Assembly: GCF_003952485.1 (NCBI RefSeq)
Contig: NZ_CP034447.1
Span: forward strand, 6,338,501-6,402,500
Direction of reading: 5' to 3'
DNA length: 64,000 nt
Source: Mesorhizobium sp. M1E.F.Ca.ET.045.02.1.1
GTDB lineage: Bacteria > Pseudomonadota > Alphaproteobacteria > Rhizobiales > Rhizobiaceae
How positions within the stretch are numbered: the first letter of the stretch is position 1; each line of letters begins with the position of its first letter. Shown here in pieces: positions 1 to 64,000 of the stretch. Below the pieces are notes generated by a model, which made no database searches, had not been told where the DNA came from, and saw only the letters and a list, made by a program, of their open reading frames with translations. Made by a program: the position numbers and the translations under genes.

Positions 1-2
1 AG

Positions 3-134
3 GAGCCCGCCGAATTTGGTGGCCGCGTGCTCATTGGCCTGACATCGCATGAAGCCCTGCAGCTCGCGGCCGTGGCCAACGATGAGGCGGGATACCGGGA
101 AATCAATGTACTGGGGTCTCGTCAAGGCCAGTAA
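3..134 (+). CDS. C-terminal fragment of an unidentified protein
   Basis: An open frame runs in from the left edge and ends at TAA (132-134), giving 43 residues ending in VLGSRQGQ. The fragment contains a stretch rich in Ala and Leu (HEALQLAAVA) and has the base composition of its neighbours. The start and most of the protein lie outside the window, so no family can be assigned. It could also be a chance open frame, since only 132 bases are visible. Confidence 0.35.
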   Translation, partial: EPAEFGGRVLIGLTSHEALQLAAVANDEAGYREINVLGSRQGQ

Positions 135-223
135 GGCGGACCACGGGCGGTTCCCCTTTCCTCCGGGAAAAGCGCAGCGAACAAGCGGTTGAGACGGCCT
201 TCTGCCGGAGTGATCCAGGTCCC

Positions 224-811
224 TCACCCGGCCGGCGCGTAGCGGTTCACCACCATGCCGCAGGCATAGGCTTTCGAGCCGATCAGCGTCAGCCTGGCGA
301 AGCCGGCCTGGTCGAAGATACGGCGGCCGCTGCCCAGCACCGCCGGGTTGATGAAGAGCTGGAACTCGTCGATCAGGCCGGCGGCGATCAGCGCCGAGGC
401 GAAGCCGGCGCCGCCGAAGACGGCGATATCGCCGCCCTCGCCCGCCTTCAACGCACTGACCTCGCGCGGCAAGTCACCGCTGGCAATACTCGTGCGCTCC
501 CATCGCGAGACCTTCAGCCTGTCGCTCAGCACGACCTTGCGCGCTTCGACGATACGCTTGGCGAAGGCATAGAAACGATCCTGTGGGAACTTCCGCGCCG
601 CATTGCCCCAGTGGTTCAGGTAGCCCTCCTCGGCCATCTTGCGGCTGAGCAGAATGGTGTCAACGTTCTCGAACACAGCGTTGAAGTCCTGCCTGAGTTC
701 GTCGTCCCAGTCTCTGTCGTCGCCCCATTCCCAAAGCTGCCAGCGATGGTCCTGATCAGCTCCGACGAAGCCGTCGACCGACATCTGCATCTGCAGGATG
801 AGCTTCTTCAT
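224..811 (-). CDS. Dihydrofolate-reductase-fold (RibD C-terminal) family protein
   Basis: A 195-residue protein starting MKKLILQMQMSVDGFVG, the typical first strand and Sxx(D/G)G turn of the RibD_C/YyaP-like family. It is an NAD(P)H-dependent reductase fold found in stand-alone cytosolic proteins. The C-terminal part has the family pattern GGAGFASALIAAGLIDEFQLFINPAVLGSGRRIF, with a glycine-rich cofactor loop followed by LIDE and PVxLGxG. Length is normal for stand-alone members. It is divergent from the HxlR regulator at 917 with a 105-bp shared control region, so it is a likely target of that regulator. The substrate is unknown; these proteins are usually not true DHFRs. A second, more distant paralogue lies at 32110. 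Confidence 0.85.
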   Translation of the reverse strand: MKKLILQMQMSVDGFVGADQDHRWQLWEWGDDRDWDDELRQDFNAVFENVDTILLSRKMAEEGYLNHWGNAARKFPQDRFYAFAKRIVEARKVVLSDRLKVSRWERTSIASGDLPREVSALKAGEGGDIAVFGGAGFASALIAAGLIDEFQLFINPAVLGSGRRIFDQAGFARLTLIGSKAYACGMVVNRYAPAG

Positions 812-844
812 TGGGCGGTCCTACTCGTGTTTCTGAAAACGGTT

Positions 845-858
845 TACTTTTGGAAGTA
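845..858. promoter_or_regulatory. Candidate HxlR/DUF24-type operator (TACT-N6-AGTA)
   Basis: The spacer between the divergent reductase and HxlR genes contains TACTTTTGGAAGTA, an inverted repeat of TACT and AGTA arms separated by six bases. DUF24/HxlR regulators of the YodB type bind operators of this general form. Its position in a shared control region fits autoregulation and control of the neighbouring reductase. No binding evidence exists; the short arms could occur by chance. Confidence 0.45.
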
Positions 859-916
859 TTGACCCGCTCAATGAATGATGTCAATTGTAAAGTGATTTAA
901 AAACGGAACCGTAGCC

Positions 917-1336
917 ATGTCGACCCGGGATAGGTCCGGCTGTCCGATCAGCCTCTCGCTCGAACTGCTCGGCGACCGCTGGACGCTGCTCATCGTCCGC
1001 GACCTGGTCTTTGCCGGGAAAAAACATTTTCGCGAATTCCTGCAGTCGGACGAGGGCATCTCTTCGCGCACGCTCGCCGAGCGGCTGCAGACGCTGCAGG
1101 ATGAAGGCATCCTCACCCGCAGCCAAGATCCTTCTCACTCGCTGAAGGCGATCTACCGGCTGACGGAAGCCGGCATCGACCTGCTGCCGGTGCTGGCGAC
1201 GCTCGGCGCCTGGGGGAGCAAATATCGCAAGGCCGACGATGAGCTGGCCCGGGTTGCCGATAAGTTGGCGGCCGGCGGCGAGCCGGCGATCAAGCGGATG
1301 AAGGATAAGCTGCGGGCGGAGCATCTGGCCTGCTGA
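917..1336 (+). CDS. HxlR (DUF24) family winged-helix transcriptional regulator
   Basis: A 139-residue cytosolic DNA-binding protein. The family signature is clear: Cys at residue 9 (SGCPISLSLELLGDRWTLLIVRDL), then the winged helix-turn-helix with FREFLQSDEGISSRTLAERLQTLQDEGIL and a wing ending YRLTEAGIDLLPVL. Many HxlR regulators sense electrophiles or oxidants through that N-terminal Cys. It is divergent from the DHFR-fold gene at 811, and a TACT-N6-AGTA palindrome sits between them, so it probably represses both. Its stop codon (1334-1336) lies inside the terminal inverted repeat of the intergenic element that follows. Confidence 0.9.
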   Translation: MSTRDRSGCPISLSLELLGDRWTLLIVRDLVFAGKKHFREFLQSDEGISSRTLAERLQTLQDEGILTRSQDPSHSLKAIYRLTEAGIDLLPVLATLGAWGSKYRKADDELARVADKLAAGGEPAIKRMKDKLRAEHLAC

Positions 1337-1498
1337 TCTCCCCCCTTGAGGGGGAGATGTCGCCGAAGGCGACAGAGGGGGTCGCCGCGCGTGGAGCGCC
1401 GACGCTTTCGCGACGAGAGACAACGTCGGCGATCTACATGAAACGACCCCCCTCTGGCCTGCCGGCCATCTCCCCCGCGAGGGGGGAGATCAGCAGGC
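1328..1498. repeat. Palindromic intergenic element, family A (copy 1)
   Basis: A GC-rich element bounded by a perfect 18-bp inverted repeat, GCCTGCTGATCTCCCCCC at 1328-1345 and its complement at 1481-1498. Internal motifs (GGGGGAGATGTCGCCGAAGG, then GACCCCCCTCTGGCCTGCC) recur in the copies at 7412 and 40371. It contains no gene. The left arm overlaps the last codons and stop of the HxlR gene. Folding as RNA would give a long hairpin that could end transcription or stabilise an mRNA end. It is a short repeat without coding capacity, not an insertion sequence. Confidence 0.85.
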
Positions 1499-1537
1499 CT
1501 CCCCGCCAACACCTTATTTGCCCGACAAATTATAAGT

Positions 1538-1552
1538 TGACTCTTTTACTCA
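1538..1552 (+). promoter_or_regulatory. Candidate iron-responsive operator (TGA-N9-TCA)
   Basis: TGACTCTTTTACTCA matches the TGA-N9-TCA form described for the iron-responsive operator bound by RirA in rhizobia. It lies 30 bp upstream of the TonB receptor start at 1582, in an AT-rich patch (AAATTATAAGTTGAC). Six fixed bases are weak evidence by themselves; the position in front of a siderophore receptor is what makes it credible. A Fur or Irr site is the alternative. Confidence 0.45.
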
Positions 1553-1581
1553 TCTTGAATAGCGCTGCCGGCGGTATCGAG

Positions 1582-3717
1582 ATGGGGATCGGCGTGATGA
1601 ACAACCGGCGCGTTCTGGCGGGGTTTTTGCTGGCAACGACTTTCCTGCATCCGCCACATGCGTTGGCGCAGGGGAAACAGGAAGTGCTGGCGCCGATCCA
1701 GATCGAGGGCGAGGCCGGCGAGGGTGCCTCCGACTTCGACGGCTACAAGGCGAAGAAAGACGCCAGCGCCGCCAAGTCCGCCCAGCCGCTGGAAAAGACG
1801 CCGCAAGCGGTGAGCGTGGTCGGCAGCCGGCAGATCGAGGACCAGGCCGCGCGGACCGTCGTCGAGGCGACGCGCTATGCGCCGGGCATCCGCTCCGAAA
1901 CCTTCGGCAACGACACCCGCAACGACTGGTTCCTGATCCGCGGCTTCTCCTCGCAAGTCAGCAGCTACTTCCTCGACGGGCTGCAGCTGCAGTCGAGCGA
2001 CAGTTTCGCGACCTGGAAGGTGAACCCCTATCTGCTCGACCGCATCGACGTCCTGCGCGGGCCGTCCTCGGCGCTCTACGGCGCCTCTAACCCGGGCGGC
2101 CTCATCAACCTCGTCTCCAAGCGGCCGACCTTCCAGAACCGCGGCGAGACGGCGATCGGCGTCAACGAGTTCGGCAATCTATGGACCGGGCTCGACGTCG
2201 AGGGCGTCAACAAGGACGGCACGCTCGCCTACCGCTTCATCGCCACCGGCAATTATGGCGGCACCCAGGTCGACTATACCGACAACGACCAGTTCGCCAT
2301 CATGCCGGAAATCACCTGGAAGCCGGACGAGGACACCAGCCTCACCGTCTATGCCAATGTCTCGAAGCTGAAGACGCGCGGCCAGAACTTTTTGCCGTAT
2401 GAAGGTACGGTCGTCGACGCGCCCTTCGGGAAAATCCCGCGCGAACTATTCACCAGCGAGCCCAGCGTCGACAAGTTCGAGCGCTCGCAGCAGATGGTCG
2501 GCTACGAATTCGAGCACCGCTTCGACAATGACGTGACCGTGCGCCAGAACCTGCGCTACGGCCATCTCAACGTCGATTTCCGCAACGTCTACGGTGAAGG
2601 CTGGGTAAGCACGCCGACCACCACCACGGCGTTGCTCGACCGCGCCAACTTCCTGTCCAAGCCGGATCTCGGCCTGTTCAGCGTCGACAACCAGGTCGAA
2701 TGGCAGACGTCCACGGGCCTGATCGACCACACGCTGCTTCTCGGGCTCGACTACAAGCGCTTCGACCTGCATGACGAGTCGGGCTACGAAGACGCCCCGC
2801 CGCTCGATGTGCTGAACCCTGTCTACAGCGGCGCGCCGCCGGTCACATCGCGCTACGACCAGTCGAACACGCTGCAGAACCAGACCGGCCTCTACGCCCA
2901 GGACACGATGCAGATCGACCGCTGGAATTTTGTGTTCAGTGGCCGCTACGACGACGTGCAGACCAAGGTCACCGATCGCCCGACCGGGGTGCGCACCAGC
3001 TATTCCGCCGACGCCTTCAGCGGCCGCGCCGGCGTCATCTACAATTTCGACAACGGCATCTCGCCTTATGTCAGCGTCTCGCGCTCGTTCCTGCCATTGA
3101 CCGGCACCGACACGGCCACCGGCCATGCCTTCAAGCCGGAAACGGCGGTGCAATACGAGGCCGGTGTCAAATACCAGCCGACATGGCTGCCGGATGTGAT
3201 GCTGACCGCATCGCTGTTCGACCTGACTCGCGAAAACGTCGTGACCAGCGATGGCGTGCTGTTCAACCGGCAGATCGGCAAGGTCAATTCGCGCGGCGTC
3301 GAGCTCGAAGCCGTCGGCCAGCTGACGCCGGACCTGAAGCTGACCGCCGCCTACACCTGGTACGACCTCAAGATCGAGGAAGGCAATCCGGCCGAGATCG
3401 GCAAGGTGACGACCGGTACGCCGGAACAATTCGCTTCGCTGTGGCTCGACTATGCGATCCCCTCCGACCGCTTGCCAGGCATCACCATCGGCGGCGGCGT
3501 GCGCTATGTCGGCTCTTCCTACGCGGATGCCGCCAACACCCAGAAGGTGCCGGACTACGCCGTGGTCGACGCCGCGATCCGCTACGAGAAGGACAACTTC
3601 AAGGCGGCGCTCAACGTCTCCAACCTGTTCGACAAGGCCTATGTCGCCTCCTGCAACATCACCTGCTTCTACGGCGAGAGCCGTGAGATCAGCCTGACAA
3701 TGGGCTACAAATGGTAA
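1582..3717 (+). CDS. TonB-dependent siderophore receptor
   Basis: An outer-membrane ferri-siderophore importer. I place the start at ATG 1582: the longer frame from 1357 would run through repeat element A, while 1582 gives 711 residues with a signal peptide (NNRRVLAGFLLATTFLHPP..ALAQ). An equally possible ATG is at 1597. After the signal comes EVLAPIQIEG, a TonB-box-like stretch, then the plug domain (KTPQAVSVVGSRQIEDQAA, IRGF, LDRIDVLRGPSSALYGASNP, GGLINLVSKRPT). The rest is beta-barrel strand repeats ending in the C-terminal aromatic SLTMGYKW. It heads an operon with the binding protein at 3737 and the permease at 4614. Size and motifs match the FhuA/FpvA-like siderophore receptor group; the ligand cannot be told. 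Confidence 0.93.
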   Translation: MGIGVMNNRRVLAGFLLATTFLHPPHALAQGKQEVLAPIQIEGEAGEGASDFDGYKAKKDASAAKSAQPLEKTPQAVSVVGSRQIEDQAARTVVEATRYAPGIRSETFGNDTRNDWFLIRGFSSQVSSYFLDGLQLQSSDSFATWKVNPYLLDRIDVLRGPSSALYGASNPGGLINLVSKRPTFQNRGETAIGVNEFGNLWTGLDVEGVNKDGTLAYRFIATGNYGGTQVDYTDNDQFAIMPEITWKPDEDTSLTVYANVSKLKTRGQNFLPYEGTVVDAPFGKIPRELFTSEPSVDKFERSQQMVGYEFEHRFDNDVTVRQNLRYGHLNVDFRNVYGEGWVSTPTTTTALLDRANFLSKPDLGLFSVDNQVEWQTSTGLIDHTLLLGLDYKRFDLHDESGYEDAPPLDVLNPVYSGAPPVTSRYDQSNTLQNQTGLYAQDTMQIDRWNFVFSGRYDDVQTKVTDRPTGVRTSYSADAFSGRAGVIYNFDNGISPYVSVSRSFLPLTGTDTATGHAFKPETAVQYEAGVKYQPTWLPDVMLTASLFDLTRENVVTSDGVLFNRQIGKVNSRGVELEAVGQLTPDLKLTAAYTWYDLKIEEGNPAEIGKVTTGTPEQFASLWLDYAIPSDRLPGITIGGGVRYVGSSYADAANTQKVPDYAVVDAAIRYEKDNFKAALNVSNLFDKAYVASCNITCFYGESREISLTMGYKW

Positions 3718-3736
3718 CGGCCGCCGGTCGGGGCTC

Positions 3737-4624
3737 GTGATCGCAACGCTTTTGGCATTCCTGCTTGCGCTGCTGCCGGTGCCGCCGGCGGCTGACGAGG
3801 CCGTGCCCTCACATGCCGAGCGCGTCGCCACCATCGATTGGGGCACGGCCGAGACGCTGCTGGCGCTGGGCATCACGCCGCTTGGGCTTGCCGAAACCGC
3901 CGGCTACCGCGACTGGGTCGGCTCGCCTGCCCTGCCCGCCAATGTCGCCGAGATCGGGCTGAGGGCGACGCCCAGCCTCGAATATCTGGCGGCGCTGAAA
4001 CCGGACGTGATCCTGTCGACGCCGCAGTTCACGGCGATCGAGCCGGTGCTCGGCAAGATCGCGCCGGTCATCAGCCTCGCCACCTTCACCAACGACCTCG
4101 AGCCCTACCGCCATGCGCAGGAGAACGCGATGCGGCTCGGCGCGGTGCTGGGCCGCGAGCAGGCGGCGGCCGATCTGATCGCCGCCACCGACGGCAAGAT
4201 TGCGACGTTGAGGGATGCTATCGGAACGGCGCAGACCAAGCCGGTGCTGGTGCTCTATTTCCAGGACGACCGCCATGCCTGGGTGTTCTGCCGCGGCAGC
4301 CTCTTCGACGACGTGCTGAAGCGCGCCGGGCTCGCCAACGCCTGGACCAGCGACGGCAATTTCTGGGGTTTTGCCGATGCCGGCGTCGACCAGCTCTTCG
4401 CGATCCGCGACGCGGCCCTTTTGGTGATCGAGCCGGTGCCGCCAGCCGTGCGCGCCAAGCTGGCGGCGCGTGACGGGCTGCTCGGCCAATTGCCGGTCTT
4501 CGCCCCTGGCAACCATGCGATCCTGGAGAGCGTCTGGGGTTTCGGCGGCCTGCCGTCGGCCGGCCGCTTCGCCGATCTGCTTCTCAAGCACACGCGGCTT
4601 TTCGAGCGCGGCCATGCTTCATGA
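3737..4624 (+). CDS. Periplasmic iron-siderophore binding protein (FhuD/FecB-like)
   Basis: A 295-residue solute-binding protein of the helical-backbone type, reading from GTG 3737, 20 bp after the receptor stop. A signal peptide is visible (MIATLLAFLLALLPVPPAADEA). Family features follow: RVATIDWGTAETLLALGITPLGLA, ATPSLEYLAALKPDVILSTPQ, and late VWGFGGLPSAGRFADLLL. It should deliver the ferri-siderophore from the receptor to the inner-membrane permease. It overlaps the permease start by 11 bp, which indicates translational coupling. No lipobox Cys is seen. Confidence 0.88.
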   Translation: MIATLLAFLLALLPVPPAADEAVPSHAERVATIDWGTAETLLALGITPLGLAETAGYRDWVGSPALPANVAEIGLRATPSLEYLAALKPDVILSTPQFTAIEPVLGKIAPVISLATFTNDLEPYRHAQENAMRLGAVLGREQAAADLIAATDGKIATLRDAIGTAQTKPVLVLYFQDDRHAWVFCRGSLFDDVLKRAGLANAWTSDGNFWGFADAGVDQLFAIRDAALLVIEPVPPAVRAKLAARDGLLGQLPVFAPGNHAILESVWGFGGLPSAGRFADLLLKHTRLFERGHAS

Positions 4625-6563
4625 CCGCCGCCGGCTGGCGGTCTCTTTCGCGGGCGGCGCCTATTTGTTGCTCGTCGGCGGACTGATCGCCCATAACATC
4701 GCCGATATCGGCGGCAGCGAAGCGGTGCGCGCGCTGCTCCTCGACTACGCCTATTGGCCGCGCCTCACGGTGTCGCTGCTGGCGGGCGCGGCGCTGGGTC
4801 TGGCCGGCGTCTTGATGCAGCAGGTGCTGCAGAACCCTCTTGCCGCGCCGGAAACGCTCGGCGTCAACGCCGGCGCGCATCTGGCATTAACCATCGGCCT
4901 GCTTGCCGCGCCTGCCTTGCATGCCGCGCATCCGGAGCTGCTGGCGATCGCCGGCGCCTTCGCCGCCTGGGGGCTGATCGCCGCGGTCGGCTGGCGCTGG
5001 CGTGCCGACCCGACGACGCTGATACTCTGCGGCTTCGTCGTCAGCTTCGCGCTGGGCTCGATCTCCAGCCTCCTGATGCTGCTCAACCAGCAATATCTCG
5101 CCTCGATGTTCATCTGGGGCGCCGGCTCACTGGTCGAGGACGGCTGGAGCGGCGTCGAGCAACTGGCGCTGCGCGTCGCGACCGGCGCAATCGCCACCAT
5201 GGCCTTGGCGCGGCCTTTGCTCATCCTCGGCTTCGGCGACCAGCAGGCGAAGAGCCTCGGCCTGACCACGCTCTTGAAGCCGCTGCTTGTGGCTATTGCC
5301 GTGCTGCTTTCGGCGAGCGTGGCGGCGGCCGTCGGCATCATCGGCTTCGTCGGGCTGGCGGCTCCCCATCTGGCGCGCGTTCTCGGCGCGGAAAAGCTCG
5401 GCGAGCGGCTGGTCGCCGCGCCCCTGGCGGGCGCTGCCCTGGTGCTGATGGTCGACCAGCTCATCCAGCTCCTGCCGCCCGACCAGGCCGCCGATCTGCC
5501 GACCGGCGCCGTCACCGCGCTGATCGGCGCGCCGATGCTGATCTTCTTGCTGAGACGCGTGCCGCGCCTGATGCTGAAGACTGACGGCGGGCTGGTGGCA
5601 AGCCTCGGTACCGGCGGCGCAAGGCGGCCGGCGCTTGTGCTCGCCGGACTGGCGATTGCGCTTGCGTTGGCGCTCGCGCTAGCCTTCCTCGTTGGCCGCG
5701 CGCCGGATGGTTTCGGCTTTTATTCGGAGGCTTTCCCCTGGCGGCTGCCGCGCGTCGTCGCCGCCTGCGGCGCGGGGCTGGGGCTCGGCGTCGCCGGCTG
5801 TCTCGTCCAGCGCCTGTTCGCCAATCCAATGGCGAGCCCGGAAATCCTCGGCATCGGCGGCGGCGTCGCCATGGGGCTGATCGCGGTGCTGCTTCTCTTC
5901 GCCGATGCCGGCGCCGAGCTGCAGCTTGTCGGCGCGACGGTCGGCGCGCTGGTTGTCACCGGCGCGATCCTGCTGCTCGGGCTCGACAGCGGCTTCACGC
6001 CGGAGCGGCTGCTGCTGACCGGGATCGCCATCACCGCGCTGCTCGATGCCTCGAGCCTGCTTTTCCTGGCGCTCGGCGATCCGCGCTCGGGCCAGGTGCT
6101 CGCCTGGCTGAGCGGCTCGACCTATTGGGTGGAGCTGGATTTCGCCGTCCTCGTGCTCGGCGCCGGCATTGCCGGGCTGCTGCTCGCCGCGCTTGCCGGG
6201 CGCTGGCTGGAGATCCTGCCGCTGGGAGCAGGCATGGCGACCAATCTCGGCGTTCCGCTGCACGCAGCGCGTCTCACCGTGCTGGTGCTGGCGGCGGTCA
6301 CGACCGCGGCGGCGGCGCTGATCGTCGGACCGATGAGCTTCGTCGGTCTGCTCGCGCCGCACCTGGCCGGGCTCATCGAACTGCGTCGCGCCAGGCCGCA
6401 ACTGTTCGGCGCCGCGATGATCGGGTCTGCGCTGGTGGTGTTCGCGGATTGGATGGGACGCGTGGTGTTTGCGCCGACGGAGCTGCCGGCGGGGGTGCTG
6501 TCGGTGCTGATCGGGAGCGTGGCGGTGATGGGGGTTGCGATGGGAAGGCGGAAGACCTCCTGA
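4614..6563 (+). CDS. fhuB: Fused double-domain iron-siderophore ABC permease (FhuB-like)
   Basis: The inner-membrane channel of the siderophore transporter. ATG 4614 gives 649 residues; the frame is open upstream to 4470 but that part overlaps the binding-protein gene and is not hydrophobic. Two homologous FecCD/BtuC domains are joined in one chain, as in FhuB. The first half has LLAGAALGLAGVLMQQVLQNPLAAPETLGVNAGA; the second repeats it with GAGLGLGVAGCLVQRLFANPMASPEILGIGGG. Each half has the EAA-like coupling segment (IGFVGLAAPHLARVLGAEKL and PMSFVGLLAPHLAGLIELRR). About 18-20 membrane helices are expected. No ATP-binding subunit follows; the next gene is a metabolic enzyme. The FhuC partner must be encoded elsewhere or shared. 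Confidence 0.9.
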   Translation: MLHDRRRLAVSFAGGAYLLLVGGLIAHNIADIGGSEAVRALLLDYAYWPRLTVSLLAGAALGLAGVLMQQVLQNPLAAPETLGVNAGAHLALTIGLLAAPALHAAHPELLAIAGAFAAWGLIAAVGWRWRADPTTLILCGFVVSFALGSISSLLMLLNQQYLASMFIWGAGSLVEDGWSGVEQLALRVATGAIATMALARPLLILGFGDQQAKSLGLTTLLKPLLVAIAVLLSASVAAAVGIIGFVGLAAPHLARVLGAEKLGERLVAAPLAGAALVLMVDQLIQLLPPDQAADLPTGAVTALIGAPMLIFLLRRVPRLMLKTDGGLVASLGTGGARRPALVLAGLAIALALALALAFLVGRAPDGFGFYSEAFPWRLPRVVAACGAGLGLGVAGCLVQRLFANPMASPEILGIGGGVAMGLIAVLLLFADAGAELQLVGATVGALVVTGAILLLGLDSGFTPERLLLTGIAITALLDASSLLFLALGDPRSGQVLAWLSGSTYWVELDFAVLVLGAGIAGLLLAALAGRWLEILPLGAGMATNLGVPLHAARLTVLVLAAVTTAAAALIVGPMSFVGLLAPHLAGLIELRRARPQLFGAAMIGSALVVFADWMGRVVFAPTELPAGVLSVLIGSVAVMGVAMGRRKTS

Positions 6564-6679
6564 GGTTTCCGCGAGCCCCCCGTGTCCAGCCGGACAAAGG
6601 TCGGCAAGCCTAACCATCCGCCGTTTCCGCTTTGCCCTGCCTGCGCTAGACTTGGCCCAGCAACAGGATCGCCATCGTC

Positions 6680-7405
6680 ATGATCGTCCAGGCTTGCATC
6701 AACGGCGCCCGCTCCGCCGATTTCCATCCGGCCCTGCCACTCGACGCGCATGCCATGGCGCGCGATGGCGCGGCCTCGATCGCGGCGGGCGCCGCCGAGT
6801 TGCATGTCCATGCGCGCGGCGCCGACCATCAGGAAAGCCTCGCCCCGGAAGCGATGGACCGGACGGTGGCGGCGCTGCGCCGCGCCTGTCCGGGCACGCT
6901 GATCGGTGTCTCCACCGGCGCCTGGATCGAGAAGGACGACAGGCGCACGCTTGCGGCAATCGCCGGCTGGAAGGAGCTGCCCGACTACGCCTCGGTCAAT
7001 CTCAGCGAAGCGGCGGCGCCGGAAGTGATGGAGGCCTTGCGCGACCGCGGCGTCGGCATCGAGGCCGGGCTGGCATCGATCGGCGACGCGCTAAGGTTGG
7101 CCAGCCTCGACCATGGCAGGCGGGTGCTGCGCGTGCTGATCGAGATTTCCGAGCAGAAGCTGGACGAGGCATTCGCGATTGCAAACGGCATTGTGAAGGT
7201 GCTGGAACGCGAAGGCGTCCATCGCGCGATCCTGCTGCATGGCGAGAACGCGACCGTGTGGCCCTTCGTCGAGCGGGCGGCGGCGCGGAAATTTTCGACG
7301 CGCGTCGGACTGGAGGACGGCAAGGAGTTGCTGGACGGAAGTGTGGCTGCGGGGAACGCCGCGCTGGTTGCCGCGGCGGTGGGGATTTATCGAGGCAACA
7401 GATGA
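6680..7405 (+). CDS. Beta-keto acid cleavage enzyme family protein (BKACE, DUF849)
   Basis: A 241-residue TIM-barrel protein of the BKACE family. Members condense a beta-keto acid with acetyl-CoA and release acetoacetate plus a CoA ester. The start motif MIVQACINGARS matches the family's first strand (x-AxNGAR). The metal-binding His pair is in AAELHVHARGADHQESL, and GVSTGAWIE and EAGLASIGDA follow the usual order, with late RVGLEDGKELLDG. It is shorter than typical members (about 270-310 residues). It lies 116 bp after the siderophore permease and is probably transcribed separately. The substrate cannot be inferred. Confidence 0.85.
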   Translation: MIVQACINGARSADFHPALPLDAHAMARDGAASIAAGAAELHVHARGADHQESLAPEAMDRTVAALRRACPGTLIGVSTGAWIEKDDRRTLAAIAGWKELPDYASVNLSEAAAPEVMEALRDRGVGIEAGLASIGDALRLASLDHGRRVLRVLIEISEQKLDEAFAIANGIVKVLEREGVHRAILLHGENATVWPFVERAAARKFSTRVGLEDGKELLDGSVAAGNAALVAAAVGIYRGNR

Positions 7406-7411
7406 CGGTCT

Positions 7412-7592
7412 ATCTACCCCCTTGCGGGGGAGATGTCCGGCAGGACAGAGGGGGGTGTGAAGGATCGCCGGCGCAGGCGGTTTCTCGCAATAGACCTTGC
7501 ACCGGATGTCGTGACCGACAACAGCTGACAAGCTAGCGGGACAGCACCCCCCCTCTGCCCTGCCGGGCATCTCCCCCGCAAGGGGGGAGATT
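7412..7592. repeat. Palindromic intergenic element, family A (copy 2)
   Basis: The spacer between the BKACE gene and the adenosine deaminase gene is filled by a second family A element. Its left part (CTTGCGGGGGAGATGTCCGG, then CAGAGGGGGG) is mirrored on the right (CCCCCCTCTGCCCTGCCGGG, then CATCTCCCCCGCAAGGGGGG). The middle, about 7450-7540, differs from the other copies. It separates two convergent genes and may act as a two-way terminator. Confidence 0.8.
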
Positions 7593-7677
7593 GGCGCTCC
7601 GGCCTCACCGCCTATCCGCATCGGCCCTGAGTTCCGCGCCTCTCGTTCGGTTGGAGCACCTAGGAACGGAAGCCTTG

Positions 7678-8670
7678 TCAGCCCCGCCAAATCGCCAGGT
7701 CCGCCAGGATCCGTGCCTTCACGGCAGGATCGGCATAGCTCGCATGCACCGATGTCGCGGCGAGCTGGCGGATTGTTTCGCCGTCCCAGCCAAAGGTATC
7801 GGCGCAGGCGGCGTAAGAGGCTTCAAGGGTCGTGTCGAGCAGCGCCGGATCGTCGGTGTTGATCGAGACGGCGACGCCGGCCTTGCGGAGCGCATCGATA
7901 GGATGTTCGGCAAGCGCTGGATAGACGCCGAGCGTGATGTTGGAGATTGGGCAGATGCCAAGAGGAATCCGCCGCTGCGCCAGCAGGTCGACCAGGGCCG
8001 GCTCCTCGATCGCCCGCACGCCATGGTCGATGCGGTCGGCGCCCAGCAGTTCAATCGCGTCGCGGACACCTTCAGGACCGCTCGACTCGCCGGCATGGAC
8101 GGTCCGCCGCAATCCGGCCGCCGCGGCGCGGCGGAATGCCTCGGCGAAGCGCGGACCGGTGCGGCCGGCGGCCGCTTCGTTGCCGTCGATCGAAAGGGCA
8201 ACGACGCGCGGATGCCTGATCCTGCTCAGCAACTCCACCAGTTCGATGGCATCCTCGGCCGACTGGGTGCGCAGCAGGCTGACGCAAAGCCCGACCGACG
8301 GGTAGCCATCCTGCTCGGCGGCCGCGAAACCCGCATCGAAGGCGTCGATCATTCCGGGGATGTTCCCGTGCCAGTGCGGCCAGTGGGTCGGGTTGACGAT
8401 GACGTCGGCGTAGCGCACGCCGCTTTTGGCCATGCGCCGCGCAAATTTATAGGCGGTGACGGCCAGTTGCTCACGCGTGCGGAACGTGCCGCACAGCCAG
8501 TCGAGCATTTCGAGGAAGCTCTTCAGGTCGTGGGCCTCGAAGAGCCTGTCGCGCGGGGCGCGCAGCGGAATGCCGGCCTCCTCGCAATTCCTGATCACGT
8601 CGTCGGCCTCGAAACAGCCCTCGACATGGATGTGCACTTCAGCCTTCGGCAATGCGATGTAGTCGGTCAA
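7678..8670 (-). CDS. add: Adenosine deaminase family protein
   Basis: A 330-residue cytosolic metal-dependent deaminase that would convert adenosine (or adenine) to inosine (or hypoxanthine) in purine salvage. The zinc ligands and catalytic motifs are present in order: PKAEVHIHVEG near the N-terminus, TVHAGES with its His and Glu near residue 190, DRIDHGVRA, ICPISN and SINTDDPALLDT with the final Asp pair. The first motif reads HIHVEG rather than the common HxHLDG. Adenosine deaminase and adenine deaminase type 2 share this layout, and sequence by eye does not separate them. Flanked by repeats A and B, it looks monocistronic. Confidence 0.88.
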   Translation of the reverse strand: MTDYIALPKAEVHIHVEGCFEADDVIRNCEEAGIPLRAPRDRLFEAHDLKSFLEMLDWLCGTFRTREQLAVTAYKFARRMAKSGVRYADVIVNPTHWPHWHGNIPGMIDAFDAGFAAAEQDGYPSVGLCVSLLRTQSAEDAIELVELLSRIRHPRVVALSIDGNEAAAGRTGPRFAEAFRRAAAAGLRRTVHAGESSGPEGVRDAIELLGADRIDHGVRAIEEPALVDLLAQRRIPLGICPISNITLGVYPALAEHPIDALRKAGVAVSINTDDPALLDTTLEASYAACADTFGWDGETIRQLAATSVHASYADPAVKARILADLAIWRG

Positions 8671-8769
8671 TGGAAGCCTCCCGAGCTAATGGCTGCATCA
8701 AATCACGAAACGCCAGGCCCAAGCTTCAAGAAATGATTGAAAGAATTGTGTGGCGCGCACGGGAGCCCG

Positions 8770-8898
8770 TTCCTCGCCCCCACGGAGTGGGGGAGAGGTG
8801 GCTCGGCGAAGCCGAGACGGAGAGGGGAGCGCCCTACGAAGGCCCCCTCTCCGTCCGCTTCGCGGACACCTCTCCCCCGCTTTGGCGGGGGCGAGGAA
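8770..8898. repeat. Palindromic intergenic element, family B (copy 1)
   Basis: A 129-bp element bounded by a perfect 12-bp inverted repeat, TTCCTCGCCCCC and its complement. The core carries GGGGAGAGGTGGCTCGGCGA, AGCCGAGACGGAGAGG, then GCGCCCTACGAAGGCCCCCT and a mirrored right arm. A near-identical copy is at 18965. It sits between the adenosine deaminase and Gfo/Idh genes, both on the minus strand, and has no coding content. Confidence 0.85.
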
Positions 8899-8903
8899 AG
8901 GCG

Positions 8904-9962
8904 CTATTGCGTGTCCGCGTTGGCCCTCAACTCGGCGCGTTTCTCGTCCGACACCACGGAGAGGTCCAACACCTTCTGCAAACCCGCCGCGTGGCGAAAG
9001 TTCGGCTCGGTCTGCACGCCGCTCTTCACCGCCTCGACGAAGCGCTGGTAGTTGGTCGGCACCGTGCCGGCGTCGAGCACGTCCCATTTGGCGTTCTCGA
9101 CATTCTCGCCGACGCAAGCCTTGAGCATCGAGCCGTCGAGATTGTGCACCACCTCGATGCCGCCCTTGTCGCCATAGATGCGCAGCCGCAGCTCGTTGAG
9201 ATGGCCGGTCGCCCAGCGGCTGGCATGCACGACGCCGAAGGCGCCGTTGGCGAAGTCGAGCGTCATGGCGAAGCTGTCATTGGCGTCGAGCTGATAGTCG
9301 CCGATGCGGTTGTCCGGCGCCTTGTCGAAGGCGCGCAGCCGGCAGAACACGTGGTCGATGTCGAGGGCGGCGCCATAGCTCGCGAAATCCAGGATGTGGA
9401 TGCCGACGTCACCCAGCACGCCATTCGAGCCGTGACCGCGCGACAGCCGCCACAGCCATTTCGGATCGGTGCGCCAGTCGCCCCAGAATTTCGACACCAG
9501 CCAGCTCTGCAAATAGGACGCCTCGACATGGCGTACCGTGCCGATCTCGCCCGCCTGCACCATCTGGCGCGCCTTCTGCAGCGCAGCCACGTTGCGATAG
9601 GTGAGGTTCACCATGTTGACGACACCGGCCGCTTCCGCCGCATCGGCCATCTCGCTCGCCTTGCCGAAATTCTCGGCCAGCGGCTTTTCACACAGCACAG
9701 GCTTGCCCGCGGCGATCAGCGCCATGGTGGTCGGATGATGGATGCGGTCCGGCGTGACATTGGCGACCGCGTCGAAATCGCCCCAGTCGAGCGCCGCCTC
9801 CAGCGAGGTGAAGCGTTTCGGGATCTTGTAGGCGTCGGCATATTCGCCGACGCGGGCCGGATCGACATCAACGGCGCCGACGATGTCGACGCCCTCGATG
9901 GCGCTGAAGCGGCGCGCATGCTCCTGCGCCATCCAGCCGGTACCGAGTATCAAAAGCCGCAT
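8904..9962 (-). CDS. Gfo/Idh/MocA family oxidoreductase (ThuB-like)
   Basis: A 352-residue NAD(P)-dependent sugar or polyol dehydrogenase-like protein. The Rossmann start LILGTGWMAQEHARRF is followed by GAVDVDPARVGEYAD and the family's lysine motif in LCEKPLAENF (EKP). The C-terminal alpha/beta substrate domain includes RGHGSNGVLGDVGIHILD, with Asp and His in the catalytic position. It lies downstream of a ThuA-family gene on the same strand, 95 bp apart. This pairing resembles thuA-thuB of Sinorhizobium trehalose catabolism, but the actual sugar is unknown, since rhizobia carry several such pairs. Confidence 0.88.
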   Translation of the reverse strand: MRLLILGTGWMAQEHARRFSAIEGVDIVGAVDVDPARVGEYADAYKIPKRFTSLEAALDWGDFDAVANVTPDRIHHPTTMALIAAGKPVLCEKPLAENFGKASEMADAAEAAGVVNMVNLTYRNVAALQKARQMVQAGEIGTVRHVEASYLQSWLVSKFWGDWRTDPKWLWRLSRGHGSNGVLGDVGIHILDFASYGAALDIDHVFCRLRAFDKAPDNRIGDYQLDANDSFAMTLDFANGAFGVVHASRWATGHLNELRLRIYGDKGGIEVVHNLDGSMLKACVGENVENAKWDVLDAGTVPTNYQRFVEAVKSGVQTEPNFRHAAGLQKVLDLSVVSDEKRAELRANADTQ

Positions 9963-10021
9963 TATGCTTCTCCGAAGGAATTGGTTCGATTCAATGACGG
10001 ATGTGTCTAAGTGGTATTTCT

Positions 10022-10060
10022 ACGCAGTTCCAGACGGAAAACCGCTGTTGGAGTTCTTTA
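10022..10060. repeat. Short intergenic repeat, family C (copy 1, diverged)
   Basis: ACGCAGTTCCAGACGGAAAA followed by CCGCTGTTGGAGTTCTTT is a diverged copy of the element seen near 45752 and 50165. Its right end overlaps the stop codon of the ThuA-family gene at 10058. Imperfect dyad symmetry (ATTCC/GGAAT arms in the better copies) suggests a terminator-like hairpin. Confidence 0.65.
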
Positions 10061-10843
10061 GCGGAACCCGGCCTCGCCGGCCGCGTGCAGCTTGCCGCCG
10101 CGCTCGACAATCGGCTCCAGCGCCTCGTCGACCGGCACGTTCGGCGCGTTGAGGATGGCCGGCTTCGACCCTTGCGGGTTGTGTGCCCATTTCACCGCGT
10201 TGCGCAGCACCTTGTGCACGGTGGCGTCATGATAGGTCGGATAGGTCTCGTGTCCTGGCCGGAAATAGAAGACATTGCCGGTGCCGCGCCGATAGGTCAG
10301 CCCTGAACGGAACACCTCGCCGCCCTGGAACCAGGAGATGAACACCGTTTCCAGCGGCTCCGGCACCGCGAACTGCTCGCCATACATCTCCTCGTTCTCG
10401 AGCTCGAAATATTCGCCGACGCCATCGGCGATCGGATGGCTGGGGCTCGTCACCCAGAGCCGCTCGCGCTCGCCGGCCTCGCGCCATTTCAGCGTGCAGG
10501 GCGTGCCCATCAGCCGCTTGAAGATTTTCGAGAAATGGCCGGAGTGAAGCACGATCAGCCCCATGCCTTCCCAGACGCGACGGGCGACGCGCTCGACCAC
10601 CTCGTCGGTCACCGCGCCGTGGTCCTTGTGACCCCACCAGACAAGCACGTCGGTCTCGGCAAGGCGGGACTCCGGCAGGCCGTGCTCCGGCTGCTCCAGT
10701 GTCGCGGTCGAGGCGGAGATGCCTGGGTCGGCATTCAGCGCGTTGGCGATGGTGGCGTGCATGCCTTCCGGATAGATGCCGGCGACCACCTCGTTGGTCC
10801 GCTCATGGATGTTCTCGCCCCAGACGACAGCGCGTATTGTCAT
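10058..10843 (-). CDS. thuA: ThuA domain-containing protein
   Basis: A 261-residue protein of the ThuA (trehalose utilisation) family, a glutamine-amidotransferase-like fold. It starts [15 protein letters not shown], a family hallmark, and contains [36 protein letters not shown], and late [18 protein letters not shown] with the conserved His/Tyr cluster. It is upstream of the Gfo/Idh oxidoreductase at 8904-9962 on the same strand, which matches the thuAB pair of Sinorhizobium. The symbol marks the family; whether trehalose is the substrate is inference. Confidence 0.87.
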
Positions 10844-11061
10844 GGATAGCCTCGTGCATGATTGTGAGGGTGGAGCCGCCCCGCGCCATAGATAGCGTCT
10901 TGCGCCAGTATTGGAAGCGGTTTTCGACCTTCGCTCTGCTTCGGACTGAGTTCAGCCGAGAGCATCCTTTCCGAACAACGACATAGGCCTTTATGCCACC
11001 AAACTGATTCAACTTCCTCCAGCCGATTGGCAAGCGCCCCTTCCCGTGCGCAATATTGGCG

Positions 11062-11817
11062 ATGGGCGAAGTGCTTGTAGGGACAGCGATCTTTGCTTGT
11101 CTGGCCGGGGCGGCGCTGGTCAGCCTGATGGTCTATGAGCGCTTTCCCGCCCATCACCGTCAGGACGACACCAGCGCCGTGGTGCGGCTTGCCGCGAACC
11201 TCTTCGTGGTGATGTCCTCGCTGGTGCTCGGCCTGATGATCAATTCGGCCAAGAACACGTTCGAGACCATCGACCACAACGTCCACAGCTTCGCCACGCA
11301 ACTGATCCTGCTCGACCGCTCGCTGAGGCAGTACGGACCCGAGACAGGCATCGCGCGCGCTTCGCTCGCCGCTTATGTGCAGCGGGTCGTCGACGCCACC
11401 TCGCCCACCCAGAAGACGCCGGCGGTCGCCAACCGGCTGTCCGAGCTGCTGCTGAACCAGGTCGGCGACCAGTTGGCGGTCCTGACGCCGCCGGAGGCGA
11501 GGCACGCCGCGACGCTGCAGAATGCGCAACAGCTGCTGCAGAAGGTGATCGAGCAGCGCTGGGTGCTGGTCGAACAGTCCGACGGCATCATCCCCGTGCC
11601 GCTGATCGCGCTTCTCGTCGCCTGGCTGATGCTGATCTTCGCCAGCTTCGGCTTCCGGGCGCCGCGCAACGCCACCATCGTCGGCACATTCCTCATCTCG
11701 GGGGCGCTGGCGGCCGCGGCGATCTATCTGATCATGGACATGGACACGCCCTTCTCCGGCCCGATCCAGGTCTCGCCGGCGCCCCTGCAAAGGGCGCTGG
11801 CAGAACTGACGCAGTGA
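11062..11817 (+). CDS. DUF4239 (bestrophin-like) membrane protein
   Basis: About 250 residues with an N-terminal membrane helix (VLVGTAIFACLAGAALVSLMV), a second helix after AANLFVVMSSLVLGLMINSA, a central soluble helical part, and two C-terminal helices (IPVPLIALLVAWLMLIFAS and ATIVGTFLISGALAAAAIYL). The motif VMSSLVLGLMINSAKNTF is characteristic of the DUF4239 family. ATG 11062 is used here; a TTG at 11056 would add two residues. No clear Shine-Dalgarno sequence is seen. It is convergent with the disrupted glycosyltransferase, with stops 3 bp apart. Function is unknown. Confidence 0.8.
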   Translation: MGEVLVGTAIFACLAGAALVSLMVYERFPAHHRQDDTSAVVRLAANLFVVMSSLVLGLMINSAKNTFETIDHNVHSFATQLILLDRSLRQYGPETGIARASLAAYVQRVVDATSPTQKTPAVANRLSELLLNQVGDQLAVLTPPEARHAATLQNAQQLLQKVIEQRWVLVEQSDGIIPVPLIALLVAWLMLIFASFGFRAPRNATIVGTFLISGALAAAAIYLIMDMDTPFSGPIQVSPAPLQRALAELTQ

Positions 11818-11819
11818 GT

Positions 11820-13050
11820 TCACGGCTGACTCATCAAATCGAGCAGCCGCTTCGCCGCTACCGCCGCGCCGTCGGCGCGGACTCTGCTGGCGACCTCGCC
11901 TGCGCGGATACCGGTTTCGGGCGCCAGCGCCGTCCCCAACGCCGCCGATAGTGATTCCGCAGTCGGCGTCGGGCCGTCATGAGCGGCACCGATGCCGACT
12001 TCGGCCACCCGCCGCGCCCAGTAAGGCTGGTCGCCGATCTGCGGCATGACGACTTGCGGCGCCCCTGCCCGCGCCGCGGCGGCGGTCGTGCCGGCGCCGC
12101 CGTGATGCATGACGGCGGCCACGCGGCGGAAGAGCGCCTGCTGGTTGACATCGCCGACGGCGAAGCAGTCGTCGCGATCGTCGATCGGGCCGAGCTCGGC
12201 CCAGCCATGCGCGATGACCGTACGCCGGCCCCTGGCGCGGACCGCCTCGATGGCCGCGCGGCCCGCTTCCCTGGCGACCGCTATCGAGCCGAAGCCGACA
12301 TAGACCGGCGGCGAGCCGGCTTCGAGGAACGCTTCCAGCCCGTCGGGGAGCGGCCGTTCGTCCGGCAGGATCCAGGCGCCGGTCTGCACGGCGTCGATCA
12401 GGTCCGAGGGCAGCCACGGCCCCAGTGTCGGGTCGCAGGCAAGCAGGACAGGATCGCCGTAGACATAGTCGCGGACATTGTCCAACAGATGCAATCCGAG
12501 CGATGCGCGATGGCTGTTGATCGCGCCGCCAAACAGCGCGTTCTTGGTCCGGATATCATGGTCCCAGAGCGCCCTGTTGTCGGTCACGCCGGCTGGAAGC
12601 GGATGTCCCGGATATTCAAAGGGCCGGTTGAGCGCCGACGGCAGCCAGATCGGACAGAAGGTGGCAAGGATGCAGCGGATGCCCCGCTGCTCGGCGACCA
12701 GCCGCGCGGCGGCACAGGAGGGAAAAAGGCCGCACGCCACCACGGCATCGCAGCCTTCGGCGGCCGCCATGAGCGCGTCGAACTGCCTGGCGAGGATCTC
12801 GGCCGCCTGGCCGGAGATGAGCTTCGCCCGGCTCTCGGGCGAAGCGTCCGCCGAACGCCTGATCATTTCCTTCGCCCATGCGCGCACCGGCGAGAAGGCC
12901 CACGCCGGCGCGGGCACATAGCGCAGCAAACTCCTCATCACCGGGGACACTCACCCGCACCTCGGCGCCGAGCGCCTGCAGCCGCTCGCCGAGCGCCACC
13001 ACCGGCTCGACGTCGCCGCGCGAACCATAGGTCGACAACAAAATCCGCAT
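11820..13050 (-). pseudogene. Glycosyltransferase (UGT/GT1 type) with +1 frameshift
   Basis: Two overlapping frames together encode one protein. The first, from ATG 13050, reads MRILLSTYGSRGDVEPVVAL..EEFAALCARAGV, the standard N-terminus of bacterial UGT-type (vancomycin-type) glycosyltransferases. The second continues AFSPVRAWAKEM..GCDAVVACGLFP and ends with the nucleotide-sugar site AVMHHGGAGTTAAAARAGAPQVVMP. Joining them needs removal of one base, most simply one C of the CCC run at 12899-12901. The whole locus is 1231 bp; one base less gives 409 codons plus stop. Only the rear fragment (from 12950) could be made as a long frame, and it lacks the acceptor-site start. A sequencing error in the homopolymer is as likely as a real mutation. 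Confidence 0.85.
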
Positions 13051-13463
13051 TCAGGAACTCCCTTTCCCAAAAAATAAGGTCAAGGGCAGCGTACATACGG
13101 CATGACCGGGGTCTTGCCGCAAGCCCGGGGTGCGCCATATCTATCTTCTGGGAGGGACAGATATCCTTGCCGTCCCGCCAATCCCGCCGATTTCCGACGT
13201 TTGCCAGGGCGCCTCTTGCGAGGTCGCCGCGTCGCAATCCGTCGCTTGCGGCAAACCTTTGCCCGCGCGCTGATCGTGCTCGGCGCGCCGATGGCGGCGA
13301 AGAATACGATCCGACCGAAGTTCAGGGAATCGGCGCCGGCAATCTGAACGAAAACCAGGGCGTGAACGCATTTACGGGCAGAAGCGCCGGGAAGTGAGAT
13401 AGCGCGAGCCGGGAGCCGACTTTTCGGATAAAGTTCTCTTTCCGATCATCTGAGGGCGCTAAG
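13051..13463. other. Intergenic region, 413 bp, no supported gene
   Basis: This lies between the start of the glycosyltransferase locus and the SnoaL-like gene. Open frames exist on both strands but none has a start with a ribosome site or a recognisable protein pattern. It must contain promoters for both flanking divergent genes; I see no convincing -35/-10 pair. Confidence 0.5.
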
Positions 13464-13895
13464 ATGTTGGCCCCTGACCTAACGAAATTTATCGAGCAGG
13501 ATCATCTGGCTTTAGATGCCTTCGTGAAGGGCAATCCTGAACCTCTGAAAGATCTCTACTCGCGACGGGATGACGTCATTATCGCCAATCCGTTCGGGCC
13601 GCCGGCGAAGGGGTGGGAAAAGGCCGCCGCGACCATGGAACGGGCTGCCACCAATTACCGGGACGGCGAGGCCACCGGCTTTGAGCGCATCTCCGAGTAC
13701 GCGACAGCGGACTTGGGCTACGTCATCGAGGTCGAGCGGTTCCGATCCAAGGTCGGTGGTGGCGACAAACTGGTGCCGATTGCGCTTCGGGTCACCACCA
13801 TTTTCCGGCGGGAAGAAGGCGCGTGGAGGATCGCCCTTCGTCATGCCGATCCGATAACTTCAGCCCGCCCTCCGGCGTCCATAGTCGGAGAGTAG
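13464..13895 (+). CDS. SnoaL-like / DUF4440 (NTF2-fold) protein
   Basis: A 143-residue cytosolic protein of the NTF2-like superfamily. The pattern is typical: an N-terminal helix (FIEQDHLALDAFVKGNPEPLKDLYSRRDDVIIANPFG), a GW-containing second helix, then strands ending TTIFRREEGAWRIALRHADP. Such proteins are small ligand-binding or isomerase-like domains, or dimerisation modules. A domain of the same fold is fused to a flavin reductase at 50823-51794. No catalytic residues can be assigned. Confidence 0.75.
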   Translation: MLAPDLTKFIEQDHLALDAFVKGNPEPLKDLYSRRDDVIIANPFGPPAKGWEKAAATMERAATNYRDGEATGFERISEYATADLGYVIEVERFRSKVGGGDKLVPIALRVTTIFRREEGAWRIALRHADPITSARPPASIVGE

Positions 13896-13975
13896 AAGGG
13901 GACCCGTCTGGGTCCTACTCGATGAGAGCCGCAGTTTGCGCCTCGGCGGGCGCGTCCTCTGCCGGCTTTGCCGGC

Positions 13976-15682
13976 TTAGCCCTGGCGCCCTTCCTGGGCG
14001 ACCCGGGTGGGCGACCTGGTCAGGCGCGGGACGACCACGAGGCGCTTGATCTTGCCTTTCTTGTAAGCGGCGAGGAAGCGGTGGTAGTCCTTGAAGACGA
14101 CACAGCCATTGGACTCGGCGCGGCCGCCATGCAGCATATAGGTGTGGGCGAGCAGGCCGTCGCGGCCGTATTTGTTCTTGCCACTGGTCGGCGTCAGCCG
14201 GATCGCCTCGACGCCGTGGAAGCGCGATTCACGCATCGACAGATTGTAGGTATCGGGCGGCGTCGGGCCGACATTCTTGCGGTTGACGAAGCGCGGCTGG
14301 TCGACCATCGAGCCGAACCCGGAATGCGCCTCCAGCTTCGAGCCGTCCGGCATGTAGACCGTCCCGGCAGAGATGTCGTAGACGGCGACGCCATTGCCCG
14401 TCGAAGGCCCGTTGAACAGACTCCCGAAGGCCCTGCCGAGGCCGCCGCGCTCGGGCGTGTCCGGCTTGGCGTAGGCGAGCATCTCGGAAGGCTGCGCCTT
14501 GCCGCGCTTGGCCGGCCCGGCATTGACTGGTTTCGAGCCCTGCACGCCCGGAAGCGCCTGCTCGGAACTCCTCAGCGAGCGCAGCGACTGCGGGCCTTCC
14601 GCGGTATCGACGGCGGGCTCAGGCTTCGCGGGCTCCGGCCTGGCAGCTTGGGGCTTTGCCGCCTGGGTTGCCTGCGGCTTGGCCGGATCAGGCTTCCTCG
14701 TGGCATTCTGTTCGGGCGCCTCGGTCGCGCGCTCGAGTGTGGTGCGCGGCCTCAAGCCGGGAACGGCGATGCTGTCGGGCAAATCATCCTGCGGCGGCAG
14801 CGAGGCGACCTGCACTTCACCCGGGCCAGCGGCGGCTTGCCCCGAGGCTTCAGCACCGTCAGAGGCGCCGGCTGCCAGATCCGGCGCACCGCCGTTGGCG
14901 AGCTCGACCGCGGTCGGCACGTCGACCGTCTCTTCGGGCATGACATTGGCCAACGCCAGCGCCAGCTCGGAGGCACGCTCGACGTCGACCTGATTTGAGC
15001 CGAAGCGTGCCTCGGCCGGGCCGGTCTCGGCCAGGTCGGTCTGGGTCGGGTCGTTCTCAGCCGCGCCGCCGAAGCGGCTTGCCGCCGGCAGGCTGGCAAG
15101 CAGGAAAGGCGCGCGCTCGGCGCGCTGGAAGGCATCGGCAAGTTTCTGCGGCGAAAGCCCGGCGCGCTTGACGACGCTGTCGAAACGATCCGCGACGTCC
15201 GCGGCGGAGGCTACCTCCACGGCCTTCTCACGGGCAACCCTGAGCTTTTCAAACGCGACGCTGTCCGGCGCCGCCGGCTTCAGGCGTGCGGCCTTGCCGT
15301 CATGTACCAAGGTGGAGGGGGTCGGGGTGGAGTGCGCGAAGCTGGTGGCGAGGCCGAGACAGCCGCTATCGCAGCCCCTGGTGAGCGATCCCGTCTTGTA
15401 TGGCCCGGCCGCGGCAAGCCGCGGTGCCCAGGCATTGACAAGCTTGCGGCGCTGATCGGCGAGCGCGATGTTGCGCGGCGCGAGCAGGCTCTGCGGCAAT
15501 CCGTTGGAAGCAGCGGTAAGCGTGGTGCTCACCGAATAAAGGCCAGCCAGGGTGGCCACGGACCATAGCGCCAGCGCGGCGCCGACAGCGGGCACCACAA
15601 CCCAACGATGACCACCAGATTTCTTCGAAGTTACCCCCTCTTCAGGAGCGTCACCCCGGTTCTTCACACACAAAAACGCCAT
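13976..15682 (-). CDS. Membrane-anchored DUF2778 (Tlde1-like) domain protein
   Basis: A 568-residue protein from ATG 15682, which has GAGAG upstream; ATGs at 15703 and 15724 are alternatives. One membrane helix near residues 30-55 (VVVPAVGAALALWSVATLAGLYS) anchors it, and a long Ala/Pro/Glu-rich linker follows (about residues 80-400). The C-terminal 160 residues are the DUF2778 domain: GVAVYDISAGTVYMPDGSKL, HSGFGSMVDQPRF, PPDTYNLSMRESRFHGVEAIR, and the catalytic-type HGGRAESNGCVVFKDY with His, Ser and Cys. Tlde1 effectors of type VI secretion use this domain as an L,D-transpeptidase exchange/carboxypeptidase enzyme. Here the membrane anchor and lack of T6SS neighbours suggest a housekeeping cell-wall role. 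Confidence 0.82.
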   Translation of the reverse strand: MAFLCVKNRGDAPEEGVTSKKSGGHRWVVVPAVGAALALWSVATLAGLYSVSTTLTAASNGLPQSLLAPRNIALADQRRKLVNAWAPRLAAAGPYKTGSLTRGCDSGCLGLATSFAHSTPTPSTLVHDGKAARLKPAAPDSVAFEKLRVAREKAVEVASAADVADRFDSVVKRAGLSPQKLADAFQRAERAPFLLASLPAASRFGGAAENDPTQTDLAETGPAEARFGSNQVDVERASELALALANVMPEETVDVPTAVELANGGAPDLAAGASDGAEASGQAAAGPGEVQVASLPPQDDLPDSIAVPGLRPRTTLERATEAPEQNATRKPDPAKPQATQAAKPQAARPEPAKPEPAVDTAEGPQSLRSLRSSEQALPGVQGSKPVNAGPAKRGKAQPSEMLAYAKPDTPERGGLGRAFGSLFNGPSTGNGVAVYDISAGTVYMPDGSKLEAHSGFGSMVDQPRFVNRKNVGPTPPDTYNLSMRESRFHGVEAIRLTPTSGKNKYGRDGLLAHTYMLHGGRAESNGCVVFKDYHRFLAAYKKGKIKRLVVVPRLTRSPTRVAQEGRQG

Positions 15683-15724
15683 ACGACCACTCTCAATCGG
15701 CATGCCGGTTCGCGGACCTGGCAT

Positions 15725-16158
15725 CCGTCACGATCACAGTTCGCCTGGTGCCCCCTGCACCTTCACGCGTCTGTTGCCGATTGATTCAAAAGATGGACAA
15801 AGATGGTTAACCAATCCCTCCACCAATCGCCATTGTGGCGACGGTCCATACGAAAAAAGAGCCTTCCATGGTCTTCGCCGCGGTAAAAATGCTCTTCCTC
15901 ACCCGCTTTGCTGCCCGTTTTTCCGGCCTCTGTCAAGAAACCGTGAAGATCGGAACCGCAGCAATCCTGGCCGCGTATAGAGCGATTAAGGTCGAAATGC
16001 GACCGGGCGGCGTGGCACTGGAACAAGCCTGCCAATGATGTGGTGGACCAGCCGGCAAAGCCGACGGAAGATATTGCGGCACCAAATCACCCCAAGAAAA
16101 GTCACCCCAGCCGGAGGGCGGAGGTGACTTGAAGCGAGAAAACCATGCGTTGCGGAGT
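15725..16158. other. Intergenic region, 434 bp, no certain gene
   Basis: It separates the DUF2778 and DUF2231 genes. A plus-strand frame from ATG 15868 to 16038 would give a 56-residue basic peptide (MVFAAVKMLFLTRFAARFSG..), but no good ribosome site precedes it and I cannot support it as a gene. The upstream control region of the DUF2778 gene must lie at its left end. Confidence 0.4.
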
Positions 16159-16638
16159 TCAGCGCATTTCGTCCGGTCCATCGGCGACGCCGACATGGTG
16201 CCGATAGACCATTCCCCAACCCTTCCAGCCGGTGAATAGAAGGATGAGGACGACGACCAGCGACAGGACCAGGCCTACCGGCATCACCGCCGCCTCGCCG
16301 TGCGCGAAGCGCGAATACCAGTTGTAGAGCTCGATCAGGACGACAATGACGTTGCCGCCGGCGTGAAGCCAAACGTCCTGAAGATTGCGGATCTGGGTAT
16401 CGCCGAGGACATCGGTCAGGCCGGCAAGAGCCGCCAGCGCGGCCATGATCAGGCCGGCCCCGAGAAGCCAGAGCGAAGCGGTGACCCAGCCCGGATTGCC
16501 GGTCCACCAGAAGACGAGGTCGCAAACGAAGGTCGCGACGAAGAAGGCGATCGGGAACGGAATCAGCATCGCGTGGACAGGATGGCCGGCAATGCTTGCC
16601 GTGCTGTGCGGATTGTGGGGGATCATATGCTGAGCCAT
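16159..16638 (-). CDS. DUF2231 domain membrane protein
   Basis: A 159-residue inner-membrane protein with four helices. The DUF2231 signature SIAGHPVHAMLIPFPIAFFV is at residues 14-34, with two conserved histidines beside the first helix. It is followed by FVCDLVFWWTG, LAALAGLTDVLGD, an amphipathic segment with HAGGNVIVVLIELYNWYSRF, and a final helix ending in a basic tail. Length and motif order are normal for the family. Function is unknown; the paired His residues suggest haem or metal binding, which is speculation. It appears monocistronic. Confidence 0.85.
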   Translation of the reverse strand: MAQHMIPHNPHSTASIAGHPVHAMLIPFPIAFFVATFVCDLVFWWTGNPGWVTASLWLLGAGLIMAALAALAGLTDVLGDTQIRNLQDVWLHAGGNVIVVLIELYNWYSRFAHGEAAVMPVGLVLSLVVVLILLFTGWKGWGMVYRHHVGVADGPDEMR

Positions 16639-16848
16639 CGGAATGCCTCCTGGAGGCGTGGCGAGCGCCGCCCTCAGGCCACAGACAATGGATCACTGGC
16701 TTGGCGGCAAAAAGCCGGACACATACCGAACTCAGCTTGCCCCCGAATGTTCCATAACCTCGACGTCGGCAGCAGCCGACATAGCCGCATATGCCGTTGG
16801 GCGCCTCCCGATCGAAAACGAGCCGAAACAAACATTTATGTGCTAGTC

Positions 16849-17694
16849 ATGCGAAGCATCAAACGAACGGCGATGATCGCAATGTTGGAAACGGACAAGG
16901 TGTTCGCCGGCTCGATTCCGGAAAATTACGACCGCCACATGGTGCCGTTGATTTTCGAGCCATACGCCGCCGATCTTGCACGACGGGCAGCGTCGCTGTC
17001 GCCCGGCGCCGTCCTGGAAACCGCCGCAGGCACCGGCGTCGTCACCCGCGCGCTGGCGTCGAAATTGTCCCCCGGCGCAAGCTATGTTGTGACCGACCTC
17101 AACCAGCCGATGCTCGACTACGCCGCTTCGCGGCAAGGACCCGACAGCCGCATCCGATGGCGCCAGGCGGACGCTATGGCGCTGCCGTTCGAGGACGCAG
17201 CCTTCGATCTTGTCTGCTGTCAGTTCGGCGCGATGTTCTTTCCCGACCGCCCGGCTGCCTATCGGGAGGCAAAGCGCGTGCTCAAGCCCGGCGGACGATT
17301 CCTGTTCAGCGTATGGGATCGCATCGAGGAGAATATTTTCGCTGACGATGTGACGAATGCGCTTGCAAGGATTTTTCCGAGCGATCCGCCGCGCTTCCTG
17401 GCGCGAACGCCGCACGGCTACCACGACAAGGACTTGATCCGCAGGGATCTGGCGGACGCGGGTTTCTCCGGTGTGGCGATCGAGACGCGAGCCGAACAAA
17501 GCCGCGCATCCTCGCCGCGCGTTCCTGCCGTTGCCTATTGCCAGGGAACCCTGCTTCGCAACGAAATCGAGGCCAGGGACGCGGGAAAACTGGAAGCCGC
17601 GACCGACTACGCCACCTCCGTGATTGCCGACAGACATGGCCGCGGCGAGGTTGCCGCCAAAATTCAGGCGCATGTGATCGTGGCTGTGGCGTAG
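16849..17694 (+). CDS. Class I SAM-dependent methyltransferase
   Basis: About 270-280 residues. The family begins close to DKVFAGSIPENYDRHMVPLIFEPYA, so ATG 16882 or 16873 may be the true start instead of 16849; the frame open to 16300 overlaps the DUF2231 gene and is not used. SAM-binding motif I is AVLETAAGTGVVTRALA (residues about 55-70), followed by VVTDLNQPMLDYA, motif II-like FDLVCCQFGAMFFPD and KRVLKPGGRFLFSVWD. This is the UbiE/Methyltransf_11 type; the substrate is unknown. It is convergent with the flavoprotein at 17701, 6 bp apart. Confidence 0.87.
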   Translation: MRSIKRTAMIAMLETDKVFAGSIPENYDRHMVPLIFEPYAADLARRAASLSPGAVLETAAGTGVVTRALASKLSPGASYVVTDLNQPMLDYAASRQGPDSRIRWRQADAMALPFEDAAFDLVCCQFGAMFFPDRPAAYREAKRVLKPGGRFLFSVWDRIEENIFADDVTNALARIFPSDPPRFLARTPHGYHDKDLIRRDLADAGFSGVAIETRAEQSRASSPRVPAVAYCQGTLLRNEIEARDAGKLEAATDYATSVIADRHGRGEVAAKIQAHVIVAVA

Positions 17695-17700
17695 AGCGAT

Positions 17701-18951
17701 TCAGCCCCGAGCCAGGCGCGCATCGGCCAAACCAGGGACGGGTTTCGTCTTGCCGCTGAGCCGCGCGCCCAAGGTCAGCGCCGGCGGAAAATTGCGGACG
17801 ATCGCCTCCATCAGCGCGGCGCCGCCGGGGCCAAGGGCGATTCGGGCGATGGCCTCGGCAGCAAGAATCCGCGTCGCGAACAATCTTCTCCAGGCCGCCT
17901 CGTAGCGTCTGCCGGCCGCCTCGCGTCCTGCCTGTCCCCCTGCCGCCTCGCCGAGCTCTTGAGCCAAGAGCCAGCCGGACTGAAGCGCCATCGATATGCC
18001 CTCGGCAATGATCGGGTGCGACTCGCCGGCGGCATTGCCGACGCGGAAGATGTCCCGTTCGTAGCCGGCGCGGATGCCTGGCCGGATCGGACCGGCCGCA
18101 AGCCATGGACCGTAGAGGCGGGCTTCCACCAGAGCGTCACGCGCGCCCCTGCATGTCGCCCTGATATGATGCTCGACGGCCTCGGCCGCCGAAACATGGC
18201 CGCCGCGTTCGCAGGCGAGGCTGCCGCGCAGCCGGGCGAGCATATCGCGCCTGATGCAGCAGCAGATCGACATGCGGCCATGATCGGCGACCACCATGCC
18301 GCCATAGCCGCCGGGAAAAGTCAGCAGCGGCATCAGGTCGGGCGGCAGCGACGATCCGGTGAAATGCGCCTTGAAGCCGAGGAGGTCGGAGGGACGACTT
18401 TTCTTAACGACCTGGCTCGGCAGCGGTCCCGGCTCCCACGAACCGTGCGCGGCGACGATCACCGGCGCCCGCAGGACCGTCGCCACGTCGCGGGAATTGC
18501 CGCCGGTTGGCCGGATCCGCACTGCTTGGCAGTCGCCATCGCGTTCGATGGCGACGGCGCGGCAGGGCTGGAAGACTTGCGCGCCGGCGGACCGGGCCGC
18601 ACCGAGCAGCAGCGTATCCAGTATGTCGCGGCCCAACGCTCGGCCGAAGCCGCCCCTTGCCGCGAGCGCGGCCTTCGCGCCCGGCATCGGCGCCTCGATA
18701 CAGGCGTCGCCGGAAAAAAGGCCGACGCGGCGGATTTCGGGGCCGGCCTCGGCGCGCCAGGCATCGCCGATCCCGAGCCGGTCGAGCAGCGTGAGATTGC
18801 TTGCCGAGATGTATTCGCCGCACACCTTGCGGCGCGGAAACACGCTCTTCTCCACGATCGCCACGGCCCATCCGCGCCGGGCGAGCGCCAACGCCGCCGA
18901 CGTGCCCGCCGGACCGGCGCCGATGACGACCGCATCGTGGGTGCGCCTCAT
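17701..18951 (-). CDS. FAD-dependent oxidoreductase of the geranylgeranyl-reductase / hydroxylase type
   Basis: A 416-residue flavoprotein. The frame is open upstream, but ATG 18951 gives the canonical dinucleotide fold at once: HDAVVIGAGPAGTSAALALARRGW, then EKSVFPRRKVCGEYIS, as in geranylgeranyl reductase-like and aromatic hydroxylase flavoproteins. The second FAD motif is FRVGNAAGESHPIIAEGISMALQSG. It lies downstream of the type III PKS and methyltransferase genes on the same strand, separated from them by repeat element B. By analogy with phenolic-lipid operons it would oxidise or hydroxylate the polyketide-derived ring, which is inference. Its stop is close to the convergent methyltransferase. 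Confidence 0.85.
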   Translation of the reverse strand: MRRTHDAVVIGAGPAGTSAALALARRGWAVAIVEKSVFPRRKVCGEYISASNLTLLDRLGIGDAWRAEAGPEIRRVGLFSGDACIEAPMPGAKAALAARGGFGRALGRDILDTLLLGAARSAGAQVFQPCRAVAIERDGDCQAVRIRPTGGNSRDVATVLRAPVIVAAHGSWEPGPLPSQVVKKSRPSDLLGFKAHFTGSSLPPDLMPLLTFPGGYGGMVVADHGRMSICCCIRRDMLARLRGSLACERGGHVSAAEAVEHHIRATCRGARDALVEARLYGPWLAAGPIRPGIRAGYERDIFRVGNAAGESHPIIAEGISMALQSGWLLAQELGEAAGGQAGREAAGRRYEAAWRRLFATRILAAEAIARIALGPGGAALMEAIVRNFPPALTLGARLSGKTKPVPGLADARLARG

Positions 18952-18964
18952 GGCGTTGTTCCAG

Positions 18965-19106
18965 CTTGGGTTCCTCGCCCCCACGAAGGTGGGGGAGAGG
19001 TGGCTCGGCGAAGCCGAGACGGAGAGGGGGAGCGCCCTACGAAGGCCCCCTCTCCGGCCGCTTGGCGGCCACCTCTCCTCCGCTCCGCCGGGGCGAGGAA
19101 CCCAAG
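18965..19106. repeat. Palindromic intergenic element, family B (copy 2)
   Basis: A close copy of the element at 8770, here bounded by a perfect 17-bp inverted repeat, CTTGGGTTCCTCGCCCC at 18965-18981 and its complement at 19090-19106. It lies inside the PKS operon, between the methyltransferase and flavoprotein genes. As RNA it would form a long hairpin that could attenuate the downstream flavoprotein gene. Confidence 0.85.
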
Positions 19107-19132
19107 TTTTGTAGGGTCGCGCCGCAATCTCC

Positions 19133-19903
19133 CTACTCCCACTTGTGAGGGGCGGACGTGGCCATAATTCCATGTGCCATTGTCTTGTAGGCCCTCGCAT
19201 CATCCCCGCACGCCCCAACAAAGACGTGGGAGAAAGGCCCGGCTCGCCGCTCTTCCAGCGGCCTGCCGCCGACGGCGCTCCAGATGTCGGAAAGCTCCGT
19301 GCCGCGGAAGCCGGCGCGCACGCTCTGAGCGGCGTCATGCCTGGTGACGTCATTGGCGCCGATCGCCGGCAGAAGACGGGTCGCGGCCAGCGCGAAGCCT
19401 GCCCGCAGCGGCTCCGTCGCCAGGATGAGCGGAGCCCTGCGCTGCAAAAGCGAAAACAGGCGCAGCAGTCCGTCGTCACCGAAATGATGCAGGAACAGGT
19501 TGACGGTGATCGCGTCGAAGGCCCTGCCATCCGCCGTCTGCGCCCAGTCGAAGACATCGGCGGTGATGGTTTCGAGCGTCCAGCCCAGCCCGGCGAAATC
19601 CGCCGTGAGCCGTGGCGTGACGAGGCCGACGCGGTCGAGCATCGTCAGTTCCACCCCATGCCAGTCCCTTGCCATGCGCCGCGCCACCTTGAGCATAAAG
19701 GTGCCGTCGCCGGCGCCGATCTCCAGGATGCGGCCGGGCGGCCTGGCCATGAATTTCCGCAGCAGCGAGGCCATGATCGGCGCCTGGAACATCAGCGCGT
19801 TGATGCGGGCCAGATCGCGGCGCGAGCGTAGCGCCCGCGCATCGTCGGCCGCGAGGCGGTCGAGGATTTCCGGAACGAGGCTGCGTTGAGCGAGCGGGCT
19901 CAT
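19133..19903 (-). CDS. SAM-dependent methyltransferase in the type III PKS operon
   Basis: A 256-residue class I methyltransferase starting at ATG 19903, which overlaps the stop of the PKS gene in an ATGA, so the two are translationally coupled. SAM motif I is RILEIGAGDGTFMLKVARRM, with LTMLDRVGLVTPRL as the second strand and FDAITVNLFLHHFGDDGLLRLF as the post-motif region. It is related to the Methyltransf_12/25 group rather than to the integral-membrane isoprenylcysteine type found beside some bacterial type III PKSs. The likely job is O- or C-methylation of the polyketide product. Confidence 0.85.
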   Translation of the reverse strand: MSPLAQRSLVPEILDRLAADDARALRSRRDLARINALMFQAPIMASLLRKFMARPPGRILEIGAGDGTFMLKVARRMARDWHGVELTMLDRVGLVTPRLTADFAGLGWTLETITADVFDWAQTADGRAFDAITVNLFLHHFGDDGLLRLFSLLQRRAPLILATEPLRAGFALAATRLLPAIGANDVTRHDAAQSVRAGFRGTELSDIWSAVGGRPLEERRAGPFSHVFVGACGDDARAYKTMAHGIMATSAPHKWE

Positions 19904-20967
19904 GAGACGGTCCGGAACAGCATGGTCTCGGCCGTCAGGCCGGGTCCGAACGACATGGCGCAGCCGAGCAATCCGCCTGGCGCCTTCAGCATCTCTTCCA
20001 TCACGAACATGACTGTCGCCGACGACATGTTGCCGTATCGGCGCAGCACCTCGCGCGACGGCGCGAGCGCGGCCGGCGCGAGGTTCAGCGCCCTCTCGAC
20101 GGCGTCGAGAATGGTGCGTCCGCCGGGATGCACGGCCCAGAGGTCGATCGCGTCCGGCGGCCGGCCGCCGAGGATGGCGTCCTGGTTGCCACGCAGCGCT
20201 TCCTGGATCGCCGCCGGCACCTGGCCGGAGAGAAACATGTCGAAGCCATGGTCGCGGATATCCCAGGTCATCAGCTCCCGCCGCTCGTCCGCGACGGTGC
20301 AACGGAAACTGTCGAGCTCGATGCCGGTCGGCTCGGCGGTGACGAGGCTCGCCGCGCAGCCGTCGCCCCAAAGGCAGAAGGACAAAAGCTTTTCCAGCTC
20401 GGCAGTTTCCCTCAGATGCAGCGTGCAGACCTCGATGTTGACCAGGAGGACCCTGGCCTGCGGGTCGGAGCGGACGATATGGCGGGCAAGCTTGAGGCCG
20501 TTGATCGCCGCATAGCAGCCCATGAACCCGATCATCGTGCGTTCGACACCGTCCGGCAGGCCGCAGCGCTGAACCAGGTCGAGGTCGATGCCGGGCGCCG
20601 AGAAACCGGTGCAGGAGGTGACGATGAGGTGGGTGACGCGCGATGCCTCTTCGCCAAGGCGCAGCCCGTCGACGGCCTTTTGCGCCAGGACGGGTGCGGC
20701 TTGGCTGAACATCGCCATTCTGGCCGCCGTTCCGGGAAACGCGCCGCGCCTGAAGGTTCCGCCAAGATCGGCCGATGGCCCCTCGGGGTCGAGAGCGGGC
20801 GCAAAGCATGAGAAGCGATGCTCGATGCCGGCAAGGCCGGCCATGCGTTCGAATATCCTCCTGCGATCGGCCGCGAGCATGGAGGCGGCGTAGCGCAGGT
20901 AGAACTGGTGGACCTCATGCTCCGGAACCGCTGTCGCGATCCGGTTGATATAGGCGTTCACGGGCAT
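19900..20967 (-). CDS. Type III polyketide synthase (chalcone-synthase-like)
   Basis: A 355-residue homodimeric ketosynthase that extends an acyl-CoA starter with malonyl-CoA and cyclises the chain. The catalytic triad is visible: Cys in ERTMIGFMGCYAAINGLKLA (about residue 150), His in DLWAVHPGGRTILDAVE and Asn in RRYGNMSSATVMFVMEE. The glycine-rich C-terminal motif is present as SFGPGLTAETMLF. It begins MPVNAYINRIATAVPEHE, the usual thiolase-fold start. It heads an operon with a methyltransferase (ATGA overlap) and a flavoprotein, an arrangement like the Streptomyces srsABC phenolic-lipid locus. Long-chain or aromatic starters are both possible; the product is unknown. Confidence 0.92.
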   Translation of the reverse strand: MPVNAYINRIATAVPEHEVHQFYLRYAASMLAADRRRIFERMAGLAGIEHRFSCFAPALDPEGPSADLGGTFRRGAFPGTAARMAMFSQAAPVLAQKAVDGLRLGEEASRVTHLIVTSCTGFSAPGIDLDLVQRCGLPDGVERTMIGFMGCYAAINGLKLARHIVRSDPQARVLLVNIEVCTLHLRETAELEKLLSFCLWGDGCAASLVTAEPTGIELDSFRCTVADERRELMTWDIRDHGFDMFLSGQVPAAIQEALRGNQDAILGGRPPDAIDLWAVHPGGRTILDAVERALNLAPAALAPSREVLRRYGNMSSATVMFVMEEMLKAPGGLLGCAMSFGPGLTAETMLFRTVS

Positions 20968-21054
20968 GCACGGTCTCCCTGGGCGTCGGGCGCGGTGCGC
21001 GCTGTTGCCGGAGGGGTTTCTTGCTCATGAGCGCCCCTGTCAGGCGCCAGGCTC

Positions 21055-21080
21055 TGAGCGTTGCCTGTTCGATAAACGTT
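21055..21080. promoter_or_regulatory. Motif shared with 21551-21575, upstream of the PKS operon
   Basis: A 26-base stretch beginning TGAGCGTTGCCTGTTCGATA and ending AACGTT lies 88-113 bp upstream of the PKS start. It recurs almost exactly about 500 bp to the right (one substitution and one missing A). Read on the minus strand, it is oriented towards the PKS gene. It may be a regulator site or an alternative sigma-factor promoter. Confidence 0.4.
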
Positions 21081-21206
21081 TCGGAAAACCTGTTTCTTCC
21101 CCGTCGCGTGATCCCGAACCTAAAAGGCTTGGAGGGGATGATAGGCAAAATCAAAGTGTTACAGCCTTTTCCGCCCCGTTAGCAGCAGGCAAGGACTTCG
21201 GGCCGA

Positions 21207-21365
21207 TCACTTGCTGCCTTGCACCACTCCGGGCACGATCAAGACGCCCTGGTCGCGCTCCGAATATCTGAAGCCGATAAAGAACAAGGCGATGATGATG
21301 AGGCAGACCGCCAACACGGTGGCGAGGATCCTTCCCGGGTTATCGGCAGGCGGTTTGTCTTCCAT
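21207..21365 (-). CDS. Small single-pass membrane protein
   Basis: A 52-residue protein from ATG 21365. It has a short hydrophilic N-terminus (MEDKPPADNPGR), one strong membrane helix (ILATVLAVCLIIIALFFIGF) and a charged tail ending VLIVPGVVQGSK. The frame is open further upstream but that part looks non-coding. I do not recognise a family. It stands alone between the PKS operon and the copper region, with a copy of the 25-26 base motif 186 bp upstream of its start. Confidence 0.5.
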   Translation of the reverse strand: MEDKPPADNPGRILATVLAVCLIIIALFFIGFRYSERDQGVLIVPGVVQGSK

Positions 21366-21550
21366 GGCAGTTCGCCTCGCATAATAAACCCTGCGAGACC
21401 GGCAAGGGTTCCGAGATCCAGGGCGTTCGTCGGATTGGGGGAATGCCGAGCGCCCTGCCGCGATCACGTGACATCGATGACCACCATCAGCCCGCCGCTC
21501 TTTTCCGGCCCCACACTGCGCCTTCGGGCGCGCAGCGCGGACGCGGGCAT

Positions 21551-21575
21551 TGAGCGTTGCGTGTTCGATAACGTT
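21551..21575. promoter_or_regulatory. Second copy of the 25-26 base motif
   Basis: TGAGCGTTGCGTGTTCGATA followed by ACGTT matches the sequence at 21055-21080 with one substitution and one base missing. It lies upstream of the small membrane protein on the minus strand and 153 bp before the plus-strand copper region. It is the only clear feature in the 360-bp gap from 21366 to 21727. Confidence 0.4.
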
Positions 21576-21727
21576 CTCAGGGCCGATTTCGTCCGAGGAA
21601 ATGACAGGCGCGCCAGGATCGGGCTAAAGTATGGCTTGGCCAGGATGAGACTCGATGCCGCGCCCAGGGAGAGATCACGGGCCTGCATCTTGCAAAAGCC
21701 GGATTTTGCCGTCAGCCTAAGCGGGCA

Positions 21728-22111
21728 ATGGCTCGGCTATCGCCAAAACACCTCCTCGTCATGCTGCTCGCGGTCTTCCTGACCGCGGGGTTCAGTCTGT
21801 CCGCCGTACAGGCCAGCACCATGTCGGTCCGAATGACGGGCGCCATGGCCATGCCTGCCGATACGGGCATGGGCAAAATGGCCGGCTCAGACATGAAGGG
21901 CGATTGCAACGCCTGTCTCAAGGACACGGGCGACAAAGGCAGCCCGATGCAGTGCCCGCCGGCCTGCATCGCCCCGGCGCTCGCCGTGCTGCCGCAAGAT
22001 TTCGGGGTAACGCCGGCCCCCCTGGGGCAGCAGCCATCGGCCTTGCCAGCTCCGCTCCTGCACGGGCGAAGTTCCCTGCCCGACCCATACCCTCCAAGAC
22101 CCAGCGCCTGA
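21728..22111 (+). CDS. Small secreted Met/Cys-containing protein at the head of the copper region
   Basis: A 127-residue protein with a signal peptide (KHLLVMLLAVFLTAGFSLSAVQA). The mature part is rich in Met (MRMTGAMAMPADTGMGKMAGSDMKG) and has four Cys in CNACLKDTGDKGSPMQCPPAC. It ends with a Pro-rich tail. Met runs and Cys pairs are common in periplasmic copper-binding proteins, and the gene is followed in the same direction by a multicopper oxidase and DUF411 protein, so a copper-handling role is plausible. I do not recognise a named family. Confidence 0.6.
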   Translation: MARLSPKHLLVMLLAVFLTAGFSLSAVQASTMSVRMTGAMAMPADTGMGKMAGSDMKGDCNACLKDTGDKGSPMQCPPACIAPALAVLPQDFGVTPAPLGQQPSALPAPLLHGRSSLPDPYPPRPSA

Positions 22112-22246
22112 CGCCGTTTCAGCCGCAACACGGCTGATCCCCGGCGCCTGATCGCCTGCGCGCATGGTTGCGCCGTGGGCGCGCATGGCAATCCAGGTCG
22201 ATGCCGAACCATTCGCCATCGATAGCGATCGCAAAGGGTCAGAAGG

Positions 22247-23683
22247 GTGAATTACGATTTCAAATGCCACTTATCGCGCCGAGGCTTTCTCGGCGCGGCG
22301 GCGGGGCTTGCAGTGTCCGCTTCGTTACGTCCCGCCGTGGCCTCCGGCGTCGACGAGCGCAGCATCAAGGTCGCGCCCAGCCAGGCGCGGCTCACCGGGC
22401 AGGACGGCCCTGCAACCGCTGTCTGGGCGTATAATGGCACCGTCCCCGGTCCGGCGTTGCGGCTCAGGCAAGGCCAGCCGGTCCGCATCACCGTCGAAAA
22501 CGGGTTGGACGAGGACACGACTGTCCACTGGCATGGAATCCGCCTGCCGAACGCCATGGACGGGGTGCCGGGGCTTACGCAGTCGCCCATCAAGCCGGGC
22601 GGAAGCTTCGTCTACGAATTCACGCCGCCGGATGCAGGTACCTTCTGGTACCATCCGCATGCCGACAGCCTGGTGCAGATCGGCCGCGGCTTGGCCGGCC
22701 CGCTGATCGTCGAGGAGGCCGAGCCGGTCGCAGTCGACCGCGATGTCCTGTGGCTGCTGCAGGACTGGCGGCTCACCAAAGACGGCCGGATCGCCGGCGG
22801 CTTCGGCAGCATGATGGATGCCTCGATGTCCGGACGCGTCGGCAATCTCGTGACCGTCAACGGGCAGGCGCAGGGCGGTCAAGGCGTGCGGGCCGGCGAG
22901 CGCCTCAGGCTGCGACTCGCCAATGCCTCGCTTGCCCGCATGATGGCGCTTCGCTTCGAAGGCCACCGGCCGGTCGTCCTGGCGATCGACGGCCAGCCTT
23001 GCGACCCGCACGAGCCTGAAGATGGCCGTCTGGTGCTGGCGCCCGCCATGCGCATCGACATCGCGCTCGACATGCAGGGCGATCCCGGCAGCCGGCATGA
23101 CGTGATCGACGATTTTTACGACGGCCTCGCCTATCGGCTGACCACGCTCGCCTACGACAAGGCGCCTCCGCTCAGGGCGCATCCGCTCGACACGCCACTG
23201 GCCCTGCCGCGGAATCCGCTGCCCGAGCCCGACCTGGCGAACGCCGTGCGGCAGGAGGTCGTGCTGCAAGGCGGCATGATGGGCGGCGGCAAGCTCGCTG
23301 GCGTCGGCGGGATGATGGGCATGGCGATGCCTGGCATGAACGGCACGGCGGCCTGGTCGATCAACGGCATATCGATGACCGGCGACGGTCATGCCGGCAT
23401 GACGCCGCAGTTTACGCTGCGGCGGGGCGTCACCTGCCACCTAACAATTCGCAACGAAACTGCCTGGTGGCACCCAATGCACGTGCACGGGTTCAGCCTT
23501 TTGCTGCTCTCCCGCAACGGCTCGCCCGTGCCGCACCGGCAATGGCAGGACACGGTGCTGCTTGCGCCGAAGGACACGGTCGAATGCGCCTTCGTCGCCG
23601 ACAATCCCGGCGACTGGATGCTGCACTGCCACGTCGTCGACCACCAGATGGCCGGCCTGATGACCGTGTTCCGGGTGACCTGA
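22247..23683 (+). CDS. Multicopper oxidase, Tat-exported (first copy)
   Basis: A 478-residue periplasmic copper oxidase. GTG 22247 is the only workable start and is preceded by AGAAGG. The Tat signal SRRGFLGAAAGLAVSASL is at residues 10-28. All copper-ligand motifs are present: TTVHWHGIRLP, FWYHPHADS, HPMHVHGFSL and the T1/T3 motif MLHCHVVDHQMAGLM. A Met/Gly-rich segment (GGMMGGGKLAGVGGMMGMAM) before the last cupredoxin domain resembles the Met-rich copper-binding insert of CueO-like enzymes. Expected role: oxidation of Cu(I) or phenolic substrates in the periplasm. It is followed after 34 bp by the DUF411 gene. Confidence 0.93.
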   Translation: MNYDFKCHLSRRGFLGAAAGLAVSASLRPAVASGVDERSIKVAPSQARLTGQDGPATAVWAYNGTVPGPALRLRQGQPVRITVENGLDEDTTVHWHGIRLPNAMDGVPGLTQSPIKPGGSFVYEFTPPDAGTFWYHPHADSLVQIGRGLAGPLIVEEAEPVAVDRDVLWLLQDWRLTKDGRIAGGFGSMMDASMSGRVGNLVTVNGQAQGGQGVRAGERLRLRLANASLARMMALRFEGHRPVVLAIDGQPCDPHEPEDGRLVLAPAMRIDIALDMQGDPGSRHDVIDDFYDGLAYRLTTLAYDKAPPLRAHPLDTPLALPRNPLPEPDLANAVRQEVVLQGGMMGGGKLAGVGGMMGMAMPGMNGTAAWSINGISMTGDGHAGMTPQFTLRRGVTCHLTIRNETAWWHPMHVHGFSLLLLSRNGSPVPHRQWQDTVLLAPKDTVECAFVADNPGDWMLHCHVVDHQMAGLMTVFRVT

Positions 23684-23717
23684 ATCAATCCAACCATCAA
23701 CCAAGGAGAACTGCAAA

Positions 23718-24158
23718 ATGAAACTGACTTACGCGCTGACCGCCCTCGGCCTTGCAATCGCAACGCCGCTGCCGGCACTCGCCGCGACGATCGATGCGGT
23801 GATGTACAAGAATCCGCAATGCAGCTGCTGCGAGGCTTATGCCGCCTATCTCGAACAGAACGGCTTCAAGGTCGATATCAAGCCGGTCAACAATCTGTCC
23901 CAGATCAGCAGCGATGCCGGCGTGCCCACCGACCTCGAAGGCTGCCACACGATCATGGTCGACGGCTATGTGGTCGACGGCCTGGTGCCGGTCGATGTCG
24001 TCAAGAAGCTGTTGACAGAACGGCCCGCCATTACGGGGATCACGCTGGCCGGCATGCCGGCGGGCGCGCCCGGCATGGGCGGCGCAAAGAACGAGACCTG
24101 GACGGTCTACGCCTTTACCAAGGACGGCAAGGCGCCGACCGTCTATGCGACGGAATGA
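23718..24158 (+). CDS. DUF411 metal-binding protein
   Basis: A 146-residue exported protein preceded by the strong ribosome site AAGGAG. A signal peptide ends in PALAA. The DUF411 core starts IDAVMYKNPQCSCCEAYAAYL, with the CxCC metal-binding motif, continues GVPTDLEGCHTIMVDGYVVDGLVPVDVVKKLL and ends in the P-A-I-T-GITLAGMPAGAPGM loop typical of the family. DUF411 proteins occur in copper and other metal resistance loci and probably bind Cu(I) in the periplasm. Its stop overlaps the next gene in an ATGA. Confidence 0.9.
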   Translation: MKLTYALTALGLAIATPLPALAATIDAVMYKNPQCSCCEAYAAYLEQNGFKVDIKPVNNLSQISSDAGVPTDLEGCHTIMVDGYVVDGLVPVDVVKKLLTERPAITGITLAGMPAGAPGMGGAKNETWTVYAFTKDGKAPTVYATE

Positions 24159-24697
24159 GCTCCATGACCGCAAGCAAACTGGCCGTCGCCCTTTCGGCAA
24201 TGCTGCTCGCAGCCTCGCTGCCCGCTGCGGCGGCCGAGGCGCCGCAGAACTTCGCCGTTCTCGATACGCCCGCCGCAGTGCCGGAGATCGGCTTCGCGGA
24301 CGCTGCCGGCCAGCCGAAGACGCTGGCCGCCTATTCCGGCAAGGTGGTGTTGCTCAACATCTGGGCGACCTGGTGCGGGCCCTGTCGCGAGGAAATGCCG
24401 ACGCTCGACCGTCTGCAGACCGAGCTCGGCGGGCCGGACTTCGAGGTCGTCGCCCTGTCGATGGATCGCAAAGGCCCCGACGCCGTGAAGAAGTTCTTCG
24501 CCGAGACCGGCGTCACGCATCTCGCCCTCAACATCGACAGTTCGGGCAAGGCGATGTTCACGCTCGGCGCCCTCGGCCTTCCGATGACCCTGCTGATCGA
24601 CGGCAGCGGCAGGGAGATCGGCCGGCTGATCGGCCCGGCCGAGTGGGATGCCCCCGACATGGTCGACTTCATCCGCGGCCGCATCGCCGCCAAATGA
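24155..24697 (+). CDS. TlpA-like periplasmic thiol-disulfide oxidoreductase
   Basis: A 180-residue protein from ATG 24155, overlapping the DUF411 stop (ATGA). Signal peptide KLAVALSAMLLAASLPAAAA; then the thioredoxin fold with the active site LLNIWATWCGPCREEMPTLD (WCGPC) and cis-Pro in LGLPMTLLIDGSGREIGRLIG. TlpA/ResA proteins reduce disulfides in the periplasm, often those of copper chaperones and cytochrome c apoproteins. Its place between DUF411 and SCO genes fits keeping the metal-binding Cys pairs reduced. The frame is open upstream but that part overlaps DUF411. Confidence 0.9.
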   Translation: MSSMTASKLAVALSAMLLAASLPAAAAEAPQNFAVLDTPAAVPEIGFADAAGQPKTLAAYSGKVVLLNIWATWCGPCREEMPTLDRLQTELGGPDFEVVALSMDRKGPDAVKKFFAETGVTHLALNIDSSGKAMFTLGALGLPMTLLIDGSGREIGRLIGPAEWDAPDMVDFIRGRIAAK

Positions 24698-24711
24698 GAA
24701 GGAAATGACCG

Positions 24712-25446
24712 ATGCTTTTGCAGACCAAGTCGCGTGAGGTCTCCTGGAATGGATGGGCATTGATGCTGCGCGGGCTTGTCGCGCTCGCAGTGCTGGCTTT
24801 CGGCTTCACCCACGGTGCGCGGGCGCATTCGCTGGACGACATCGACGCCATGCTCCAGAGCGGCGAGAAGTATTTCCAGCAGATCGACAAGCCGATGCCC
24901 GACTTCACACTGCGCGCCGCCGATGGGCGCGTGGTGCGGCCGGCCGATCTCGCCGGCAAGGTCGTAGTGCTTCAATTCATCTACACCTCATGCCCGGACG
25001 TTTGCCCGCTGCATGCCGAAAAGATCGCAGAGGTCCAGAAGATGGTGAACTCGACACCGATGAAGGATCGGGTCGTCTTCATCAGCATAACCACCGACCC
25101 GCGGAAAGACACGCCCGATGCGCTCAAGGCCTACGGGCCGACGCACGGGCTGGACCCGGCCAACTGGCTGTTCCTGACCACTGCCCCGGACCAGCCGGAG
25201 GATACGACCCGCAAACTGGCGGAAGCCTTCGGCCACAAGTTCACCCTCGCCGACGACGGCTACCAGATGCACGGCATCGTCACCCATGTGATCGACAAGG
25301 AGGGTCGCTGGCGGGCGAACTTCCACGGACTGAACTTCCAGCCCATCAACCTCGTCACCTTCGTCAACGCGCTCACCAACAATGTCGAGCACCCGCACTA
25401 TGAGCAGCACGAAGGCTGGCTGGCGAAACTGAAGAACCTGCTGTGA
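24712..25446 (+). CDS. SCO1/SenC family copper chaperone
   Basis: A 244-residue membrane-anchored or exported protein; an N-terminal hydrophobic stretch (MLRGLVALAVLAFGFTHGARA) precedes the SCO domain. The copper ligands are present: Cys pair in FIYTSCPDVCPLHAEK and His in GYQMHGIVTHVIDKEG. SCO proteins deliver copper to the CuA site of cytochrome oxidase or act as thiol-redox proteins. A C-terminal extension (NNVEHPHYEQHEGWLAKLKNLL) adds extra histidines. It follows the TlpA gene by 14 bp with GAAGGAA as the ribosome site, and is clearly in the same operon. Confidence 0.92.
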   Translation: MLLQTKSREVSWNGWALMLRGLVALAVLAFGFTHGARAHSLDDIDAMLQSGEKYFQQIDKPMPDFTLRAADGRVVRPADLAGKVVVLQFIYTSCPDVCPLHAEKIAEVQKMVNSTPMKDRVVFISITTDPRKDTPDALKAYGPTHGLDPANWLFLTTAPDQPEDTTRKLAEAFGHKFTLADDGYQMHGIVTHVIDKEGRWRANFHGLNFQPINLVTFVNALTNNVEHPHYEQHEGWLAKLKNLL

Positions 25447-25483
25447 GGCAGGACCACCGCTTTCGAACAAGGAAGGGAGACAC

Positions 25484-26275
25484 ATGTTCACCAGGGCGCA
25501 CACGAGCCGATTCTTCGGCAGTATCTTTCGCACCATCCTGCTCGCCGGCCTGGCGGGATGGTTCCTGCTCAATCCAGGCCTTCCAGGCGCGCGGGGACCG
25601 GCATTCGCAGCCGGCGAAATGTCCCAGGACCAGCTCGACCAACGGATACACGACTACATTCTGGCGCACCCGGAGGTTCTCGTGCAGGCGCTGCAGAGCC
25701 TGGACGAGCGCCAGCGTCAAGCGGAGGCGACCGAGGCCAGGAAGGCGCTCAAGGCGCGAGCGGCCGACATCTTCCACGACAAGCAGAGCCCCGTCGGCGG
25801 TAATGCGCAAGGCAATGTCACCCTGGTCGAGTTCTTCGACTACAATTGCCCCTATTGCCGAATGATGGCGCCGATCATGGAACAGGCCGTGGCCGACGAT
25901 CCGCAGCTTAGAATCGTCTACAAGGAATTTCCCATCCTCGGCCCCGATTCCGTGTTCGCGGCCAAGGCCGCGCTCGCCGCCGACAAGCAGGGCAAATACG
26001 CAGCCTTTCACAAGGCGCTCTATGCGGCAAAGACAAGAGTGACCGAGGCGGTCGTGCTCAAGACCGCCGCCGAGGCCGGGCTGGACGTCGAACGCATGAA
26101 GGCCGATATGCGGCAGCCCGATATCCAGGCATCGATCGACCGCAATACGGAACTGGCCCAGGCGCTGCGGATCACCGGGACGCCGGGCTTCGTCGCCGGC
26201 GATAGGATTTATCCCGGCGCGACCGATCTTGCGACACTGAAGACATTCGTCAATCAAGCGAGGGCCGGCAAATGA
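25484..26275 (+). CDS. DsbA-family thiol-disulfide oxidoreductase
   Basis: A 263-residue periplasmic protein with an N-terminal signal/anchor (IFRTILLAGLAGWFLLNPG). An N-terminal helix region (LDQRIHDYILAHPEVLVQALQSLDERQRQAE) precedes the thioredoxin-like domain, as in the BdbD/ScsC-like group. The active site is FFDYNCPYCRMMAPIME (CPYC) and cis-Pro is in ITGTPGFVAGDRIYPGA. It should oxidise or isomerise periplasmic thiols; ScsC-type members are associated with copper tolerance. It overlaps the next gene in an ATGA. Confidence 0.9.
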   Translation: MFTRAHTSRFFGSIFRTILLAGLAGWFLLNPGLPGARGPAFAAGEMSQDQLDQRIHDYILAHPEVLVQALQSLDERQRQAEATEARKALKARAADIFHDKQSPVGGNAQGNVTLVEFFDYNCPYCRMMAPIMEQAVADDPQLRIVYKEFPILGPDSVFAAKAALAADKQGKYAAFHKALYAAKTRVTEAVVLKTAAEAGLDVERMKADMRQPDIQASIDRNTELAQALRITGTPGFVAGDRIYPGATDLATLKTFVNQARAGK

Positions 26276-26829
26276 CCGACATCCCAAACCGGCGCACGGT
26301 TGTTCTAAGCGTGTTCGGCGTCGCCGCGGCCGCAGGACTTTTCGAGCTGCCGGAACCGGCAATCGCTGCCGAGGATCCGGAATTGGCAAGGCGTTTCAAG
26401 GAGCTCAGCGAGAGCGGCAACAGCACCTGCTCGGCCAAGTTCACGGATTCGATCGCGACCATGCCGGCGACGGCTCGCATCAAGGGCTCGTGCTGCAGCC
26501 CGATGGAACTGAAGCGCTATGGCGAGCAGGTGAGAGGGCTCGCCAAGTACCGCGCCATCCCGATGATCCCCGGCGATCCTTACGACATTGCTGTGGCGAC
26601 GGCGCAGCAGATGATGCCGTACTACGATCTGAAGCTCACCGGAGACGAGCAGAAGGCCTATGACTACGCGATGGCCAATTCCGAGGAGAAAGGTCCCTGC
26701 TGCTGTCCTTGCTGGCGATGGAAGGTGTATGGCGGACTGGCGAAATACCTGATCCACGAGCACCGCTTCACCGGCGAGCAGATCGTTGATGTGTGGGACC
26801 TTTCGGACGGCTGCGGCGGAGACGCTTGA
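26272..26829 (+). CDS. Cysteine-rich exported protein of unknown function
   Basis: A 185-residue protein coupled to the DsbA-like gene by an ATGA overlap. Residues 7-32 (RRTVVLSVFGVAAAAGLFELPEPAIAA) look like a Tat signal peptide. The mature part has about nine Cys: STCSAK, KGSCCSPM, GPCCCPCWRWKVYGGLAKYL and a late DGCGGD. The CCCxC cluster followed by WRWKVYGGLAKYLI is distinctive, and I do not recognise a named family. Its coupling to a disulfide enzyme and its place in a copper operon suggest a periplasmic metal-binding protein whose thiols are handled by the DsbA-like partner. That is inference. Confidence 0.7.
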   Translation: MTDIPNRRTVVLSVFGVAAAAGLFELPEPAIAAEDPELARRFKELSESGNSTCSAKFTDSIATMPATARIKGSCCSPMELKRYGEQVRGLAKYRAIPMIPGDPYDIAVATAQQMMPYYDLKLTGDEQKAYDYAMANSEEKGPCCCPCWRWKVYGGLAKYLIHEHRFTGEQIVDVWDLSDGCGGDA

Positions 26830-26893
26830 TCTCCCTTGCCGCAAGCCCTCGCCTGGCGAGTGCAGGCGGACCTGCGGCCCTGCCCTAAAGGGC

Positions 26894-26924
26894 TTGACCT
26901 TCCAGTCACTGGAACCCCTAACGT
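26894..26924 (+). promoter_or_regulatory. CueR/HmrR-type copper-responsive promoter (19-bp spacer)
   Basis: TTGACC (-35, 26894-26899) and TAACGT (-10, 26919-26924) are separated by exactly 19 bp, the over-long spacer used by MerR-family activators. The spacer holds the dyad CCTTCCAGTCACTGGAACCC, which closely matches CueR/HmrR operators (ACCTTCC..GGAAGGT). It lies 54 bp upstream of the second multicopper oxidase gene. No cueR/hmrR gene is in the window. This is the best-formed promoter here. Confidence 0.85.
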
Positions 26925-26977
26925 GAGCAGAAGGTCGCTAGCGGCGCGCCTTCCCAATCACGATCGAGGAGAAAAAG

Positions 26978-28504
26978 ATGCATCGACGCGGTTTTCTGGC
27001 GGCAGGCCTGGCAACGGTTCTGTCAGGTTCTCGCGCGCTGGCGCAGATGAAGATGGACGGCATGTCGAACATGGATTCCATGCCCGGCATGGACATGGGC
27101 GGCCATGCGGGCCATGACATGGGCGCCATGGGCCAGGGTCCCGTGGCGCTACCCGAGGGTCAGCCCTTGCGCGAATTGCCGCTGCTTGCCAACGAGGCCA
27201 GCCGGTCCGGCCTGTTCAAGGCGAGACTGACGGCGGAGCCCGCCACCGTGCGCTTTGCCGCGGACCGGGACACGCCGATCCTTGCCTATAACGGCACGAG
27301 CCCCGGCCCGTTGATCGAAGCCTATGAGGGTGACCGCGTCGAGATCGCTTTCGCCAACCGGATCGAGGGTGAGCAAAGCACGATCCACTGGCACGGCATG
27401 CCGGTGCCCGCCGACCAGGACGGCAATCCGATGGACCCGGTGGCGGCAGGCGCGGACCGCGTCTATGCCTTCGAGCTGCCCGAAGGCAGCGCCGGCTCCT
27501 ACTGGTACCACCCGCATCCGCATGGCCGCACGGCCGAGCAGGTCTATCGCGGCCTTGCCGGCGCCTTCGTCGTCAAGGCGAAGGCCGATCCCGTTCCGGC
27601 GGTCTATGGCGACACGGTGCTTATGTTCACCGACCTTCGCCTGGCCGCCGACGGCTCGATGCCCGACAGCACCATGGCCGACCAGATGAACGGCCGCGTC
27701 GGCGACCATGTGCTGGTCAACGGCCAGAAGAACCCGCGACTCGCCGTGGCGATGGGCGCGAAGCGGCGCCTGCGGCTCTACAACGCCACCAATGCGCGCT
27801 TCCTGAGGCTTGCCTTCGACGGCGCGGCGATGACGATCATCGGCACAGACGGCGGCCTGCTGGAGAAGCCGGTTGCAGCCAACGAGATCATGCTCAGCCC
27901 GGCCGAGCGCGTCGAATTGGTCGTCGCCTTCGACAGGCCGGGCGCCGCAACGCTCACCACGCTTGACTACGACCGCGGCTGGATGGGCGCCGGCCGGCCG
28001 GCGGACGCCGGGCTGACGCTGCTCACCGCCGACGTAGCGGAAACGCCGGGAGAAGCGATGCCGCCGCTGCCCGAGCGGCTCAGGCCAATCGCGCCGCTTG
28101 GGCAGCCCGCGGTCAGCCGCCGTCTCGTCTTCACCGAGACCATGGCGATGAACGCCACTAGCATGGAGATGGGCTTCCTGATCAACGGCAAGGCCTTCGA
28201 TATGGAGCGCGTCGACATCGTCGCCCGGGCCGGCGAGACCGAGCTCTGGGAAATCGTCAACCAGGCCGACATGGACCATCCGTTCCACCTCCATGGCACG
28301 CAGTTCCAGGTGGTCGAGCACGAGCGCGACGGCAAGGTCTCGAAGCCGCCCTATCGGGCATGGAAGGACACCGTCAACGTGGCGCGCGGCGAGACGGTGC
28401 GGCTCTTGTTGCGCCAGGAGCGGCCAGGCGCGCGCATGTATCACTGCCACATCCTCGAGCATGAGCAGCTCGGCATGATGGGCATTGTCGACGTGCAGGC
28501 ATGA
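26978..28504 (+). CDS. Multicopper oxidase, Tat-exported, CueO/CopA-like (second copy)
   Basis: A 508-residue periplasmic oxidase with a Tat signal (MHRRGFLAAGLATVLSGSRA) and an N-terminal Met/His-rich tract (MKMDGMSNMDSMPGMDMGGH). Copper ligands: TIHWHGMPVP, YWYHPHPHGRTAEQ, HPFHLHGTQFQV and MYHCHILEHEQLGMMG. The Met-rich tract and ligand pattern point to cuprous oxidase activity that detoxifies Cu(I). AGGAG lies just upstream of ATG 26978, and a CueR-type promoter precedes it, so induction by copper is expected. It is translationally coupled to the cytochrome gene by an ATGA. It differs from the first oxidase (22247) in linker and Met-rich region positions, so the two are not a recent duplication. 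Confidence 0.94.
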   Translation: MHRRGFLAAGLATVLSGSRALAQMKMDGMSNMDSMPGMDMGGHAGHDMGAMGQGPVALPEGQPLRELPLLANEASRSGLFKARLTAEPATVRFAADRDTPILAYNGTSPGPLIEAYEGDRVEIAFANRIEGEQSTIHWHGMPVPADQDGNPMDPVAAGADRVYAFELPEGSAGSYWYHPHPHGRTAEQVYRGLAGAFVVKAKADPVPAVYGDTVLMFTDLRLAADGSMPDSTMADQMNGRVGDHVLVNGQKNPRLAVAMGAKRRLRLYNATNARFLRLAFDGAAMTIIGTDGGLLEKPVAANEIMLSPAERVELVVAFDRPGAATLTTLDYDRGWMGAGRPADAGLTLLTADVAETPGEAMPPLPERLRPIAPLGQPAVSRRLVFTETMAMNATSMEMGFLINGKAFDMERVDIVARAGETELWEIVNQADMDHPFHLHGTQFQVVEHERDGKVSKPPYRAWKDTVNVARGETVRLLLRQERPGARMYHCHILEHEQLGMMGIVDVQA

Positions 28505-29064
28505 GGTTCCGCGTCGTCCTTGGGGCGGCGATGCTTGCGCTCGCCGGCCCGCTGATCTTTGCCCCGTCGCTGGCAGCCGGTCCGGGCGATCCCATCGTCA
28601 AGGCGCGCCAGGGCTCGATGAAGGAGATGGCGGCGGCAGCCAAGGCCATCGTGGAGATGTTCGACGGCAGGCGCGCCTATGAGCCGGCAGCTTTCAGGGC
28701 GGCGGCGGGCACGCTCAGCGCCCGCGCCGGCCCTGCCCTGATCGCCGAATTCCCCGCCGGCTCGCTGGGCGCGCCGTCAAGCGCCAAACCGGAGATCGAC
28801 CAGGCCAGGCCGGAGTTCGAGGCGCTCGCCCGCCATATCGGCCGGCTCGCCGACGCGCTTGACGCCAAGGCCGAGAAAGCGCCGGCCGAGATCACCGCCG
28901 ACATGCGGATGGCCGGCCCGCCGATGGATGGCGGCAGCCTGCTCGGCAAGCGCCCGGGCGCGGCGCAAGCAGATCCCGCCGGAATGCCGGCCGAGCATAT
29001 CCTGCACCTCATCCTGCAGGACTGTTCGAGCTGCCATTCGAAATTCCGGCAAAAGACGGAGTGA
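28501..29064 (+). CDS. Cytochrome c (c'-like, single C-terminal haem)
   Basis: A 187-residue exported protein overlapping the multicopper oxidase stop (ATGA). The signal peptide ends near SLAAG. The helical body includes VKARQGSMKEMAAAAKAIVEMFDG and the haem site is close to the C-terminus, LQDCSSCHSKFRQKTE (CSSCH), the arrangement of cytochrome c' and c-556 proteins. A Met/Gly-rich insert (MRMAGPPMDGGSLLGKRPGA) precedes the haem helix. As the coupled partner of the oxidase it may pass electrons to or from it; that role is inferred from position only. Confidence 0.87.
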   Translation: MRFRVVLGAAMLALAGPLIFAPSLAAGPGDPIVKARQGSMKEMAAAAKAIVEMFDGRRAYEPAAFRAAAGTLSARAGPALIAEFPAGSLGAPSSAKPEIDQARPEFEALARHIGRLADALDAKAEKAPAEITADMRMAGPPMDGGSLLGKRPGAAQADPAGMPAEHILHLILQDCSSCHSKFRQKTE

Positions 29065-29123
29065 AAAAACTGCCCTGAGCAGTCCGGTCAAGCAAGCACT
29101 CTTCTGCACAATAAAATCAGCTT

Positions 29124-29140
29124 GTGCTAATATATAGCAC
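29124..29140. promoter_or_regulatory. Inverted repeat GTGCTA-N5-TAGCAC upstream of the cupin-like gene
   Basis: GTGCTAATATATAGCAC is a 6-bp perfect inverted repeat around an AT-rich centre, 41 bp upstream of the ATG at 29181. The TATATA core could be a -10 region covered by an operator. No cognate regulator is nearby. Confidence 0.4.
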
Positions 29141-29180
29141 GCCATGCTCATCCGTGCATGACAGGTTTAGGGAGGATGCG

Positions 29181-29603
29181 ATGAAAACGATGAATCGCAG
29201 ATCTGCAATTGCTCTCGGCGTGACGGCTGCCGCAGTGGCGCCCCTGTTCACGACGGCGGCATTCGCGAAAGCGAAGAAATACGGTCCGAAGGAAGGCAAG
29301 GAAATAGCGCCCGGCGTCAGGATGATCGAAGTCGGCACCGGCAATTCCGACATTCCCGCCTATAAGAGTATCGCAATTGTCGACGTGGTGTTCCAGCCCG
29401 GGGCGCACGCACCTCAAAGCGTGATGCCTAACGACATGGTGTGCACGATTACTTCCGGCGCATTCACCATCAAGAAGGTAGACAAGGAGTTCAAGCTCAA
29501 GGTCGGCGACGTGTACACCTGCTCCAAGGGCAAGACCGACGAGGCGACGAACACAAGCAAGGAGGTCGGCGTCCATCGCATCGCCATGCTGATCCCCGCG
29601 TAA
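29181..29603 (+). CDS. Cupin-like exported protein
   Basis: A 140-residue protein from ATG 29181, preceded by GGGAGGATGCG; an upstream in-frame start at 29124 would overlap the inverted repeat and is less likely. It carries a Tat-type signal (NRRSAIALGVTAAAVAPLFTTAAFA). The mature domain follows small cupin order: IAIVDVVFQPGAHAPQSVMPNDMVCTITSGAFTIKK and LKVGDVYTCSKGKTDEATN, but the usual metal-binding His residues are mostly absent. The gene is downstream of the copper oxidase operon in the same direction and probably has its own promoter. Function is unknown. Confidence 0.7.
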   Translation: MKTMNRRSAIALGVTAAAVAPLFTTAAFAKAKKYGPKEGKEIAPGVRMIEVGTGNSDIPAYKSIAIVDVVFQPGAHAPQSVMPNDMVCTITSGAFTIKKVDKEFKLKVGDVYTCSKGKTDEATNTSKEVGVHRIAMLIPA

Positions 29604-29659
29604 AAGAAGGAGCGGTGCGGCGTCCGGGTCGGATCACCGAACCGCACCAATCATTTTTC

Positions 29660-29682
29660 GCGCAATTCCGGACGGACAACCT
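29660..29682. repeat. Short intergenic repeat, family C (partial copy)
   Basis: GCGCAATTCCGGACGGACAA is the left half of the family C element; the right half (CTTTTCCTGGAAT in full copies) is missing. It lies between convergent genes. Confidence 0.5.
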
Positions 29683-29760
29683 TGGTGACCTGCCAAGACT
29701 GGCCCGGAGGGCGACGTCATGGCTCGTAAGGCCTGTGGAGTCGGCTGCGCCTCGGCGCGC

Positions 29761-30243
29761 TCAGCCGGCCATGTGACGGCGCACCGCCTGCCACTCCTGC
29801 CAGATCAGCCACATGACGATCGCATCGAAGACGGTCAGCACAAGCAGGCCTGGCGAGTGCATGTAGGAATAGCGATAGACCTGGTAGACCATGAAGGCGC
29901 CGAGCGCGGCGAGCGAGGCCGGGTAGGACCATAGCTTGCCGCGCAGCAGGCCGATGACCAGAAGCAGCTTAATCAGGCCGTGGCTGAGCAGGTAGAAAGC
30001 GTAGAACTGTTTGCTCGCGACGGAGAACTGGCTTGCCATCTGCGACAGATAGCCAGCTATGAAATCGTTCGGGTCTTCGATCAACTCTTCCTGGGTGAGG
30101 GCATTGACCCACGAGGCGATGGTGTCGGTGGTGACGACATAGAGCAGGATGCCGCCGATGCATTCGATCAGCGCATGCGCGCCCTTCAACCACACGCCGA
30201 TTTCGAAAAGCTGATGAATGCGACGCTCATCGACCGGCTTCAA
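29761..30243 (-). CDS. DUF2127 membrane protein
   Basis: About 160 residues with four predicted membrane helices: ALIECIGGILLYVVTT, FYAFYLLSHGLIKLLLVIGLL, YPASLAALGAFMVYQVYRYSY and LLVLTVFDAIVMWLIWQEW. The start RRIHQLFEIGVWLKGAHALIE is typical of DUF2127. No ATG is available: I prefer TTG 30243, which has GAGGG seven bases upstream; a TTG at 30267 is the alternative but would leave only 14 bp to the divergent PAP2 gene. Function is unknown. It is divergent from PAP2 at 30282, so the two may be controlled together. Confidence 0.82.
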   Translation of the reverse strand: MKPVDERRIHQLFEIGVWLKGAHALIECIGGILLYVVTTDTIASWVNALTQEELIEDPNDFIAGYLSQMASQFSVASKQFYAFYLLSHGLIKLLLVIGLLRGKLWSYPASLAALGAFMVYQVYRYSYMHSPGLLVLTVFDAIVMWLIWQEWQAVRRHMAG

Positions 30244-30281
30244 GACCCAGCCCTCACAACAACCCAAGGAAATCAGATCGC

Positions 30282-30824
30282 ATGGATGCAGCCTTAACCC
30301 ACTGGATCAATGCCGCAGCCGGCATCAACCCGCTCCTTGATAGGACAATGATCGCGATCTCACAAATCGGCGTGCCGCTGATGGTGATCGCGGTCGCCCT
30401 GCAATGGTGGTCGAGGACCGATCGTGCCCATGTGCGCCATGCCTGCCTTTCCGCCGGCCTCTCCTTCCTGCTCGGGCTGGCTCTCAACCAGGCAATCCTG
30501 CTGTTCGTCCACCGGATCAGGCCCTACGACGCCGGCGTCACGCATCTGTTGATCGCGCCCAGCGCCGATTGGTCGTTCCCGTCCGACCACGCGACCGCCA
30601 GCATGGCCATCGTTGCCGCCTTCGCCATGCAGGCGCTGCCGCGCCGCACTCTTGCCTTCTTCATCATGGCGCTGCTGATTTGCTGGTCGCGGCTGCACAT
30701 CGGCATCCATTATGCCGGCGACATCGTCGGCGGTGCTGCTACCGGGGCCGCCGCCGCCCTGGCGGTGCGGCTTGGATATCGCGAAAATTCGCGGCTGGAT
30801 GCCTTCGCCACGAGTATCCTTTAG
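30282..30824 (+). CDS. PAP2-family membrane phosphatase
   Basis: A 180-residue integral membrane phosphatase. The three catalytic segments are visible: HRIRPYDAG (a shortened KxxxxxxRP motif), PSDHATASM (PSGH-type, here PSDH) and SRLHIGIHYAGDIVGG (SRxxxxxHxxxD). These carry the nucleophilic His and the phosphate-binding Arg residues. Members act on undecaprenyl diphosphate or lipid phosphates at the periplasmic face. AAGGAAATC precedes the ATG at 30282. It ends 4 bp inside the convergent YqaA-like gene. Confidence 0.88.
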   Translation: MDAALTHWINAAAGINPLLDRTMIAISQIGVPLMVIAVALQWWSRTDRAHVRHACLSAGLSFLLGLALNQAILLFVHRIRPYDAGVTHLLIAPSADWSFPSDHATASMAIVAAFAMQALPRRTLAFFIMALLICWSRLHIGIHYAGDIVGGAATGAAAALAVRLGYRENSRLDAFATSIL

Positions 30825-31258
30825 AGGCCGAGCGTAGCGGCCGCCAGCGCCAGGTATCGGCCAGCCTTGGCGATGGTGACGATGGCGAGAAAGCTCCATA
30901 GGGGCTCGCGCAATACGCCGGCCATCACCGTCAGCGGATCGCCGATAACCGGAGCCCAGCTCAGCAGCAGGCTCCATCTTCCGTAACGGTGGTAGCGCGC
31001 CGCCGCGCGGTCGAGTGCGGCAGGCTTTGCTGGGAACCATTTGCGGTCGCGGAATCTATCGATACCGCAGCCCAGTAGCCAGTTGACCGCCGAGCCCAGC
31101 ACATTTCCGATCGTCGCGACCAGAACCAGCGCGGCCGGCGAATGGGTCCCGGCCAAGAGCAGGCCGACCAGCACCGCTTCCGACTGCAGCGGCAGGATGG
31201 TCGCGGCGACGAAGGCGGCTAGGAAGAGTCCGCCGAAGGCGGCAAGGTCACCAAGCAT
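30821..31258 (-). CDS. YqaA-like small DedA-type membrane protein
   Basis: A 145-residue membrane protein related to YqaA and the DedA/SNARE-associated group. It starts LGDLAAFGGLFLAAFVAATILPLQSEAVLVGLLLAG and contains ATIGNVLGSAVNWLLGCGID and LLSWAPVIGDPLTVMAGVLR, with the conserved helix-breaking GD-P. DedA-superfamily proteins are associated with lipid carrier recycling, which is of interest beside a PAP2 phosphatase, but no joint function is shown. The 3' ends of the two genes overlap by 4 bp. Confidence 0.83.
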   Translation of the reverse strand: MLGDLAAFGGLFLAAFVAATILPLQSEAVLVGLLLAGTHSPAALVLVATIGNVLGSAVNWLLGCGIDRFRDRKWFPAKPAALDRAAARYHRYGRWSLLLSWAPVIGDPLTVMAGVLREPLWSFLAIVTIAKAGRYLALAAATLGL

Positions 31259-31390
31259 TGCGGCCCGTCAATTCGCCCTTTGGTCATTTCGGATACCGAT
31301 CATCGACGACTTGGGTCTTAGAGGCCAGCGCCTCACCGCGATTTTGAGCGGCGAGCATCACAAAAGTGACGTTCTGGCCACGCTATATGC

Positions 31391-31498
31391 TAAAGCGCGT
31401 CGCGTCGAAACGGATTCGAGCGACGCGCTTTAAATCTTTGTTTTTATGCATGTCGTTTTCCCAAAACCGCTACACACGTTTGGGCGACATGCATTAGG
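31391..31498. repeat. Composite palindromic repeat, family D (copy 1)
   Basis: Two hairpins in a row. The first has arms AAAGCGCGTCG and CGACGCGCTTT around CGTCGAAACGGATTCGAG; the second has arms TGCATGTCG and CGACATGCA around TTTTCCCAAAACCGCTACAC. The same two-part layout occurs at 44909. This type of short palindrome is widespread between rhizobial genes. It lies between the YqaA-like gene and the small plus-strand gene at 31528. Confidence 0.8.
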
Positions 31499-31527
31499 CT
31501 CATGCAGCCAGGACAGGGTTCATTGTT

Positions 31528-31761
31528 ATGGATGCGAGCGAACTGCAGGCCATAGGCGATACGCTGATGCGCCTCGTCACCCCCGACATGACACCGAAGG
31601 ACCTGGTCAAAGCCGTCCGCAAGGTGCATCCCGGCGCCAAGAAGAAGGACATCGCCCGCGCCGCCTTCCACGCCATCATCGCCAATGCCGACCAGGACCT
31701 CGGCAAATCGAGGAACCTGCAGGCCTTTGCGCTTGCCGAACGCACCCGTCAGGCGGAATAG
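31528..31761 (+). CDS. Small conserved hypothetical protein
   Basis: A 77-residue basic, helical protein (MDASELQAIGDTLMRLVTPDMTPKDLVKAVRKVHPGAKKKDIARAAFHAIIANAD..). No signal peptide, membrane segment or Cys. The pattern suggests two or three helices with a conserved KxxxRAAFxAII segment. I do not recognise a named family. It stands alone after repeat D, and coding-like composition is its main support. Confidence 0.65.
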   Translation: MDASELQAIGDTLMRLVTPDMTPKDLVKAVRKVHPGAKKKDIARAAFHAIIANADQDLGKSRNLQAFALAERTRQAE

Positions 31762-31867
31762 CGACTACCGGCGATAGCTACAAATCGCACGATCGAATTG
31801 TGAGAAAATTAATTAGCTATTTCTAATATTATGGGTCACCCGGCAACAAATCGCGGTGACGGACCCC

Positions 31868-32014
31868 ATGACAAAGAACCTCGGCAACGCCAAGCCCAAT
31901 GCTCCAGCGAGAGAGGTAAAACCTTCGCCGCTCGGCAGGATCGCGCCAGCGCTATTCCCGCTGATCGTCGTGGCGGTCGGCTATCTCGTCGGCAAGCAGT
32001 TCTTCGGCTTCTGA
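31868..32014 (+). CDS. Very small single-pass membrane protein
   Basis: A 48-residue frame from ATG 31868 to TGA 32012-32014. It has a polar, basic N-terminus (MTKNLGNAKPNAPAREVKPS), one membrane helix (ALFPLIVVAVGYLVGK) and a short end QFFGF. The clean split between charged head and helix is what real small membrane proteins look like, although no strong ribosome site precedes it. It could form a short transcript with the DHFR-like gene 95 bp downstream. Confidence 0.45.
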   Translation: MTKNLGNAKPNAPAREVKPSPLGRIAPALFPLIVVAVGYLVGKQFFGF

Positions 32015-32109
32015 TCCGAGCTCGCTTGCGGCTTCCTCCGCTCTCACGGCAAACTGGTTGCAAAATGCAATCATTTGTGCATTCTTGGGCCTGCGAAACG
32101 GAGGCGCCG

Positions 32110-32661
32110 ATGGCCAGGATCGTCTATTCCATGCTGATGTCGCTGGATGGCTATATTGCCGGGCCGGACGGCGACATCGACCTGCCGGTGCCCGAGGAAG
32201 AACTGCATCGGCATTTCAACGGGGAAATGTGGCGGACGGCGATCGCGCTCTGCGGGCGGCGCCTGTATGAGGCGATGCGCTTCTGGGACAGTCCGGAGCG
32301 GGAGGCCGGCGTCGAGGTCGAACGGGATTTCGCCCAAGCCTGGCGGAAGACGCCGAAGATCGTGTTTTCGACGACGCTCGGCGAGGTCGGTGCCAATGCC
32401 CGGCTGGCGGATGGCGACGCCGCGGCGGCGGCAAGATCCCTCAAGGCGGAAACGGATGGCGAGATAAGCGTCGGTGGCGCCGAATTGGCCGGGCATCTGT
32501 CACGCGCGGGCCTGATCGACGAGTACCGGCTCTATATGCACCCGGTCGTGCTGGGCGGCGGCAAGCCGTACTTCCAGCGTGGGCTGTCGCTCACGCTGAC
32601 GCCGCTCGGAACGCAGAGCCTTCCCCAGGGCGTGACGCTGCTGCGCTACGCGCCCGCCTGA
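32110..32661 (+). CDS. Dihydrofolate-reductase-fold (RibD C-terminal) family protein
   Basis: A 183-residue protein from ATG 32110 (GAGG upstream; the longer frame from 31831 overlaps the small membrane gene). It begins ARIVYSMLMSLDGYIAGPDGDIDLP, with the family's SLDGYIAGPDG turn, and ends LIDEYRLYMHPVVLGGGKPYF followed by a final beta strand. Same fold and probable NADPH use as the protein at 224-811. No regulator is adjacent. The substrate is unknown. Confidence 0.87.
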   Translation: MARIVYSMLMSLDGYIAGPDGDIDLPVPEEELHRHFNGEMWRTAIALCGRRLYEAMRFWDSPEREAGVEVERDFAQAWRKTPKIVFSTTLGEVGANARLADGDAAAAARSLKAETDGEISVGGAELAGHLSRAGLIDEYRLYMHPVVLGGGKPYFQRGLSLTLTPLGTQSLPQGVTLLRYAPA

Positions 32662-33328
32662 GCGAAGACCGACTGAGGCCAGCAGGGGCCCGCCGCTTCG
32701 GCCGTTTGCGCCGCTCCGGTTGCTTTGGTCTTAGGGCCTAGGTCGTTCTTGCCCTTGCATGAGCGCAAGCGCATGTTCGATGCAGCCGGCAGGCTCGCAA
32801 ACTCCGGTCAGGCCCGGCCGCCGAACCCAATACACCCCCCCAGGCTGCCGGGCCGCCCTAGCCTGTCCGTTTCGCCGCCGCCCCCCAGAGTGTCACGGCC
32901 GGTTCGCTGTCTCCTATCCGCTGCCGAGCGGGTAAGGATTTGCGACGAGGCAAAGCCCATGCATCGTATGCTTGCCGGCACGCCGATCGCTCGCCTCGCC
33001 GCCGGCCTCGACGTGACCAGTTCCCATCGGCGTGCCCGAGACCCTCGCGCTGCAGATCCGCTCAGACGCATTCGAAATGCACCGCCGCATCGTCTCGCAA
33101 ACCGAGCACCATATCGAAGTTGGATTCTGCTGAGGGGTTCCTTCAAGGTTTCGGCGCAGAGTTTTTATCCATTTTGGGTGGCCTTTGCGGGAAATCTATA
33201 TTTTCGACGTCAAGTCCACCCGAGCCCTGCGACTGCTATCCTGCTATGGCCAATGAACGAAAGCTTACGGCAACCCGTCGCAGGTTGTTCAAGGATGCAA
33301 TTCTTTGGGCATCGAGCTGGAGCTGCAC
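32662..33328. other. 667-bp region without a supported gene; possible gene remnant
   Basis: No convincing gene. Around 33032-33133 a short frame reads VPETLALQIRSDAFEMHRRI..IEVGFC and stops at TGA; its amino-acid pattern looks like the end of a real protein, but an in-frame TGA lies just upstream and no matching N-terminal part is found. It may be a decayed gene. The rest has no palindrome or promoter that I can defend. Confidence 0.35.
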
Positions 33329-33547
33329 ATGGTGACAGGCGAACCAGACAGTGTCCGCGTGAAATTCATCAATGGCCAATGGCTGGTGCGCATCGTCGAA
33401 GGCGGCAGGCTGACGCAGCAGCTATTCGATATCCACGCGGAAGCCGAAGCCTTCGCAGAGGAGGAGCGCCACCGGCTCGGGCTGCCCGGCGAGCCGCCGA
33501 CCGCGGAGCCGGTCGAGACAAGGCGACGCGGCGGGCGCGGGCGCTGA
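33329..33547 (+). CDS. Small conserved hypothetical protein
   Basis: A 72-residue protein from ATG 33329, with GGAG six bases upstream; a TTG at 33305 would add eight residues. It reads MVTGEPDSVRVKFINGQWLVRIVEGGRL.. then a helical Glu-rich segment (HAEAEAFAEEERHRLGLP) and an Arg-rich tail. Two or three strands plus one helix resembles small DUF2188-like beta-beta-alpha proteins, but I cannot assign the family. It is followed 76 bp later by the SRAP gene. Confidence 0.6.
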   Translation: MVTGEPDSVRVKFINGQWLVRIVEGGRLTQQLFDIHAEAEAFAEEERHRLGLPGEPPTAEPVETRRRGGRGR

Positions 33548-33623
33548 GCGGCGGTGCTATGCCCGGCAAGTTGCGCTCCGCGAAAAAATGCTGGAACAAT
33601 CGGCGGACAGAGAAACGCTGCCG

Positions 33624-34328
33624 ATGTGCAATCTTTACAACATCACCACAAGCCAGGAGGCGATCCGCCAATGGACGCGCGCGCTGCGCGACATCTCCGG
33701 CAATCTCGAGCCTTCGGTCGACATCTATCCCAACCAGCCTGCGCCAGTGGTGCGCAATGCCGCCGACGGCAGCCGCGAGCTCGCCAATCTGCGCTGGGGC
33801 ATGCCGACGCCACCTGAGCGGATGCGCGGCAACGCCGATTCCGGCACCACCAACATCCGCAACCCACAATATGCCCACTGGCTGCCCTATCTCGGCATCG
33901 AGAACCGCTGCGTGGTGCCGGTGACGAGCTTCGCCGAGCCCTCGCCGACGCCCGGCGACAAGGACCCTGAGACCGGCGTGCAGAAGAACTTCTGGTTTGC
34001 GCTCAGCCAAGAACGGCCGCTGTTCTTCTTCGCCGGCCTGTGGACTCCCTGGCATGGGGTACGCAAGGTGAAGGAAGGCCCCGGCGACCACGAGCTCTAC
34101 GGCTTCCTGACGACCAGGCCCAACGCGCTGATCGCGCCGATCCACGAGAAGGCGATGCCGGTGATCCTGACGACGCCGGAGGAGACCGAGCTATGGCTGA
34201 CCGCGCCGTGGTCTGAAGTGAAGAAGCTGCAGAAGCCGGCAGCGGACGACGCGCTGGTGATCGTGGAAAAACCGGCGACGCAGATCAAGTTTCCCGCCGA
34301 GCCGCCGGCGCAGGGGTCGTTGTTTTAG
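33624..34328 (+). CDS. yedK: SOS response-associated peptidase (SRAP, YedK/HMCES-like)
   Basis: A 234-residue protein that forms a covalent adduct with abasic sites in single-stranded DNA. The start must be ATG 33624, because the catalytic residue is Cys2 exposed after Met removal (MCNLYN). Other active-site elements follow: LRWGMPTP, NIRN, VVPVTSFAEPSPTPG with its Glu, and HEKAMPVILTTPEE with its His. PLFFFAGLWTPWHG is the usual core strand. The frame is open to 33588 but that would mask Cys2. A LexA-type box lies 630 bp downstream, in front of other genes; none is seen directly upstream of this one. Confidence 0.93.
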   Translation: MCNLYNITTSQEAIRQWTRALRDISGNLEPSVDIYPNQPAPVVRNAADGSRELANLRWGMPTPPERMRGNADSGTTNIRNPQYAHWLPYLGIENRCVVPVTSFAEPSPTPGDKDPETGVQKNFWFALSQERPLFFFAGLWTPWHGVRKVKEGPGDHELYGFLTTRPNALIAPIHEKAMPVILTTPEETELWLTAPWSEVKKLQKPAADDALVIVEKPATQIKFPAEPPAQGSLF

Positions 34329-34338
34329 TCAAGGGGCC

Positions 34339-34599
34339 CTACCCCCTCGCCTTCTGCAGCACCCAGATATAGCCCTTGGGCGGATGGTCCTGGTCGACGA
34401 ACTGGGTCTTGATCTCCGTGTCCTTGCGGCCGCAGCGCTTGCAGCGGAAGCGGATGGCTTCGAGCGGCTTGTTCCAGCCCACCACCTTGGCCACGTCGTT
34501 CGCCTTGAAGCGCCCGACGTGGTAACAGTGGCGGCATTCGACGATGAGCAGCATGTTGGCCTTGGCCGCCCGGCCAACGCTGTCCATGGGTCCGGCCAT
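34339..34599 (-). CDS. Small zinc-ribbon-like protein
   Basis: An 86-residue protein from ATG 34599. Two CxxC pairs are spaced like a zinc ribbon: LLIVECRHCYHVGRF and IRFRCKRCGRKDTEI, about 30 residues apart, followed by QFVDQDHPPKGYIWVL. It probably binds one zinc ion and may bind nucleic acid or protein. It follows the gene at 34604 by 4 bp on the same strand, so they form a two-gene operon transcribed from the region of the LexA-type box. No named family recognised. Confidence 0.72.
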   Translation of the reverse strand: MAGPMDSVGRAAKANMLLIVECRHCYHVGRFKANDVAKVVGWNKPLEAIRFRCKRCGRKDTEIKTQFVDQDHPPKGYIWVLQKARG

Positions 34600-34603
34600 T
34601 TTC

Positions 34604-34864
34604 TCATGTCCGGTCTGAGTAATCCTCGGGCAGCGGCAATAGGCCGAGCCAGGCGGCGCGGAAATCGGGCTCCCGGCCCGCAACCGCGCCCATCACCTCG
34701 TGCAGCCTGTCCACCAGGCCGTTGAGCCGCCAGTACATTTCGCCATTGGCCTTGAGGTTGACTTGTGCCGCCAGCACCGTCTTGCGCAGTTCCAGCGCGT
34801 CGCGAATGATCGCCTCCGCGTCCGACTGGAGCAATCTGTCATAGCGGCTTTTTCGTCTGCCCAA
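34604..34864 (-). CDS. Small helical protein of unknown function
   Basis: An 86-residue protein reading MGRRKSRYDRLLQSDAEAIIRDALELRKTVLAAQVNLKANGEMYWRLNGLVDRLHEVMGAV... The start is uncertain: TTG 34864 has AGGGAGA in front, whereas a TTG at 34909 would add 15 residues. It is helical and charged, with no Cys or membrane part. A possible promoter (TTGACT, 18 bp, TATTTT) precedes it on the minus strand, beside a GTTC-N7-GTTC box. No family recognised. Confidence 0.65.
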   Translation of the reverse strand: MGRRKSRYDRLLQSDAEAIIRDALELRKTVLAAQVNLKANGEMYWRLNGLVDRLHEVMGAVAGREPDFRAAWLGLLPLPEDYSDRT

Positions 34865-34955
34865 CGCGGCTCTCCCTGAATCCTGAGCAACCGCCCCATC
34901 TCCTGACAAAATAGGAACCCATTCCTTGCAAAGTCAATTCGCTCTTGACATTTTT

Positions 34956-34970
34956 GTTCACTTTTTGTTC
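34956..34970 (+). promoter_or_regulatory. Candidate LexA (SOS) box, GTTC-N7-GTTC
   Basis: GTTCACTTTTTGTTC is an exact match to the direct-repeat LexA operator of Alphaproteobacteria. It is embedded in two tandem copies of TTTTTGTTCAC, in the AT-rich 138-bp gap between divergent small genes, with TTGACA at 34945 beside it. About one such match per strand is expected by chance in 65 kb, so position and AT context carry the weight. Confidence 0.55.
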
Positions 34971-35002
34971 ACATGCTAATGGAAGGCACGGGAGCAACCG
35001 CC

Positions 35003-35182
35003 ATGGATCGCATCGTAAGGTTGGACAGCCGTCAGGAGGCGGCGCTTCAGGCGATCGCCGAGCGCTTCATCGCTGAGCACAAAGGCGATCCGGTGAAGGC
35101 GCTGAAGGAGATGATCGTGCTCAACGGGCATCTGCAGGAACGGCTCGATGCGCTTGGCGCGCCGAAGCGGGCTGCGCGTTGA
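35003..35182 (+). CDS. Small hypothetical protein downstream of a LexA-type box
   Basis: A 59-residue protein from ATG 35003 (GGGAG eight bases upstream; ATG 34973 and 34979 are alternatives, giving up to 69 residues). It reads MDRIVRLDSRQEAALQAIAERFIAEHKGDPVKALKEMIVLNGHLQERLDAL.., two amphipathic helices with no Cys or membrane part. It is divergent from the operon 34864-34339 across the box at 34956. No family recognised. Confidence 0.6.
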   Translation: MDRIVRLDSRQEAALQAIAERFIAEHKGDPVKALKEMIVLNGHLQERLDALGAPKRAAR

Positions 35183-35246
35183 GCACCAGGAAGCGAAGCT
35201 TGGCGACAGCGCGGCTGACCGCGCCGCCGCCGAAAGACGCCTGGCC

Positions 35247-36686
35247 TCAGGCGGCCCTGAGACCTTCCTTCGCACGCAGGTTCTGGTTCACGCGGAACAG
35301 GTTCTGCGGGTCGTAGCGCTGCTTGATCTCCAGCAGCCGGCTATAGTTGCCGCCATAGGCTGCTTCGACCCGGTCGACCTCGTCCTCCGGCATGAAGTTC
35401 ACATAAGCCGTGCCGGCGGCATAGGGCCTTGCCGCGTCATAGATACCGCGAGCCCAGTCGATGCAGGCCTTGTCCATTGCCGGTTCGCGCCAGCGGGCAT
35501 GGACGTTCATGACGAAATGCGAGTTGCGCTGCGGAAACGCGGTGGCGTCCGCCTCGACCCTGCCCGCGGCCCCACCGACATGGCCGAAGAATATCTCGCA
35601 TTCCGGACCCGGAAGCCTGGCGATCGCCTCTGTGGTTACCTCGATCACGCCGTCGGAAAGCTCGGTGAAGTCGTGGCTCTTCCAGTAGTTGCGGGCGCCA
35701 GGCGCAAGCAGCGGGTCGAAGGCCTGCTGCCAGCCGGTGAACGGATTGAGACCGACGACGTCGGCGATCGGCGTGCCAATGGCGCGAAGCTTCCGCGTCG
35801 CCTTTTCGGCGGCCTGGGCGTCGCCGCAATAGCACATGGCCAGCACCAGCACTTCCTTGCCGTGCCATTCGGCCGGCAGGAACGGCAGCGGCGGCGCCTG
35901 CCGCATGACCACCCAGCAGGTCAGTTCGTCGGGTGCGGTCTCGAGCGCCTCGCGATATTCGCTCAGCACCTTCGCGGCATCGGCGAAGGGATGGACGACG
36001 AGCCCCGACAGCACTTGCGGTCCGAACTGATGAAGTTGGAACTCGAACGCCGTGACGACGCCGAAATTGCCGCCGCCGCCACGCAGCGCCCAGAACAGGT
36101 CGGGGTTCTCGCTCTGGCTGGCGCGCAGCAACTTGCCGTCGGCGGTGACCACGTCGGCTGAAACGAGATTGTCGATCGTCAGCCCGAATTTGCGGGTGAT
36201 CCATCCGAAACCACCGCCCAGCGTCAGGCCCGCAATACCGGTGGTCGAATTGATGCCGGTGGGCAACGCCAGTCCGAAGGCCTGCGTTTCCCGGTCGACA
36301 TCGGCGAGCGTTGCGCCGGGTCCGACCCATGCCCGTTTCGCCGCGACATCGACCCGCACCGATTTCATCAGCGACAGGTCGATCATCAGGCCGCCGTCGC
36401 AGACGGCGCTGCCGGCAATGTTGTGGCCGCCGCCGCGCACGCAGACGAGAAGCCTGTTTTCCCTGGCGAAATTCACGGCGATGACGACATCTGAGGCGCC
36501 GACGCAACACACTATCAGCCCGGGCCGGCGGTCGATCATGCCATTCCAGATGCCGCGGACCTCGTCATAGGCGGCATCACCTTCCCGCAGCACCGTGCCG
36601 CGAATTTGTGCCGAAAGTGCTTCGAGGGAGGCGGCGTCGACGGTCGCCTTGCCGCGTTCAAGGGTGGTGAAGCTTATTGCATTCAT
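35247..36686 (-). CDS. FAD-linked oxidoreductase, berberine-bridge-enzyme-like
   Basis: A 479-residue flavoprotein with the PCMH-type FAD domain. It has GMIDRRPGLIVCCVGASDVVIAVNFAREN, then VRGGGHNIAGSAVCDGGLMIDLS, where the His after the glycine run is the usual covalent FAD site. GINSTTGIAGLTLGGGFGWITRKFGLTIDNL follows; the second covalent Cys of bicovalent members is replaced here by Thr-Gly. The C-terminal berberine-bridge segment is AYVNFMPEDEVDRVEAAYGGNYSRLLEIKQRYDPQNLFRVNQNL. It oxidises an alcohol, sugar or amine; the substrate is unknown. It is monocistronic, behind a hairpin that ends the next upstream gene. Confidence 0.9.
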   Translation of the reverse strand: MNAISFTTLERGKATVDAASLEALSAQIRGTVLREGDAAYDEVRGIWNGMIDRRPGLIVCCVGASDVVIAVNFARENRLLVCVRGGGHNIAGSAVCDGGLMIDLSLMKSVRVDVAAKRAWVGPGATLADVDRETQAFGLALPTGINSTTGIAGLTLGGGFGWITRKFGLTIDNLVSADVVTADGKLLRASQSENPDLFWALRGGGGNFGVVTAFEFQLHQFGPQVLSGLVVHPFADAAKVLSEYREALETAPDELTCWVVMRQAPPLPFLPAEWHGKEVLVLAMCYCGDAQAAEKATRKLRAIGTPIADVVGLNPFTGWQQAFDPLLAPGARNYWKSHDFTELSDGVIEVTTEAIARLPGPECEIFFGHVGGAAGRVEADATAFPQRNSHFVMNVHARWREPAMDKACIDWARGIYDAARPYAAGTAYVNFMPEDEVDRVEAAYGGNYSRLLEIKQRYDPQNLFRVNQNLRAKEGLRAA

Positions 36687-36761
36687 GCTTTCCTCCCGTT
36701 TTTTTGCTGGTAAGCCCTCTCCTAATTTTAGTGTGCTCTTATGTTAGCTATCACGCAAGTT

Positions 36762-36784
36762 ATGGCGGGCTCGTTGCCCGCCAT
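36762..36784 (-). terminator. Hairpin between the amidinotransferase-fold and FAD oxidoreductase genes
   Basis: ATGGCGGGC and GCCCGCCAT form a perfect 9-bp stem around a 5-base loop. On the minus strand it follows the stop of the gene at 36851, so it probably ends that transcript. There is no long U-tract after it, and the strand is therefore inferred from position. Confidence 0.55.
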
Positions 36785-36850
36785 TTGCGTGACTGGACAG
36801 TGGCGATTGCCTGGATGACTGCCTCGCCTGCGCCGGCCGAAGCAGCGCGC

Positions 36851-37783
36851 TCAGGCCGGCACCCGCTTCAGCGCCTGCGCCATGCAGTGGATGCCGCCGC
36901 CGGTCTTGGAGATCTCGCTTATGTCGACGGCCGCGACCTCGAAACCGCGTGCCTTCAGCTTCTCGATCAGCGTCTTGCTGGAGGTCGGCGCGATCACCCT
37001 GTCCTTGCCGAGCGACATGAAGTTGCAGCCGAGCGCCATCGTGTCCTGGAAGGGCACGTCGATGATCTCGTGGCCTTTGCCCTTCAGCCAGTCGACGATG
37101 CCGGGTTCGGTGCAGGCGAGGCACACTGCGGTGAGCTTTTCGGCGATCGGCACCACCATCAGGTCGATATGGACATAGTATTCGTCGATGAAGGCTAGCC
37201 GTGTCTCCCAGCCTTCCTTGTCGAACCAGGCCTGCACCTGGCGCGCGCCCTCTTCCTGCGTGCGGGCACCGCCGCAGCCGATCAGCACCACGCCATCCTC
37301 GATGACGTTGAAGTCGCCGCCCTCGAAGGTGCCGGCCGTCACCATGTCGTAGATCGGGATGCCGAGTTTTTCATAGGTGCGGATGGCGGCATAATTCTCG
37401 CCGCGCCGCCACCAATTGGCCATGGCGGTGATGAAGGCGCCGTAGGGCGTCATGACGCTGGAATCGCGCGAATAGACCTGCATCGGCAGTTCCGGCGTCG
37501 GCTCGTGCCAGTGGATGTTGACGCCGAAATGCTCGTAGGCGGCGACAAGATCCTTGTGCTGCGCCTGCGCGATCTGGACGTTGCAGGGCGCCTCGCGCAG
37601 GTGCTTTCTGGACAGCGAGCTGGTCGAGAGATGCCGTAGGAAATTGGGCGAGCCGAGCAGCACGTCGGTCAGCACATCGGTTTCGTTGGCGAAGCCCCAG
37701 GCGGTCAGCGGCTTGGTGCCGCCATTGGGGTTGCGGCGCTGCAGCGAAAACGGCTCGGCGACGATTCGGTCATGGACGGTCAT
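36851..37783 (-). CDS. Amidinotransferase-superfamily hydrolase (DDAH/deiminase-like)
   Basis: A 310-residue enzyme of the guanidino-group-modifying fold. ATG 37783 is preceded by GAGGAGAA. Active-site elements: SRDSSVMTPYG (Asp), TFEGGDFNVIEDGVVLIG (Glu and glycine turn), YYVHIDLMVVPI (His) and the nucleophile Cys close to the end in TGGGIHCMAQAL. This order is shared by dimethylarginine dimethylaminohydrolase and related amidinohydrolases, so the substrate is probably a guanidino compound such as a methylarginine. It sits beside an M20 amidohydrolase and a polyamine-type ABC transporter, which suggests catabolism of a nitrogen-rich compound. Confidence 0.85.
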   Translation of the reverse strand: MTVHDRIVAEPFSLQRRNPNGGTKPLTAWGFANETDVLTDVLLGSPNFLRHLSTSSLSRKHLREAPCNVQIAQAQHKDLVAAYEHFGVNIHWHEPTPELPMQVYSRDSSVMTPYGAFITAMANWWRRGENYAAIRTYEKLGIPIYDMVTAGTFEGGDFNVIEDGVVLIGCGGARTQEEGARQVQAWFDKEGWETRLAFIDEYYVHIDLMVVPIAEKLTAVCLACTEPGIVDWLKGKGHEIIDVPFQDTMALGCNFMSLGKDRVIAPTSSKTLIEKLKARGFEVAAVDISEISKTGGGIHCMAQALKRVPA

Positions 37784-37809
37784 GGGGTTCTCCTCGATCG
37801 GTTTTGTTG

Positions 37810-39402
37810 TCATGCGGTGGAAGCAGACGGGATCCACCAGTCGCGCCCGCGCGGCGTGGTGACATATTCCGGCCAGCGGAAATTGATCGGTGGGTCGTAA
37901 TCGCAGAGCGGCACGATCCAGTTCGAACCGCCGACGCCGCCGCCGGTTCGCTTGACGAATTCGTCCATCGCGGCCTCGCGCGCGGCCTTGTCCTCGAGCA
38001 GGCGAAGCGCGGTGAGCGCGACGGTCTTGGCGGCGCAGGTGACCATCGGGTCGATGGTGGCCGGAATGCCGCCCAGCGCGTTCATCGCCCAGGCCGGGTA
38101 GGCATGGCCATCGGCTGCGCGCAGCGCCGGCCGGGCGACATAGAAGCGCGCCGTCGGCGCGTGCCAGCTCATGTCGGTGTAGTCGTCGGAGGTCGAATTG
38201 ACCTGCGAAGGCGGCAGGTCGTGGCGCAGGATCGCCTCCGCTTCCTGCGGCGAAATGAGCCGCTCAAGCTCGTCGATGAACGGATTCTCGGTCGCCTCGC
38301 CGCCGCCATTGACCTGCACCTCGCGGGCAACCGCCCTCGCCTCGTCGCTCCATTGCGGCGGGCCGACGGCTGCGAGCGCCTGATAGGTGATGTCTGCTAT
38401 GGCGTGGTTGGCCAGCCCCGGCCGCGACTTCGACACCCAGTGGCGCTCGTAGCGGCAGCCACTCATCTTCGCCGCCGCTTCCGCGTTGCGGTCGAGCACC
38501 GCGGTGACCTGCTCGGCCATACGAAGCGTCGGCACGCGGATCATGTATTGGATCTCGGCCAGTCCCGCCGGCAGGTTGTCGGCGGTCGCCTGGCCCGCGG
38601 TCAGGATCGCCTCGCTGATCGACCAGCCGCCCTGATGCGGCAGCATGGAATCGCGCAGCGCCTTGGAGGCCATGTACATCATCATCAGCGCATCGTTGGC
38701 GCCGGGCGCGCGGACCGCCGAATGCGCCTGCGGGATCGGCGCGCCGTCGCCTCCGAGTGCCCAATTTTCGGGTTCGTCGCAGATGAAGCGGTAGATCATC
38801 GCGTAGGCCGCGCCGCAATGCGTGTCCCAGCGCGCCGTGTTGCAAAGCGGCAGCATGTAGAAGGGATGGAAGGAGATCATGCCGGCAAGGCCGTCATAAT
38901 AGCCCTTGGCCGCATGGATCGGCTTCGAGCCCCTCACCTTCTCGGCCGGCTCGCCGGTGAAGCGCAGCGTGCCTGTTATGCCGTGCTCCAGCATCGCCGC
39001 CTTGGCGGCGAGCAGGCCGCCGAGGCTGCCGATGCCGAGGCCCGAATGCGGATCGGTGTGGCCGCCGGCCTCGACGCTGAGACCCGGCCGAGGCCGCTTG
39101 ACGGTGGCGGCGTCCTGGCAATTGCCGGGGACTGCGTCGTATTCGGCATACATGCCGACTGTGGGGCCTTCCCCGTTCGTCCAATGGGCGCAGAAGGCGG
39201 TCGGCATGCCGCCGGAACCTTCCTCGACGGAGAAGCCTTCGCGCTTCAGCCGATCGACATACCAGGCGGCCGACTGGTACTCGCGCCAGGCGGTTTCGCC
39301 GAAGTCGAAGATGGTGCGGGTCCAGGCCGACAGGAGCGGCTGGATGCCGTCGATGCAGGCGAGCGCGGTCTCCTGCGCGGAACTCGTCACCGGTTTCTCC
39401 AT
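37810..39402 (-). CDS. M20-family amidohydrolase (AbgB-like)
   Basis: A 530-residue metallo-amidohydrolase. ATG 39402 is chosen because family similarity begins there; the open frame to 39501 covers the promoter region facing the LysR gene. Motifs: YQSAAWYVDRLKREGFSVEEG, AEYDAVPGNCQ, EAGGHTDPHSGLGIGSLGGLLAAKAAM, GLAGMISFHPF and late TSDDYTDMSWHAPTARFYVA. AbgB hydrolyses p-aminobenzoyl-glutamate, and related enzymes cleave other amides. The HTDPHSGLG metal site differs from the usual GHGCGHN form. It is 26 bp upstream of the amidinotransferase-fold gene, so the two form an operon, and is divergent from the LysR gene. Confidence 0.85.
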   Translation of the reverse strand: MEKPVTSSAQETALACIDGIQPLLSAWTRTIFDFGETAWREYQSAAWYVDRLKREGFSVEEGSGGMPTAFCAHWTNGEGPTVGMYAEYDAVPGNCQDAATVKRPRPGLSVEAGGHTDPHSGLGIGSLGGLLAAKAAMLEHGITGTLRFTGEPAEKVRGSKPIHAAKGYYDGLAGMISFHPFYMLPLCNTARWDTHCGAAYAMIYRFICDEPENWALGGDGAPIPQAHSAVRAPGANDALMMMYMASKALRDSMLPHQGGWSISEAILTAGQATADNLPAGLAEIQYMIRVPTLRMAEQVTAVLDRNAEAAAKMSGCRYERHWVSKSRPGLANHAIADITYQALAAVGPPQWSDEARAVAREVQVNGGGEATENPFIDELERLISPQEAEAILRHDLPPSQVNSTSDDYTDMSWHAPTARFYVARPALRAADGHAYPAWAMNALGGIPATIDPMVTCAAKTVALTALRLLEDKAAREAAMDEFVKRTGGGVGGSNWIVPLCDYDPPINFRWPEYVTTPRGRDWWIPSASTA

Positions 39403-39484
39403 GCCGCAAAGAAAGCAGTGAAGCGGCTCATCAAAAAGTGATATGTTTTCCCGGCTCGTGCAAATTCGGTTCACCTGAGGCCTC

Positions 39485-40372
39485 TTGCGAATACCTTCCA
39501 CGCAGGCGCTGCGCGCCCTCGACAGTTTTGCCCGTCATGGCAGCGTTTGGCGCGCCGCCGACGAGCTCCACCTCACCCGCAGCGCCGTCTCGCATCAGCT
39601 TCGGCTGCTCGAGCGCGACCTCGGCTTCGACCTCCTGCAGCGCATCGGCAAGGGCGTGGCGCTGACGCCGCGCGGCCAGCGCTACGCGGCCGATGTCCGG
39701 AAGGCGCTGACCGTGCTCGGCGACGCGGTGACGCAGAACAGCGGCGCCGGCGTCGGCGGCTCCTTCGGCATCTCCTGTCCGCCGGGCTTCGCTTCGATGT
39801 TCTTGTGCACCCATATCGGTGAGTTCCAGCAGATGTATCCGGACGTCGCGCTCTCGGTGCTGACGCCGCGGCGGCTCGACGATGTCAGCAATCCGGAAGC
39901 CGACGCCTTCATCGCCTTCGGCGTCGGCAACTGGCCGAACCGGGCGGTGGAGCTGCTTTGCGAAGTCTCCTTCACGCCGCTCTGCAGCCCGACGCTGCTC
40001 AACAAGGTCGGCGGCTTTTCCAAGCCAGCCGACGTGCTGCGCGCCAATCTGCTGCATCTCAGCGACACCGAGGACTGGGCGCGCTGGCTGGCGCTGTCCA
40101 AGGTGGAAAATCCCGATACCGAGGGCGGCATCTTCTTTTCCGACATGAACCTCGTCTTCTCGGCGGCGATCGCCGGCCAGGGGATCGCCATGGGCGACGA
40201 GCTGACCGGCCGCCGGGCACTGAGCGAGGGCCGGCTAGTCAAGCCGTTCGAAGCGTCGGTCCCCTCGCCGCGCTCCTATTATCTGGTCTTCGAGCATGCC
40301 AAGGCGGGGCACCCTGTGCTCAATGCCTTCAGCGAGTGGCTTAGGGCGAAGCTTTCGGAGAACAGGCTCTAA
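39485..40372 (+). CDS. LysR-family transcriptional regulator (GcvA-like)
   Basis: A 295-residue regulator starting at TTG 39485, with GAGG four bases before. The N-terminal helix-turn-helix is STQALRALDSFARHGSVWRAADELHLTRSAVSHQLRLLERDLGFDLLQRIGKGVALTPRG, typical of the GcvA subgroup. The effector-binding part includes YPDVALSVLTPRR and ends IAGQGIAMGDELTGRRALSEGRLVKPFE. It is divergent from the amidohydrolase operon by 82 bp and upstream of the ABC transporter, and so is the likely regulator of both. Its stop (TAA 40370-40372) lies at the tip of a family A repeat. Confidence 0.92.
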   Translation: MRIPSTQALRALDSFARHGSVWRAADELHLTRSAVSHQLRLLERDLGFDLLQRIGKGVALTPRGQRYAADVRKALTVLGDAVTQNSGAGVGGSFGISCPPGFASMFLCTHIGEFQQMYPDVALSVLTPRRLDDVSNPEADAFIAFGVGNWPNRAVELLCEVSFTPLCSPTLLNKVGGFSKPADVLRANLLHLSDTEDWARWLALSKVENPDTEGGIFFSDMNLVFSAAIAGQGIAMGDELTGRRALSEGRLVKPFEASVPSPRSYYLVFEHAKAGHPVLNAFSEWLRAKLSENRL

Positions 40373-40529
40373 TCTCCCCCCTTGAGGGAGAGATGGCCGC
40401 GAAGCGGTCAGAGGGGGTCGTCTCACGAAGAGCGCCAGCACCATCGGCGTCGCGCTGGCCGTCGGCGCTCCACGCGCGGCGACCCCCTCTGTCGCCTGCG
40501 GCGACATCTCCCCCTCAAGGGGGGAGATT
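40371..40529. repeat. Palindromic intergenic element, family A (copy 3)
   Basis: Bounded by a perfect 16-bp inverted repeat, AATCTCCCCCCTTGAG at 40371-40386 and its complement at 40514-40529. The internal CAGAGGGGGTCGTCTC and GCGACCCCCTCTGTCGCC arms match copies 1 and 2. It begins inside the stop codon of the LysR gene and separates it from the ABC transporter. Confidence 0.85.
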
Positions 40530-40633
40530 TGGCGCCACCCGTGAATCAAATTTGCCGATCAGGCGAAAACTATTCGGTTGCGGTGAGCCCCCGCCCTGCC
40601 TACGATTTCACCTGAGACCAAGGAAGAGGCAGG

Positions 40634-41728
40634 ATGCAGCAACCCGGCCGGGCCGCAGAGATCAAGGCGAACGGGATCGGCAAAAGCTTCGGCTCGTTCC
40701 GGGCGCTGGACGATCTGACGCTCGATATAGGCCGCGGCGAGTTCCTGACCCTGCTCGGGCCCTCGGGCTCCGGCAAGACCACTTTCCTGATGATTTTGGC
40801 CGGCTTCGTGCAGCCGAGCGAAGGCCGCCTTTTCAGCGACGGCGCCGACATCACCGACCGCCCGGCCGAGCAGCGCGCCGCCGGCATGGTGTTCCAGGGA
40901 TATGCGCTGTTCCCGCATATGAGCGTGGAACAGAACATCGCCTTCCCGCTCAAGGTGCGCAAGAAATCGGCTTCAGAGATCAAAAGCCGTGTCGGCGAGA
41001 TGATCGAGCGCGTCGGCCTCAAGGGCCACGAGAAGAAGCTGCCGGCGCAGCTTTCGGGCGGCCAGCAGCAGCGCGTGGCGCTGGCCCGCGCACTGGTGTT
41101 CGAGCCGGGCGTGCTCCTCCTCGACGAGCCGTTCTCGGCGCTGGACAAGAGCCTGCGCGGCCAGATGCAGGCCGAGATGAAGCGGCTGCACCAGGAAACC
41201 GGCACCACCTTCGTCTTCGTCACCCACGACCAGAGCGAGGCGCTGGCGCTGTCGTCGCGTGTCGCCATCTTCAACCACGGCAAGCTCCTGCAGGTGGGTA
41301 GGCCGGACGAGGTCTACGACCGCCCGGCCAACCGCTTCGTCGCCGAGTTCCTGGGCGAGATCAACATGCTGCCGGTGAAGGGCGTCAAGCCGGCCGACAA
41401 CGGCGCCACCGGTCTCTGCGAGGACCGCGCGGTCAACATGCGCTGCAAGGCCGAAGCGATAAAGGGCGATGCCATCCTCGCCATCCGCCCCGAGCACATG
41501 TCGATCGCGCCGGAGGCGGCGTCCGGCGAAAACGGCATTGCGGCGACCGCTGTCGCCTCGACCTATCTCGGGGCCGCAACCAAGCTCGACCTCACCACGC
41601 GCCAGGGCGCGAAGGTCACCGTCTCGGTGCCGAACGAGGTGGCGGCGGCGGCTTTGAGCAAGGGCAATTCCGTCTGGCTGACCTGGCCGGCCGAGAAGGG
41701 CTTCCTCCTACCGGGCGGAGGACAATGA
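40634..41728 (+). CDS. potA: ABC transporter ATP-binding protein, spermidine/putrescine type
   Basis: A 364-residue ATPase, ATG 40634 with GGAAGAGG upstream. Walker A is LLGPSGSGKTTFLMILAGF, the signature LSGGQQQRVALARALV, Walker B VLLLDEPFSALD, and the switch His is in FVFVTHDQSEALALS. A C-terminal TOBE-like domain follows (AILAIRPEHMSIAPEA). It powers the transporter formed with the next three genes, all in the same direction. The symbol marks the subfamily; the substrate may be a polyamine or another small cationic or amide compound. Confidence 0.9.
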   Translation: MQQPGRAAEIKANGIGKSFGSFRALDDLTLDIGRGEFLTLLGPSGSGKTTFLMILAGFVQPSEGRLFSDGADITDRPAEQRAAGMVFQGYALFPHMSVEQNIAFPLKVRKKSASEIKSRVGEMIERVGLKGHEKKLPAQLSGGQQQRVALARALVFEPGVLLLDEPFSALDKSLRGQMQAEMKRLHQETGTTFVFVTHDQSEALALSSRVAIFNHGKLLQVGRPDEVYDRPANRFVAEFLGEINMLPVKGVKPADNGATGLCEDRAVNMRCKAEAIKGDAILAIRPEHMSIAPEAASGENGIAATAVASTYLGAATKLDLTTRQGAKVTVSVPNEVAAAALSKGNSVWLTWPAEKGFLLPGGGQ

Positions 41729-41795
41729 GCGCCGAGGCGGCCTGATATCGCCGCACCGGCTTCCGGATCAGATCAATAAAACAAGGGGAACTGAC

Positions 41796-42920
41796 ATGAC
41801 CGACGATATGAACCACACGCGGAAACAGGCGATCGAGTCTCTGTCCGAAAGGACCAAGCGCGGCGAGATTTCGCGCCGCCAGTTCGCGCAGCTCGCGGGC
41901 CTGGTGCTTGCCGGCACGCCGATGCTGCTGCGCTCGACAGGCGCCTTCGCCGAGACGAAGGGACTGGTGCTGGTGAACTGGGGCGGCGACGCCATCACCG
42001 CTTACGACGCGGCCTATGGCCAGGCCTTCACCAAGGACACCGGCATCCCGGTCAAGATGGACGGCTCTGGCCCGACGGAAGGCGCGATCGCCGCGCAGTT
42101 CAAGAGCGGCGCGCCGACCTGGGACCTGGTCGACGTCGATCCGTTCTCGGCGATCACGCTGGGCGGCCAGGGCATGCTCGAGCCGATCGACTATTCGATC
42201 GTCGACAAGAAGAAAATGCGCGAGGGCTTCGGCTGGGAATATGCGGCGTCCACCTATTTCTTCTCCTATGTGATCGCCTACGACTCGCAGAAGTTCGGCT
42301 CCAACGCGCCGACCGGCATGGCCGATTTCTTCGACGTCAAGAAATTCCCGGGCAAGCGCTCGCTCTACAAATGGGGCGTGTCGAGTTGGGAGGCAGCCCT
42401 TCTCGCCGATGGCGTCGCGCCGGCCTCGCTCTATCCGCTGGACCTTAAGCGGGCGCATGACAAGATCGCCGCCTTCAAGGAAAACGTCGTCTCCTATTGG
42501 GGCGGCGGCGCCGAAAGCCAAAGCGTGCTGCTCAATGGCGAAGCCTCGATGGCGATCGTGTGGTCGACGCGCGCCTCGCTGATCGAGCAGGACTCCGGCG
42601 GCCAGATCAAGTTCATCTGGGACCAGGGCCTGATCTCGCCCGGCGCGCTGGCGGTGCTGAAGAACAATCCCGGCGGCAAGGAAGCGGCGATGAAGTTCAT
42701 CGCCAGCACCCAGGACCCGCAGAAGGAACTGGTGATGTTCGAAAAGCTCGGCCAAGGCCCTGCCAATCCGGCCGCCGACGCGCTGATCCCGGCCGACAAG
42801 AAGCGCATCAACCCGGTCGATCCGGAGAACATGAAGAAGCAGATCCCGCTCGACATGGACTGGTACGCCAAGAATTATGGCAAGGCGCTCGACGAATATA
42901 CCAAGATCATCTCCGCCTGA
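41796..42920 (+). CDS. potD: Periplasmic binding protein, PotD/polyamine type
   Basis: A 374-residue solute-binding protein with a twin-arginine signal (ISRRQFAQLAGLVLAGTPMLLR), so it may be exported folded. Mature part: LVLVNWGGDAITAYDAAYGQAFTKDTG, FKSGAPTWDLVDVDPFSAITLGGQGMLEPIDY, GFGWEYAASTYFFSYVIAYDS, typical of extracellular binding proteins of family 1/8 in polyamine systems. AAGGGGA precedes ATG 41796. It belongs to the four-gene transporter with 40634, 42945 and 43783. Confidence 0.9.
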   Translation: MTDDMNHTRKQAIESLSERTKRGEISRRQFAQLAGLVLAGTPMLLRSTGAFAETKGLVLVNWGGDAITAYDAAYGQAFTKDTGIPVKMDGSGPTEGAIAAQFKSGAPTWDLVDVDPFSAITLGGQGMLEPIDYSIVDKKKMREGFGWEYAASTYFFSYVIAYDSQKFGSNAPTGMADFFDVKKFPGKRSLYKWGVSSWEAALLADGVAPASLYPLDLKRAHDKIAAFKENVVSYWGGGAESQSVLLNGEASMAIVWSTRASLIEQDSGGQIKFIWDQGLISPGALAVLKNNPGGKEAAMKFIASTQDPQKELVMFEKLGQGPANPAADALIPADKKRINPVDPENMKKQIPLDMDWYAKNYGKALDEYTKIISA

Positions 42921-42944
42921 TCCAGGCCGAGATGCGACCCTGAC

Positions 42945-43778
42945 ATGAGAGGCATCCTCTCCGAAAGGATGGGCGCGGCGCTGTTGATGGCGCCGCTGCT
43001 CCTGTTCCTCGTCCTTGCCTATGCCTGGCCCTTTCTCGGCGTGGTGAAGTGGAGCTTCACCTTGCCGACGCCGGGGCTCGGCCAATATGGCGCGCTGGTC
43101 AGCGACCCGCTGGTGCAATCGGTGTTCATCCGCACGCTGCGCATCGCCGCGATCGTCACCATCGTCTCGGTCACCGCAGCCTATGCGATCACCGTGGTCT
43201 GGGTGCGCGGCAGCCCGGTGCAGCGCGTGCTCGCCGAATTTTGCATCCTGGTGCCGTTCTGGATCTCGGTGCTGACGCGCGCCTTCGGCTGGGTGGCGCT
43301 GCTCTCCAACCGCGGCCTGATCAACACCTGGCTGCAATCGATCGGCTTCATCTCCGAGCCGCTGACGCTGGTGCGCAACGAGTTCGGCGTCATCGTCGGC
43401 ATGTCGCATTTCCTCATCCCCTTCGCGGTGTTCCCGCTGGCCTCGGCCATGCGCAGCCTGGACGAGCGCGTGCTCCTTGCCGCGCGCGGCCTGGGCTCCA
43501 GCCGCATGCGCACCTTCTGGACGGTGTTCGTGCCGATGACGCGCTCCGGCATCATCGGCTCGGCTATGATCGTCTTCGTCTTCTCGCTCGGCTTCTTCGT
43601 CACGCCGGCGATCCTCGGCGGCGGCCGCAGCGTGATGATCGCGGAGTTGATCTATCTGCGCATCTTCCAGAGCCCGGACTGGGGCTTGGGCGCGGCGATC
43701 AGCGTCGTGCTGGTGGTGTTCGTCGGCGCGCTGATGGCGCTCTTGTTCCGCTACGTCAAACCGAAACAATTGGTGTAG
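42945..43778 (+). CDS. potB: ABC transporter permease, PotB type
   Basis: A 277-residue inner-membrane permease with six helices. It starts MRGILSERMGAALLMAPLLLFLVLAYAWPFLGVVKWSF, with the coupling (EAA) motif in DERVLLAARGLGSSRMRTFWTVFVP and a final loop before VLVVFVGALMALLFRYVKPKQL. It pairs with the PotC-type permease that begins 5 bp after its stop. Confidence 0.92.
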   Translation: MRGILSERMGAALLMAPLLLFLVLAYAWPFLGVVKWSFTLPTPGLGQYGALVSDPLVQSVFIRTLRIAAIVTIVSVTAAYAITVVWVRGSPVQRVLAEFCILVPFWISVLTRAFGWVALLSNRGLINTWLQSIGFISEPLTLVRNEFGVIVGMSHFLIPFAVFPLASAMRSLDERVLLAARGLGSSRMRTFWTVFVPMTRSGIIGSAMIVFVFSLGFFVTPAILGGGRSVMIAELIYLRIFQSPDWGLGAAISVVLVVFVGALMALLFRYVKPKQLV

Positions 43779-43782
43779 CGCG

Positions 43783-44589
43783 ATGCCGACCTATCGCCCC
43801 GGCCCCGTCTCGCTCATCCTCGCAGTGCTCGTGGCGCTGTTCCTGCTTCTGCCGCTGCTGGCGGTGATCCCGGTGTCGCTGACGCCGAGCCGCATGCTGA
43901 CCATGCCGACCGGGGAATTGTCGCTACGCCACTACCGCTCGCTGATCGAGGACCCGCGCTGGCTGGACTCCATCCTGCTGTCGATTCGCATCGGCGTGGT
44001 CAGCAGCGCCCTTTCCACGGTGCTGGCGCTCACCTTCAGCCTGGGCGTCTGGATGTTCCAGCCGCGCTTCACGGCCGCTCTTGTCGGCTTCGTGCTGCTG
44101 CCGATGGTGGTGCCGCCGGTGGTCTCGGCGGTGACGCTCTATTTCCTGCTCACCTCGGTCTCCGGCATCTCGTCCTTCTTCGGCTACGACACCTGGCTGG
44201 GCGTGGCCATGGCGCATTCGGTGATGACGGTGCCCTTCGCCACGGTGCTTATTTTAGTGTCGCTCAGCCAGCTCGACCGGCGCATAGACCTTGCCGCACG
44301 CGGCCTCGGCGCCAGCGTCTGGGAGCGCGCGACGCGCGTCATCATGCCCAACATCAAGTTCGGCATCGTCACCGCGGCGCTCCTCTCCTTCGTGCTCTCC
44401 TGGGAAGAGATCGGCGTGACGCTGTTCATCACCTCGGTGAACGCCATCACCCTGCCGCGCCTGATGTGGATGGGCCTGCGCGACAACATCGACCCGGCGA
44501 TCGCAGCGCTCTCGGTGATCCTGATCATCATCACCGTGCTGGTGCTTGCCGTGCGCAGCGTCGTCACGCGCCGGCAAGCCACACCGTAA
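43783..44589 (+). CDS. potC: ABC transporter permease, PotC type
   Basis: A 268-residue second permease, six helices, starting PGPVSLILAVLVALFLLLPLLAVIPVSL. The EAA coupling motif is in DRRIDLAARGLGASVWERATRVIMPNIKFGIV. It has the usual FVLSWEEIGVTLFITSVNAITLPRLMW before the last helix. It is the last gene of the transporter operon, and a GC-rich hairpin follows. Confidence 0.92.
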   Translation: MPTYRPGPVSLILAVLVALFLLLPLLAVIPVSLTPSRMLTMPTGELSLRHYRSLIEDPRWLDSILLSIRIGVVSSALSTVLALTFSLGVWMFQPRFTAALVGFVLLPMVVPPVVSAVTLYFLLTSVSGISSFFGYDTWLGVAMAHSVMTVPFATVLILVSLSQLDRRIDLAARGLGASVWERATRVIMPNIKFGIVTAALLSFVLSWEEIGVTLFITSVNAITLPRLMWMGLRDNIDPAIAALSVILIIITVLVLAVRSVVTRRQATP

Positions 44590-44613
44590 GCTTGTGGCTT
44601 TACCCCAACGAAA

Positions 44614-44639
44614 GAGGCCCGCCGGGAGCGGCGAGCCTC
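44614..44639 (+). terminator. Hairpin after the Pot-type transporter operon
   Basis: GAGGCCCGCC and GGCGAGCCTC pair with one C/A mismatch around GGGAGC, 24 bp after the PotC stop. Only a short T-run follows (TCTTAACG), so it is a weak rho-independent terminator or mRNA 3' end stabiliser. Confidence 0.6.
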
Positions 44640-44908
44640 TTAACGAAGCCAAAGTGGAAGTTTGGCCCGTCATGATCCGGGGGTGTGGATCGCGGAAAGT
44701 CTAGCCAAGGGCGGTCCGGCGGGCGATTTACAAATCCGTAAACTTCGGGCCGCGCGCGCCCCGGGCGCTGTGCCGGAATATGATTTTATTCAGTCACTTA
44801 CCGCCGCATTCCGGCTCGCACGCACTTGTCTTTCAACGAAAAGTGATGGATGCCGAGCCGTCATGGCCGGAGCGGCCGGACGCAGCGCAAGACGAGTGGA
44901 ACCAGCCC

Positions 44909-45010
44909 GCTGCGTCGCGATCTTTCAGATTCGCTCCACGCGCCAAGGGTTTCTGATTTTGTGCATGTCGTTCTCCCAAACCGCTCCAGCACTTTGGGCG
45001 ACGTGCATCA
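44909..45010. repeat. Composite palindromic repeat, family D (copy 2)
   Basis: Same two-hairpin layout as at 31391: GCTGCGTCGCG then GATTCGCTCCACGCGCC, followed by TGCATGTCGTTCTCCCAAAC and GGGCGACGTGCA. Its right end touches the stop of the cytochrome b gene at 45008. The rest of the 418-bp gap from 44590 to 45007 contains the hairpin at 44614 and no supported gene. Confidence 0.75.
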
Positions 45011-45547
45011 GCCGCCGGGAAGCATTCTTGCCAGCACTCCGTCCCTGCGGACGAAATGATGATAGAGCGCGGCCAAGGCGTGCAGGCCAGCGGCGATCAG
45101 TATGCCGTTGGCGCACAGCTCGTGCAGTTCACGGATGTTCCTGGCGGTCGCCTTGTCCGGTGTGAATGGCGACGGTACCGCAAACAGGCCGAAGAAGCTC
45201 AACGCGTCGCCCCGGAACCAGGTCAGGAAAATGCCGAGGACGGGGATCGCGATCAGCAGACCGTAGAGGAGGACATGTCCGGCCTTCGCCGCGGTTTGCT
45301 CGAGCCCGGACATCTCTGCCGGGAGACCCGGCCTCCCTCTCAGGCCGCGCAGAACCACCCGCCAAAGCACGAACGCGGCAAGCAGAAGGCCGAAGGAAAT
45401 GTGCAATCGCCAAATGGCGTCCACCGTGGGATCGCCACGGGGATAGAACTCTTCGCCATAGGTCAGCGCATAGAGCAGAATGACGAGGGCAAAGAGAGCC
45501 CAATGGAGGAACTTCTGCGTGGACGTGTAGGTGGTGATGATGGCCAT
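45008..45547 (-). CDS. Cytochrome b561-type membrane protein
   Basis: A 179-residue di-haem b-type cytochrome. ATG 45547 (GGAG upstream) gives AIITTYTSTQKFLHWALFALVILLYALTYGEEF, with the first haem His in KFLHW. It has four helices, with further His ligands in WRLHISFGLLLAAFVLWRVV, AAKAGHVLLYGLLIAIPVLGIF and the last-helix segment NGILIAAGLHALAALYHHFV. It likely passes electrons between periplasmic partners and quinone. It appears monocistronic. Confidence 0.9.
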   Translation of the reverse strand: MAIITTYTSTQKFLHWALFALVILLYALTYGEEFYPRGDPTVDAIWRLHISFGLLLAAFVLWRVVLRGLRGRPGLPAEMSGLEQTAAKAGHVLLYGLLIAIPVLGIFLTWFRGDALSFFGLFAVPSPFTPDKATARNIRELHELCANGILIAAGLHALAALYHHFVRRDGVLARMLPGG

Positions 45548-45751
45548 TGCACAACTCCGATCGAGGAGCCCCGGTGTCGCGGGCCTTCTTGGCAGACTTG
45601 CGGCCGCTAAATTAAGAATCGGTAAGGCTTCGACCAATTGAGGAGACGCGCCAAGCGCAACGTCCGGCGCCGCACACGCGACCCGTTGCCGACCATCCGC
45701 AGTCCGCGCAGTTCGAGCGGTTCAGCTTTCTGCCAAACCGCTCAAACTATT

Positions 45752-45793
45752 CGCAATTCCGGACGGAAAACCGCCGCGCGCTTTTCCTGGAAT
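45752..45793. repeat. Short intergenic repeat, family C (full copy)
   Basis: CGCAATTCCGGACGGAAAAC, then CGCCGCGCGCTTTTCCTGGA ending AAT. The ATTCC and GGAAT ends form a dyad. Matches the copy at 50165 over most of its length. Located between cytochrome b and the ArsR gene. Confidence 0.75.
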
Positions 45794-45842
45794 GACGCCA
45801 CGCAAGGCGAAGGCAACCTGCCCTCGCCTGCGTCGCAGCCGG

Positions 45843-46220
45843 TCAGGCGGCCTGTGGCCGCCGCATCCTCTCGACAAGAGCTTGCCGGGCCGGGCCGGCG
45901 AGCGGCCGGTCCATGGTCAGCAGCCCGTCGAGCAGCGCGAGGAGCTCACGCGCCGCGGACGACTTGCAGGAGTAGTAGACCATCTGGCGGTCGCGGCGGG
46001 TGTCGACCAGGCCAAACCTGCGCAGTTTGGCCAGATGCTGGGAGAGTGCGGACTGGCTGAGTTCGACCTTGTCGGCGAGGATGCCGACCGACAGTTCGCC
46101 CTCTGCCAGGTAGTTCATGATGAGCAGACGCTTCTCGTTGCCCATCACCGCGAGAAAGGCTGCCGCGCTTTCTGCGTTGGCGGTAAGTTTCTTCGTGACC
46201 ATCGATTTCCCCATGTTCAT
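45843..46220 (-). CDS. ArsR-family winged-helix regulator
   Basis: A 125-residue regulator. ATG 46220 (GGAAG just before) is preferred to the open frame up to 46349; ATG 46214 and 46202 are close alternatives. HTH region: AAAFLAVMGNEKRLLIMNYLAEGELSVGILADKVELSQSALSQHLAKLRRFGLVDTRRDRQMVYYSC. There is no ELCVCDL-type metal site. It resembles the NolR/BigR group of rhizobial ArsR proteins, but which process it controls cannot be told. It is transcribed away from the small gene at 46644. Confidence 0.87.
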   Translation of the reverse strand: MNMGKSMVTKKLTANAESAAAFLAVMGNEKRLLIMNYLAEGELSVGILADKVELSQSALSQHLAKLRRFGLVDTRRDRQMVYYSCKSSAARELLALLDGLLTMDRPLAGPARQALVERMRRPQAA

Positions 46221-46643
46221 GCTCTTCCGACGCCATGGGGGCAATGGCTTCAGAATTCCAGAGCATTTGGTGGACCTGCTCCGACACGGAATCGGAACCT
46301 GCCCTGCTTCTTTGTCGACCAAATCCCTTCGTAACCCGGTTGCCACCACGTCGGGGTATTGGCCTCGGACAGCATGCGCCGCAATATTGTGTGACGCAAG
46401 TTGGCGCAGACTCGGAATAATTCCACGCCGCTAATGAGTATCAGCGCTTCGTTGTTTCGGCAAGGATATAGCGAGGCCGGCGCCGCATCCGGCAGGCCTC
46501 GGACCAGGCGCGAGATGAAGAACCTGGCGGCGACAGCGCCACGCAGGAAGGCGCATCGCCACCATGTTTTCGAGACTCACCCTCATTTCCGAACCCGTGT
46601 TAATATCAGCCGGGGCAGGAAGGGGGACATGGAGGAGAAAGCC
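46221..46643. other. Intergenic region, 423 bp, no supported gene
   Basis: Between the ArsR gene and the small gene at 46644. Open frames exist in both directions, but none has a recognisable protein pattern. Promoters for both divergent genes must be here; I see no clear consensus. Confidence 0.45.
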
Positions 46644-46841
46644 ATGTCCAATATTTCGCGAAACACGTTCACACCGGACGAGACCGCCATGTTTGGGCGC
46701 GTCTTCGAGAGCGGCCGCATCGCCGGAGAAACCGAGGAGCAGAAGCAGGCGCGCGCCTCGCGTATCATCGCCAACTACATGGCCGGCATCACCGACGAGG
46801 CCGAACTCGTGGAACTGTCCCGCAAGCCGCTCGGGCGATAG
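46644..46841 (+). CDS. Small hypothetical protein
   Basis: A 65-residue protein from ATG 46644, with GGAG and a seven-base gap upstream; ATG 46629 is in frame and possible. It reads MSNISRNTFTPDETAMFGRVFESGRIAGETEEQKQARASRIIANYMAGITDEAELVELS.., helical and charged. It is the first of three small plus-strand genes (46644, 46956, 47410) that may be related in role. No named family recognised. Confidence 0.6.
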   Translation: MSNISRNTFTPDETAMFGRVFESGRIAGETEEQKQARASRIIANYMAGITDEAELVELSRKPLGR

Positions 46842-46955
46842 AGGCGGATCATGCCGGCTGTCGGCGCGCTGCTCACATCCTCTTGAAATATCGGGATGAA
46901 ACCTGCCGGGCAGTTGCGCGTTTCTGATCCGCCATAACGCATCAGGGGTTTCGCG

Positions 46956-47201
46956 ATGATCCAGGGATGGTTTTCCAGGCCGGTCGAAGTCACCGTCGGC
47001 ATAGCGGGCTCGATTCGGCATATTTCCAACGCGCAGCAGGCCGTGGAATTGCTGACGGGCCAGTGGCGCGACGCCGGCAGCGCGCAGCACGGCGCGGCGC
47101 TGCGCGCCTGCCGCCGGGCAATGAGCGGCGACGTTCCGGCCGACAATGCCAGGGAAGCTTTCGTCAGCGCCGCGCGCGAGGCGCATGTGCTGGTCGAATA
47201 G
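46956..47201 (+). CDS. DUF982 domain protein (first of a tandem pair)
   Basis: An 81-residue protein. It matches the DUF982 pattern: WFSRPVEVTVG at the start, a ISNAQQAVELLTGQWRD helix, then AALRACRRAMSGDVPADNAREAFVSAAREAHVLVE. DUF982 proteins are small and found mainly in rhizobia, with several copies per genome and no known function. It is followed after 208 bp by a diverged paralogue on the same strand. Confidence 0.82.
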   Translation: MIQGWFSRPVEVTVGIAGSIRHISNAQQAVELLTGQWRDAGSAQHGAALRACRRAMSGDVPADNAREAFVSAAREAHVLVE

Positions 47202-47409
47202 AGCGCTCATTTTCCGCCGACGAGAGGCCGCCGGAATGACCTGGCCGGCCCGGGCAGCGTGGCGCATCGCCGATCCAAAATTCTTCGGAACATTATCGGC
47301 GGTGGGTGGTTAACGCACGGGTCCGCCAATCGTGCCGGACCCACATCCCACCGGGCGCCAGCCGGTGCCGGTTGCTGATCAAAAGACGGCCATACGAACG
47401 GAGGATGTG

Positions 47410-47652
47410 ATGAACGACGTCTGGTTTTCCGAGCCGGTCGTGATCGATTTCGAGCCAAGCGGACAACACAGGGTCTCAAGCTGCTTCGAGGCCGTCGAAT
47501 GCCTGGACCAGCGCTGGCCAAGGCGGGCGCGCGACCGCACCTGGCGGTCGGCAAGCCGCGTCTGCCGCGACGCCCTCGACGGTTTGAGAAGCCCAGCCGA
47601 AGCCCGCAAAACCCTGCGCAGGGCGGCGAAGGCGGCCGGCCTGCTGGCCTGA
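47410..47652 (+). CDS. DUF982 domain protein (second of a tandem pair)
   Basis: An 80-residue protein from ATG 47410, with GGAGG upstream. It has the same scheme as the gene at 46956 (VWFSEPVVIDFEPSGQHRVSSCFEAVECLDQRWPRRARDRTW.., then RVCRDALDGLRSPAEARKTLRRAAKAAGLLA), but is clearly diverged, so the duplication is old. No partner gene suggests a role. Confidence 0.82.
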   Translation: MNDVWFSEPVVIDFEPSGQHRVSSCFEAVECLDQRWPRRARDRTWRSASRVCRDALDGLRSPAEARKTLRRAAKAAGLLA

Positions 47653-47755
47653 GCGCCAGGCAATTCCGGAACGAACACGCCCGGGCGTCCCCATCCGCCC
47701 CTGGCCGCGCAGTCGAGAAAAGCTTCGGAACATTGCAGCCGCCGACCTGTTTCCT

Positions 47756-47779
47756 CCCTGTAGTCTGCTGACTACAGGG
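47756..47779. repeat. Perfect 10-bp hairpin, CCCTGTAGTC / GACTACAGGG
   Basis: CCCTGTAGTC-TGCT-GACTACAGGG, a 10-bp perfect inverted repeat with a four-base loop, 103 bp after the second DUF982 gene. There is no T-run after it on either strand, so it may be an operator or a recombination/mobile-end site rather than a terminator. The surrounding gap 47653-48373 holds no supported gene. Confidence 0.6.
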
Positions 47780-48125
47780 TTCCAGACCCAAGCCGAGCCC
47801 GTTCCGGCTTCCCATCGCCGGGGCGGGCTTGATTTTGTGCCGGGCAATCTGACGGAAACCGCAGCGCGGCCGACGTATACTCGAGAGCGTTCAGGGTGCA
47901 TCCCGCGGGGTACATGAAAACGTCGGCCGCTGGGCTGCGGGGGCGCCTGTGTGTTCAGGCCCTTTCATTTCGGCGAGTCTGACGTCCGTGTTCAACGCGA
48001 AGGCCATGTCATGGTGAATGGGAGGTTACTATCCACAGGCCGTCCGGCGTCTTCTGGACCTGATCTGCCGATCACGAAACCGCCATAACGAGCCATGCGG
48101 TTCCGCTCCAAAATGCTGTGATCTA

Positions 48126-48148
48126 AAATTTCGCCCGTTGCGAAATTT
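48126..48148. repeat. Perfect 9-bp inverted repeat, AAATTTCGC / GCGAAATTT
   Basis: AAATTTCGC-CCGTT-GCGAAATTT in an AT-rich patch upstream of the low-GC gene at 48374. The arms read like an operator palindrome. It is 226 bp before the start codon and may also be part of a short intergenic element. Confidence 0.55.
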
Positions 48149-48343
48149 ACAAGTTGTAACCATTGTGGTGACACCCGAACCGGAAGTGGTTGCAGCCACC
48201 TCCGGCCCGCGGGTGCGCCATCTGGCACCGGGTTGCGGCGCTTTCTCTGGTCGAGGGACGCCGCAGCCCCAGCCAGCAATCCCTAATCTACAGGCACTTG
48301 AGTCACTCCGCCTGCAAAGGCAGGGTTTTCCCACAAGGTTTTT

Positions 48344-48358
48344 GTTCTCTGTGTGTTC
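48344..48358 (+). promoter_or_regulatory. Second GTTC-N7-GTTC (LexA-type) box
   Basis: GTTCTCTGTGTGTTC is an exact alphaproteobacterial LexA box match, 15 bp upstream of ATG 48374. A bound repressor here would block RNA polymerase or the ribosome-site region. Exact matches are expected once or twice by chance in this window, so this is a candidate only. Confidence 0.4.
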
Positions 48359-48373
48359 CAGCAGGGCAATCCG

Positions 48374-49177
48374 ATGCGAACCTATCCGCAGTCGACCTTA
48401 GAGGAGATCATTGATAGCGAGCGGGCAATGCTGTTGGATGGCCCCGAGCGCTACGGGCAGCATTATAAGCATGCCCGTGCTGCAACGATGTACTTTTCGC
48501 TCTGCATAGCGAGTATCGAGCGGGATCGGGCCGAAATGTTCGGCCGTTTGTTTTCCCTAATGAAGAAGCACCACACTCTCAGCTTTTTCTCGACCCTCCG
48601 GCTTCACAGGGTGCAGGCTATGATGGATCTGCGCCAGGTACTCGAGGCGGGTGCAGCAGCTGCTTTCGCGATCGCCCACCCAGACACGGAGCATTTTGTG
48701 GACGTGGATGCGTTCGGGATCATGGATCCCTCGCAAAAATTGACCAGCAAGCGCTACAAGTGGCTTGAAAAAAATTATCGTGATAAATCTGAGTGGGTTT
48801 CAAGCACTAAGGGCCATATCAATAGCCATGCCGCCCATGCGAACATCATTAGTGGCGACAGTACCTTTCGCATGGCTGACGATCGCTCGGCAGCTAACGC
48901 TCCGTTCTTCGATATCGAAGATGAGTATTTTGTCCGGACTGACCTTTGGCTAACTAGCAGCGTCGCCATAACCCTCATGGATTTGCTTTTTGGCGTGGCA
49001 AGCGATGTGGCGCGCACCGGTCGAGCTGTGGTCGAATTCCGCGCAGACTTTCAAGGAACCATTCAAGGCTTAGCCTCAGAGAACGCCGCCCTTCAGGCCG
49101 AGATTCAGGCTGGCGAGCGCTATCAGAAGGTGATGCAAGATATTGCGAAGCGCCAGCAAGGTCGTGGCGCTAGTTAG
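48374..49177 (+). CDS. Low-GC hypothetical protein (accessory)
   Basis: A 267-residue mostly helical protein from ATG 48374; a GTG at 48353 is less likely because it would lie inside the LexA-type box. No signal or membrane segment. Recognisable points are STKGHINSHAAHANIISG near the middle, with several His, and a C-terminal coiled coil (ASENAALQAEIQAGERYQKVMQDIAKRQQ). Codon use is visibly more AT-rich than its neighbours (for example AAAAAAATTATCG and GATAAATCTGAG), which suggests recent transfer. I do not recognise the family; it convergently faces the other low-GC gene. Confidence 0.68.
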   Translation: MRTYPQSTLEEIIDSERAMLLDGPERYGQHYKHARAATMYFSLCIASIERDRAEMFGRLFSLMKKHHTLSFFSTLRLHRVQAMMDLRQVLEAGAAAAFAIAHPDTEHFVDVDAFGIMDPSQKLTSKRYKWLEKNYRDKSEWVSSTKGHINSHAAHANIISGDSTFRMADDRSAANAPFFDIEDEYFVRTDLWLTSSVAITLMDLLFGVASDVARTGRAVVEFRADFQGTIQGLASENAALQAEIQAGERYQKVMQDIAKRQQGRGAS

Positions 49178-49231
49178 ATAGCGGACTCGGCGGCCAAGCT
49201 CACAGCATCGGCTTCCACCGGCTGGTCGAAA

Positions 49232-49954
49232 TCAAGCGCGAGAGGCGGGTTGTGTGGCGTTCACTTTAGCCACGTCATCGAGAGCGTGATTGATGCGTCC
49301 GCGCAGCAGTCGCCGGGCATCTCGCAGATCCATGGGATTCGCCGGCGGAGGATTCTTCGTATCATGGTGACGATGGAACCAGTTCGCGGTATGGCTGAAC
49401 CGGATCATCTCCTTATCCTTTTTCCCATACCCTGCCTGCTCTAAGCACTCCATCGCCTTATACAGGTCGAACCAGCCTGGCTCTCCGGCGCAATAATTGA
49501 GCGCATGCGCCAGCAGATCGTCTTTCCGTGAGGCGGCATATCGGCTTTGGGCCGCAGTCGGCGCAGGCGGCGGCACAACAATGTTGCCGTCCTTGTCTCG
49601 AATGACGATATGGAATTCAGCTGACGGACCGCCAAAGGAAAAATGTGCTGTTTCCGCCCTCAGCATCACATGGCGGATCAGCTTGCCTTGGCGCATCTCG
49701 GCGGCACCGTCAGGTTCAACAGATGACTTTCCCATTATGCCCGCAACGATCCCGTTCAAGGTGCGGACTATGCCGTCACCAACGTTGTACACATCCTTGA
49801 GGGTGGTGAGATTGTCCAGGTCTTGCGCCTTGAGGACAAGCAATTGGTCGCCGAACTCATGCGGCATTAATTCAACGTAGGGATCGAAGGGTGGCGTGAA
49901 CACTTTCAACCACGTATTCTGGTCTGAATCGTTGGCCCTCAGTACCAGCCACAT
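49232..49954 (-). CDS. Low-GC hypothetical protein next to tRNA-Arg (accessory)
   Basis: A 240-residue protein from ATG 49954. The N-terminal half is beta-rich (MWLVLRANDSDQNTWLKVFTPPFDPYVELMPHE), with AEFHIVIRDKDGNIVVPPPAPTAAQSRYA in the middle. The C-terminal third is helical: ALNYCAGEPGWFDLYKAMECLEQ, FSHTANWFHRHHDTKNPPPANPMDLRDARRLLRGRINHAL. No signal or membrane segment. Composition is lower in GC than the flanks. I do not recognise a named family. It ends 55 bp from the convergent gene at 48374 and starts 55 bp from the tRNA 3' end. Confidence 0.7.
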   Translation of the reverse strand: MWLVLRANDSDQNTWLKVFTPPFDPYVELMPHEFGDQLLVLKAQDLDNLTTLKDVYNVGDGIVRTLNGIVAGIMGKSSVEPDGAAEMRQGKLIRHVMLRAETAHFSFGGPSAEFHIVIRDKDGNIVVPPPAPTAAQSRYAASRKDDLLAHALNYCAGEPGWFDLYKAMECLEQAGYGKKDKEMIRFSHTANWFHRHHDTKNPPPANPMDLRDARRLLRGRINHALDDVAKVNATQPASRA

Positions 49955-50008
49955 CAATCTCGCCTCGGTTGCCCTATCTCTCGCGGAGAGGGTCTCTCAT
50001 CGATGGAA

Positions 50009-50085
50009 TGGCGATCCCGGCAGGATTCGAACCTGCGACCATCGGCTTAGAAGGCCGGTGCTCTATCCAGCTGAGCTACGGGACC
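50009..50085 (-). tRNA. tRNA-Arg (anticodon UCU)
   Basis: Read on the minus strand, the 77-base gene begins GGTCCCGTAGCTCAGCTGGA. It has an acceptor stem pairing GGTCCCG with CGGGATC, an anticodon loop CTTCTAA (anticodon TCT), a T-arm GCAGGTTCGAATCCTGC and an encoded CCA. All four stems pair. The 3' end faces the low-GC genes at 48374-49954, the side where integrating elements usually insert. Confidence 0.95.
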
Positions 50086-50164
50086 GCTGGCCGGCCGGGG
50101 CCGGCTGATGCCACTATGCGGAGCCATTCTATCCAAAATGGATGGTCCGCTCCGATTTTTGTTT

Positions 50165-50212
50165 ACGCAATTCAGGACGGAAAACCGCTGCGCACTTTTC
50201 CTGGAATTGCTT
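50165..50212. repeat. Short intergenic repeat, family C (full copy)
   Basis: ACGCAATTCAGGACGGAAAA, then CCGCTGCGCACTTTTCCTGG and AATTGCTT. The GCAATTC and GAATTGC ends form a 7-bp dyad. It overlaps the stop codon (50211-50213) of the complex I subunit gene on the minus strand and is probably its terminator-like hairpin. Confidence 0.75.
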
Positions 50213-50516
50213 AGTGCGTCCAGGGCGTCTTGCGGTCATAGCGGAAATTGTCCGAATAGGAAATCTGCCGGCGCTTCGTCTCCTTCGGCTCCTCGACGCG
50301 GAAGGCAATGCCCTGCTTCTCGGCGTAGGCGACCGCCTCTTCCTTGGTGTCGAAAGTGAGCCGCACCTGGCTCAGCATGTCGCCCGAAGTCGTGTAGCCC
50401 ATCAGCGGGTCGATCTTCTTGCGCTCGGCGGGATCGAACTCCAGCACCCAGTGGCCGGTCTTGGCCTTGCCGGACTGCATCGCGGTTTTGGCTGGGCTGA
50501 AAATGCGCGCGGACAT
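50211..50516 (-). CDS. Complex I accessory subunit (NDUFS4/AQDQ-like)
   Basis: A 101-residue protein of the ETC complex I subunit family found in Alphaproteobacteria and mitochondria. It reads SARIFSPAKTAMQSGKAKTGHWVLEFDPAERKKIDPLMGYTTSGDMLSQVRLTFDTKEEAVAYAEKQGI, with the diagnostic P-LMGWTSS-like turn (here PLMGYTTSGD). ATG 50516 is preceded by GAGG; an in-frame GTG at 50522 is less likely. It should sit on the peripheral arm of NADH:quinone oxidoreductase. It starts beyond repeat C, monocistronic. Confidence 0.92.
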   Translation of the reverse strand: MSARIFSPAKTAMQSGKAKTGHWVLEFDPAERKKIDPLMGYTTSGDMLSQVRLTFDTKEEAVAYAEKQGIAFRVEEPKETKRRQISYSDNFRYDRKTPWTH

Positions 50517-50822
50517 GACCACCTCGTTGCCGCCCGAAGACCGGGCACCCTATTCGCGGCGCCCGTCCGAAAGCCCGGTTGGAGCCTGAGGTCGCGCGCC
50601 AACCCGTCAATACTGTGCAACGGCGCCGCCCGCAAGCGGCCATGGTCAAGCGGCCATGGTCCGGCGGACGGTCGTGACTGGCACGGGGAACCCTCGCGTC
50701 GCCCCGGACATTAACGGAAGGTCAGGCGACCAGCCGCTCCAGCCATCGGATGACGGCTTGCAGGGCGGCAGAGCACCACGAAGCGTCGCCATTCCTTGTC
50801 ACCCAAGCCCGGACAGTCCGCC

Positions 50823-51794
50823 ATGATCATGACAACCGAACATCCCGTCCTGCAACTGGCCGTGCTCGTCGGCAGCCTGCGCGCCCAATCCTTCAGCCGC
50901 AAGATCGCCAAGGCGCTGGCGGCCCGCGCGCCGGATTCGCTGCGTTGCCGCTTCATCGAAATCGGTGAGTTGCCCCTCTACAACGAGGATCTCGACGGCG
51001 ACACACCGCCTGCCGCCTGGTCGACTTTCCGCGCCGCCGTCAGGGAATGCGATGCGGTGCTCTTCGTCACGCCGGAATACAACCGGTCGATCCCAGGCTG
51101 CCTGAAGAACGCGCTCGATGTCGGCTCGCGCCCATCGGGCAAAAGCGTCTTCAAGGGCCTGCCCGCCGGCGTTGTCAGCGTCACGCCCAACAAGCTCGGC
51201 GCTTTCGGCGCCAACCATGCGATACGGCAGACCTTCGTCTTCCTCGACATGCCGGTGATGCAGCAGCCGGAGGCCTATATCAGCAACGCCGCCGAGCTCC
51301 TCGACGCCAACGGCGCGGTCAAGGACGGCGATACCGCCGCCTTTCTGGAGACTTTCATGGGCGCGCTGGAGACGTGGATCAGAACCGTGCGGCCCGGCGG
51401 CTCGTCGTTCGACGCCTTCATGAAGCAGCGCGAGAAAATCGCCGAGGACTATGTCAACGGCAACGCCACATCGCTGAAGGCGATCGTGACGCATAGCGAG
51501 CCCGCCACCTTCTTTTCGCCGCGCGGCGACCATCTCGAAGGCGCCAAAGCCGTCGCCGGACGCTACGAGCGCGACGCCGCCAGCTTCCACCAGGGCGGCA
51601 GCACCGATCTCGAGGTGCTGCAGGCCTCCGCGAGCGGCGAGCTGGCGTTCTGGACCGGGCTGCAGCATGCCAAGGCGCGCATGGGCAAGAACGGCCAGCC
51701 TGCCGAGATGACCCTGCGGGTCACGGAGGTGTTCCGGCTGGAGGACGGCGCCTTCAAGCTGGTGCACCGCCACGCTGATCCCGCCAACGGTTAG
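50823..51794 (+). CDS. Fusion of NADPH-dependent FMN reductase and SnoaL-like domain
   Basis: A 323-residue protein from ATG 50823; an earlier frame to 50796 has little support. Residues about 8-180 are a flavodoxin-like NADPH:FMN reductase domain: LAVLVGSLRAQSFSRKIAKAL, LPLYNEDLD, VRECDAVLFVTPEYNRSIPGCLKNALD and the later PNKLGAFGANHAIRQTF. From about residue 200 a separate NTF2-fold domain follows (MKQREKIAEDYVNGNATSLKAIVTHSEPATFFSPRGDHLEGAKAVAGRYERDAASF.. RVTEVFRLEDGAFKLVHRHADP). Both domains are normally separate proteins. The SnoaL-like half may capture the flavin-derived reductant or a quinone substrate. Confidence 0.87.
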   Translation: MIMTTEHPVLQLAVLVGSLRAQSFSRKIAKALAARAPDSLRCRFIEIGELPLYNEDLDGDTPPAAWSTFRAAVRECDAVLFVTPEYNRSIPGCLKNALDVGSRPSGKSVFKGLPAGVVSVTPNKLGAFGANHAIRQTFVFLDMPVMQQPEAYISNAAELLDANGAVKDGDTAAFLETFMGALETWIRTVRPGGSSFDAFMKQREKIAEDYVNGNATSLKAIVTHSEPATFFSPRGDHLEGAKAVAGRYERDAASFHQGGSTDLEVLQASASGELAFWTGLQHAKARMGKNGQPAEMTLRVTEVFRLEDGAFKLVHRHADPANG

Positions 51795-51896
51795 CCTCTT
51801 ATCCGCGACACAATGCCGGGACTCTCCGCAACAAGGGCTATTCCCATTGCCTCGTCGGCGGCATATGTCGGATACACGGTCGTGCCACTTGGGGCC

Positions 51897-53093
51897 ATGA
51901 CGACGACAAAGACAAGAATGGGCATGGAAGCGGAAATCTCGTCGGACCGGACCGGCGAGCCGGCAATCCTCGACGGCGCAATCGTGATCGGCGCAGGCGC
52001 GGCCGGATTGGCGGTGGCGTACGCGCTGATCGAGGCAGGCATCGCCACCGAGATCCTCGAGCGTGAGGGACGGCTGGCCGAGCCCTGGCACCGCCGCCAC
52101 GACAACCTGCATCTCAACACGCATCGCGACCTCTCGACGCTGCCCGGCGTTTCCTTTCCGAAAGGCACCCCCGCCTTCCCGCATCGCAGCGCGGTGATCC
52201 GTCTCTTCAACGACTTCGCCCAGACGCACCGGCTGCCGATCGCCTTCGGCGTCGTCGTTCGGGAAATCGAATTCCGTGGTGACCACTGGCTGGTCAACAC
52301 CAGCTCAGGCTCCCGGGCGGCGCGGCATGTGGTGGTGGCCACCGGGCGCGACCGGCAACCCTTCATCCCAGCCTGGAAAGGCATGAAGGATTTCTCGGGC
52401 AAGGTCATCCATTCGGCCGATTTCGGCCGGGCGAGCGACTATGCCGGAAAGAAAGTGCTGGTGGTCGGCGCCGGCAATTCCGGCTTCGACGCGCTCAACC
52501 ATCTTTCCGGCGTCGAGACGGGACAGATGTGGCTTGCGGCGCGCAACGGGCCTTCGCTCTTACCCAAGCGCATCGGCAAGGTCGCCGTGCATCGCTTCTC
52601 GCCGGTCATGGCGCGCCTGCCGGCCAGGCTGGCGGACGCGGTGATGGCGGCGACGCAGCGGCTGGCCTTCGGCGACCTCAGGAAATATGGCCTGCCCCCT
52701 GCCCCGTCGGGCGGCGCCAGCCGCCTCGGCTCGGACTATACCGCGATCGCCGCCGACGACGGCGCGGTCGAAGCGATCAAGGCCGGCCGCATCATCCTCG
52801 TGCCGCAGGTCAAGGAATTCAGGCACGACAGCGTGGTTCTCGAGAACGGCCAGGCGATCTCGCCCGACATCGTCATTGCCGCCACCGGCTACCGCACCGG
52901 GCTGGAAGCGATGGTGGGCAGGCTCGGCGTGCTCGATGCCAAGGGCGTGCCGCTGTTCAACGGCGGGACCAGCGACCCGAAGCTGCCGGGCCTATGGTTC
53001 ACCGGCATGCGGCCGAGCATCCGCGGCTGCTTTGCCAACGCCCGCATCCAAGGCGCCGCGATCGCCCGCAGGATTGCCGGGCGGAAGCGCTGA
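51897..53093 (+). CDS. FAD-dependent monooxygenase / flavoprotein (YUCCA/FMO type)
   Basis: A 398-residue flavoprotein from ATG 51897 (upstream frame to 51813 looks non-coding). FAD motif: LDGAIVIGAGAAGLAVAYALIEAGIATEILERE; NADPH motif: GKKVLVVGAGNSGFDALNHLS; between them the YUCCA/FMO-like LAEPWHRRHDNLHLNTHRDLSTLPG and later VIAATGYRTGLEAM. These are single-component flavin monooxygenases acting on amines, ketones or indole-type substrates. It follows the reductase fusion by about 100 bp on the same strand, so co-transcription is possible but unproved. Confidence 0.88.
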   Translation: MTTTKTRMGMEAEISSDRTGEPAILDGAIVIGAGAAGLAVAYALIEAGIATEILEREGRLAEPWHRRHDNLHLNTHRDLSTLPGVSFPKGTPAFPHRSAVIRLFNDFAQTHRLPIAFGVVVREIEFRGDHWLVNTSSGSRAARHVVVATGRDRQPFIPAWKGMKDFSGKVIHSADFGRASDYAGKKVLVVGAGNSGFDALNHLSGVETGQMWLAARNGPSLLPKRIGKVAVHRFSPVMARLPARLADAVMAATQRLAFGDLRKYGLPPAPSGGASRLGSDYTAIAADDGAVEAIKAGRIILVPQVKEFRHDSVVLENGQAISPDIVIAATGYRTGLEAMVGRLGVLDAKGVPLFNGGTSDPKLPGLWFTGMRPSIRGCFANARIQGAAIARRIAGRKR

Positions 53094-53168
53094 GCCGCTA
53101 TTTCCGTATGCGAAGCTTCCGTTTTTGGGTTGCCTTCCGGCCCACGGAACCCTATACGCCGCGAGCGT

Positions 53169-53245
53169 CGGAGTGTAGCGCAGCCTGGTAGCGCACCTGA
53201 TTTGGGATCAGGGGGTCGCGTGTTCGAATCACGCCACTCCGACCA
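53169..53245 (+). tRNA. tRNA-Pro (anticodon UGG)
   Basis: CGGAGTGTAGCGCAGCCTGG begins a 77-base cloverleaf: acceptor CGGAGTG pairs with CACTCCG, anticodon loop TTTGGGA (anticodon TGG), T-arm GCGTGTTCGAATCACGC, and the encoded CCA at 53243-53245. Confidence 0.95.
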
Positions 53246-53526
53246 GTTACTTTTCGGCAAAGCCAGTTCATTGACTGCGGCCCGGATCACCTCGCGCCAC
53301 CGGAGACTGGCGCGACTGGACCGTAAACCCGCCGGGCGAGTCCCCAACAACCTCAAGCCCGGCGAGCCTACAACCCGATCTGGAACGCGATCGGGACCGG
53401 GATCAACCGGCATATCTCACGGTGCAAGACGGGTGCCAGCGGGACCGTCCCGGAATGGGACAGCGGTGGATGGCCTTCCCTTCTAGTCTAGCGGGCAAAG
53501 AGATGCGTCTTATGGAAAAGGGTGCG

Positions 53527-54123
53527 TCACCCCGGCACGCAGCCTTTCAGCTCCGGAAACTTCTCGTCGAAGCGCGCGGCCCAGCGGACCAGCCGGCCGC
53601 GGCCCTTTTCCCATTGGCCGGCGAAGCGCAGCGCGAGATAGCCGAGGGCAGCGCGCAGCGCCATCTGGCCGGCGGTGATCTTCTTCGGCAGCTTCGGCGG
53701 GTTGGCGTTGATAAGGTCGAGCGCGGTCGTGATCTTCGCCCACTGGCGGTCGAGCCAGGGCTGATAGACCATGGTGTCGGGACGCGTGCGCCGCTCATAG
53801 ACCATCGACAGCGCGCAGTCGCATATGCCGTCGGCCAGCGCCTCCAGCACTTCGGCCTCGAGCCGCTTGTCGGGATTGCGCGGGAACAGCGCGTTCTTCG
53901 ACAGCCGGTTGAGATGCTGGGTGATCGCCCTGCTGTCATGGATAGTGCGGCCGTCCTCCAGCACCAGCACCGGAATCTTGCCCAGCGGATTGGCCGAGAT
54001 CAGCTCCGCCGGCTTGTCCTCCGTCTTGACCGGGACGAGGTCGATGGCGATGCCGGCATAGGCGGCCGCCATGCGGACCTTCGAGCTGTAGGGTGAGGCG
54101 GAGGCGTAGAGCAGCTTCGGCAT
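53527..54123 (-). CDS. Glutathione S-transferase family protein
   Basis: A 198-residue enzyme from ATG 54123 (AGGA upstream). The thioredoxin-like N-domain reads PKLLYASASPYSSKVRMAAAYAGI, with Ser in the SxYS active-site turn, and the GSH-binding motif is NPLGKIPVLVLEDGRTIHDSRAITQHL. The C-terminal helical domain contains ALADGICDCALSMVYERR and WLDRQWAKI. Typical of bacterial beta/zeta-like GSTs. The substrate is unknown; it is flanked by a tRNA and a GNAT gene and appears to be a single gene. Confidence 0.92.
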   Translation of the reverse strand: MPKLLYASASPYSSKVRMAAAYAGIAIDLVPVKTEDKPAELISANPLGKIPVLVLEDGRTIHDSRAITQHLNRLSKNALFPRNPDKRLEAEVLEALADGICDCALSMVYERRTRPDTMVYQPWLDRQWAKITTALDLINANPPKLPKKITAGQMALRAALGYLALRFAGQWEKGRGRLVRWAARFDEKFPELKGCVPG

Positions 54124-54246
54124 GATCAGGTTCCTGGTTGTTTGCGCGCACTGTTGACCGTATGGGCTTCCGAGGGCAACGGCCAGCGTCGCCAAAACCT
54201 GCCGCCAGCCTGACAGAAGCTTTGGTTGACGGGATGCCTGTCGTTG

Positions 54247-54696
54247 CTACCGTTCCATGATGATGGTTCGTTCGTCGCCGTGGAAACTGTCCCGGACCGG
54301 TCGGAAGCCAAGCCTAGAATAGAATGGCTCCGCGGTGACCGAGGAAGGCACTGTCAGCACCGTCACACCATTTGCCCGCGCGGTTTGCTCGATCTCCAGC
54401 ATCAGCCGCCTGCCGACGCCACGCCGTTGAAATCCAGGATCGACAAACACGGATCGAACCATCGCTCTATCCAGACTCGCAGTTCCCACGATTCTGTTGC
54501 CGACGATGGCGACCAATACCTGACGCTGCTTGAAGAGCTGCAGCATTGCCGAAGGGCTGAAGCTCCGCTCGACGCGGGCGATGATTTCCGGCGAGTAGTC
54601 CCTGGCGTTGGTTTCACGCAGAGCGGCCACGATCAGGCGGCTCACCGGTTCCGCGTCGTCCTAGCTCGCCGGACGAACTATAAGTGCCAAAGCCAT
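54247..54696 (-). pseudogene. GNAT acetyltransferase with an in-frame stop near the N-terminus
   Basis: The long frame, from GTG 54645, encodes 132 residues of a GNAT domain (MVRSVFVDPGFQRRGVGRRLMLEIEQTARANGV.. FYSRLGFRPVRDSF), with the acetyl-CoA motif QRRGVGRRL. Going upstream in the same frame gives D-D-A-E-P before it, then TAG (54661-54663), then I-V-R-P-A-S and an ATG at 54696. This IVRPAS(stop)DDAEPVSRLI is the usual GNAT first strand and helix interrupted by one stop codon. The protein is therefore truncated by 17 residues unless it starts at the GTG. A real GTG start would lose the first strand. Confidence 0.7.
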
Positions 54697-54800
54697 GAAG
54701 CATTCGTCTCGCATCCTAGCCGCTGCGAATCTGGCATGACGCAGTTCCCCTCGCCCGACGGCCGGATCGATCCTGCCAATGTGCACTGGTCACCGCAACA

Positions 54801-54846
54801 AAAAGCTCCCGGAAGTTTTGCCGATGGCAAAATTTCCGAGAGCTTT
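54801..54846 (-). terminator. Strong rho-independent terminator of the histone-like gene
   Basis: A long hairpin: AAAGCTC, CCGGAA and TTTTGCC on one side and GGCAAAA, TTTCCG and GAGCTTT on the other, around the loop GAT, with a single bulge. On the minus strand the stem is followed by a run of five T (GAGCTTTTTG). It lies 110 bp downstream of the stop of the gene at 54956-55339. Confidence 0.85.
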
Positions 54847-54955
54847 AGGAGGAGCGTGCGTTCCGACTCCGCTCGCTATCACGCCGAGCCGGCGGGAGGG
54901 GCGCCTCGACGGCACCCGCCCTCACCCATCGCGGCCCGCAAGCGAAGCTACGCGA

Positions 54956-55339
54956 TCACTTCTTGGCAGGCGCCTTCTTTGCCGGCGCCGCCTTCTTCAC
55001 CGCTGCCGTCGATTTGGCGGCTGCTGCTTTCATCGGCGCCTTGGCGGCGGGCTTTGCCGCTGCCTTTGCGGCAGGCTTGGCGGCCGGCTTCTTGGCCGGA
55101 GCCTTGGCTGCTGCCTTGGCGGCGGGCTTCGCCGCGGCCTTGGCGGCAGGCTTTGCCGCTGCCTTCGCGGCCGGCTTAGCCGCAGCCTTCGCGGCGGGTT
55201 TCGCCGCGGCCTTGGCCGGAGCCTTGGCGGCTGCCTTCGGCGCTGCCTTCTTCACTGCTGCGGGTTTCGCGGCAGCTTTCGGTGCCGCTTTCTTTGCCGG
55301 CGCTTTCGCCGCCGGCGCCTTGGTTGTCGTCTTTGCCAT
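54956..55339 (-). CDS. Histone H1-like Lys/Ala-rich repeat protein
   Basis: A 127-residue highly basic protein from ATG 55339 (in-frame ATG at 55390 is less likely). It is built of tandem repeats of the type KPAAKAAAKPAAKAAAK, with short variants such as KKAAPKAAAK and KAPAKK, like eukaryotic histone H1 tails and bacterial H1-like and AlgP-type proteins. It should bind DNA nonspecifically. The DNA itself is repetitive, GCGGC/TTGGC-rich with period near 24-30 bp, and so prone to copy-number change. Downstream is a strong terminator. Confidence 0.87.
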   Translation of the reverse strand: MAKTTTKAPAAKAPAKKAAPKAAAKPAAVKKAAPKAAAKAPAKAAAKPAAKAAAKPAAKAAAKPAAKAAAKPAAKAAAKAPAKKPAAKPAAKAAAKPAAKAPMKAAAAKSTAAVKKAAPAKKAPAKK

Positions 55340-55765
55340 GCGATGCCCCTTGCGTTTTGCCGATGGTCGTGAGTGACCCGGCGTGCTCATGCATATCTGA
55401 CTCGCGACTGTCTAGCCAGCGAAGCAACACAATGATTTTTAGTTATTGAATTTTGGTTACACAAGACGCCCTGACAAGGGTAACGACGCAAAAAACGACA
55501 ACGAATCTTTGTCTGTCGAAGTGAAACTGCGTCTCCGAGAATTCCCGACGCTCTCTATCGCCCGATCATCCGGACGTGTCGACGCTGCCCAGAGAGCAGA
55601 ATGTGAGCGCATTGCTCATAATGAAGACGAAGCGGCTCGGCGGCGGTTTCATCTTGTCCAGCGGAAAGATCTACAGGTCAAGTCGAAGCAAAACCGTACC
55701 GGAGTAGCGGCAAAGCTTGCCGGCTGGGAAGTGAGCTTATTGCTCGCATTCCAGCAACTGTCGGA
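55340..55765. other. Intergenic region, about 430 bp, no supported gene
   Basis: The gap between the histone-like and DinB-family genes is AT-richer than its surroundings near 55420-55520. An open frame on the plus strand (55446-55838) overlaps the DinB-family gene and has no good start signal. It presumably holds the promoter of the histone-like gene. Confidence 0.5.
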
Positions 55766-56297
55766 TCATGCGTCGAGCGGCTCTGGCTTGCCGTGCAGGC
55801 GACGCGACGGCTCGGCCCGGTGCAGATGGACGGCATAGGTATCCCAAGGCGGCGAGACCTCGATCTGCGCCCAGCATGCGGCCGATCTCGCCGCGATGAT
55901 AGCCGCCATGCAGGACGACATGGGTCAGCATCTCCTGCCTAGTCATGCAGCCCTTGTCGCCGTCGGTGAAGGTGAAGGCGACCGGCTGCGCAAGTCGTTG
56001 CTTAGAAACGGTTTCGATATAGTCGAGATACCAGCGGTCGCTTTCCGCCATGGCGGCGCGCAGCTCAGCCGGCTCCAGCGTTTCTTCGGTGTTGTCGCTC
56101 GCATAGCCGTGGTCAGCGCCGGTGACACGCGCCGCAAAGATCCGCGACACGACATGGATAGGGTTCATCAGCCTCAGCGCGGCGAGGCGTTTCATCTCGT
56201 TGTCGTGCGGATCGAGACCGGCGAGCTTCTCCAAGAGCTCGTCATTGGCCCAGGCCTGGTAGACAAGCAGGCTCTTCAGCAACGTCCTGGCACTCAT
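55766..56297 (-). pseudogene. DinB-family (metal-dependent) protein with +1 frameshift
   Basis: From ATG 56297 the frame encodes a DinB-like helical protein: LLKSLLVYQAWANDELLEKLAGL, LMNPIHVVSRIFAARVTG, MLTHVVLHGGYHRGEIGRML, containing the family's metal-binding His. After GRML the frame runs into unrelated sequence to 55737. Dropping one base of the GGG run (plus-strand CCC 55870-55872) gives the expected end AQIEVSPPWDTYAVHLHRAE, ending at 55766 with 176 residues. The locus is 532 bp, one base more than a multiple of three. Either a recent mutation or a homopolymer sequencing error. Confidence 0.8.
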
Positions 56298-56368
56298 CCG
56301 CCCGCGCCCCATTTGCGTTGGAGTCAAATGTGAGTAAGCTGTTTATATTCTCGGGAGAGCCGGCCAGG

Positions 56369-56995
56369 ATGTCTACTCGCATTGCGAAATCCGCTCCGCG
56401 CATGCGCAAGGAACCGCGCCAGGCGCGCTCGGTCGCCACCGTCGAGGCGATAATTGAAGCAGGTGCTCGCGTTCTGAGCGAGATCGGCTGGGCGGGCTTC
56501 AGCACCAACAAGGTGGCCGAAGCGGCCGGCGTGAGCATCGGCTCGCTCTATCAGTATTTCCCCGACAAGCTCGCGCTGGTCGACGCCATCCGGCGCCGCC
56601 ACTTCGATCACGTGCTGTCGGTCATCCGCGAAGCCGCGGCCGAGGAGAAGCCGCTGAGGCAGTTCGCGCGCGAGCTGGTGCGCGGCATGATCGCGGCGCA
56701 CAGCATCCATCCGACGCTGCATCAGGTGCTGCTCGACGAGGCGCCGGGCGACCGCGGCTCGCGCGCCGCGCATGCCTCGTTCCAGGCCCGCTATCTCGAG
56801 CACTATGCATCGGCGGTCGCGCAATACCGCCGGCGCAAGAAGGATACCGAGACGATGGCGCGGGTGCTCTCCTCCGCCGTCGAGGGCGTCATCCACAACG
56901 CGGCGCGCCGTAACATGCTCGATGCGCCGGAACTGCAGAAGCAGCTCAGCGAGTTGATCTGCGCCTATCTGTCCGGCCAGGGCGCGCGAGCGTGA
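56369..56995 (+). CDS. TetR-family regulator
   Basis: A 208-residue regulator from ATG 56369 (upstream TTG at 56318 is unlikely). The HTH is RQARSVATVEAIIEAGARVLSEIGWAGFSTNKVAEAAGVSIGSLYQYFPDKLALVDAI. The C-terminal ligand domain contains FQARYLEHYASAVAQYRRRKK. It is divergent from the DinB-family gene with about 70 bp between the starts, and may control it. The ligand is unknown. Confidence 0.88.
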   Translation: MSTRIAKSAPRMRKEPRQARSVATVEAIIEAGARVLSEIGWAGFSTNKVAEAAGVSIGSLYQYFPDKLALVDAIRRRHFDHVLSVIREAAAEEKPLRQFARELVRGMIAAHSIHPTLHQVLLDEAPGDRGSRAAHASFQARYLEHYASAVAQYRRRKKDTETMARVLSSAVEGVIHNAARRNMLDAPELQKQLSELICAYLSGQGARA

Positions 56996-57023
56996 CGATG
57001 GCGAGAGCCAGCGGCCGACGCCG

Positions 57024-57860
57024 TCACGGCCGATAGCCGAGACAGATCGCGCCGAGCGCGACGACGGCGCAAGCGCCGACACGTCGGGGGGTCAACGCCT
57101 CGCCGAGGAAGAGCCGGCCGATGAAGACCGCGAAGACGACGCTGGTTTCGCGGATGGCGGTGATCGGCCCGGCCGGTCCCAGCGCGAAGGCGGCCACCAC
57201 CGCGCCATAGGCCAGAAGCGCGAACAGGCCACCGCCCAGGGCCTTCCAGGTCTCGGGCGCGTGCGGGTCGACGGCGAGCCGGCCGCGTAAGCCGACGAAG
57301 GTCGCGAACAGCAGGGCGCCGTAGATCAAAAGTACCCAGGCGGTGTAGGCGCCGCTGTCACCGGCGGCCCGCACACCGATCGCATCGACGGTCGCGTAAG
57401 CTGCGATGATCGCGCCGGTGGCGAGCGCGTGGAGGATGGATGTCACCGAGGCCCTGCCTCGCCCGAGCGACAGCCCCATGATGCCGCAGGCGACCAGCGC
57501 GATGCCGACGAGCTCCGGCGCGGTGAGGCGCTGGCCGGCCAACGCGAAGCCGCCGAGCGCGACCAGCAGCGGCACGCTGCCGCGCACGATCGGATAGACC
57601 TGCCCCAGTTCGCCATAGCGGTAGGCGGCGACCAGGAATACGCTGTAGCCGGTCTGAAGGACGGCCGAGAGCACGACATAGGGCCAGGCAGGCGCGGCCG
57701 GCAGCGGATGGAAGAGCGCCAGGACAATGGCGGCAGCCGTGCTCGAAAAGCTCATGACGGTGACCGTCCACAGCCTGTCGGCCCCGGTCCGCAGGAAGGC
57801 GTTCCAGCTGGCATGCAGAATTGCCGCGAACAGCGCCAGCCCGACGACCGTCGCGTTCAT
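57024..57860 (-). CDS. EamA/DMT-family transporter
   Basis: A 278-residue permease with ten predicted helices in two EamA repeats: ILHASWNAFLRTGADRLWTVTVMSF, AVLQTGYSVFLVAAYRYGELGQVYPIVRGSVPLLVAL and the second repeat ending IRETSVVFAVFIGRLFLGEALTPRRVGACAVVALGAI. It exports or imports small metabolites. It overlaps the start of the upstream TetR gene stop in ATGA (57857-57860), so they are translationally coupled and probably one regulator-transporter unit. Confidence 0.9.
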   Translation of the reverse strand: MNATVVGLALFAAILHASWNAFLRTGADRLWTVTVMSFSSTAAAIVLALFHPLPAAPAWPYVVLSAVLQTGYSVFLVAAYRYGELGQVYPIVRGSVPLLVALGGFALAGQRLTAPELVGIALVACGIMGLSLGRGRASVTSILHALATGAIIAAYATVDAIGVRAAGDSGAYTAWVLLIYGALLFATFVGLRGRLAVDPHAPETWKALGGGLFALLAYGAVVAAFALGPAGPITAIRETSVVFAVFIGRLFLGEALTPRRVGACAVVALGAICLGYRP

Positions 57861-58438
57861 CGCGGCGCCCGCGCGCTGGCGATGATGGCGGAAGCCGCCT
57901 TGCGGGCGCCGTCGATGGCGGCAGCTGGCACTCCCATCTGAGCCATCAGTGTCGCGCCCTCGATCAGCATCAACAGCGCCGCCGCGGCGCCCTCGGCCGG
58001 CTCGGTCGGCATCTCCTTCTCGAGTATGGAACGCATGCGCGTCCGCAAGCCGTTCTTCTGGTGGCTGGCGGCCTTGAACACCGGATGATCGGGATCGCCG
58101 AACTCGGCGAGAGCATGCGCGAACAGGCAGCCGTGGAAATCCGGATCGCGAAACCAGCGCTCGTGCCAGTCAAGGATCGTCGCTATCTTCGCCGCCGCCG
58201 TGCCCGCCGTCGCCGCCAGCCGGTCGAGCTGGCGTTCGAAACGCGCCGCGCGATGCTCCAGCACCGCGACGATCAGCTCGTCCTTCGCCGGGAAGTGGCG
58301 GTACATCGTCATCTTGGCGATGTCGGCTTCGGCAATGATGCGGTCGATGCCGGTGGCATGGAAGCCGTCGCGCTTGAACAGCGCGTACGCCGTGTCGATA
58401 ACATGCTGGCGTTTGGCGGAAGGCGATGAAGGGGTCAT
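57857..58438 (-). CDS. TetR-family regulator coupled to the EamA transporter
   Basis: A 193-residue regulator from ATG 58438. HTH: SAKRQHVIDTAYALFKRDGFHATGIDRIIAEADIAKMTMYRHFPAKDELIVAVL. The C-domain contains WHERWFRDPDFHGCLFAHALAEFGDPDHPVFKAA, the TetR_C_33-like pattern. It is transcribed with the EamA gene (ATGA overlap) and likely regulates its expression and its own. Confidence 0.9.
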   Translation of the reverse strand: MTPSSPSAKRQHVIDTAYALFKRDGFHATGIDRIIAEADIAKMTMYRHFPAKDELIVAVLEHRAARFERQLDRLAATAGTAAAKIATILDWHERWFRDPDFHGCLFAHALAEFGDPDHPVFKAASHQKNGLRTRMRSILEKEMPTEPAEGAAAALLMLIEGATLMAQMGVPAAAIDGARKAASAIIASARAPR

Positions 58439-58517
58439 GTCGCCAAGGTGATGAGACAGGTCTGTCTCTTTTCTAGCGGTAGCTCTGCTTTTTGTCAAAT
58501 TGGCAAGTCGCCCGGCG

Positions 58518-59132
58518 TCAGCGCGTTACGGCGACCGCGACGCCGGCGCCGACCATCACGCCGCCCGCCGCACGGTTCACCCGGCGCACGATCTTCGGTG
58601 TGCGCAGCAGTTTGCGGGCGCGGCCGGCGAGCACGACATGTCCACCGATCACCACGATCTCGACAGCTACGATCACCACCATCAGCACGCAGACACGACC
58701 GGCGTCGAGCGAGGTGCCGACCACATTGGGCAGCAGCGCCAGGTAGAACAGCGGCATCTTCGGATTGCCTAGATTGAGCGCGACCCCGGTGGCGAAAATA
58801 GCAAGCAATCCGCGCCGCTCGGAGACGGGCTGCAGTTCCGGCACGACCGGCGCAGCGCTCCATAGCCTGATGCCCATCCAGATCAGGTAGGCCGCGCCGC
58901 CGTAGCGAAGCACCGTCATGAGGATCGCCATCTTGGTGGCGACAATCGACAGGCCAAAAGCCGCGAGGCTCAGGAAGATCAGGATGCCGACCACCGTGCC
59001 GATGCCGTAGGCGATGCCCGATGCCGGGCCGTTGGAGATCGTGCGGGCGACGATCGTCATATTGTCGGGCCCTGGGCTGGCGGCGAAGACGAAGAAGGCG
59101 GCCGCGAAGGCAAATATGGTGGCAAGATCCAT
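58518..59132 (-). CDS. LysE-family amino-acid exporter
   Basis: A 204-residue membrane protein with six helices of the LysE/RhtB fold. It starts MDLATIFAFAAAFFVFAASPGPDNM, with the family's SPGPxxM motif, and has ISNGPASGIAYGIGTVVGILIFLSLAAFGLS and LRYGGAAYLIWMGIRLWS, then GVALNLGNPKMPLFYLALLPNVV. It exports amino acids or homoserine-like compounds. A single gene, with no regulator adjacent on the same strand. Confidence 0.92.
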   Translation of the reverse strand: MDLATIFAFAAAFFVFAASPGPDNMTIVARTISNGPASGIAYGIGTVVGILIFLSLAAFGLSIVATKMAILMTVLRYGGAAYLIWMGIRLWSAAPVVPELQPVSERRGLLAIFATGVALNLGNPKMPLFYLALLPNVVGTSLDAGRVCVLMVVIVAVEIVVIGGHVVLAGRARKLLRTPKIVRRVNRAAGGVMVGAGVAVAVTR

Positions 59133-59445
59133 AAAAACTCCCGAAAGTGATTTGTGCTCTCGGGCGGTCAGATTAGCCGATTTGCCTTCCGGCGATAGGC
59201 GGCAGCCCGCAATATTCGCGATAGGGCCGATGTCGGCGTCACTCCGAATGAACTTGCGTGTCCGGCATCCAGGAGTCAGGCGGATTCCGCGCCTCCCTGA
59301 CCACCGAACCTACGTGACGCCACGGATGGTGGCGGCAAGCTTCCATCCAAGGTTCATCGCGTCGTTGCGGCGATTGATTGGCAACACATGGCTGCGGCGG
59401 CCGCCATGGGCGCCGCAGTTTCTTAAATCAGAAGCAGGCTGACCT
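59133..59445. other. Intergenic region, 313 bp, no supported gene
   Basis: Between the LysE gene and the gene at 59446, both on the minus strand. It includes the promoter region of the LysE gene at its left end. There are short open frames but no clear protein, hairpin or repeat. Confidence 0.5.
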
Positions 59446-59898
59446 TTACCGCAGCACGCGGCAGCGACCGTTATAGACCATCCAGCGGTCGAAGCCCGAG
59501 ACGCAGAACTCGACATTGTCGCCGATCGAGGCAAAGCCCTGCCCTTCCTCGATCAGGTACCAGATGGTGCGGTCGCGGCCATCCGACAGGCTGACGGTGG
59601 CGCCGCAATAGCGCCGGCCGATCGGCCATTCGTCGCTGGCCGGCAAATAGCGATGCTGGTGAACGCGATGGAAGTCGGTGATCGCAACATCCGGCAGATG
59701 CGGCACGTGACGCACCTGATATGAGAAGCGGCTGGTGATCTTGCTCAGCACCCAGGGCTGACCGCAGACGCCACCGTCATCCTCGGTGTAGACGGCAAGG
59801 TCGGCTGCATGCGCGGCCTGGGTGAAGCCAAGCGACGTGCCAAGCGGCGTCAGAAGCGAAATCAGCGCGGCAAGAGCGGAATGAGCGAAGCGAGTCAT
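59446..59898 (-). CDS. Secreted conserved hypothetical protein
   Basis: A 150-residue exported protein. The signal peptide (ALAALISLLTPLGTSLGFTQAAHAA) ends near residue 32. The mature part has four Cys (VCGQPWV, YCGATVSL, VEFCVSGF, GRCRVLR) that likely form two disulfides. It contains KITSRFSYQVRHVPHLPDVAITDFHRVHQHRYLP, with HxxxxRYLPA, and WYLIEEGQGFASIG. Proteins of this layout are found widely in rhizobia with unknown function. Confidence 0.8.
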   Translation of the reverse strand: MTRFAHSALAALISLLTPLGTSLGFTQAAHAADLAVYTEDDGGVCGQPWVLSKITSRFSYQVRHVPHLPDVAITDFHRVHQHRYLPASDEWPIGRRYCGATVSLSDGRDRTIWYLIEEGQGFASIGDNVEFCVSGFDRWMVYNGRCRVLR

Positions 59899-60005
59899 GA
59901 CAGCCTCTCAAGATCGGTTGCGCGCACTGTGCGGATTCGCTTGGCGGCGGTCAAGCGGTTGCGAAAACAATGGTTTCCAGAAAACATCGTTCCAGATGTC
60001 ACTGG

Positions 60006-60368
60006 CTAGGTCGTTGCCGCAAGCAGCAGCCCGCCAATGACCGCGACGTTGATCAGAAAGGCATTGCGCAGCACCTGCCGTTCCGGCTCCTCGGATGCCC
60101 AGAAGCGGAGCAGCATGAAATTCGCGGTCAGCGTGAACACGACGAGCGCGCCGGCGGCGAAGGGCATGGCGAGGCCCAGCACAAGCATCAGGCCGGCGAC
60201 GATCTCGAGCGCCGAGCCGGCGGCGAGCATGAAGGAAGGCGCCGGAAAGCGCTGCGCGGCCAGATAGCCGCGCATCGCCTTGAATTTCACGAAGTGCTCG
60301 ATGCCGGCGAGGATGAACACGCCGCCGATTAGAAGCGCGCCAAGCGCCTGAGCGTTCTGAACAAACAT
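60006..60368 (-). CDS. DoxX-family membrane protein
   Basis: A 120-residue protein with four helices, from ATG 60368 (AGGAGGTCGTC upstream, strong). MFVQNAQALGALLIGGVFILAGIEHFVKF is followed by AAGSALEIVAGLMLVLGLAMPFAAGALVVFTLTANFMLL, typical of DoxX. Function in this family is mostly unknown, with links to redox and thiol metabolism. It is 37 bp downstream of the VOC-family gene on the same strand, so they form an operon. Confidence 0.88.
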   Translation of the reverse strand: MFVQNAQALGALLIGGVFILAGIEHFVKFKAMRGYLAAQRFPAPSFMLAAGSALEIVAGLMLVLGLAMPFAAGALVVFTLTANFMLLRFWASEEPERQVLRNAFLINVAVIGGLLLAATT

Positions 60369-60405
60369 GACGACCTCCTTTCGACGGAATATGGGCCTGT
60401 AGTGC

Positions 60406-60828
60406 CTAGTCCTCAGGGATGAAAGCGGGGTTGTAGACGACCTCCCAGAGATGATCGTCTGGGTCCTGGAAATAGCCGGCATAGCCGCCCCAGAAGGTCT
60501 TTTGAGCCGGCTTGACCACGTGCGCGCCGGCCTTGATGGCCTCTGCCATCACGGCGTCGACTTCGGCTTCGCTGGCCACATTGTGGCCGATGGTTAGCTC
60601 GGTCGGGCTGCGGCCGCTCTGTGGCACGGTGGCGTCGTGGGCGATGCTCGAACGCTCGAAGATGGCGAACTTCAAGCCGCCGGCGAGCTCGAAGAAGGCG
60701 ACGGCCCCGTGTTCGAACTCGCGGCCGATGATGCCTTCGGTCGGCAGGCCCAGGCCGTCGCGGTAGAATCTAAGCGACGCTTCCAGGTCGTCGACGCCAA
60801 GCGTGACGACGGTGATGCGAGCTTTCAT
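60406..60828 (-). CDS. VOC-family (glyoxalase-like) protein
   Basis: A 140-residue metalloprotein from ATG 60828 (AGGAG upstream). It shows the VOC fold: MKARITVVTLGVDDLEASLRFYRDGLGLPT, VAFFELAGGLKFAIFERSS, then GYAGYFQDPDDHLWEVVYNP, which carries the usual C-terminal D-PDxHLWE metal Glu. Members catalyse lactoylglutathione lyase-like or dioxygenase reactions, or bind drugs. The substrate is unknown. It leads the operon with DoxX, and an AraC regulator is divergent. Confidence 0.88.
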   Translation of the reverse strand: MKARITVVTLGVDDLEASLRFYRDGLGLPTEGIIGREFEHGAVAFFELAGGLKFAIFERSSIAHDATVPQSGRSPTELTIGHNVASEAEVDAVMAEAIKAGAHVVKPAQKTFWGGYAGYFQDPDDHLWEVVYNPAFIPED

Positions 60829-61002
60829 TTCTCTCACTCCTTTCTATATTCGGGACCACATTCGGAAACGGACGCGGTCTGACAGAAGCGCATGAAGCGC
60901 TGTAAAGCTGCATCCGTTTTGCCACGGATGACGCGGCCGGCATTGAAGATTTCGGCCAAAATGACCGTCGCACCGATCCGGGCGGAGCAGATCGGAGAAG
61001 AA

Positions 61003-61758
61003 ATGGAACCGGTTCTGGCGCAGACCACCGGCTTCTTTCGGGAGCGGCCCGTAGCCCGAGGCCTGGCTGGCGCCTTTTCCGCGCTCTGGGTGCATCGCAT
61101 GGATCATCAGGCTGTCCCGCCGATCGTGATCACGCCCGACGCAACCATCGACCTGCAATGGATCGACGGCCGGTTCCGCATCGCCGGTCCGGACAAGGAG
61201 CCGCAGATCGAAAGGCCAACCTCCGGCGCGGTGATCGTCGGCTTCCGCTTCCGGCCGGGAGCCGCCGCCGGTTGGCTCGGCGTGCCGGCCAGCGAGATCG
61301 TCGGCGAACGCCTCGACCTTGGCCAGCTCTGGGGCACGCGCGCCCGGGCGCTGTCCGACCGCATCAAGGCCGCGCCGGACCTCGACGCCATGGTGCGGCA
61401 ACTGGAAGAGACGGTCGGCATGCACACGCAAGGGCGCGATGCGCTCGATCCGCTGATGGGCAGAGCCTTTGACGCTGTCGAGGAAGGACTGCCGCCGGAG
61501 ACGCCCTTGGTTCCTTTCCTGCAGCGCCACCTGCATATGAGCGAGCGGACGCTGAGGCGTCGCTTCGAGAGCGCCTTCGGCTATGGCCCGAAAACGCTCG
61601 ACCGCATTTTGCGCTTCCACCGCTTCCGATGCCTGCGCGGGAAAGCCGGCGATGCCTCGACCGCCGTGCTCGCCATCGAGGCCGGCTATGCCGACCAGGC
61701 GCATCTGATCCGCGAAAGCCGGCGACTGACGGGGATCACGCCATCGGCACTGACATAG
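61003..61758 (+). CDS. AraC-family transcriptional regulator
   Basis: A 251-residue regulator from ATG 61003 with GGAGAAGAA upstream; the frame is open from 60892 but less likely. The N-terminal half is a cupin-like effector domain (IVITPDATIDLQWIDGRFRIAGPD, GAVIVGFRFRPGAAAGWLG), and the C-terminal AraC double HTH is HLHMSERTLRRRFESAFGYGPKTLDRILRFHRFRCLRG.. AGYADQAHLIRESRRLTGITPSAL. It faces away from the VOC-DoxX operon, with 174 bp between starts, so it may regulate it. Confidence 0.88.
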   Translation: MEPVLAQTTGFFRERPVARGLAGAFSALWVHRMDHQAVPPIVITPDATIDLQWIDGRFRIAGPDKEPQIERPTSGAVIVGFRFRPGAAAGWLGVPASEIVGERLDLGQLWGTRARALSDRIKAAPDLDAMVRQLEETVGMHTQGRDALDPLMGRAFDAVEEGLPPETPLVPFLQRHLHMSERTLRRRFESAFGYGPKTLDRILRFHRFRCLRGKAGDASTAVLAIEAGYADQAHLIRESRRLTGITPSALT

Positions 61759-61776
61759 CTCAATCTTCGCGCGAGC

Positions 61777-62625
61777 TTACTCGCCGGCCAGCCACTCGAT
61801 CGTCCAACGCGACGGCTGCTCGACGGCCAGCACCTTGTGCAGGGCCGGCAGCAGCACCCGCAATTCGCCCTCCAGCGTGAAGGGCGGATTGACGACCACC
61901 AGGCCGCTGCCGTCGAGGCTGGGTTCGTTCGAGGCCGGCCGGATCTCGAAGCCGATGTCGAGCAGTTTCGGAATGCCGGTCTCCTGCAGCGCCGCGCGGA
62001 AGGCGGCGACCGCCTTGCGGTCCTTGATCGGGTACCAGAGCGCGTAGATGCCCCCCGGCCAGCGCCGGTGCGCGCGGCGCAGGTTCTCGACGAGGCGCTG
62101 GAACTCGCCCTCTTCCTCGAAGGGCGGATCGACGAGGACCAGGCCGCGCTTCTCCTTCGGCGGCAGATGCGCGCCGAGCGCCAGCCAGCCGTCGAGCACG
62201 ATCACCCTCGTCTGGAAGTCACCGGCAAAGACGGATTTCAATCGCGCCGCATCCTGAGGGTGGAGCTCGATCGCGGTCAGCCGGTCCTGGCTGCGCAGGA
62301 GGTGGCGCACGATCAGCGGCGAGCCGGGATAGCGGCCAAGGCCGCCGCCGGGATTTTCCGCGCGCACCGCTTCCAGATAGGGCTGAAGGAGCGCTGCCGC
62401 CCGAGGCTCGAGCGTGGCCTCGAACAGCCGGCCGACGCCGCCCTGCCATTCGCCGGTCTTGCCGGCCTCGACAGAAGCGAGGTCGTAGCGGCCGATGCCG
62501 GCATGGGTGTCGATGACACGGAAGGCCTTGTCCTTCTGCTTCAGATACTCGACCAGGCGGCTGAGCACGGCGTGCTTGACGACATCGGCGAAATTGCCGG
62601 CGTGATAGGCGTGGCGGTAGTTCAT
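61777..62625 (-). CDS. rlmJ: 23S rRNA (adenine(2030)-N6)-methyltransferase RlmJ
   Basis: A 282-residue RNA methyltransferase that modifies A2030 of 23S rRNA. The diagnostic start MNYRHAYHAGNFADVVKHAVLSRLVEYL appears at ATG 62625 (the upstream frame to 62715 overlaps the neighbouring gene). It contains IDTHAGIGRYDL, the SAM motif, LVDPPFEEEGEFQRL with the catalytic DPPF, and ALWYPIKDRKAV. These are the family's key motifs. Its start is 7 bp after the stop of the gene at 62633, so the two are in one operon. Confidence 0.96.
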   Translation of the reverse strand: MNYRHAYHAGNFADVVKHAVLSRLVEYLKQKDKAFRVIDTHAGIGRYDLASVEAGKTGEWQGGVGRLFEATLEPRAAALLQPYLEAVRAENPGGGLGRYPGSPLIVRHLLRSQDRLTAIELHPQDAARLKSVFAGDFQTRVIVLDGWLALGAHLPPKEKRGLVLVDPPFEEEGEFQRLVENLRRAHRRWPGGIYALWYPIKDRKAVAAFRAALQETGIPKLLDIGFEIRPASNEPSLDGSGLVVVNPPFTLEGELRVLLPALHKVLAVEQPSRWTIEWLAGE

Positions 62626-62632
62626 GCCGTCC

Positions 62633-63256
62633 TCATCTCGGCGAACCGCCGCGGCCCCAGCGCGGTGGTGGCGGCTGCGAGTTCGGGTTCTGCGGCGGTT
62701 TGTTGCGACGCCCAAAGACCAGCGACAGCACCAGCCCGGCCAGGCCGATGCCCATCAGCGCGTAGCCGACCGGCCACGCCCTCTCGTCGATCGAGCCGGT
62801 GCCTGCGCGCAGGATCAGATCGACGGCACGCATGTCGATGCCGTCGGCATCGCCTGGACCGACGGTGAAGACATAGGCGCCCGGTGCGACCGTCTCGATT
62901 ACGCCGGCCTCGTCGCGAAAGATCTTGTCGGGCAGTTGCGGGCTCACCTGGCGCGGATTGTCGGTGCGGTTGAAGGACAATGTCGAGGCAAGCGCCGTGC
63001 GGCCGCCGCTTGCCGCGGTCAGCGTCAGCACGGTGCGCTGCTGCGAGGCGACGCGCTCGGCCCGCGCGGTAAGGTCGACCAGCACCCGCACGGGCGCATC
63101 GCTTGCCGCCAGCCGTACGGTCGCCGACCGGAAGCGGCCGCCCTCGTAGACCCTGTAAGTGCCGATCGCATGGCCGGAGAAATTGCTCATCGCCCAGGGA
63201 TAGAAGACGCCGATTGCGGCGCCGGCGATGAGGACGAGAACCGATAGGAAGCGCAT
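62633..63256 (-). CDS. Membrane protein of unknown function
   Basis: A 207-residue protein with an N-terminal helix (LSVLVLIAGAAIGVFYPWAM) and a C-terminal helix (GYALMGIGLAGLVLSLVFG), and a beta-rich middle (YRVYEGGRFRSATVRLAASDAPVRVLVDLTA.., VIETVAPGAYVFTVGPGD). The tail is Pro/Arg-rich. The middle part likely lies in the periplasm. I do not recognise a named family. It is directly upstream of rlmJ on the same strand. Confidence 0.8.
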   Translation of the reverse strand: MRFLSVLVLIAGAAIGVFYPWAMSNFSGHAIGTYRVYEGGRFRSATVRLAASDAPVRVLVDLTARAERVASQQRTVLTLTAASGGRTALASTLSFNRTDNPRQVSPQLPDKIFRDEAGVIETVAPGAYVFTVGPGDADGIDMRAVDLILRAGTGSIDERAWPVGYALMGIGLAGLVLSLVFGRRNKPPQNPNSQPPPPRWGRGGSPR

Positions 63257-63268
63257 TGAGAACCCTGG

Positions 63269-63964
63269 TTACGATTTTTTCCGGGCGCGATCGCCACTTT
63301 TGGCGGCCTCGCCCCGGGCAGCGTCGCGAATCCGCTCCATCTCGTCCAGAAACATCTCCAGGCCAAGCTCGAAAGTCTTGTCGAAACCGCTCGTGCCGAA
63401 ATAGGCGCCAGCCGCCACGACACTTGGGTAATCGCGCGCCAATTCTTCGTCGCTGACCGTGGTGACCGCCGATGGCCCCTTGGCGTAGCCGGCGGTCTCG
63501 TCGAGGATGGCGCCCATCAGATAGTAGCCGGCGGCGCGGAACAGGCGGGCGCTGAGCTCGACCCCGAAGCCGCCGTCCTCGAACAGGCCAATGATGGCGT
63601 TGAGCTTGGCAAGACAGGGCGGCGAGTTCATGCGGTAGACGACGATGAACGGCGCGAAGGCCGGATGCTCGGTCGCGACGCGGCGGAATTCCTGCATGCC
63701 GATACGGGCCCGCTCGCGCCAGGGCAGGCCGTCATCGGGGATCACAAGCCGGCTCATCTGCCGGTCGACCAGCGCCTCGTAGAGATGCGCCTGCGAGGGG
63801 AAGTGATGGTAGATGCTCATCGCCTCGCAGCCGAGCGCAGCGGCGAGCTTGCGCATCGAAAAGCCGGAGAGCCCTTCCCTCTCGATCACGTCGAATGCGG
63901 CGTCCTCGATCATCTCGCGGGACAGCCGGCCGCGGGTTCGCTTTTTTTTGATCGATGAGTCCAT
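63269..63964 (-). CDS. TetR-family regulator
   Basis: A 231-residue regulator from ATG 63964 (a TTG at 63979 is in frame). HTH: RTRGRLSREMIEDAAFDVIEREGLSGFSMRKLAAALGCEAMSIYHHFPSQAHLYEALVDRQM. The large C-domain includes IVVYRMNSPPCLAKLNAIIGLFEDGGFGVELSARLFRAAGYYLMGAILDETAGYA, the TetR_C_1-like pattern of tetracycline-type repressors. A palindromic operator lies just upstream at 63980. It is 12 bp before the gene at 63256, which may be in its transcript. Confidence 0.9.
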   Translation of the reverse strand: MDSSIKKKRTRGRLSREMIEDAAFDVIEREGLSGFSMRKLAAALGCEAMSIYHHFPSQAHLYEALVDRQMSRLVIPDDGLPWRERARIGMQEFRRVATEHPAFAPFIVVYRMNSPPCLAKLNAIIGLFEDGGFGVELSARLFRAAGYYLMGAILDETAGYAKGPSAVTTVSDEELARDYPSVVAAGAYFGTSGFDKTFELGLEMFLDEMERIRDAARGEAAKSGDRARKKS

Positions 63965-63979
63965 GGCGTCGCTTGACAA

Positions 63980-63992
63980 CTTACACTGTAAG
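63980..63992. promoter_or_regulatory. TetR-type operator CTTACA-C-TGTAAG
   Basis: A perfect 6-bp inverted repeat with one central base, directly upstream of the TetR gene start, plus TTGACA at 63973-63978 that looks like a -35 element of a plus-strand promoter. The partner gene would begin beyond the right edge of the window. This layout, a repressor divergent from its target with a shared palindrome, is classic. Confidence 0.7.
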
Positions 63993-64000
63993 GTTCACGT

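Follow-up and report, generated by a model that had tools for sequence, protein, structure and literature searches.

The window, a stretch of 64,000 nucleotides from Mesorhizobium sp. M1E.F.Ca.ET.045.02.1.1, carries three genes on its minus strand, encoding a type III polyketide synthase (PKS), a methyltransferase (MT) and an FAD flavoprotein (FP). They lie at the coordinates and on the strand given in the original prediction of such a unit, and all three products score above their Pfam cut-offs (Table 1). The PKS stop and the MT start share a 4-nt overlap. In this strain, 181 nt separate MT from FP, and the gap holds an interspersed palindromic repeat with two pairs of inverted arms (18965-18988 / 19083-19106 and 18991-19004 / 19068-19081). 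The repeat, correctly anticipated in front of the flavoprotein gene, gives 93 matches in its own genome, many of them both arms or strands of a single site, and has no counterpart in any of the seven relatives aligned. The idea of an operon needs qualifying in one respect, as the repeat parts MT from FP here. The last ~20-25 residues of MT fall in DNA not common to relatives, and the length of FP is counted from the start common to relatives.

Table 1. Genes and repeat element of the PKS-MT-FP locus (positions within the window).
Feature	Position	Strand	Basis
PKS: type III polyketide synthase, 355 aa	19900-20967	-	Pfam domains, active-site alignment
MT: soluble class I SAM methyltransferase, 256 aa, subtype MT-A	19133-19903	-	Pfam/NCBIfam profiles, model, fold search
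FP: FAD flavoprotein, 416 aa, subtype FP-A, probable ring-oxidising enzyme	17701-18951	-	Profiles, motifs, model
Interspersed palindromic repeat between MT and FP	18965-19106	.	Inverted arms, own-genome matches, alignment with relatives

PKS matches Chal_sti_synt_N with 86.1 bits and the C domain with 85.3 bits (cut-off 27 for both). Its residues Cys151, His280 and Asn313 align with positions 164, 303 and 336 of alfalfa chalcone synthase (CHS). Judged by sequence, the two domains and the Cys-His-Asn triad place the enzyme among the type III PKSs. The triad, a Glu (CHS 192) and a Ser (CHS 338) are invariant in 97 of 97 rows, a set made up of the window and loci L004-L101 minus L092 and L093, which includes many near-identical Mesorhizobium rows and the atypical PKSs of L099 and L087; the PKS consensus was built without L087, L086 and L088. 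In the same set, Trp235 (CHS 256) is shared by 96 rows and Met244 (CHS 265) by 95. Trp235 is the counterpart of ArsB Trp281. This Trp in ArsB versus Gly284 in ArsC decides between resorcinol and pyrone formation, and a swap to Trp in ArsC shifts Met293 (PMC6274091). The spacing from Trp/Gly to Met is 9 in both ArsC and the window PKS. Together, the triad and Trp235 favour a 5-alkylresorcinol as the putative PKS product. The Trp is no proof of resorcinol formation, because Pks11, named for alpha-pyrone synthesis, and the ICMT-paired PKSs also carry it at CHS 256.

PKS might instead form an alkyl-alpha-pyrone whose hydroxyl is capped by MT and whose chain or ring is oxidised by FP, a scheme suggested for type III clusters of myxobacteria. 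The alkylpyrone synthase pks18 (PMC5916927) is the second distinct protein among the solved relatives of PKS, and the presence of the Trp235 counterpart in Pks11 points the same way. In Myxococcota, a type III PKS cluster of alkylpyrone-like character is conserved (PMC12766979), and some myxobacterial clusters hold an MT and a flavin monooxygenase (PMC8776678); both sources link clusters of this kind to alkylpyrones. In the alignment, however, pks18 has Leu at CHS 256, where 96 of the 97 rows have Trp, and planctomycete relatives of the trio make resorcinols. The pyrone route is given a small but real chance, and the alkylresorcinol is preferred.

The phylogeny of PKS was reconstructed by a quick method from 53 rows chosen out of 112 loci, followed by a later PKS tree of 38 rows; the MT and FP trees contain 41 rows each, chosen from the same 112 loci. 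A separate group (support 97) unites four ICMT-paired PKSs with one Rhizobium phaseoli PKS that has no annotated partner, and the window PKS lies outside it.

MT scores 30.8 bits with Methyltransf_23 and 27.9 bits with Methyltransf_25 (cut-off 27). Its model has a mean pLDDT of 91.9, and the predicted fold is closest to solved small-molecule methyltransferases, including DnrK, MfnG, MmcR, TnmH and a stilbenoid methyltransferase (TM by query 0.46-0.63). The names of the solved structures closest by sequence profile are for the most part uninformative. SrsB is a methyltransferase of the membrane ICMT family. Three ICMT queries against the 112 loci matched only L099, L102, L107, L108 and L109, and no trio-type locus. 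This agrees with the original prediction of a soluble class I enzyme unlike the Srs methyltransferase. The same prediction had taken srsABC as the template of the locus, which was not supported. If the locus were a genuine srsABC member producing methylated quinones of the Srs type, it would share the PKS-methyltransferase-flavoprotein order, which is indeed identical, but PKS falls outside the ICMT-partnered group and no ICMT gene was detected in any of the trio-type loci. This assignment is therefore considered extremely unlikely; membership in the srsABC family fails, and similar chemistry is possible.

FP is matched by FAD_binding_3 with 61.5 bits (cut-off 22), and its predicted fold comes from a model with a mean pLDDT of 91.3. 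Among NCBIfam models, the GG-red-SF superfamily (TIGR02032) comes first, with 83 bits under a cut-off of 158.8, followed by the flavin monooxygenase QhpG, with 56.4 bits under a cut-off of 240. YxWxFP, the motif of geranylgeranyl reductases, occurs in none of 73 FP-A proteins, and WxWxIP, the motif of FADH2-dependent halogenases, in none of the 73 FP-A or 13 FP-B proteins, in a count that left out rows of 330 aa or less. A function as geranylgeranyl reductase was rejected on the score and the missing motif. The best PDB profile and fold matches of FP are the halogenases CmlS (118 bits), ChlB4, CndH and Bmp2, and one hierridin is chlorinated by a mechanism that its report leaves unexplained (PMC8086630). 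FP as an FADH2-dependent halogenase, yielding a halogenated phenolic lipid, is nonetheless very unlikely given the absence of WxWxIP and an identity to these halogenases of only 17-20%.

FP is without the canonical group A monooxygenase motifs. A loose DG pattern appears in 12 of the 73 FP-A rows, and FP has GN at the site where hydroxylases usually carry GD. The FP-A subgroup has its own motifs, GGY[AG]G and GNxAGExHP. Two loci of Deinococcus have, in the position of FP, a flavoprotein that does show DG and GD, the motifs of aromatic hydroxylases; one of these two proteins reaches 168.6 bits with FAD_binding_3. Hydroxylation therefore fits the slot. Of the earlier label "FAD hydroxylase", the FAD flavoprotein stands and hydroxylation is plausible, while GN in place of GD and the lack of both WxWxIP and YxWxFP weigh against the label as given.

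Conservation of the trio was assessed in loci fetched for the best 80 of 165 relatives. PKS, MT and FP are all present in 76 of these 80 loci, and in 71 they share one strand. A 4-nt PKS/MT overlap recurs in 53 of the 71 same-strand loci and a 4-nt MT/FP overlap in 43, with gene starts picked by script. Because of this co-occurrence and the recurrent overlaps, the trio is not a chance arrangement; co-occurrence in relatives, on which the original prediction had been staked, was thus found. Locus L065 has no FP despite room for one, and the L099 PKS has neither an MT nor an FP partner. Two pieces were seen for MT in L016 and for FP in L030. Retention in rhizobia, a check proposed along with the prediction, is seen in Mesorhizobium: of 146 genomes, 78 have PKS and 77 have FP, and every genome with FP also has PKS. 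In Alphaproteobacteria, PKS is patchy (8 of 289 genomes, own genome included), and MT and FP adjoin it in six of the seven other PKS-bearing genomes at class level. The dN/dS values of 0.14-0.28 in 15 comparisons (three genes, five relatives) show that PKS, MT and FP are under purifying selection. What is shown for the trio is its gene content and co-inheritance, purifying selection, conservation of the PKS active site and the folds predicted for MT and FP.

The distribution also bears on the role of the product. A polyketide quinone serving as alternative respiratory electron carrier, as in pkqABC and Streptomyces, would involve the same kind of chemistry as an oxidised, methylated alkylresorcinol, with the role named. 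PKS-methyltransferase-oxidoreductase units of M. smegmatis and Streptomyces reportedly make such quinones (PMC9927152). A PKS match at E 1e-60 is, however, missing from 68 of 146 Mesorhizobium genomes and the gene is sparse across the class, which argues against core respiration, and MT lies outside the ICMT family that adjoins bps-type PKSs. This role is regarded as unlikely.

Dedicated starter genes beside the trio were rejected: ACP and ketosynthase queries found no match in the window and, among the loci, matched only Sphingobium L084 and Caballeronia L087. A link to the glycosyltransferase of the window (11820-12950) was likewise dropped, as tblastn with the two Deinococcus glycosyltransferases, at E 1e-3, matched nothing in the window.

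On balance, the locus probably encodes a minimal phenolic-lipid pathway, in which an alkylresorcinol is oxidised on the ring by FP and methylated by MT to a hierridin-type membrane lipid. PKS would draw its fatty acyl starter from the general fatty-acid metabolism and extend it with three malonyl-CoA units, and aldol cyclisation of the tetraketide would give the 5-alkylresorcinol. FP would then oxidise the ring, most likely hydroxylating it to a hydroquinone or quinone. Methylation of the oxidised ring, more likely at oxygen, would be the task of the class I MT. A methoxylated alkylphenol or alkylquinone of the hierridin type, held in the membrane, would result. All of this is inferred, from the starter and the cyclisation to the sequence of steps, the product and what it does. 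A planctomycete trio yields alkylresorcinols that are methylated once upon addition of MT and oxidoreductase; in that study, the oxidoreductase is given no role and the methyl group is probably on carbon rather than oxygen (PMC10896814).

MT and FP each occur as two subtypes, A and B. Strict co-inheritance of both as one cassette was discarded in view of the mixed loci L072, L076 and L078, which combine MT-A with FP-B. Holding the PKSs with an A-type MT together as one clade was also rejected, at a borderline p-AU of 0.042. The MT and FP subtypes have probably been swapped on a single PKS lineage. In 12 of 146 genomes, those of the M. loti clade, the gene immediately after PKS encodes a sulfotransferase. 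It matches one sub-lineage exactly, and this sister group probably makes a sulfate-added version of the product. As a tentative extension, one PKS lineage may be a constant core to which interchangeable tailoring enzymes are added. In Mesorhizobium and its kin, MT and FP of subtype A could then give a phenolic-lipid head group unlike those of hierridins and Srs quinones, additionally sulfated in the M. loti clade to an anionic sulfated phenolic lipid of rhizobia.

The pathway is carried by about half of the sampled Mesorhizobium genomes, which belong to soil and root-nodule bacteria, and its product was not found in print in a search of mainly open-access literature. Should a phenolic lipid or quinone of the membrane result, it may matter for envelope, stress or respiratory traits in this important group of legume symbionts. 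Trios with this composition have been described before, in cyanobacteria and planctomycetes, and that of the window is widespread. The earlier expectation of novelty also meets a reported trio of this make-up in Acetobacteraceae (PMC8776678). What is new here is the probable exchange of MT and FP subtypes on one PKS lineage and the sulfotransferase gene after PKS in the M. loti clade, which together provide a small, testable enzyme set for phenolic-lipid diversification.

Among known systems, the adp cluster of Streptomyces davaonensis, which makes sulfated alkylresorcinols, resembles the M. loti clade in that a sulfotransferase gene adjoins a resorcinol-forming type III PKS. The likeness is one of gene content, and the adp operon differs in its five genes, which comprise PKS, sulfotransferase and three genes for PAPS, with no MT or FP (PMC12135136). 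The srsABC and pkqABC clusters share the gene order of the window, and their chemistry is probably similar; they use an ICMT-type methyltransferase in place of a class I MT, and the contrast in PKS is drawn through the four plasmid ICMT-paired PKSs rather than SrsA or PkqA (PMC9927152, PMC8730385).

The hidABC clusters of cyanobacteria and planctomycetes combine a type III PKS, a methyltransferase and an oxidoreductase, as does the window (PMC8086630, PMC10896814), whose order is one of the two reported (PMC8086630). The hid-like make-up of adjacent type III PKS, class I methyltransferase and FAD oxidoreductase is that of the 76 complete loci among the best 80 of 165 relatives. Cyanobacterial hidABC was compared by published description, and the sequence comparison covers a single planctomycete trio, Paludisphaera L088. 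It is homologous in all three proteins, and its PKS takes no firm branch position in the 53-row tree. Its identities to the window are low (PKS 38%, MT 28%, FP 32%), whereas planctomycete and cyanobacterial proteins reportedly share 48-55% with each other (PMC10896814). The Acetobacteraceae clusters of type 3 PKS, methyltransferase and FAD monooxygenase have the same three functions in all clusters reported, and their named nearest relatives include Microvirga and Paracoccus (PMC8776678). The PKSs of the Microvirga and Paracoccus loci analysed sit in the clade of the window PKS; in these loci MT and FP are of subtype B, whereas the window carries the A subtypes. The hidABC-like trios and the Acetobacteraceae trio match the locus better than srsABC.

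The type III polyketide synthase (PKS), methyltransferase (MT) and flavoprotein (FP) genes form a real, conserved and functional-looking pathway of an already known kind. Their positions on the minus strand agree exactly with the original prediction. Both chalcone-synthase domains of the PKS score far above the Pfam cut-offs, the MT belongs to the small soluble methyltransferases of class I, and the FP is a FAD_binding_3 protein. The genome consists of one contig of 7.35 Mb and holds two further matches to the PKS domain model, one barely above the cut-off and the other below it, neither of which was matched by the window PKS (tblastn, E 1e-3).

Positions of the trio, of features near it and of features in related loci
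Feature	Location	Strand	Remark
PKS gene	window 19900-20967	-	
MT gene	window 19133-19903	-	
Interspersed palindromic repeat	window 18965-19106		two nested inverted-arm pairs
FP gene	window 17701-18951	-	
UbiE-like class I methyltransferase gene	window 16888-17694	+	faces the FP gene tail to tail, the two ends 7 nt apart
Tlde1-domain protein	window 13976-15724	-	582 aa, 99.3 bits; cluster sharing its N-terminus in 17 of 80 fetched loci (best 80 of 165)
Glycosyltransferase	window 11820-12950	-	resembles Rgt, which inactivates rifamycin; 368.5 bits against a cut-off of 800
Another repeat copy	window, about 8769-8898		
Gene run resembling copper handling	window 22247-28504	+	two multicopper oxidases, thioredoxin/SCO-like proteins; judged from translations only
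Sulfotransferase gene	L048:7062-8270	+	PF13469, 106.9 bits
ACP and ketosynthase genes	L084:3572-5004		Sphingobium, adjoining the trio
ACP and ketosynthase genes	L087:5330-6846		Caballeronia, adjoining the trio
MT and FP of B subtypes	L073:5992-8913		Mesorhizobium soli; unlike other Mesorhizobium loci in the MT and FP trees
Broken flavoprotein remnant	L112:2993-3738		Mesorhizobium AR07 plasmid

Genome contigs carrying the PKS were scanned, and the best 80 of 165 loci were compared, the closest 53 of which are all labelled Mesorhizobium. The trio is complete in 76 of these 80 loci and lies on a single strand in 71, with a 4-nt overlap of the PKS and MT genes in 53 of the 71. In five loci (L048 to L052), MT and FP run in the opposite direction, away from the PKS. 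Three of the incomplete loci, L004, L018 and L079, retain only 656, 740 and 1507 bases after the PKS, respectively, while in L065 the FP was not found despite 5994 bases beyond the PKS. Among 146 Mesorhizobium genomes, the PKS is present in 78 (E 1e-60) and the FP in 77, all of them PKS-bearing. The sole PKS genome without an FP match carries its PKS near a contig end; judged from this position and 92% identity, it looks like L004, where the contig ends after the PKS. In a class-level sample of 289 genomes, own genome counted, the PKS occurs in 8 (E 1e-50). MT and FP adjoin it in six of the seven others, and neither lies beside it in L099. The FP was found in at least 2 of the 289 (own genome counted), a lower bound, as few candidates were scored per genome and the FP is diverged. 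For the three genes, dN/dS against five relatives is 0.14-0.28.

The palindromic repeat lies between MT and FP. A 161-base query around it matches the own genome 93 times; many of these matches are the two arms or both strands of a single site. Six additional places match most of the query length at 89-93%. The insert is absent at the MT/FP junction of seven aligned Mesorhizobium relatives, in five of which the two frames overlap by 4 nt. The last 20-25 or so MT residues in this strain are coded by DNA that the relatives lack. One repeat copy has separated MT from FP and changed the MT tail. The structure model of the MT is confident to about residue 230 and poor beyond, so the enzyme core appears intact.

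Alignment with alfalfa chalcone synthase (CHS) places the catalytic triad of the window PKS at Cys151, His280 and Asn313. Across 97 PKS rows in CHS numbering, Cys132 is found in 97, His197 and Trp256 in 96 each, and Met265 in 95. The set of Cys132, His197 and Met265 is shared by Deinococcus and Paludisphaera; Paenibacillus keeps the first two with Leu at position 265, and neither Caballeronia nor any of the eleven outgroup PKSs displayed has the complete set. In the resorcinol-forming ArsB and pyrone-forming ArsC, Trp281 of ArsB steers towards resorcinol, its ArsC counterpart is Gly284, and the swap moves Met293 (PMC6274091). The equal nine-residue spacing suggests that Trp281 corresponds to CHS position 256. 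A Trp here does not settle the product, since Pks11 and PKSs paired with ICMT methyltransferases have it too.

The FP model has a mean pLDDT of 91.3. Flavin halogenases are its nearest folds, followed by a geranylgeranyl-reductase-like protein, PqsL, squalene epoxidase and 3-hydroxybenzoate 6-hydroxylase. A motif scan found neither halogenase nor reductase motifs in the FP; GGY[AG]G and GNxAGExHP occur in all 73 A-type FPs scanned (the window subtype). Ring hydroxylation is the favoured reaction, as the FP lacks both sets of motifs and the FP slot of the Deinococcus trio is occupied by a hydroxylase-type flavoprotein. The nearest folds of the MT are small-molecule methyltransferases, most of them named as O-methyltransferases; the first 50 also include C-methyltransferases, Fur6 among them. 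With TM-scores by query of 0.46-0.63 and identities of 13-21%, the match fixes the enzyme class and not the substrate, and the MT may methylate either oxygen or carbon.

The same trio is found on named plasmids of Sphingobium (preceded by ACP and ketosynthase genes), Deinococcus (with a glycosyltransferase), Paracoccus, Mesorhizobium INR15 (with a cyclopropane-synthase-like gene), Microvirga (with a short FP) and Paludisphaera, a planctomycete (where the order is MT-FP-PKS). An unannotated Paenibacillus plasmid also matches all three proteins. In Caballeronia, an A-type MT (40%) and FP (44%) lie next to a PKS just 31% identical to that of the window. The ACP and ketosynthase genes beside the Sphingobium and Caballeronia trios suggest an ACP-bound starter there. 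In the PKS tree, alphaproteobacterial and Polyangiaceae rows form a single group of 37 (99), to which Deinococcus attaches at a support of 81; Paludisphaera, Paenibacillus, Caballeronia and Nocardia either find no firm place or sit on long branches. Two subtypes each are resolved in the trees of MT (100) and FP (95 for A, 88 for B), both with long-branch warnings. On the careful PKS tree, MT subtype needs at least two changes and FP subtype three, and forcing the PKSs with A-type MT into one clade gives a p-AU of 0.042, which points, not strongly, to a probable exchange of tailoring enzymes on the PKS lineage.

In the M. loti clade (L048 to L052 and L101), the gene after the PKS encodes a sulfotransferase; in L048 the two genes overlap at a TGATG. 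It occurs in 12 of the 146 Mesorhizobium genomes (E 1e-60), the very 12 in which the PKS shares 71-73% identity with that of the window, and lies within about 100 bases of the PKS in each; the own genome gave no match in this search. In Streptomyces, a sulfotransferase beside a type III PKS sulfates alkylresorcinols (PMC12135136). By this precedent and the adjacency to the PKS, a sulfated product is predicted for the M. loti clade, not for the window strain.

The Streptomyces srsABC locus, which includes an ICMT methyltransferase, had been proposed as the model for the trio; this was not borne out, the rest of the observation being well seen. ICMT queries matched no trio-type locus. ICMT genes adjoin other type III PKSs in Bacillus, Nitrobacter, Azospirillum and Stenotrophomonas, and these four ICMT-paired PKSs form a separate group in the PKS tree with one from Rhizobium phaseoli. 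As hierridin-like (hid) and Acetobacteraceae trios have been published, the kind of trio is already known; a literature search short of most subscription journals found no paper on the Mesorhizobium product. The Acetobacteraceae carry the same three functions in every cluster found, with a product given as not known (PMC8776678). The window order PKS-MT-oxidoreductase is one of two orders reported for hidABC-type clusters in PMC8086630. In planctomycetes, 58 of 96 type III PKS genes lie in such an operon, expression of which yielded alkylresorcinols, with a single methylation, probably on carbon, once both partners were added, as described in PMC10896814.
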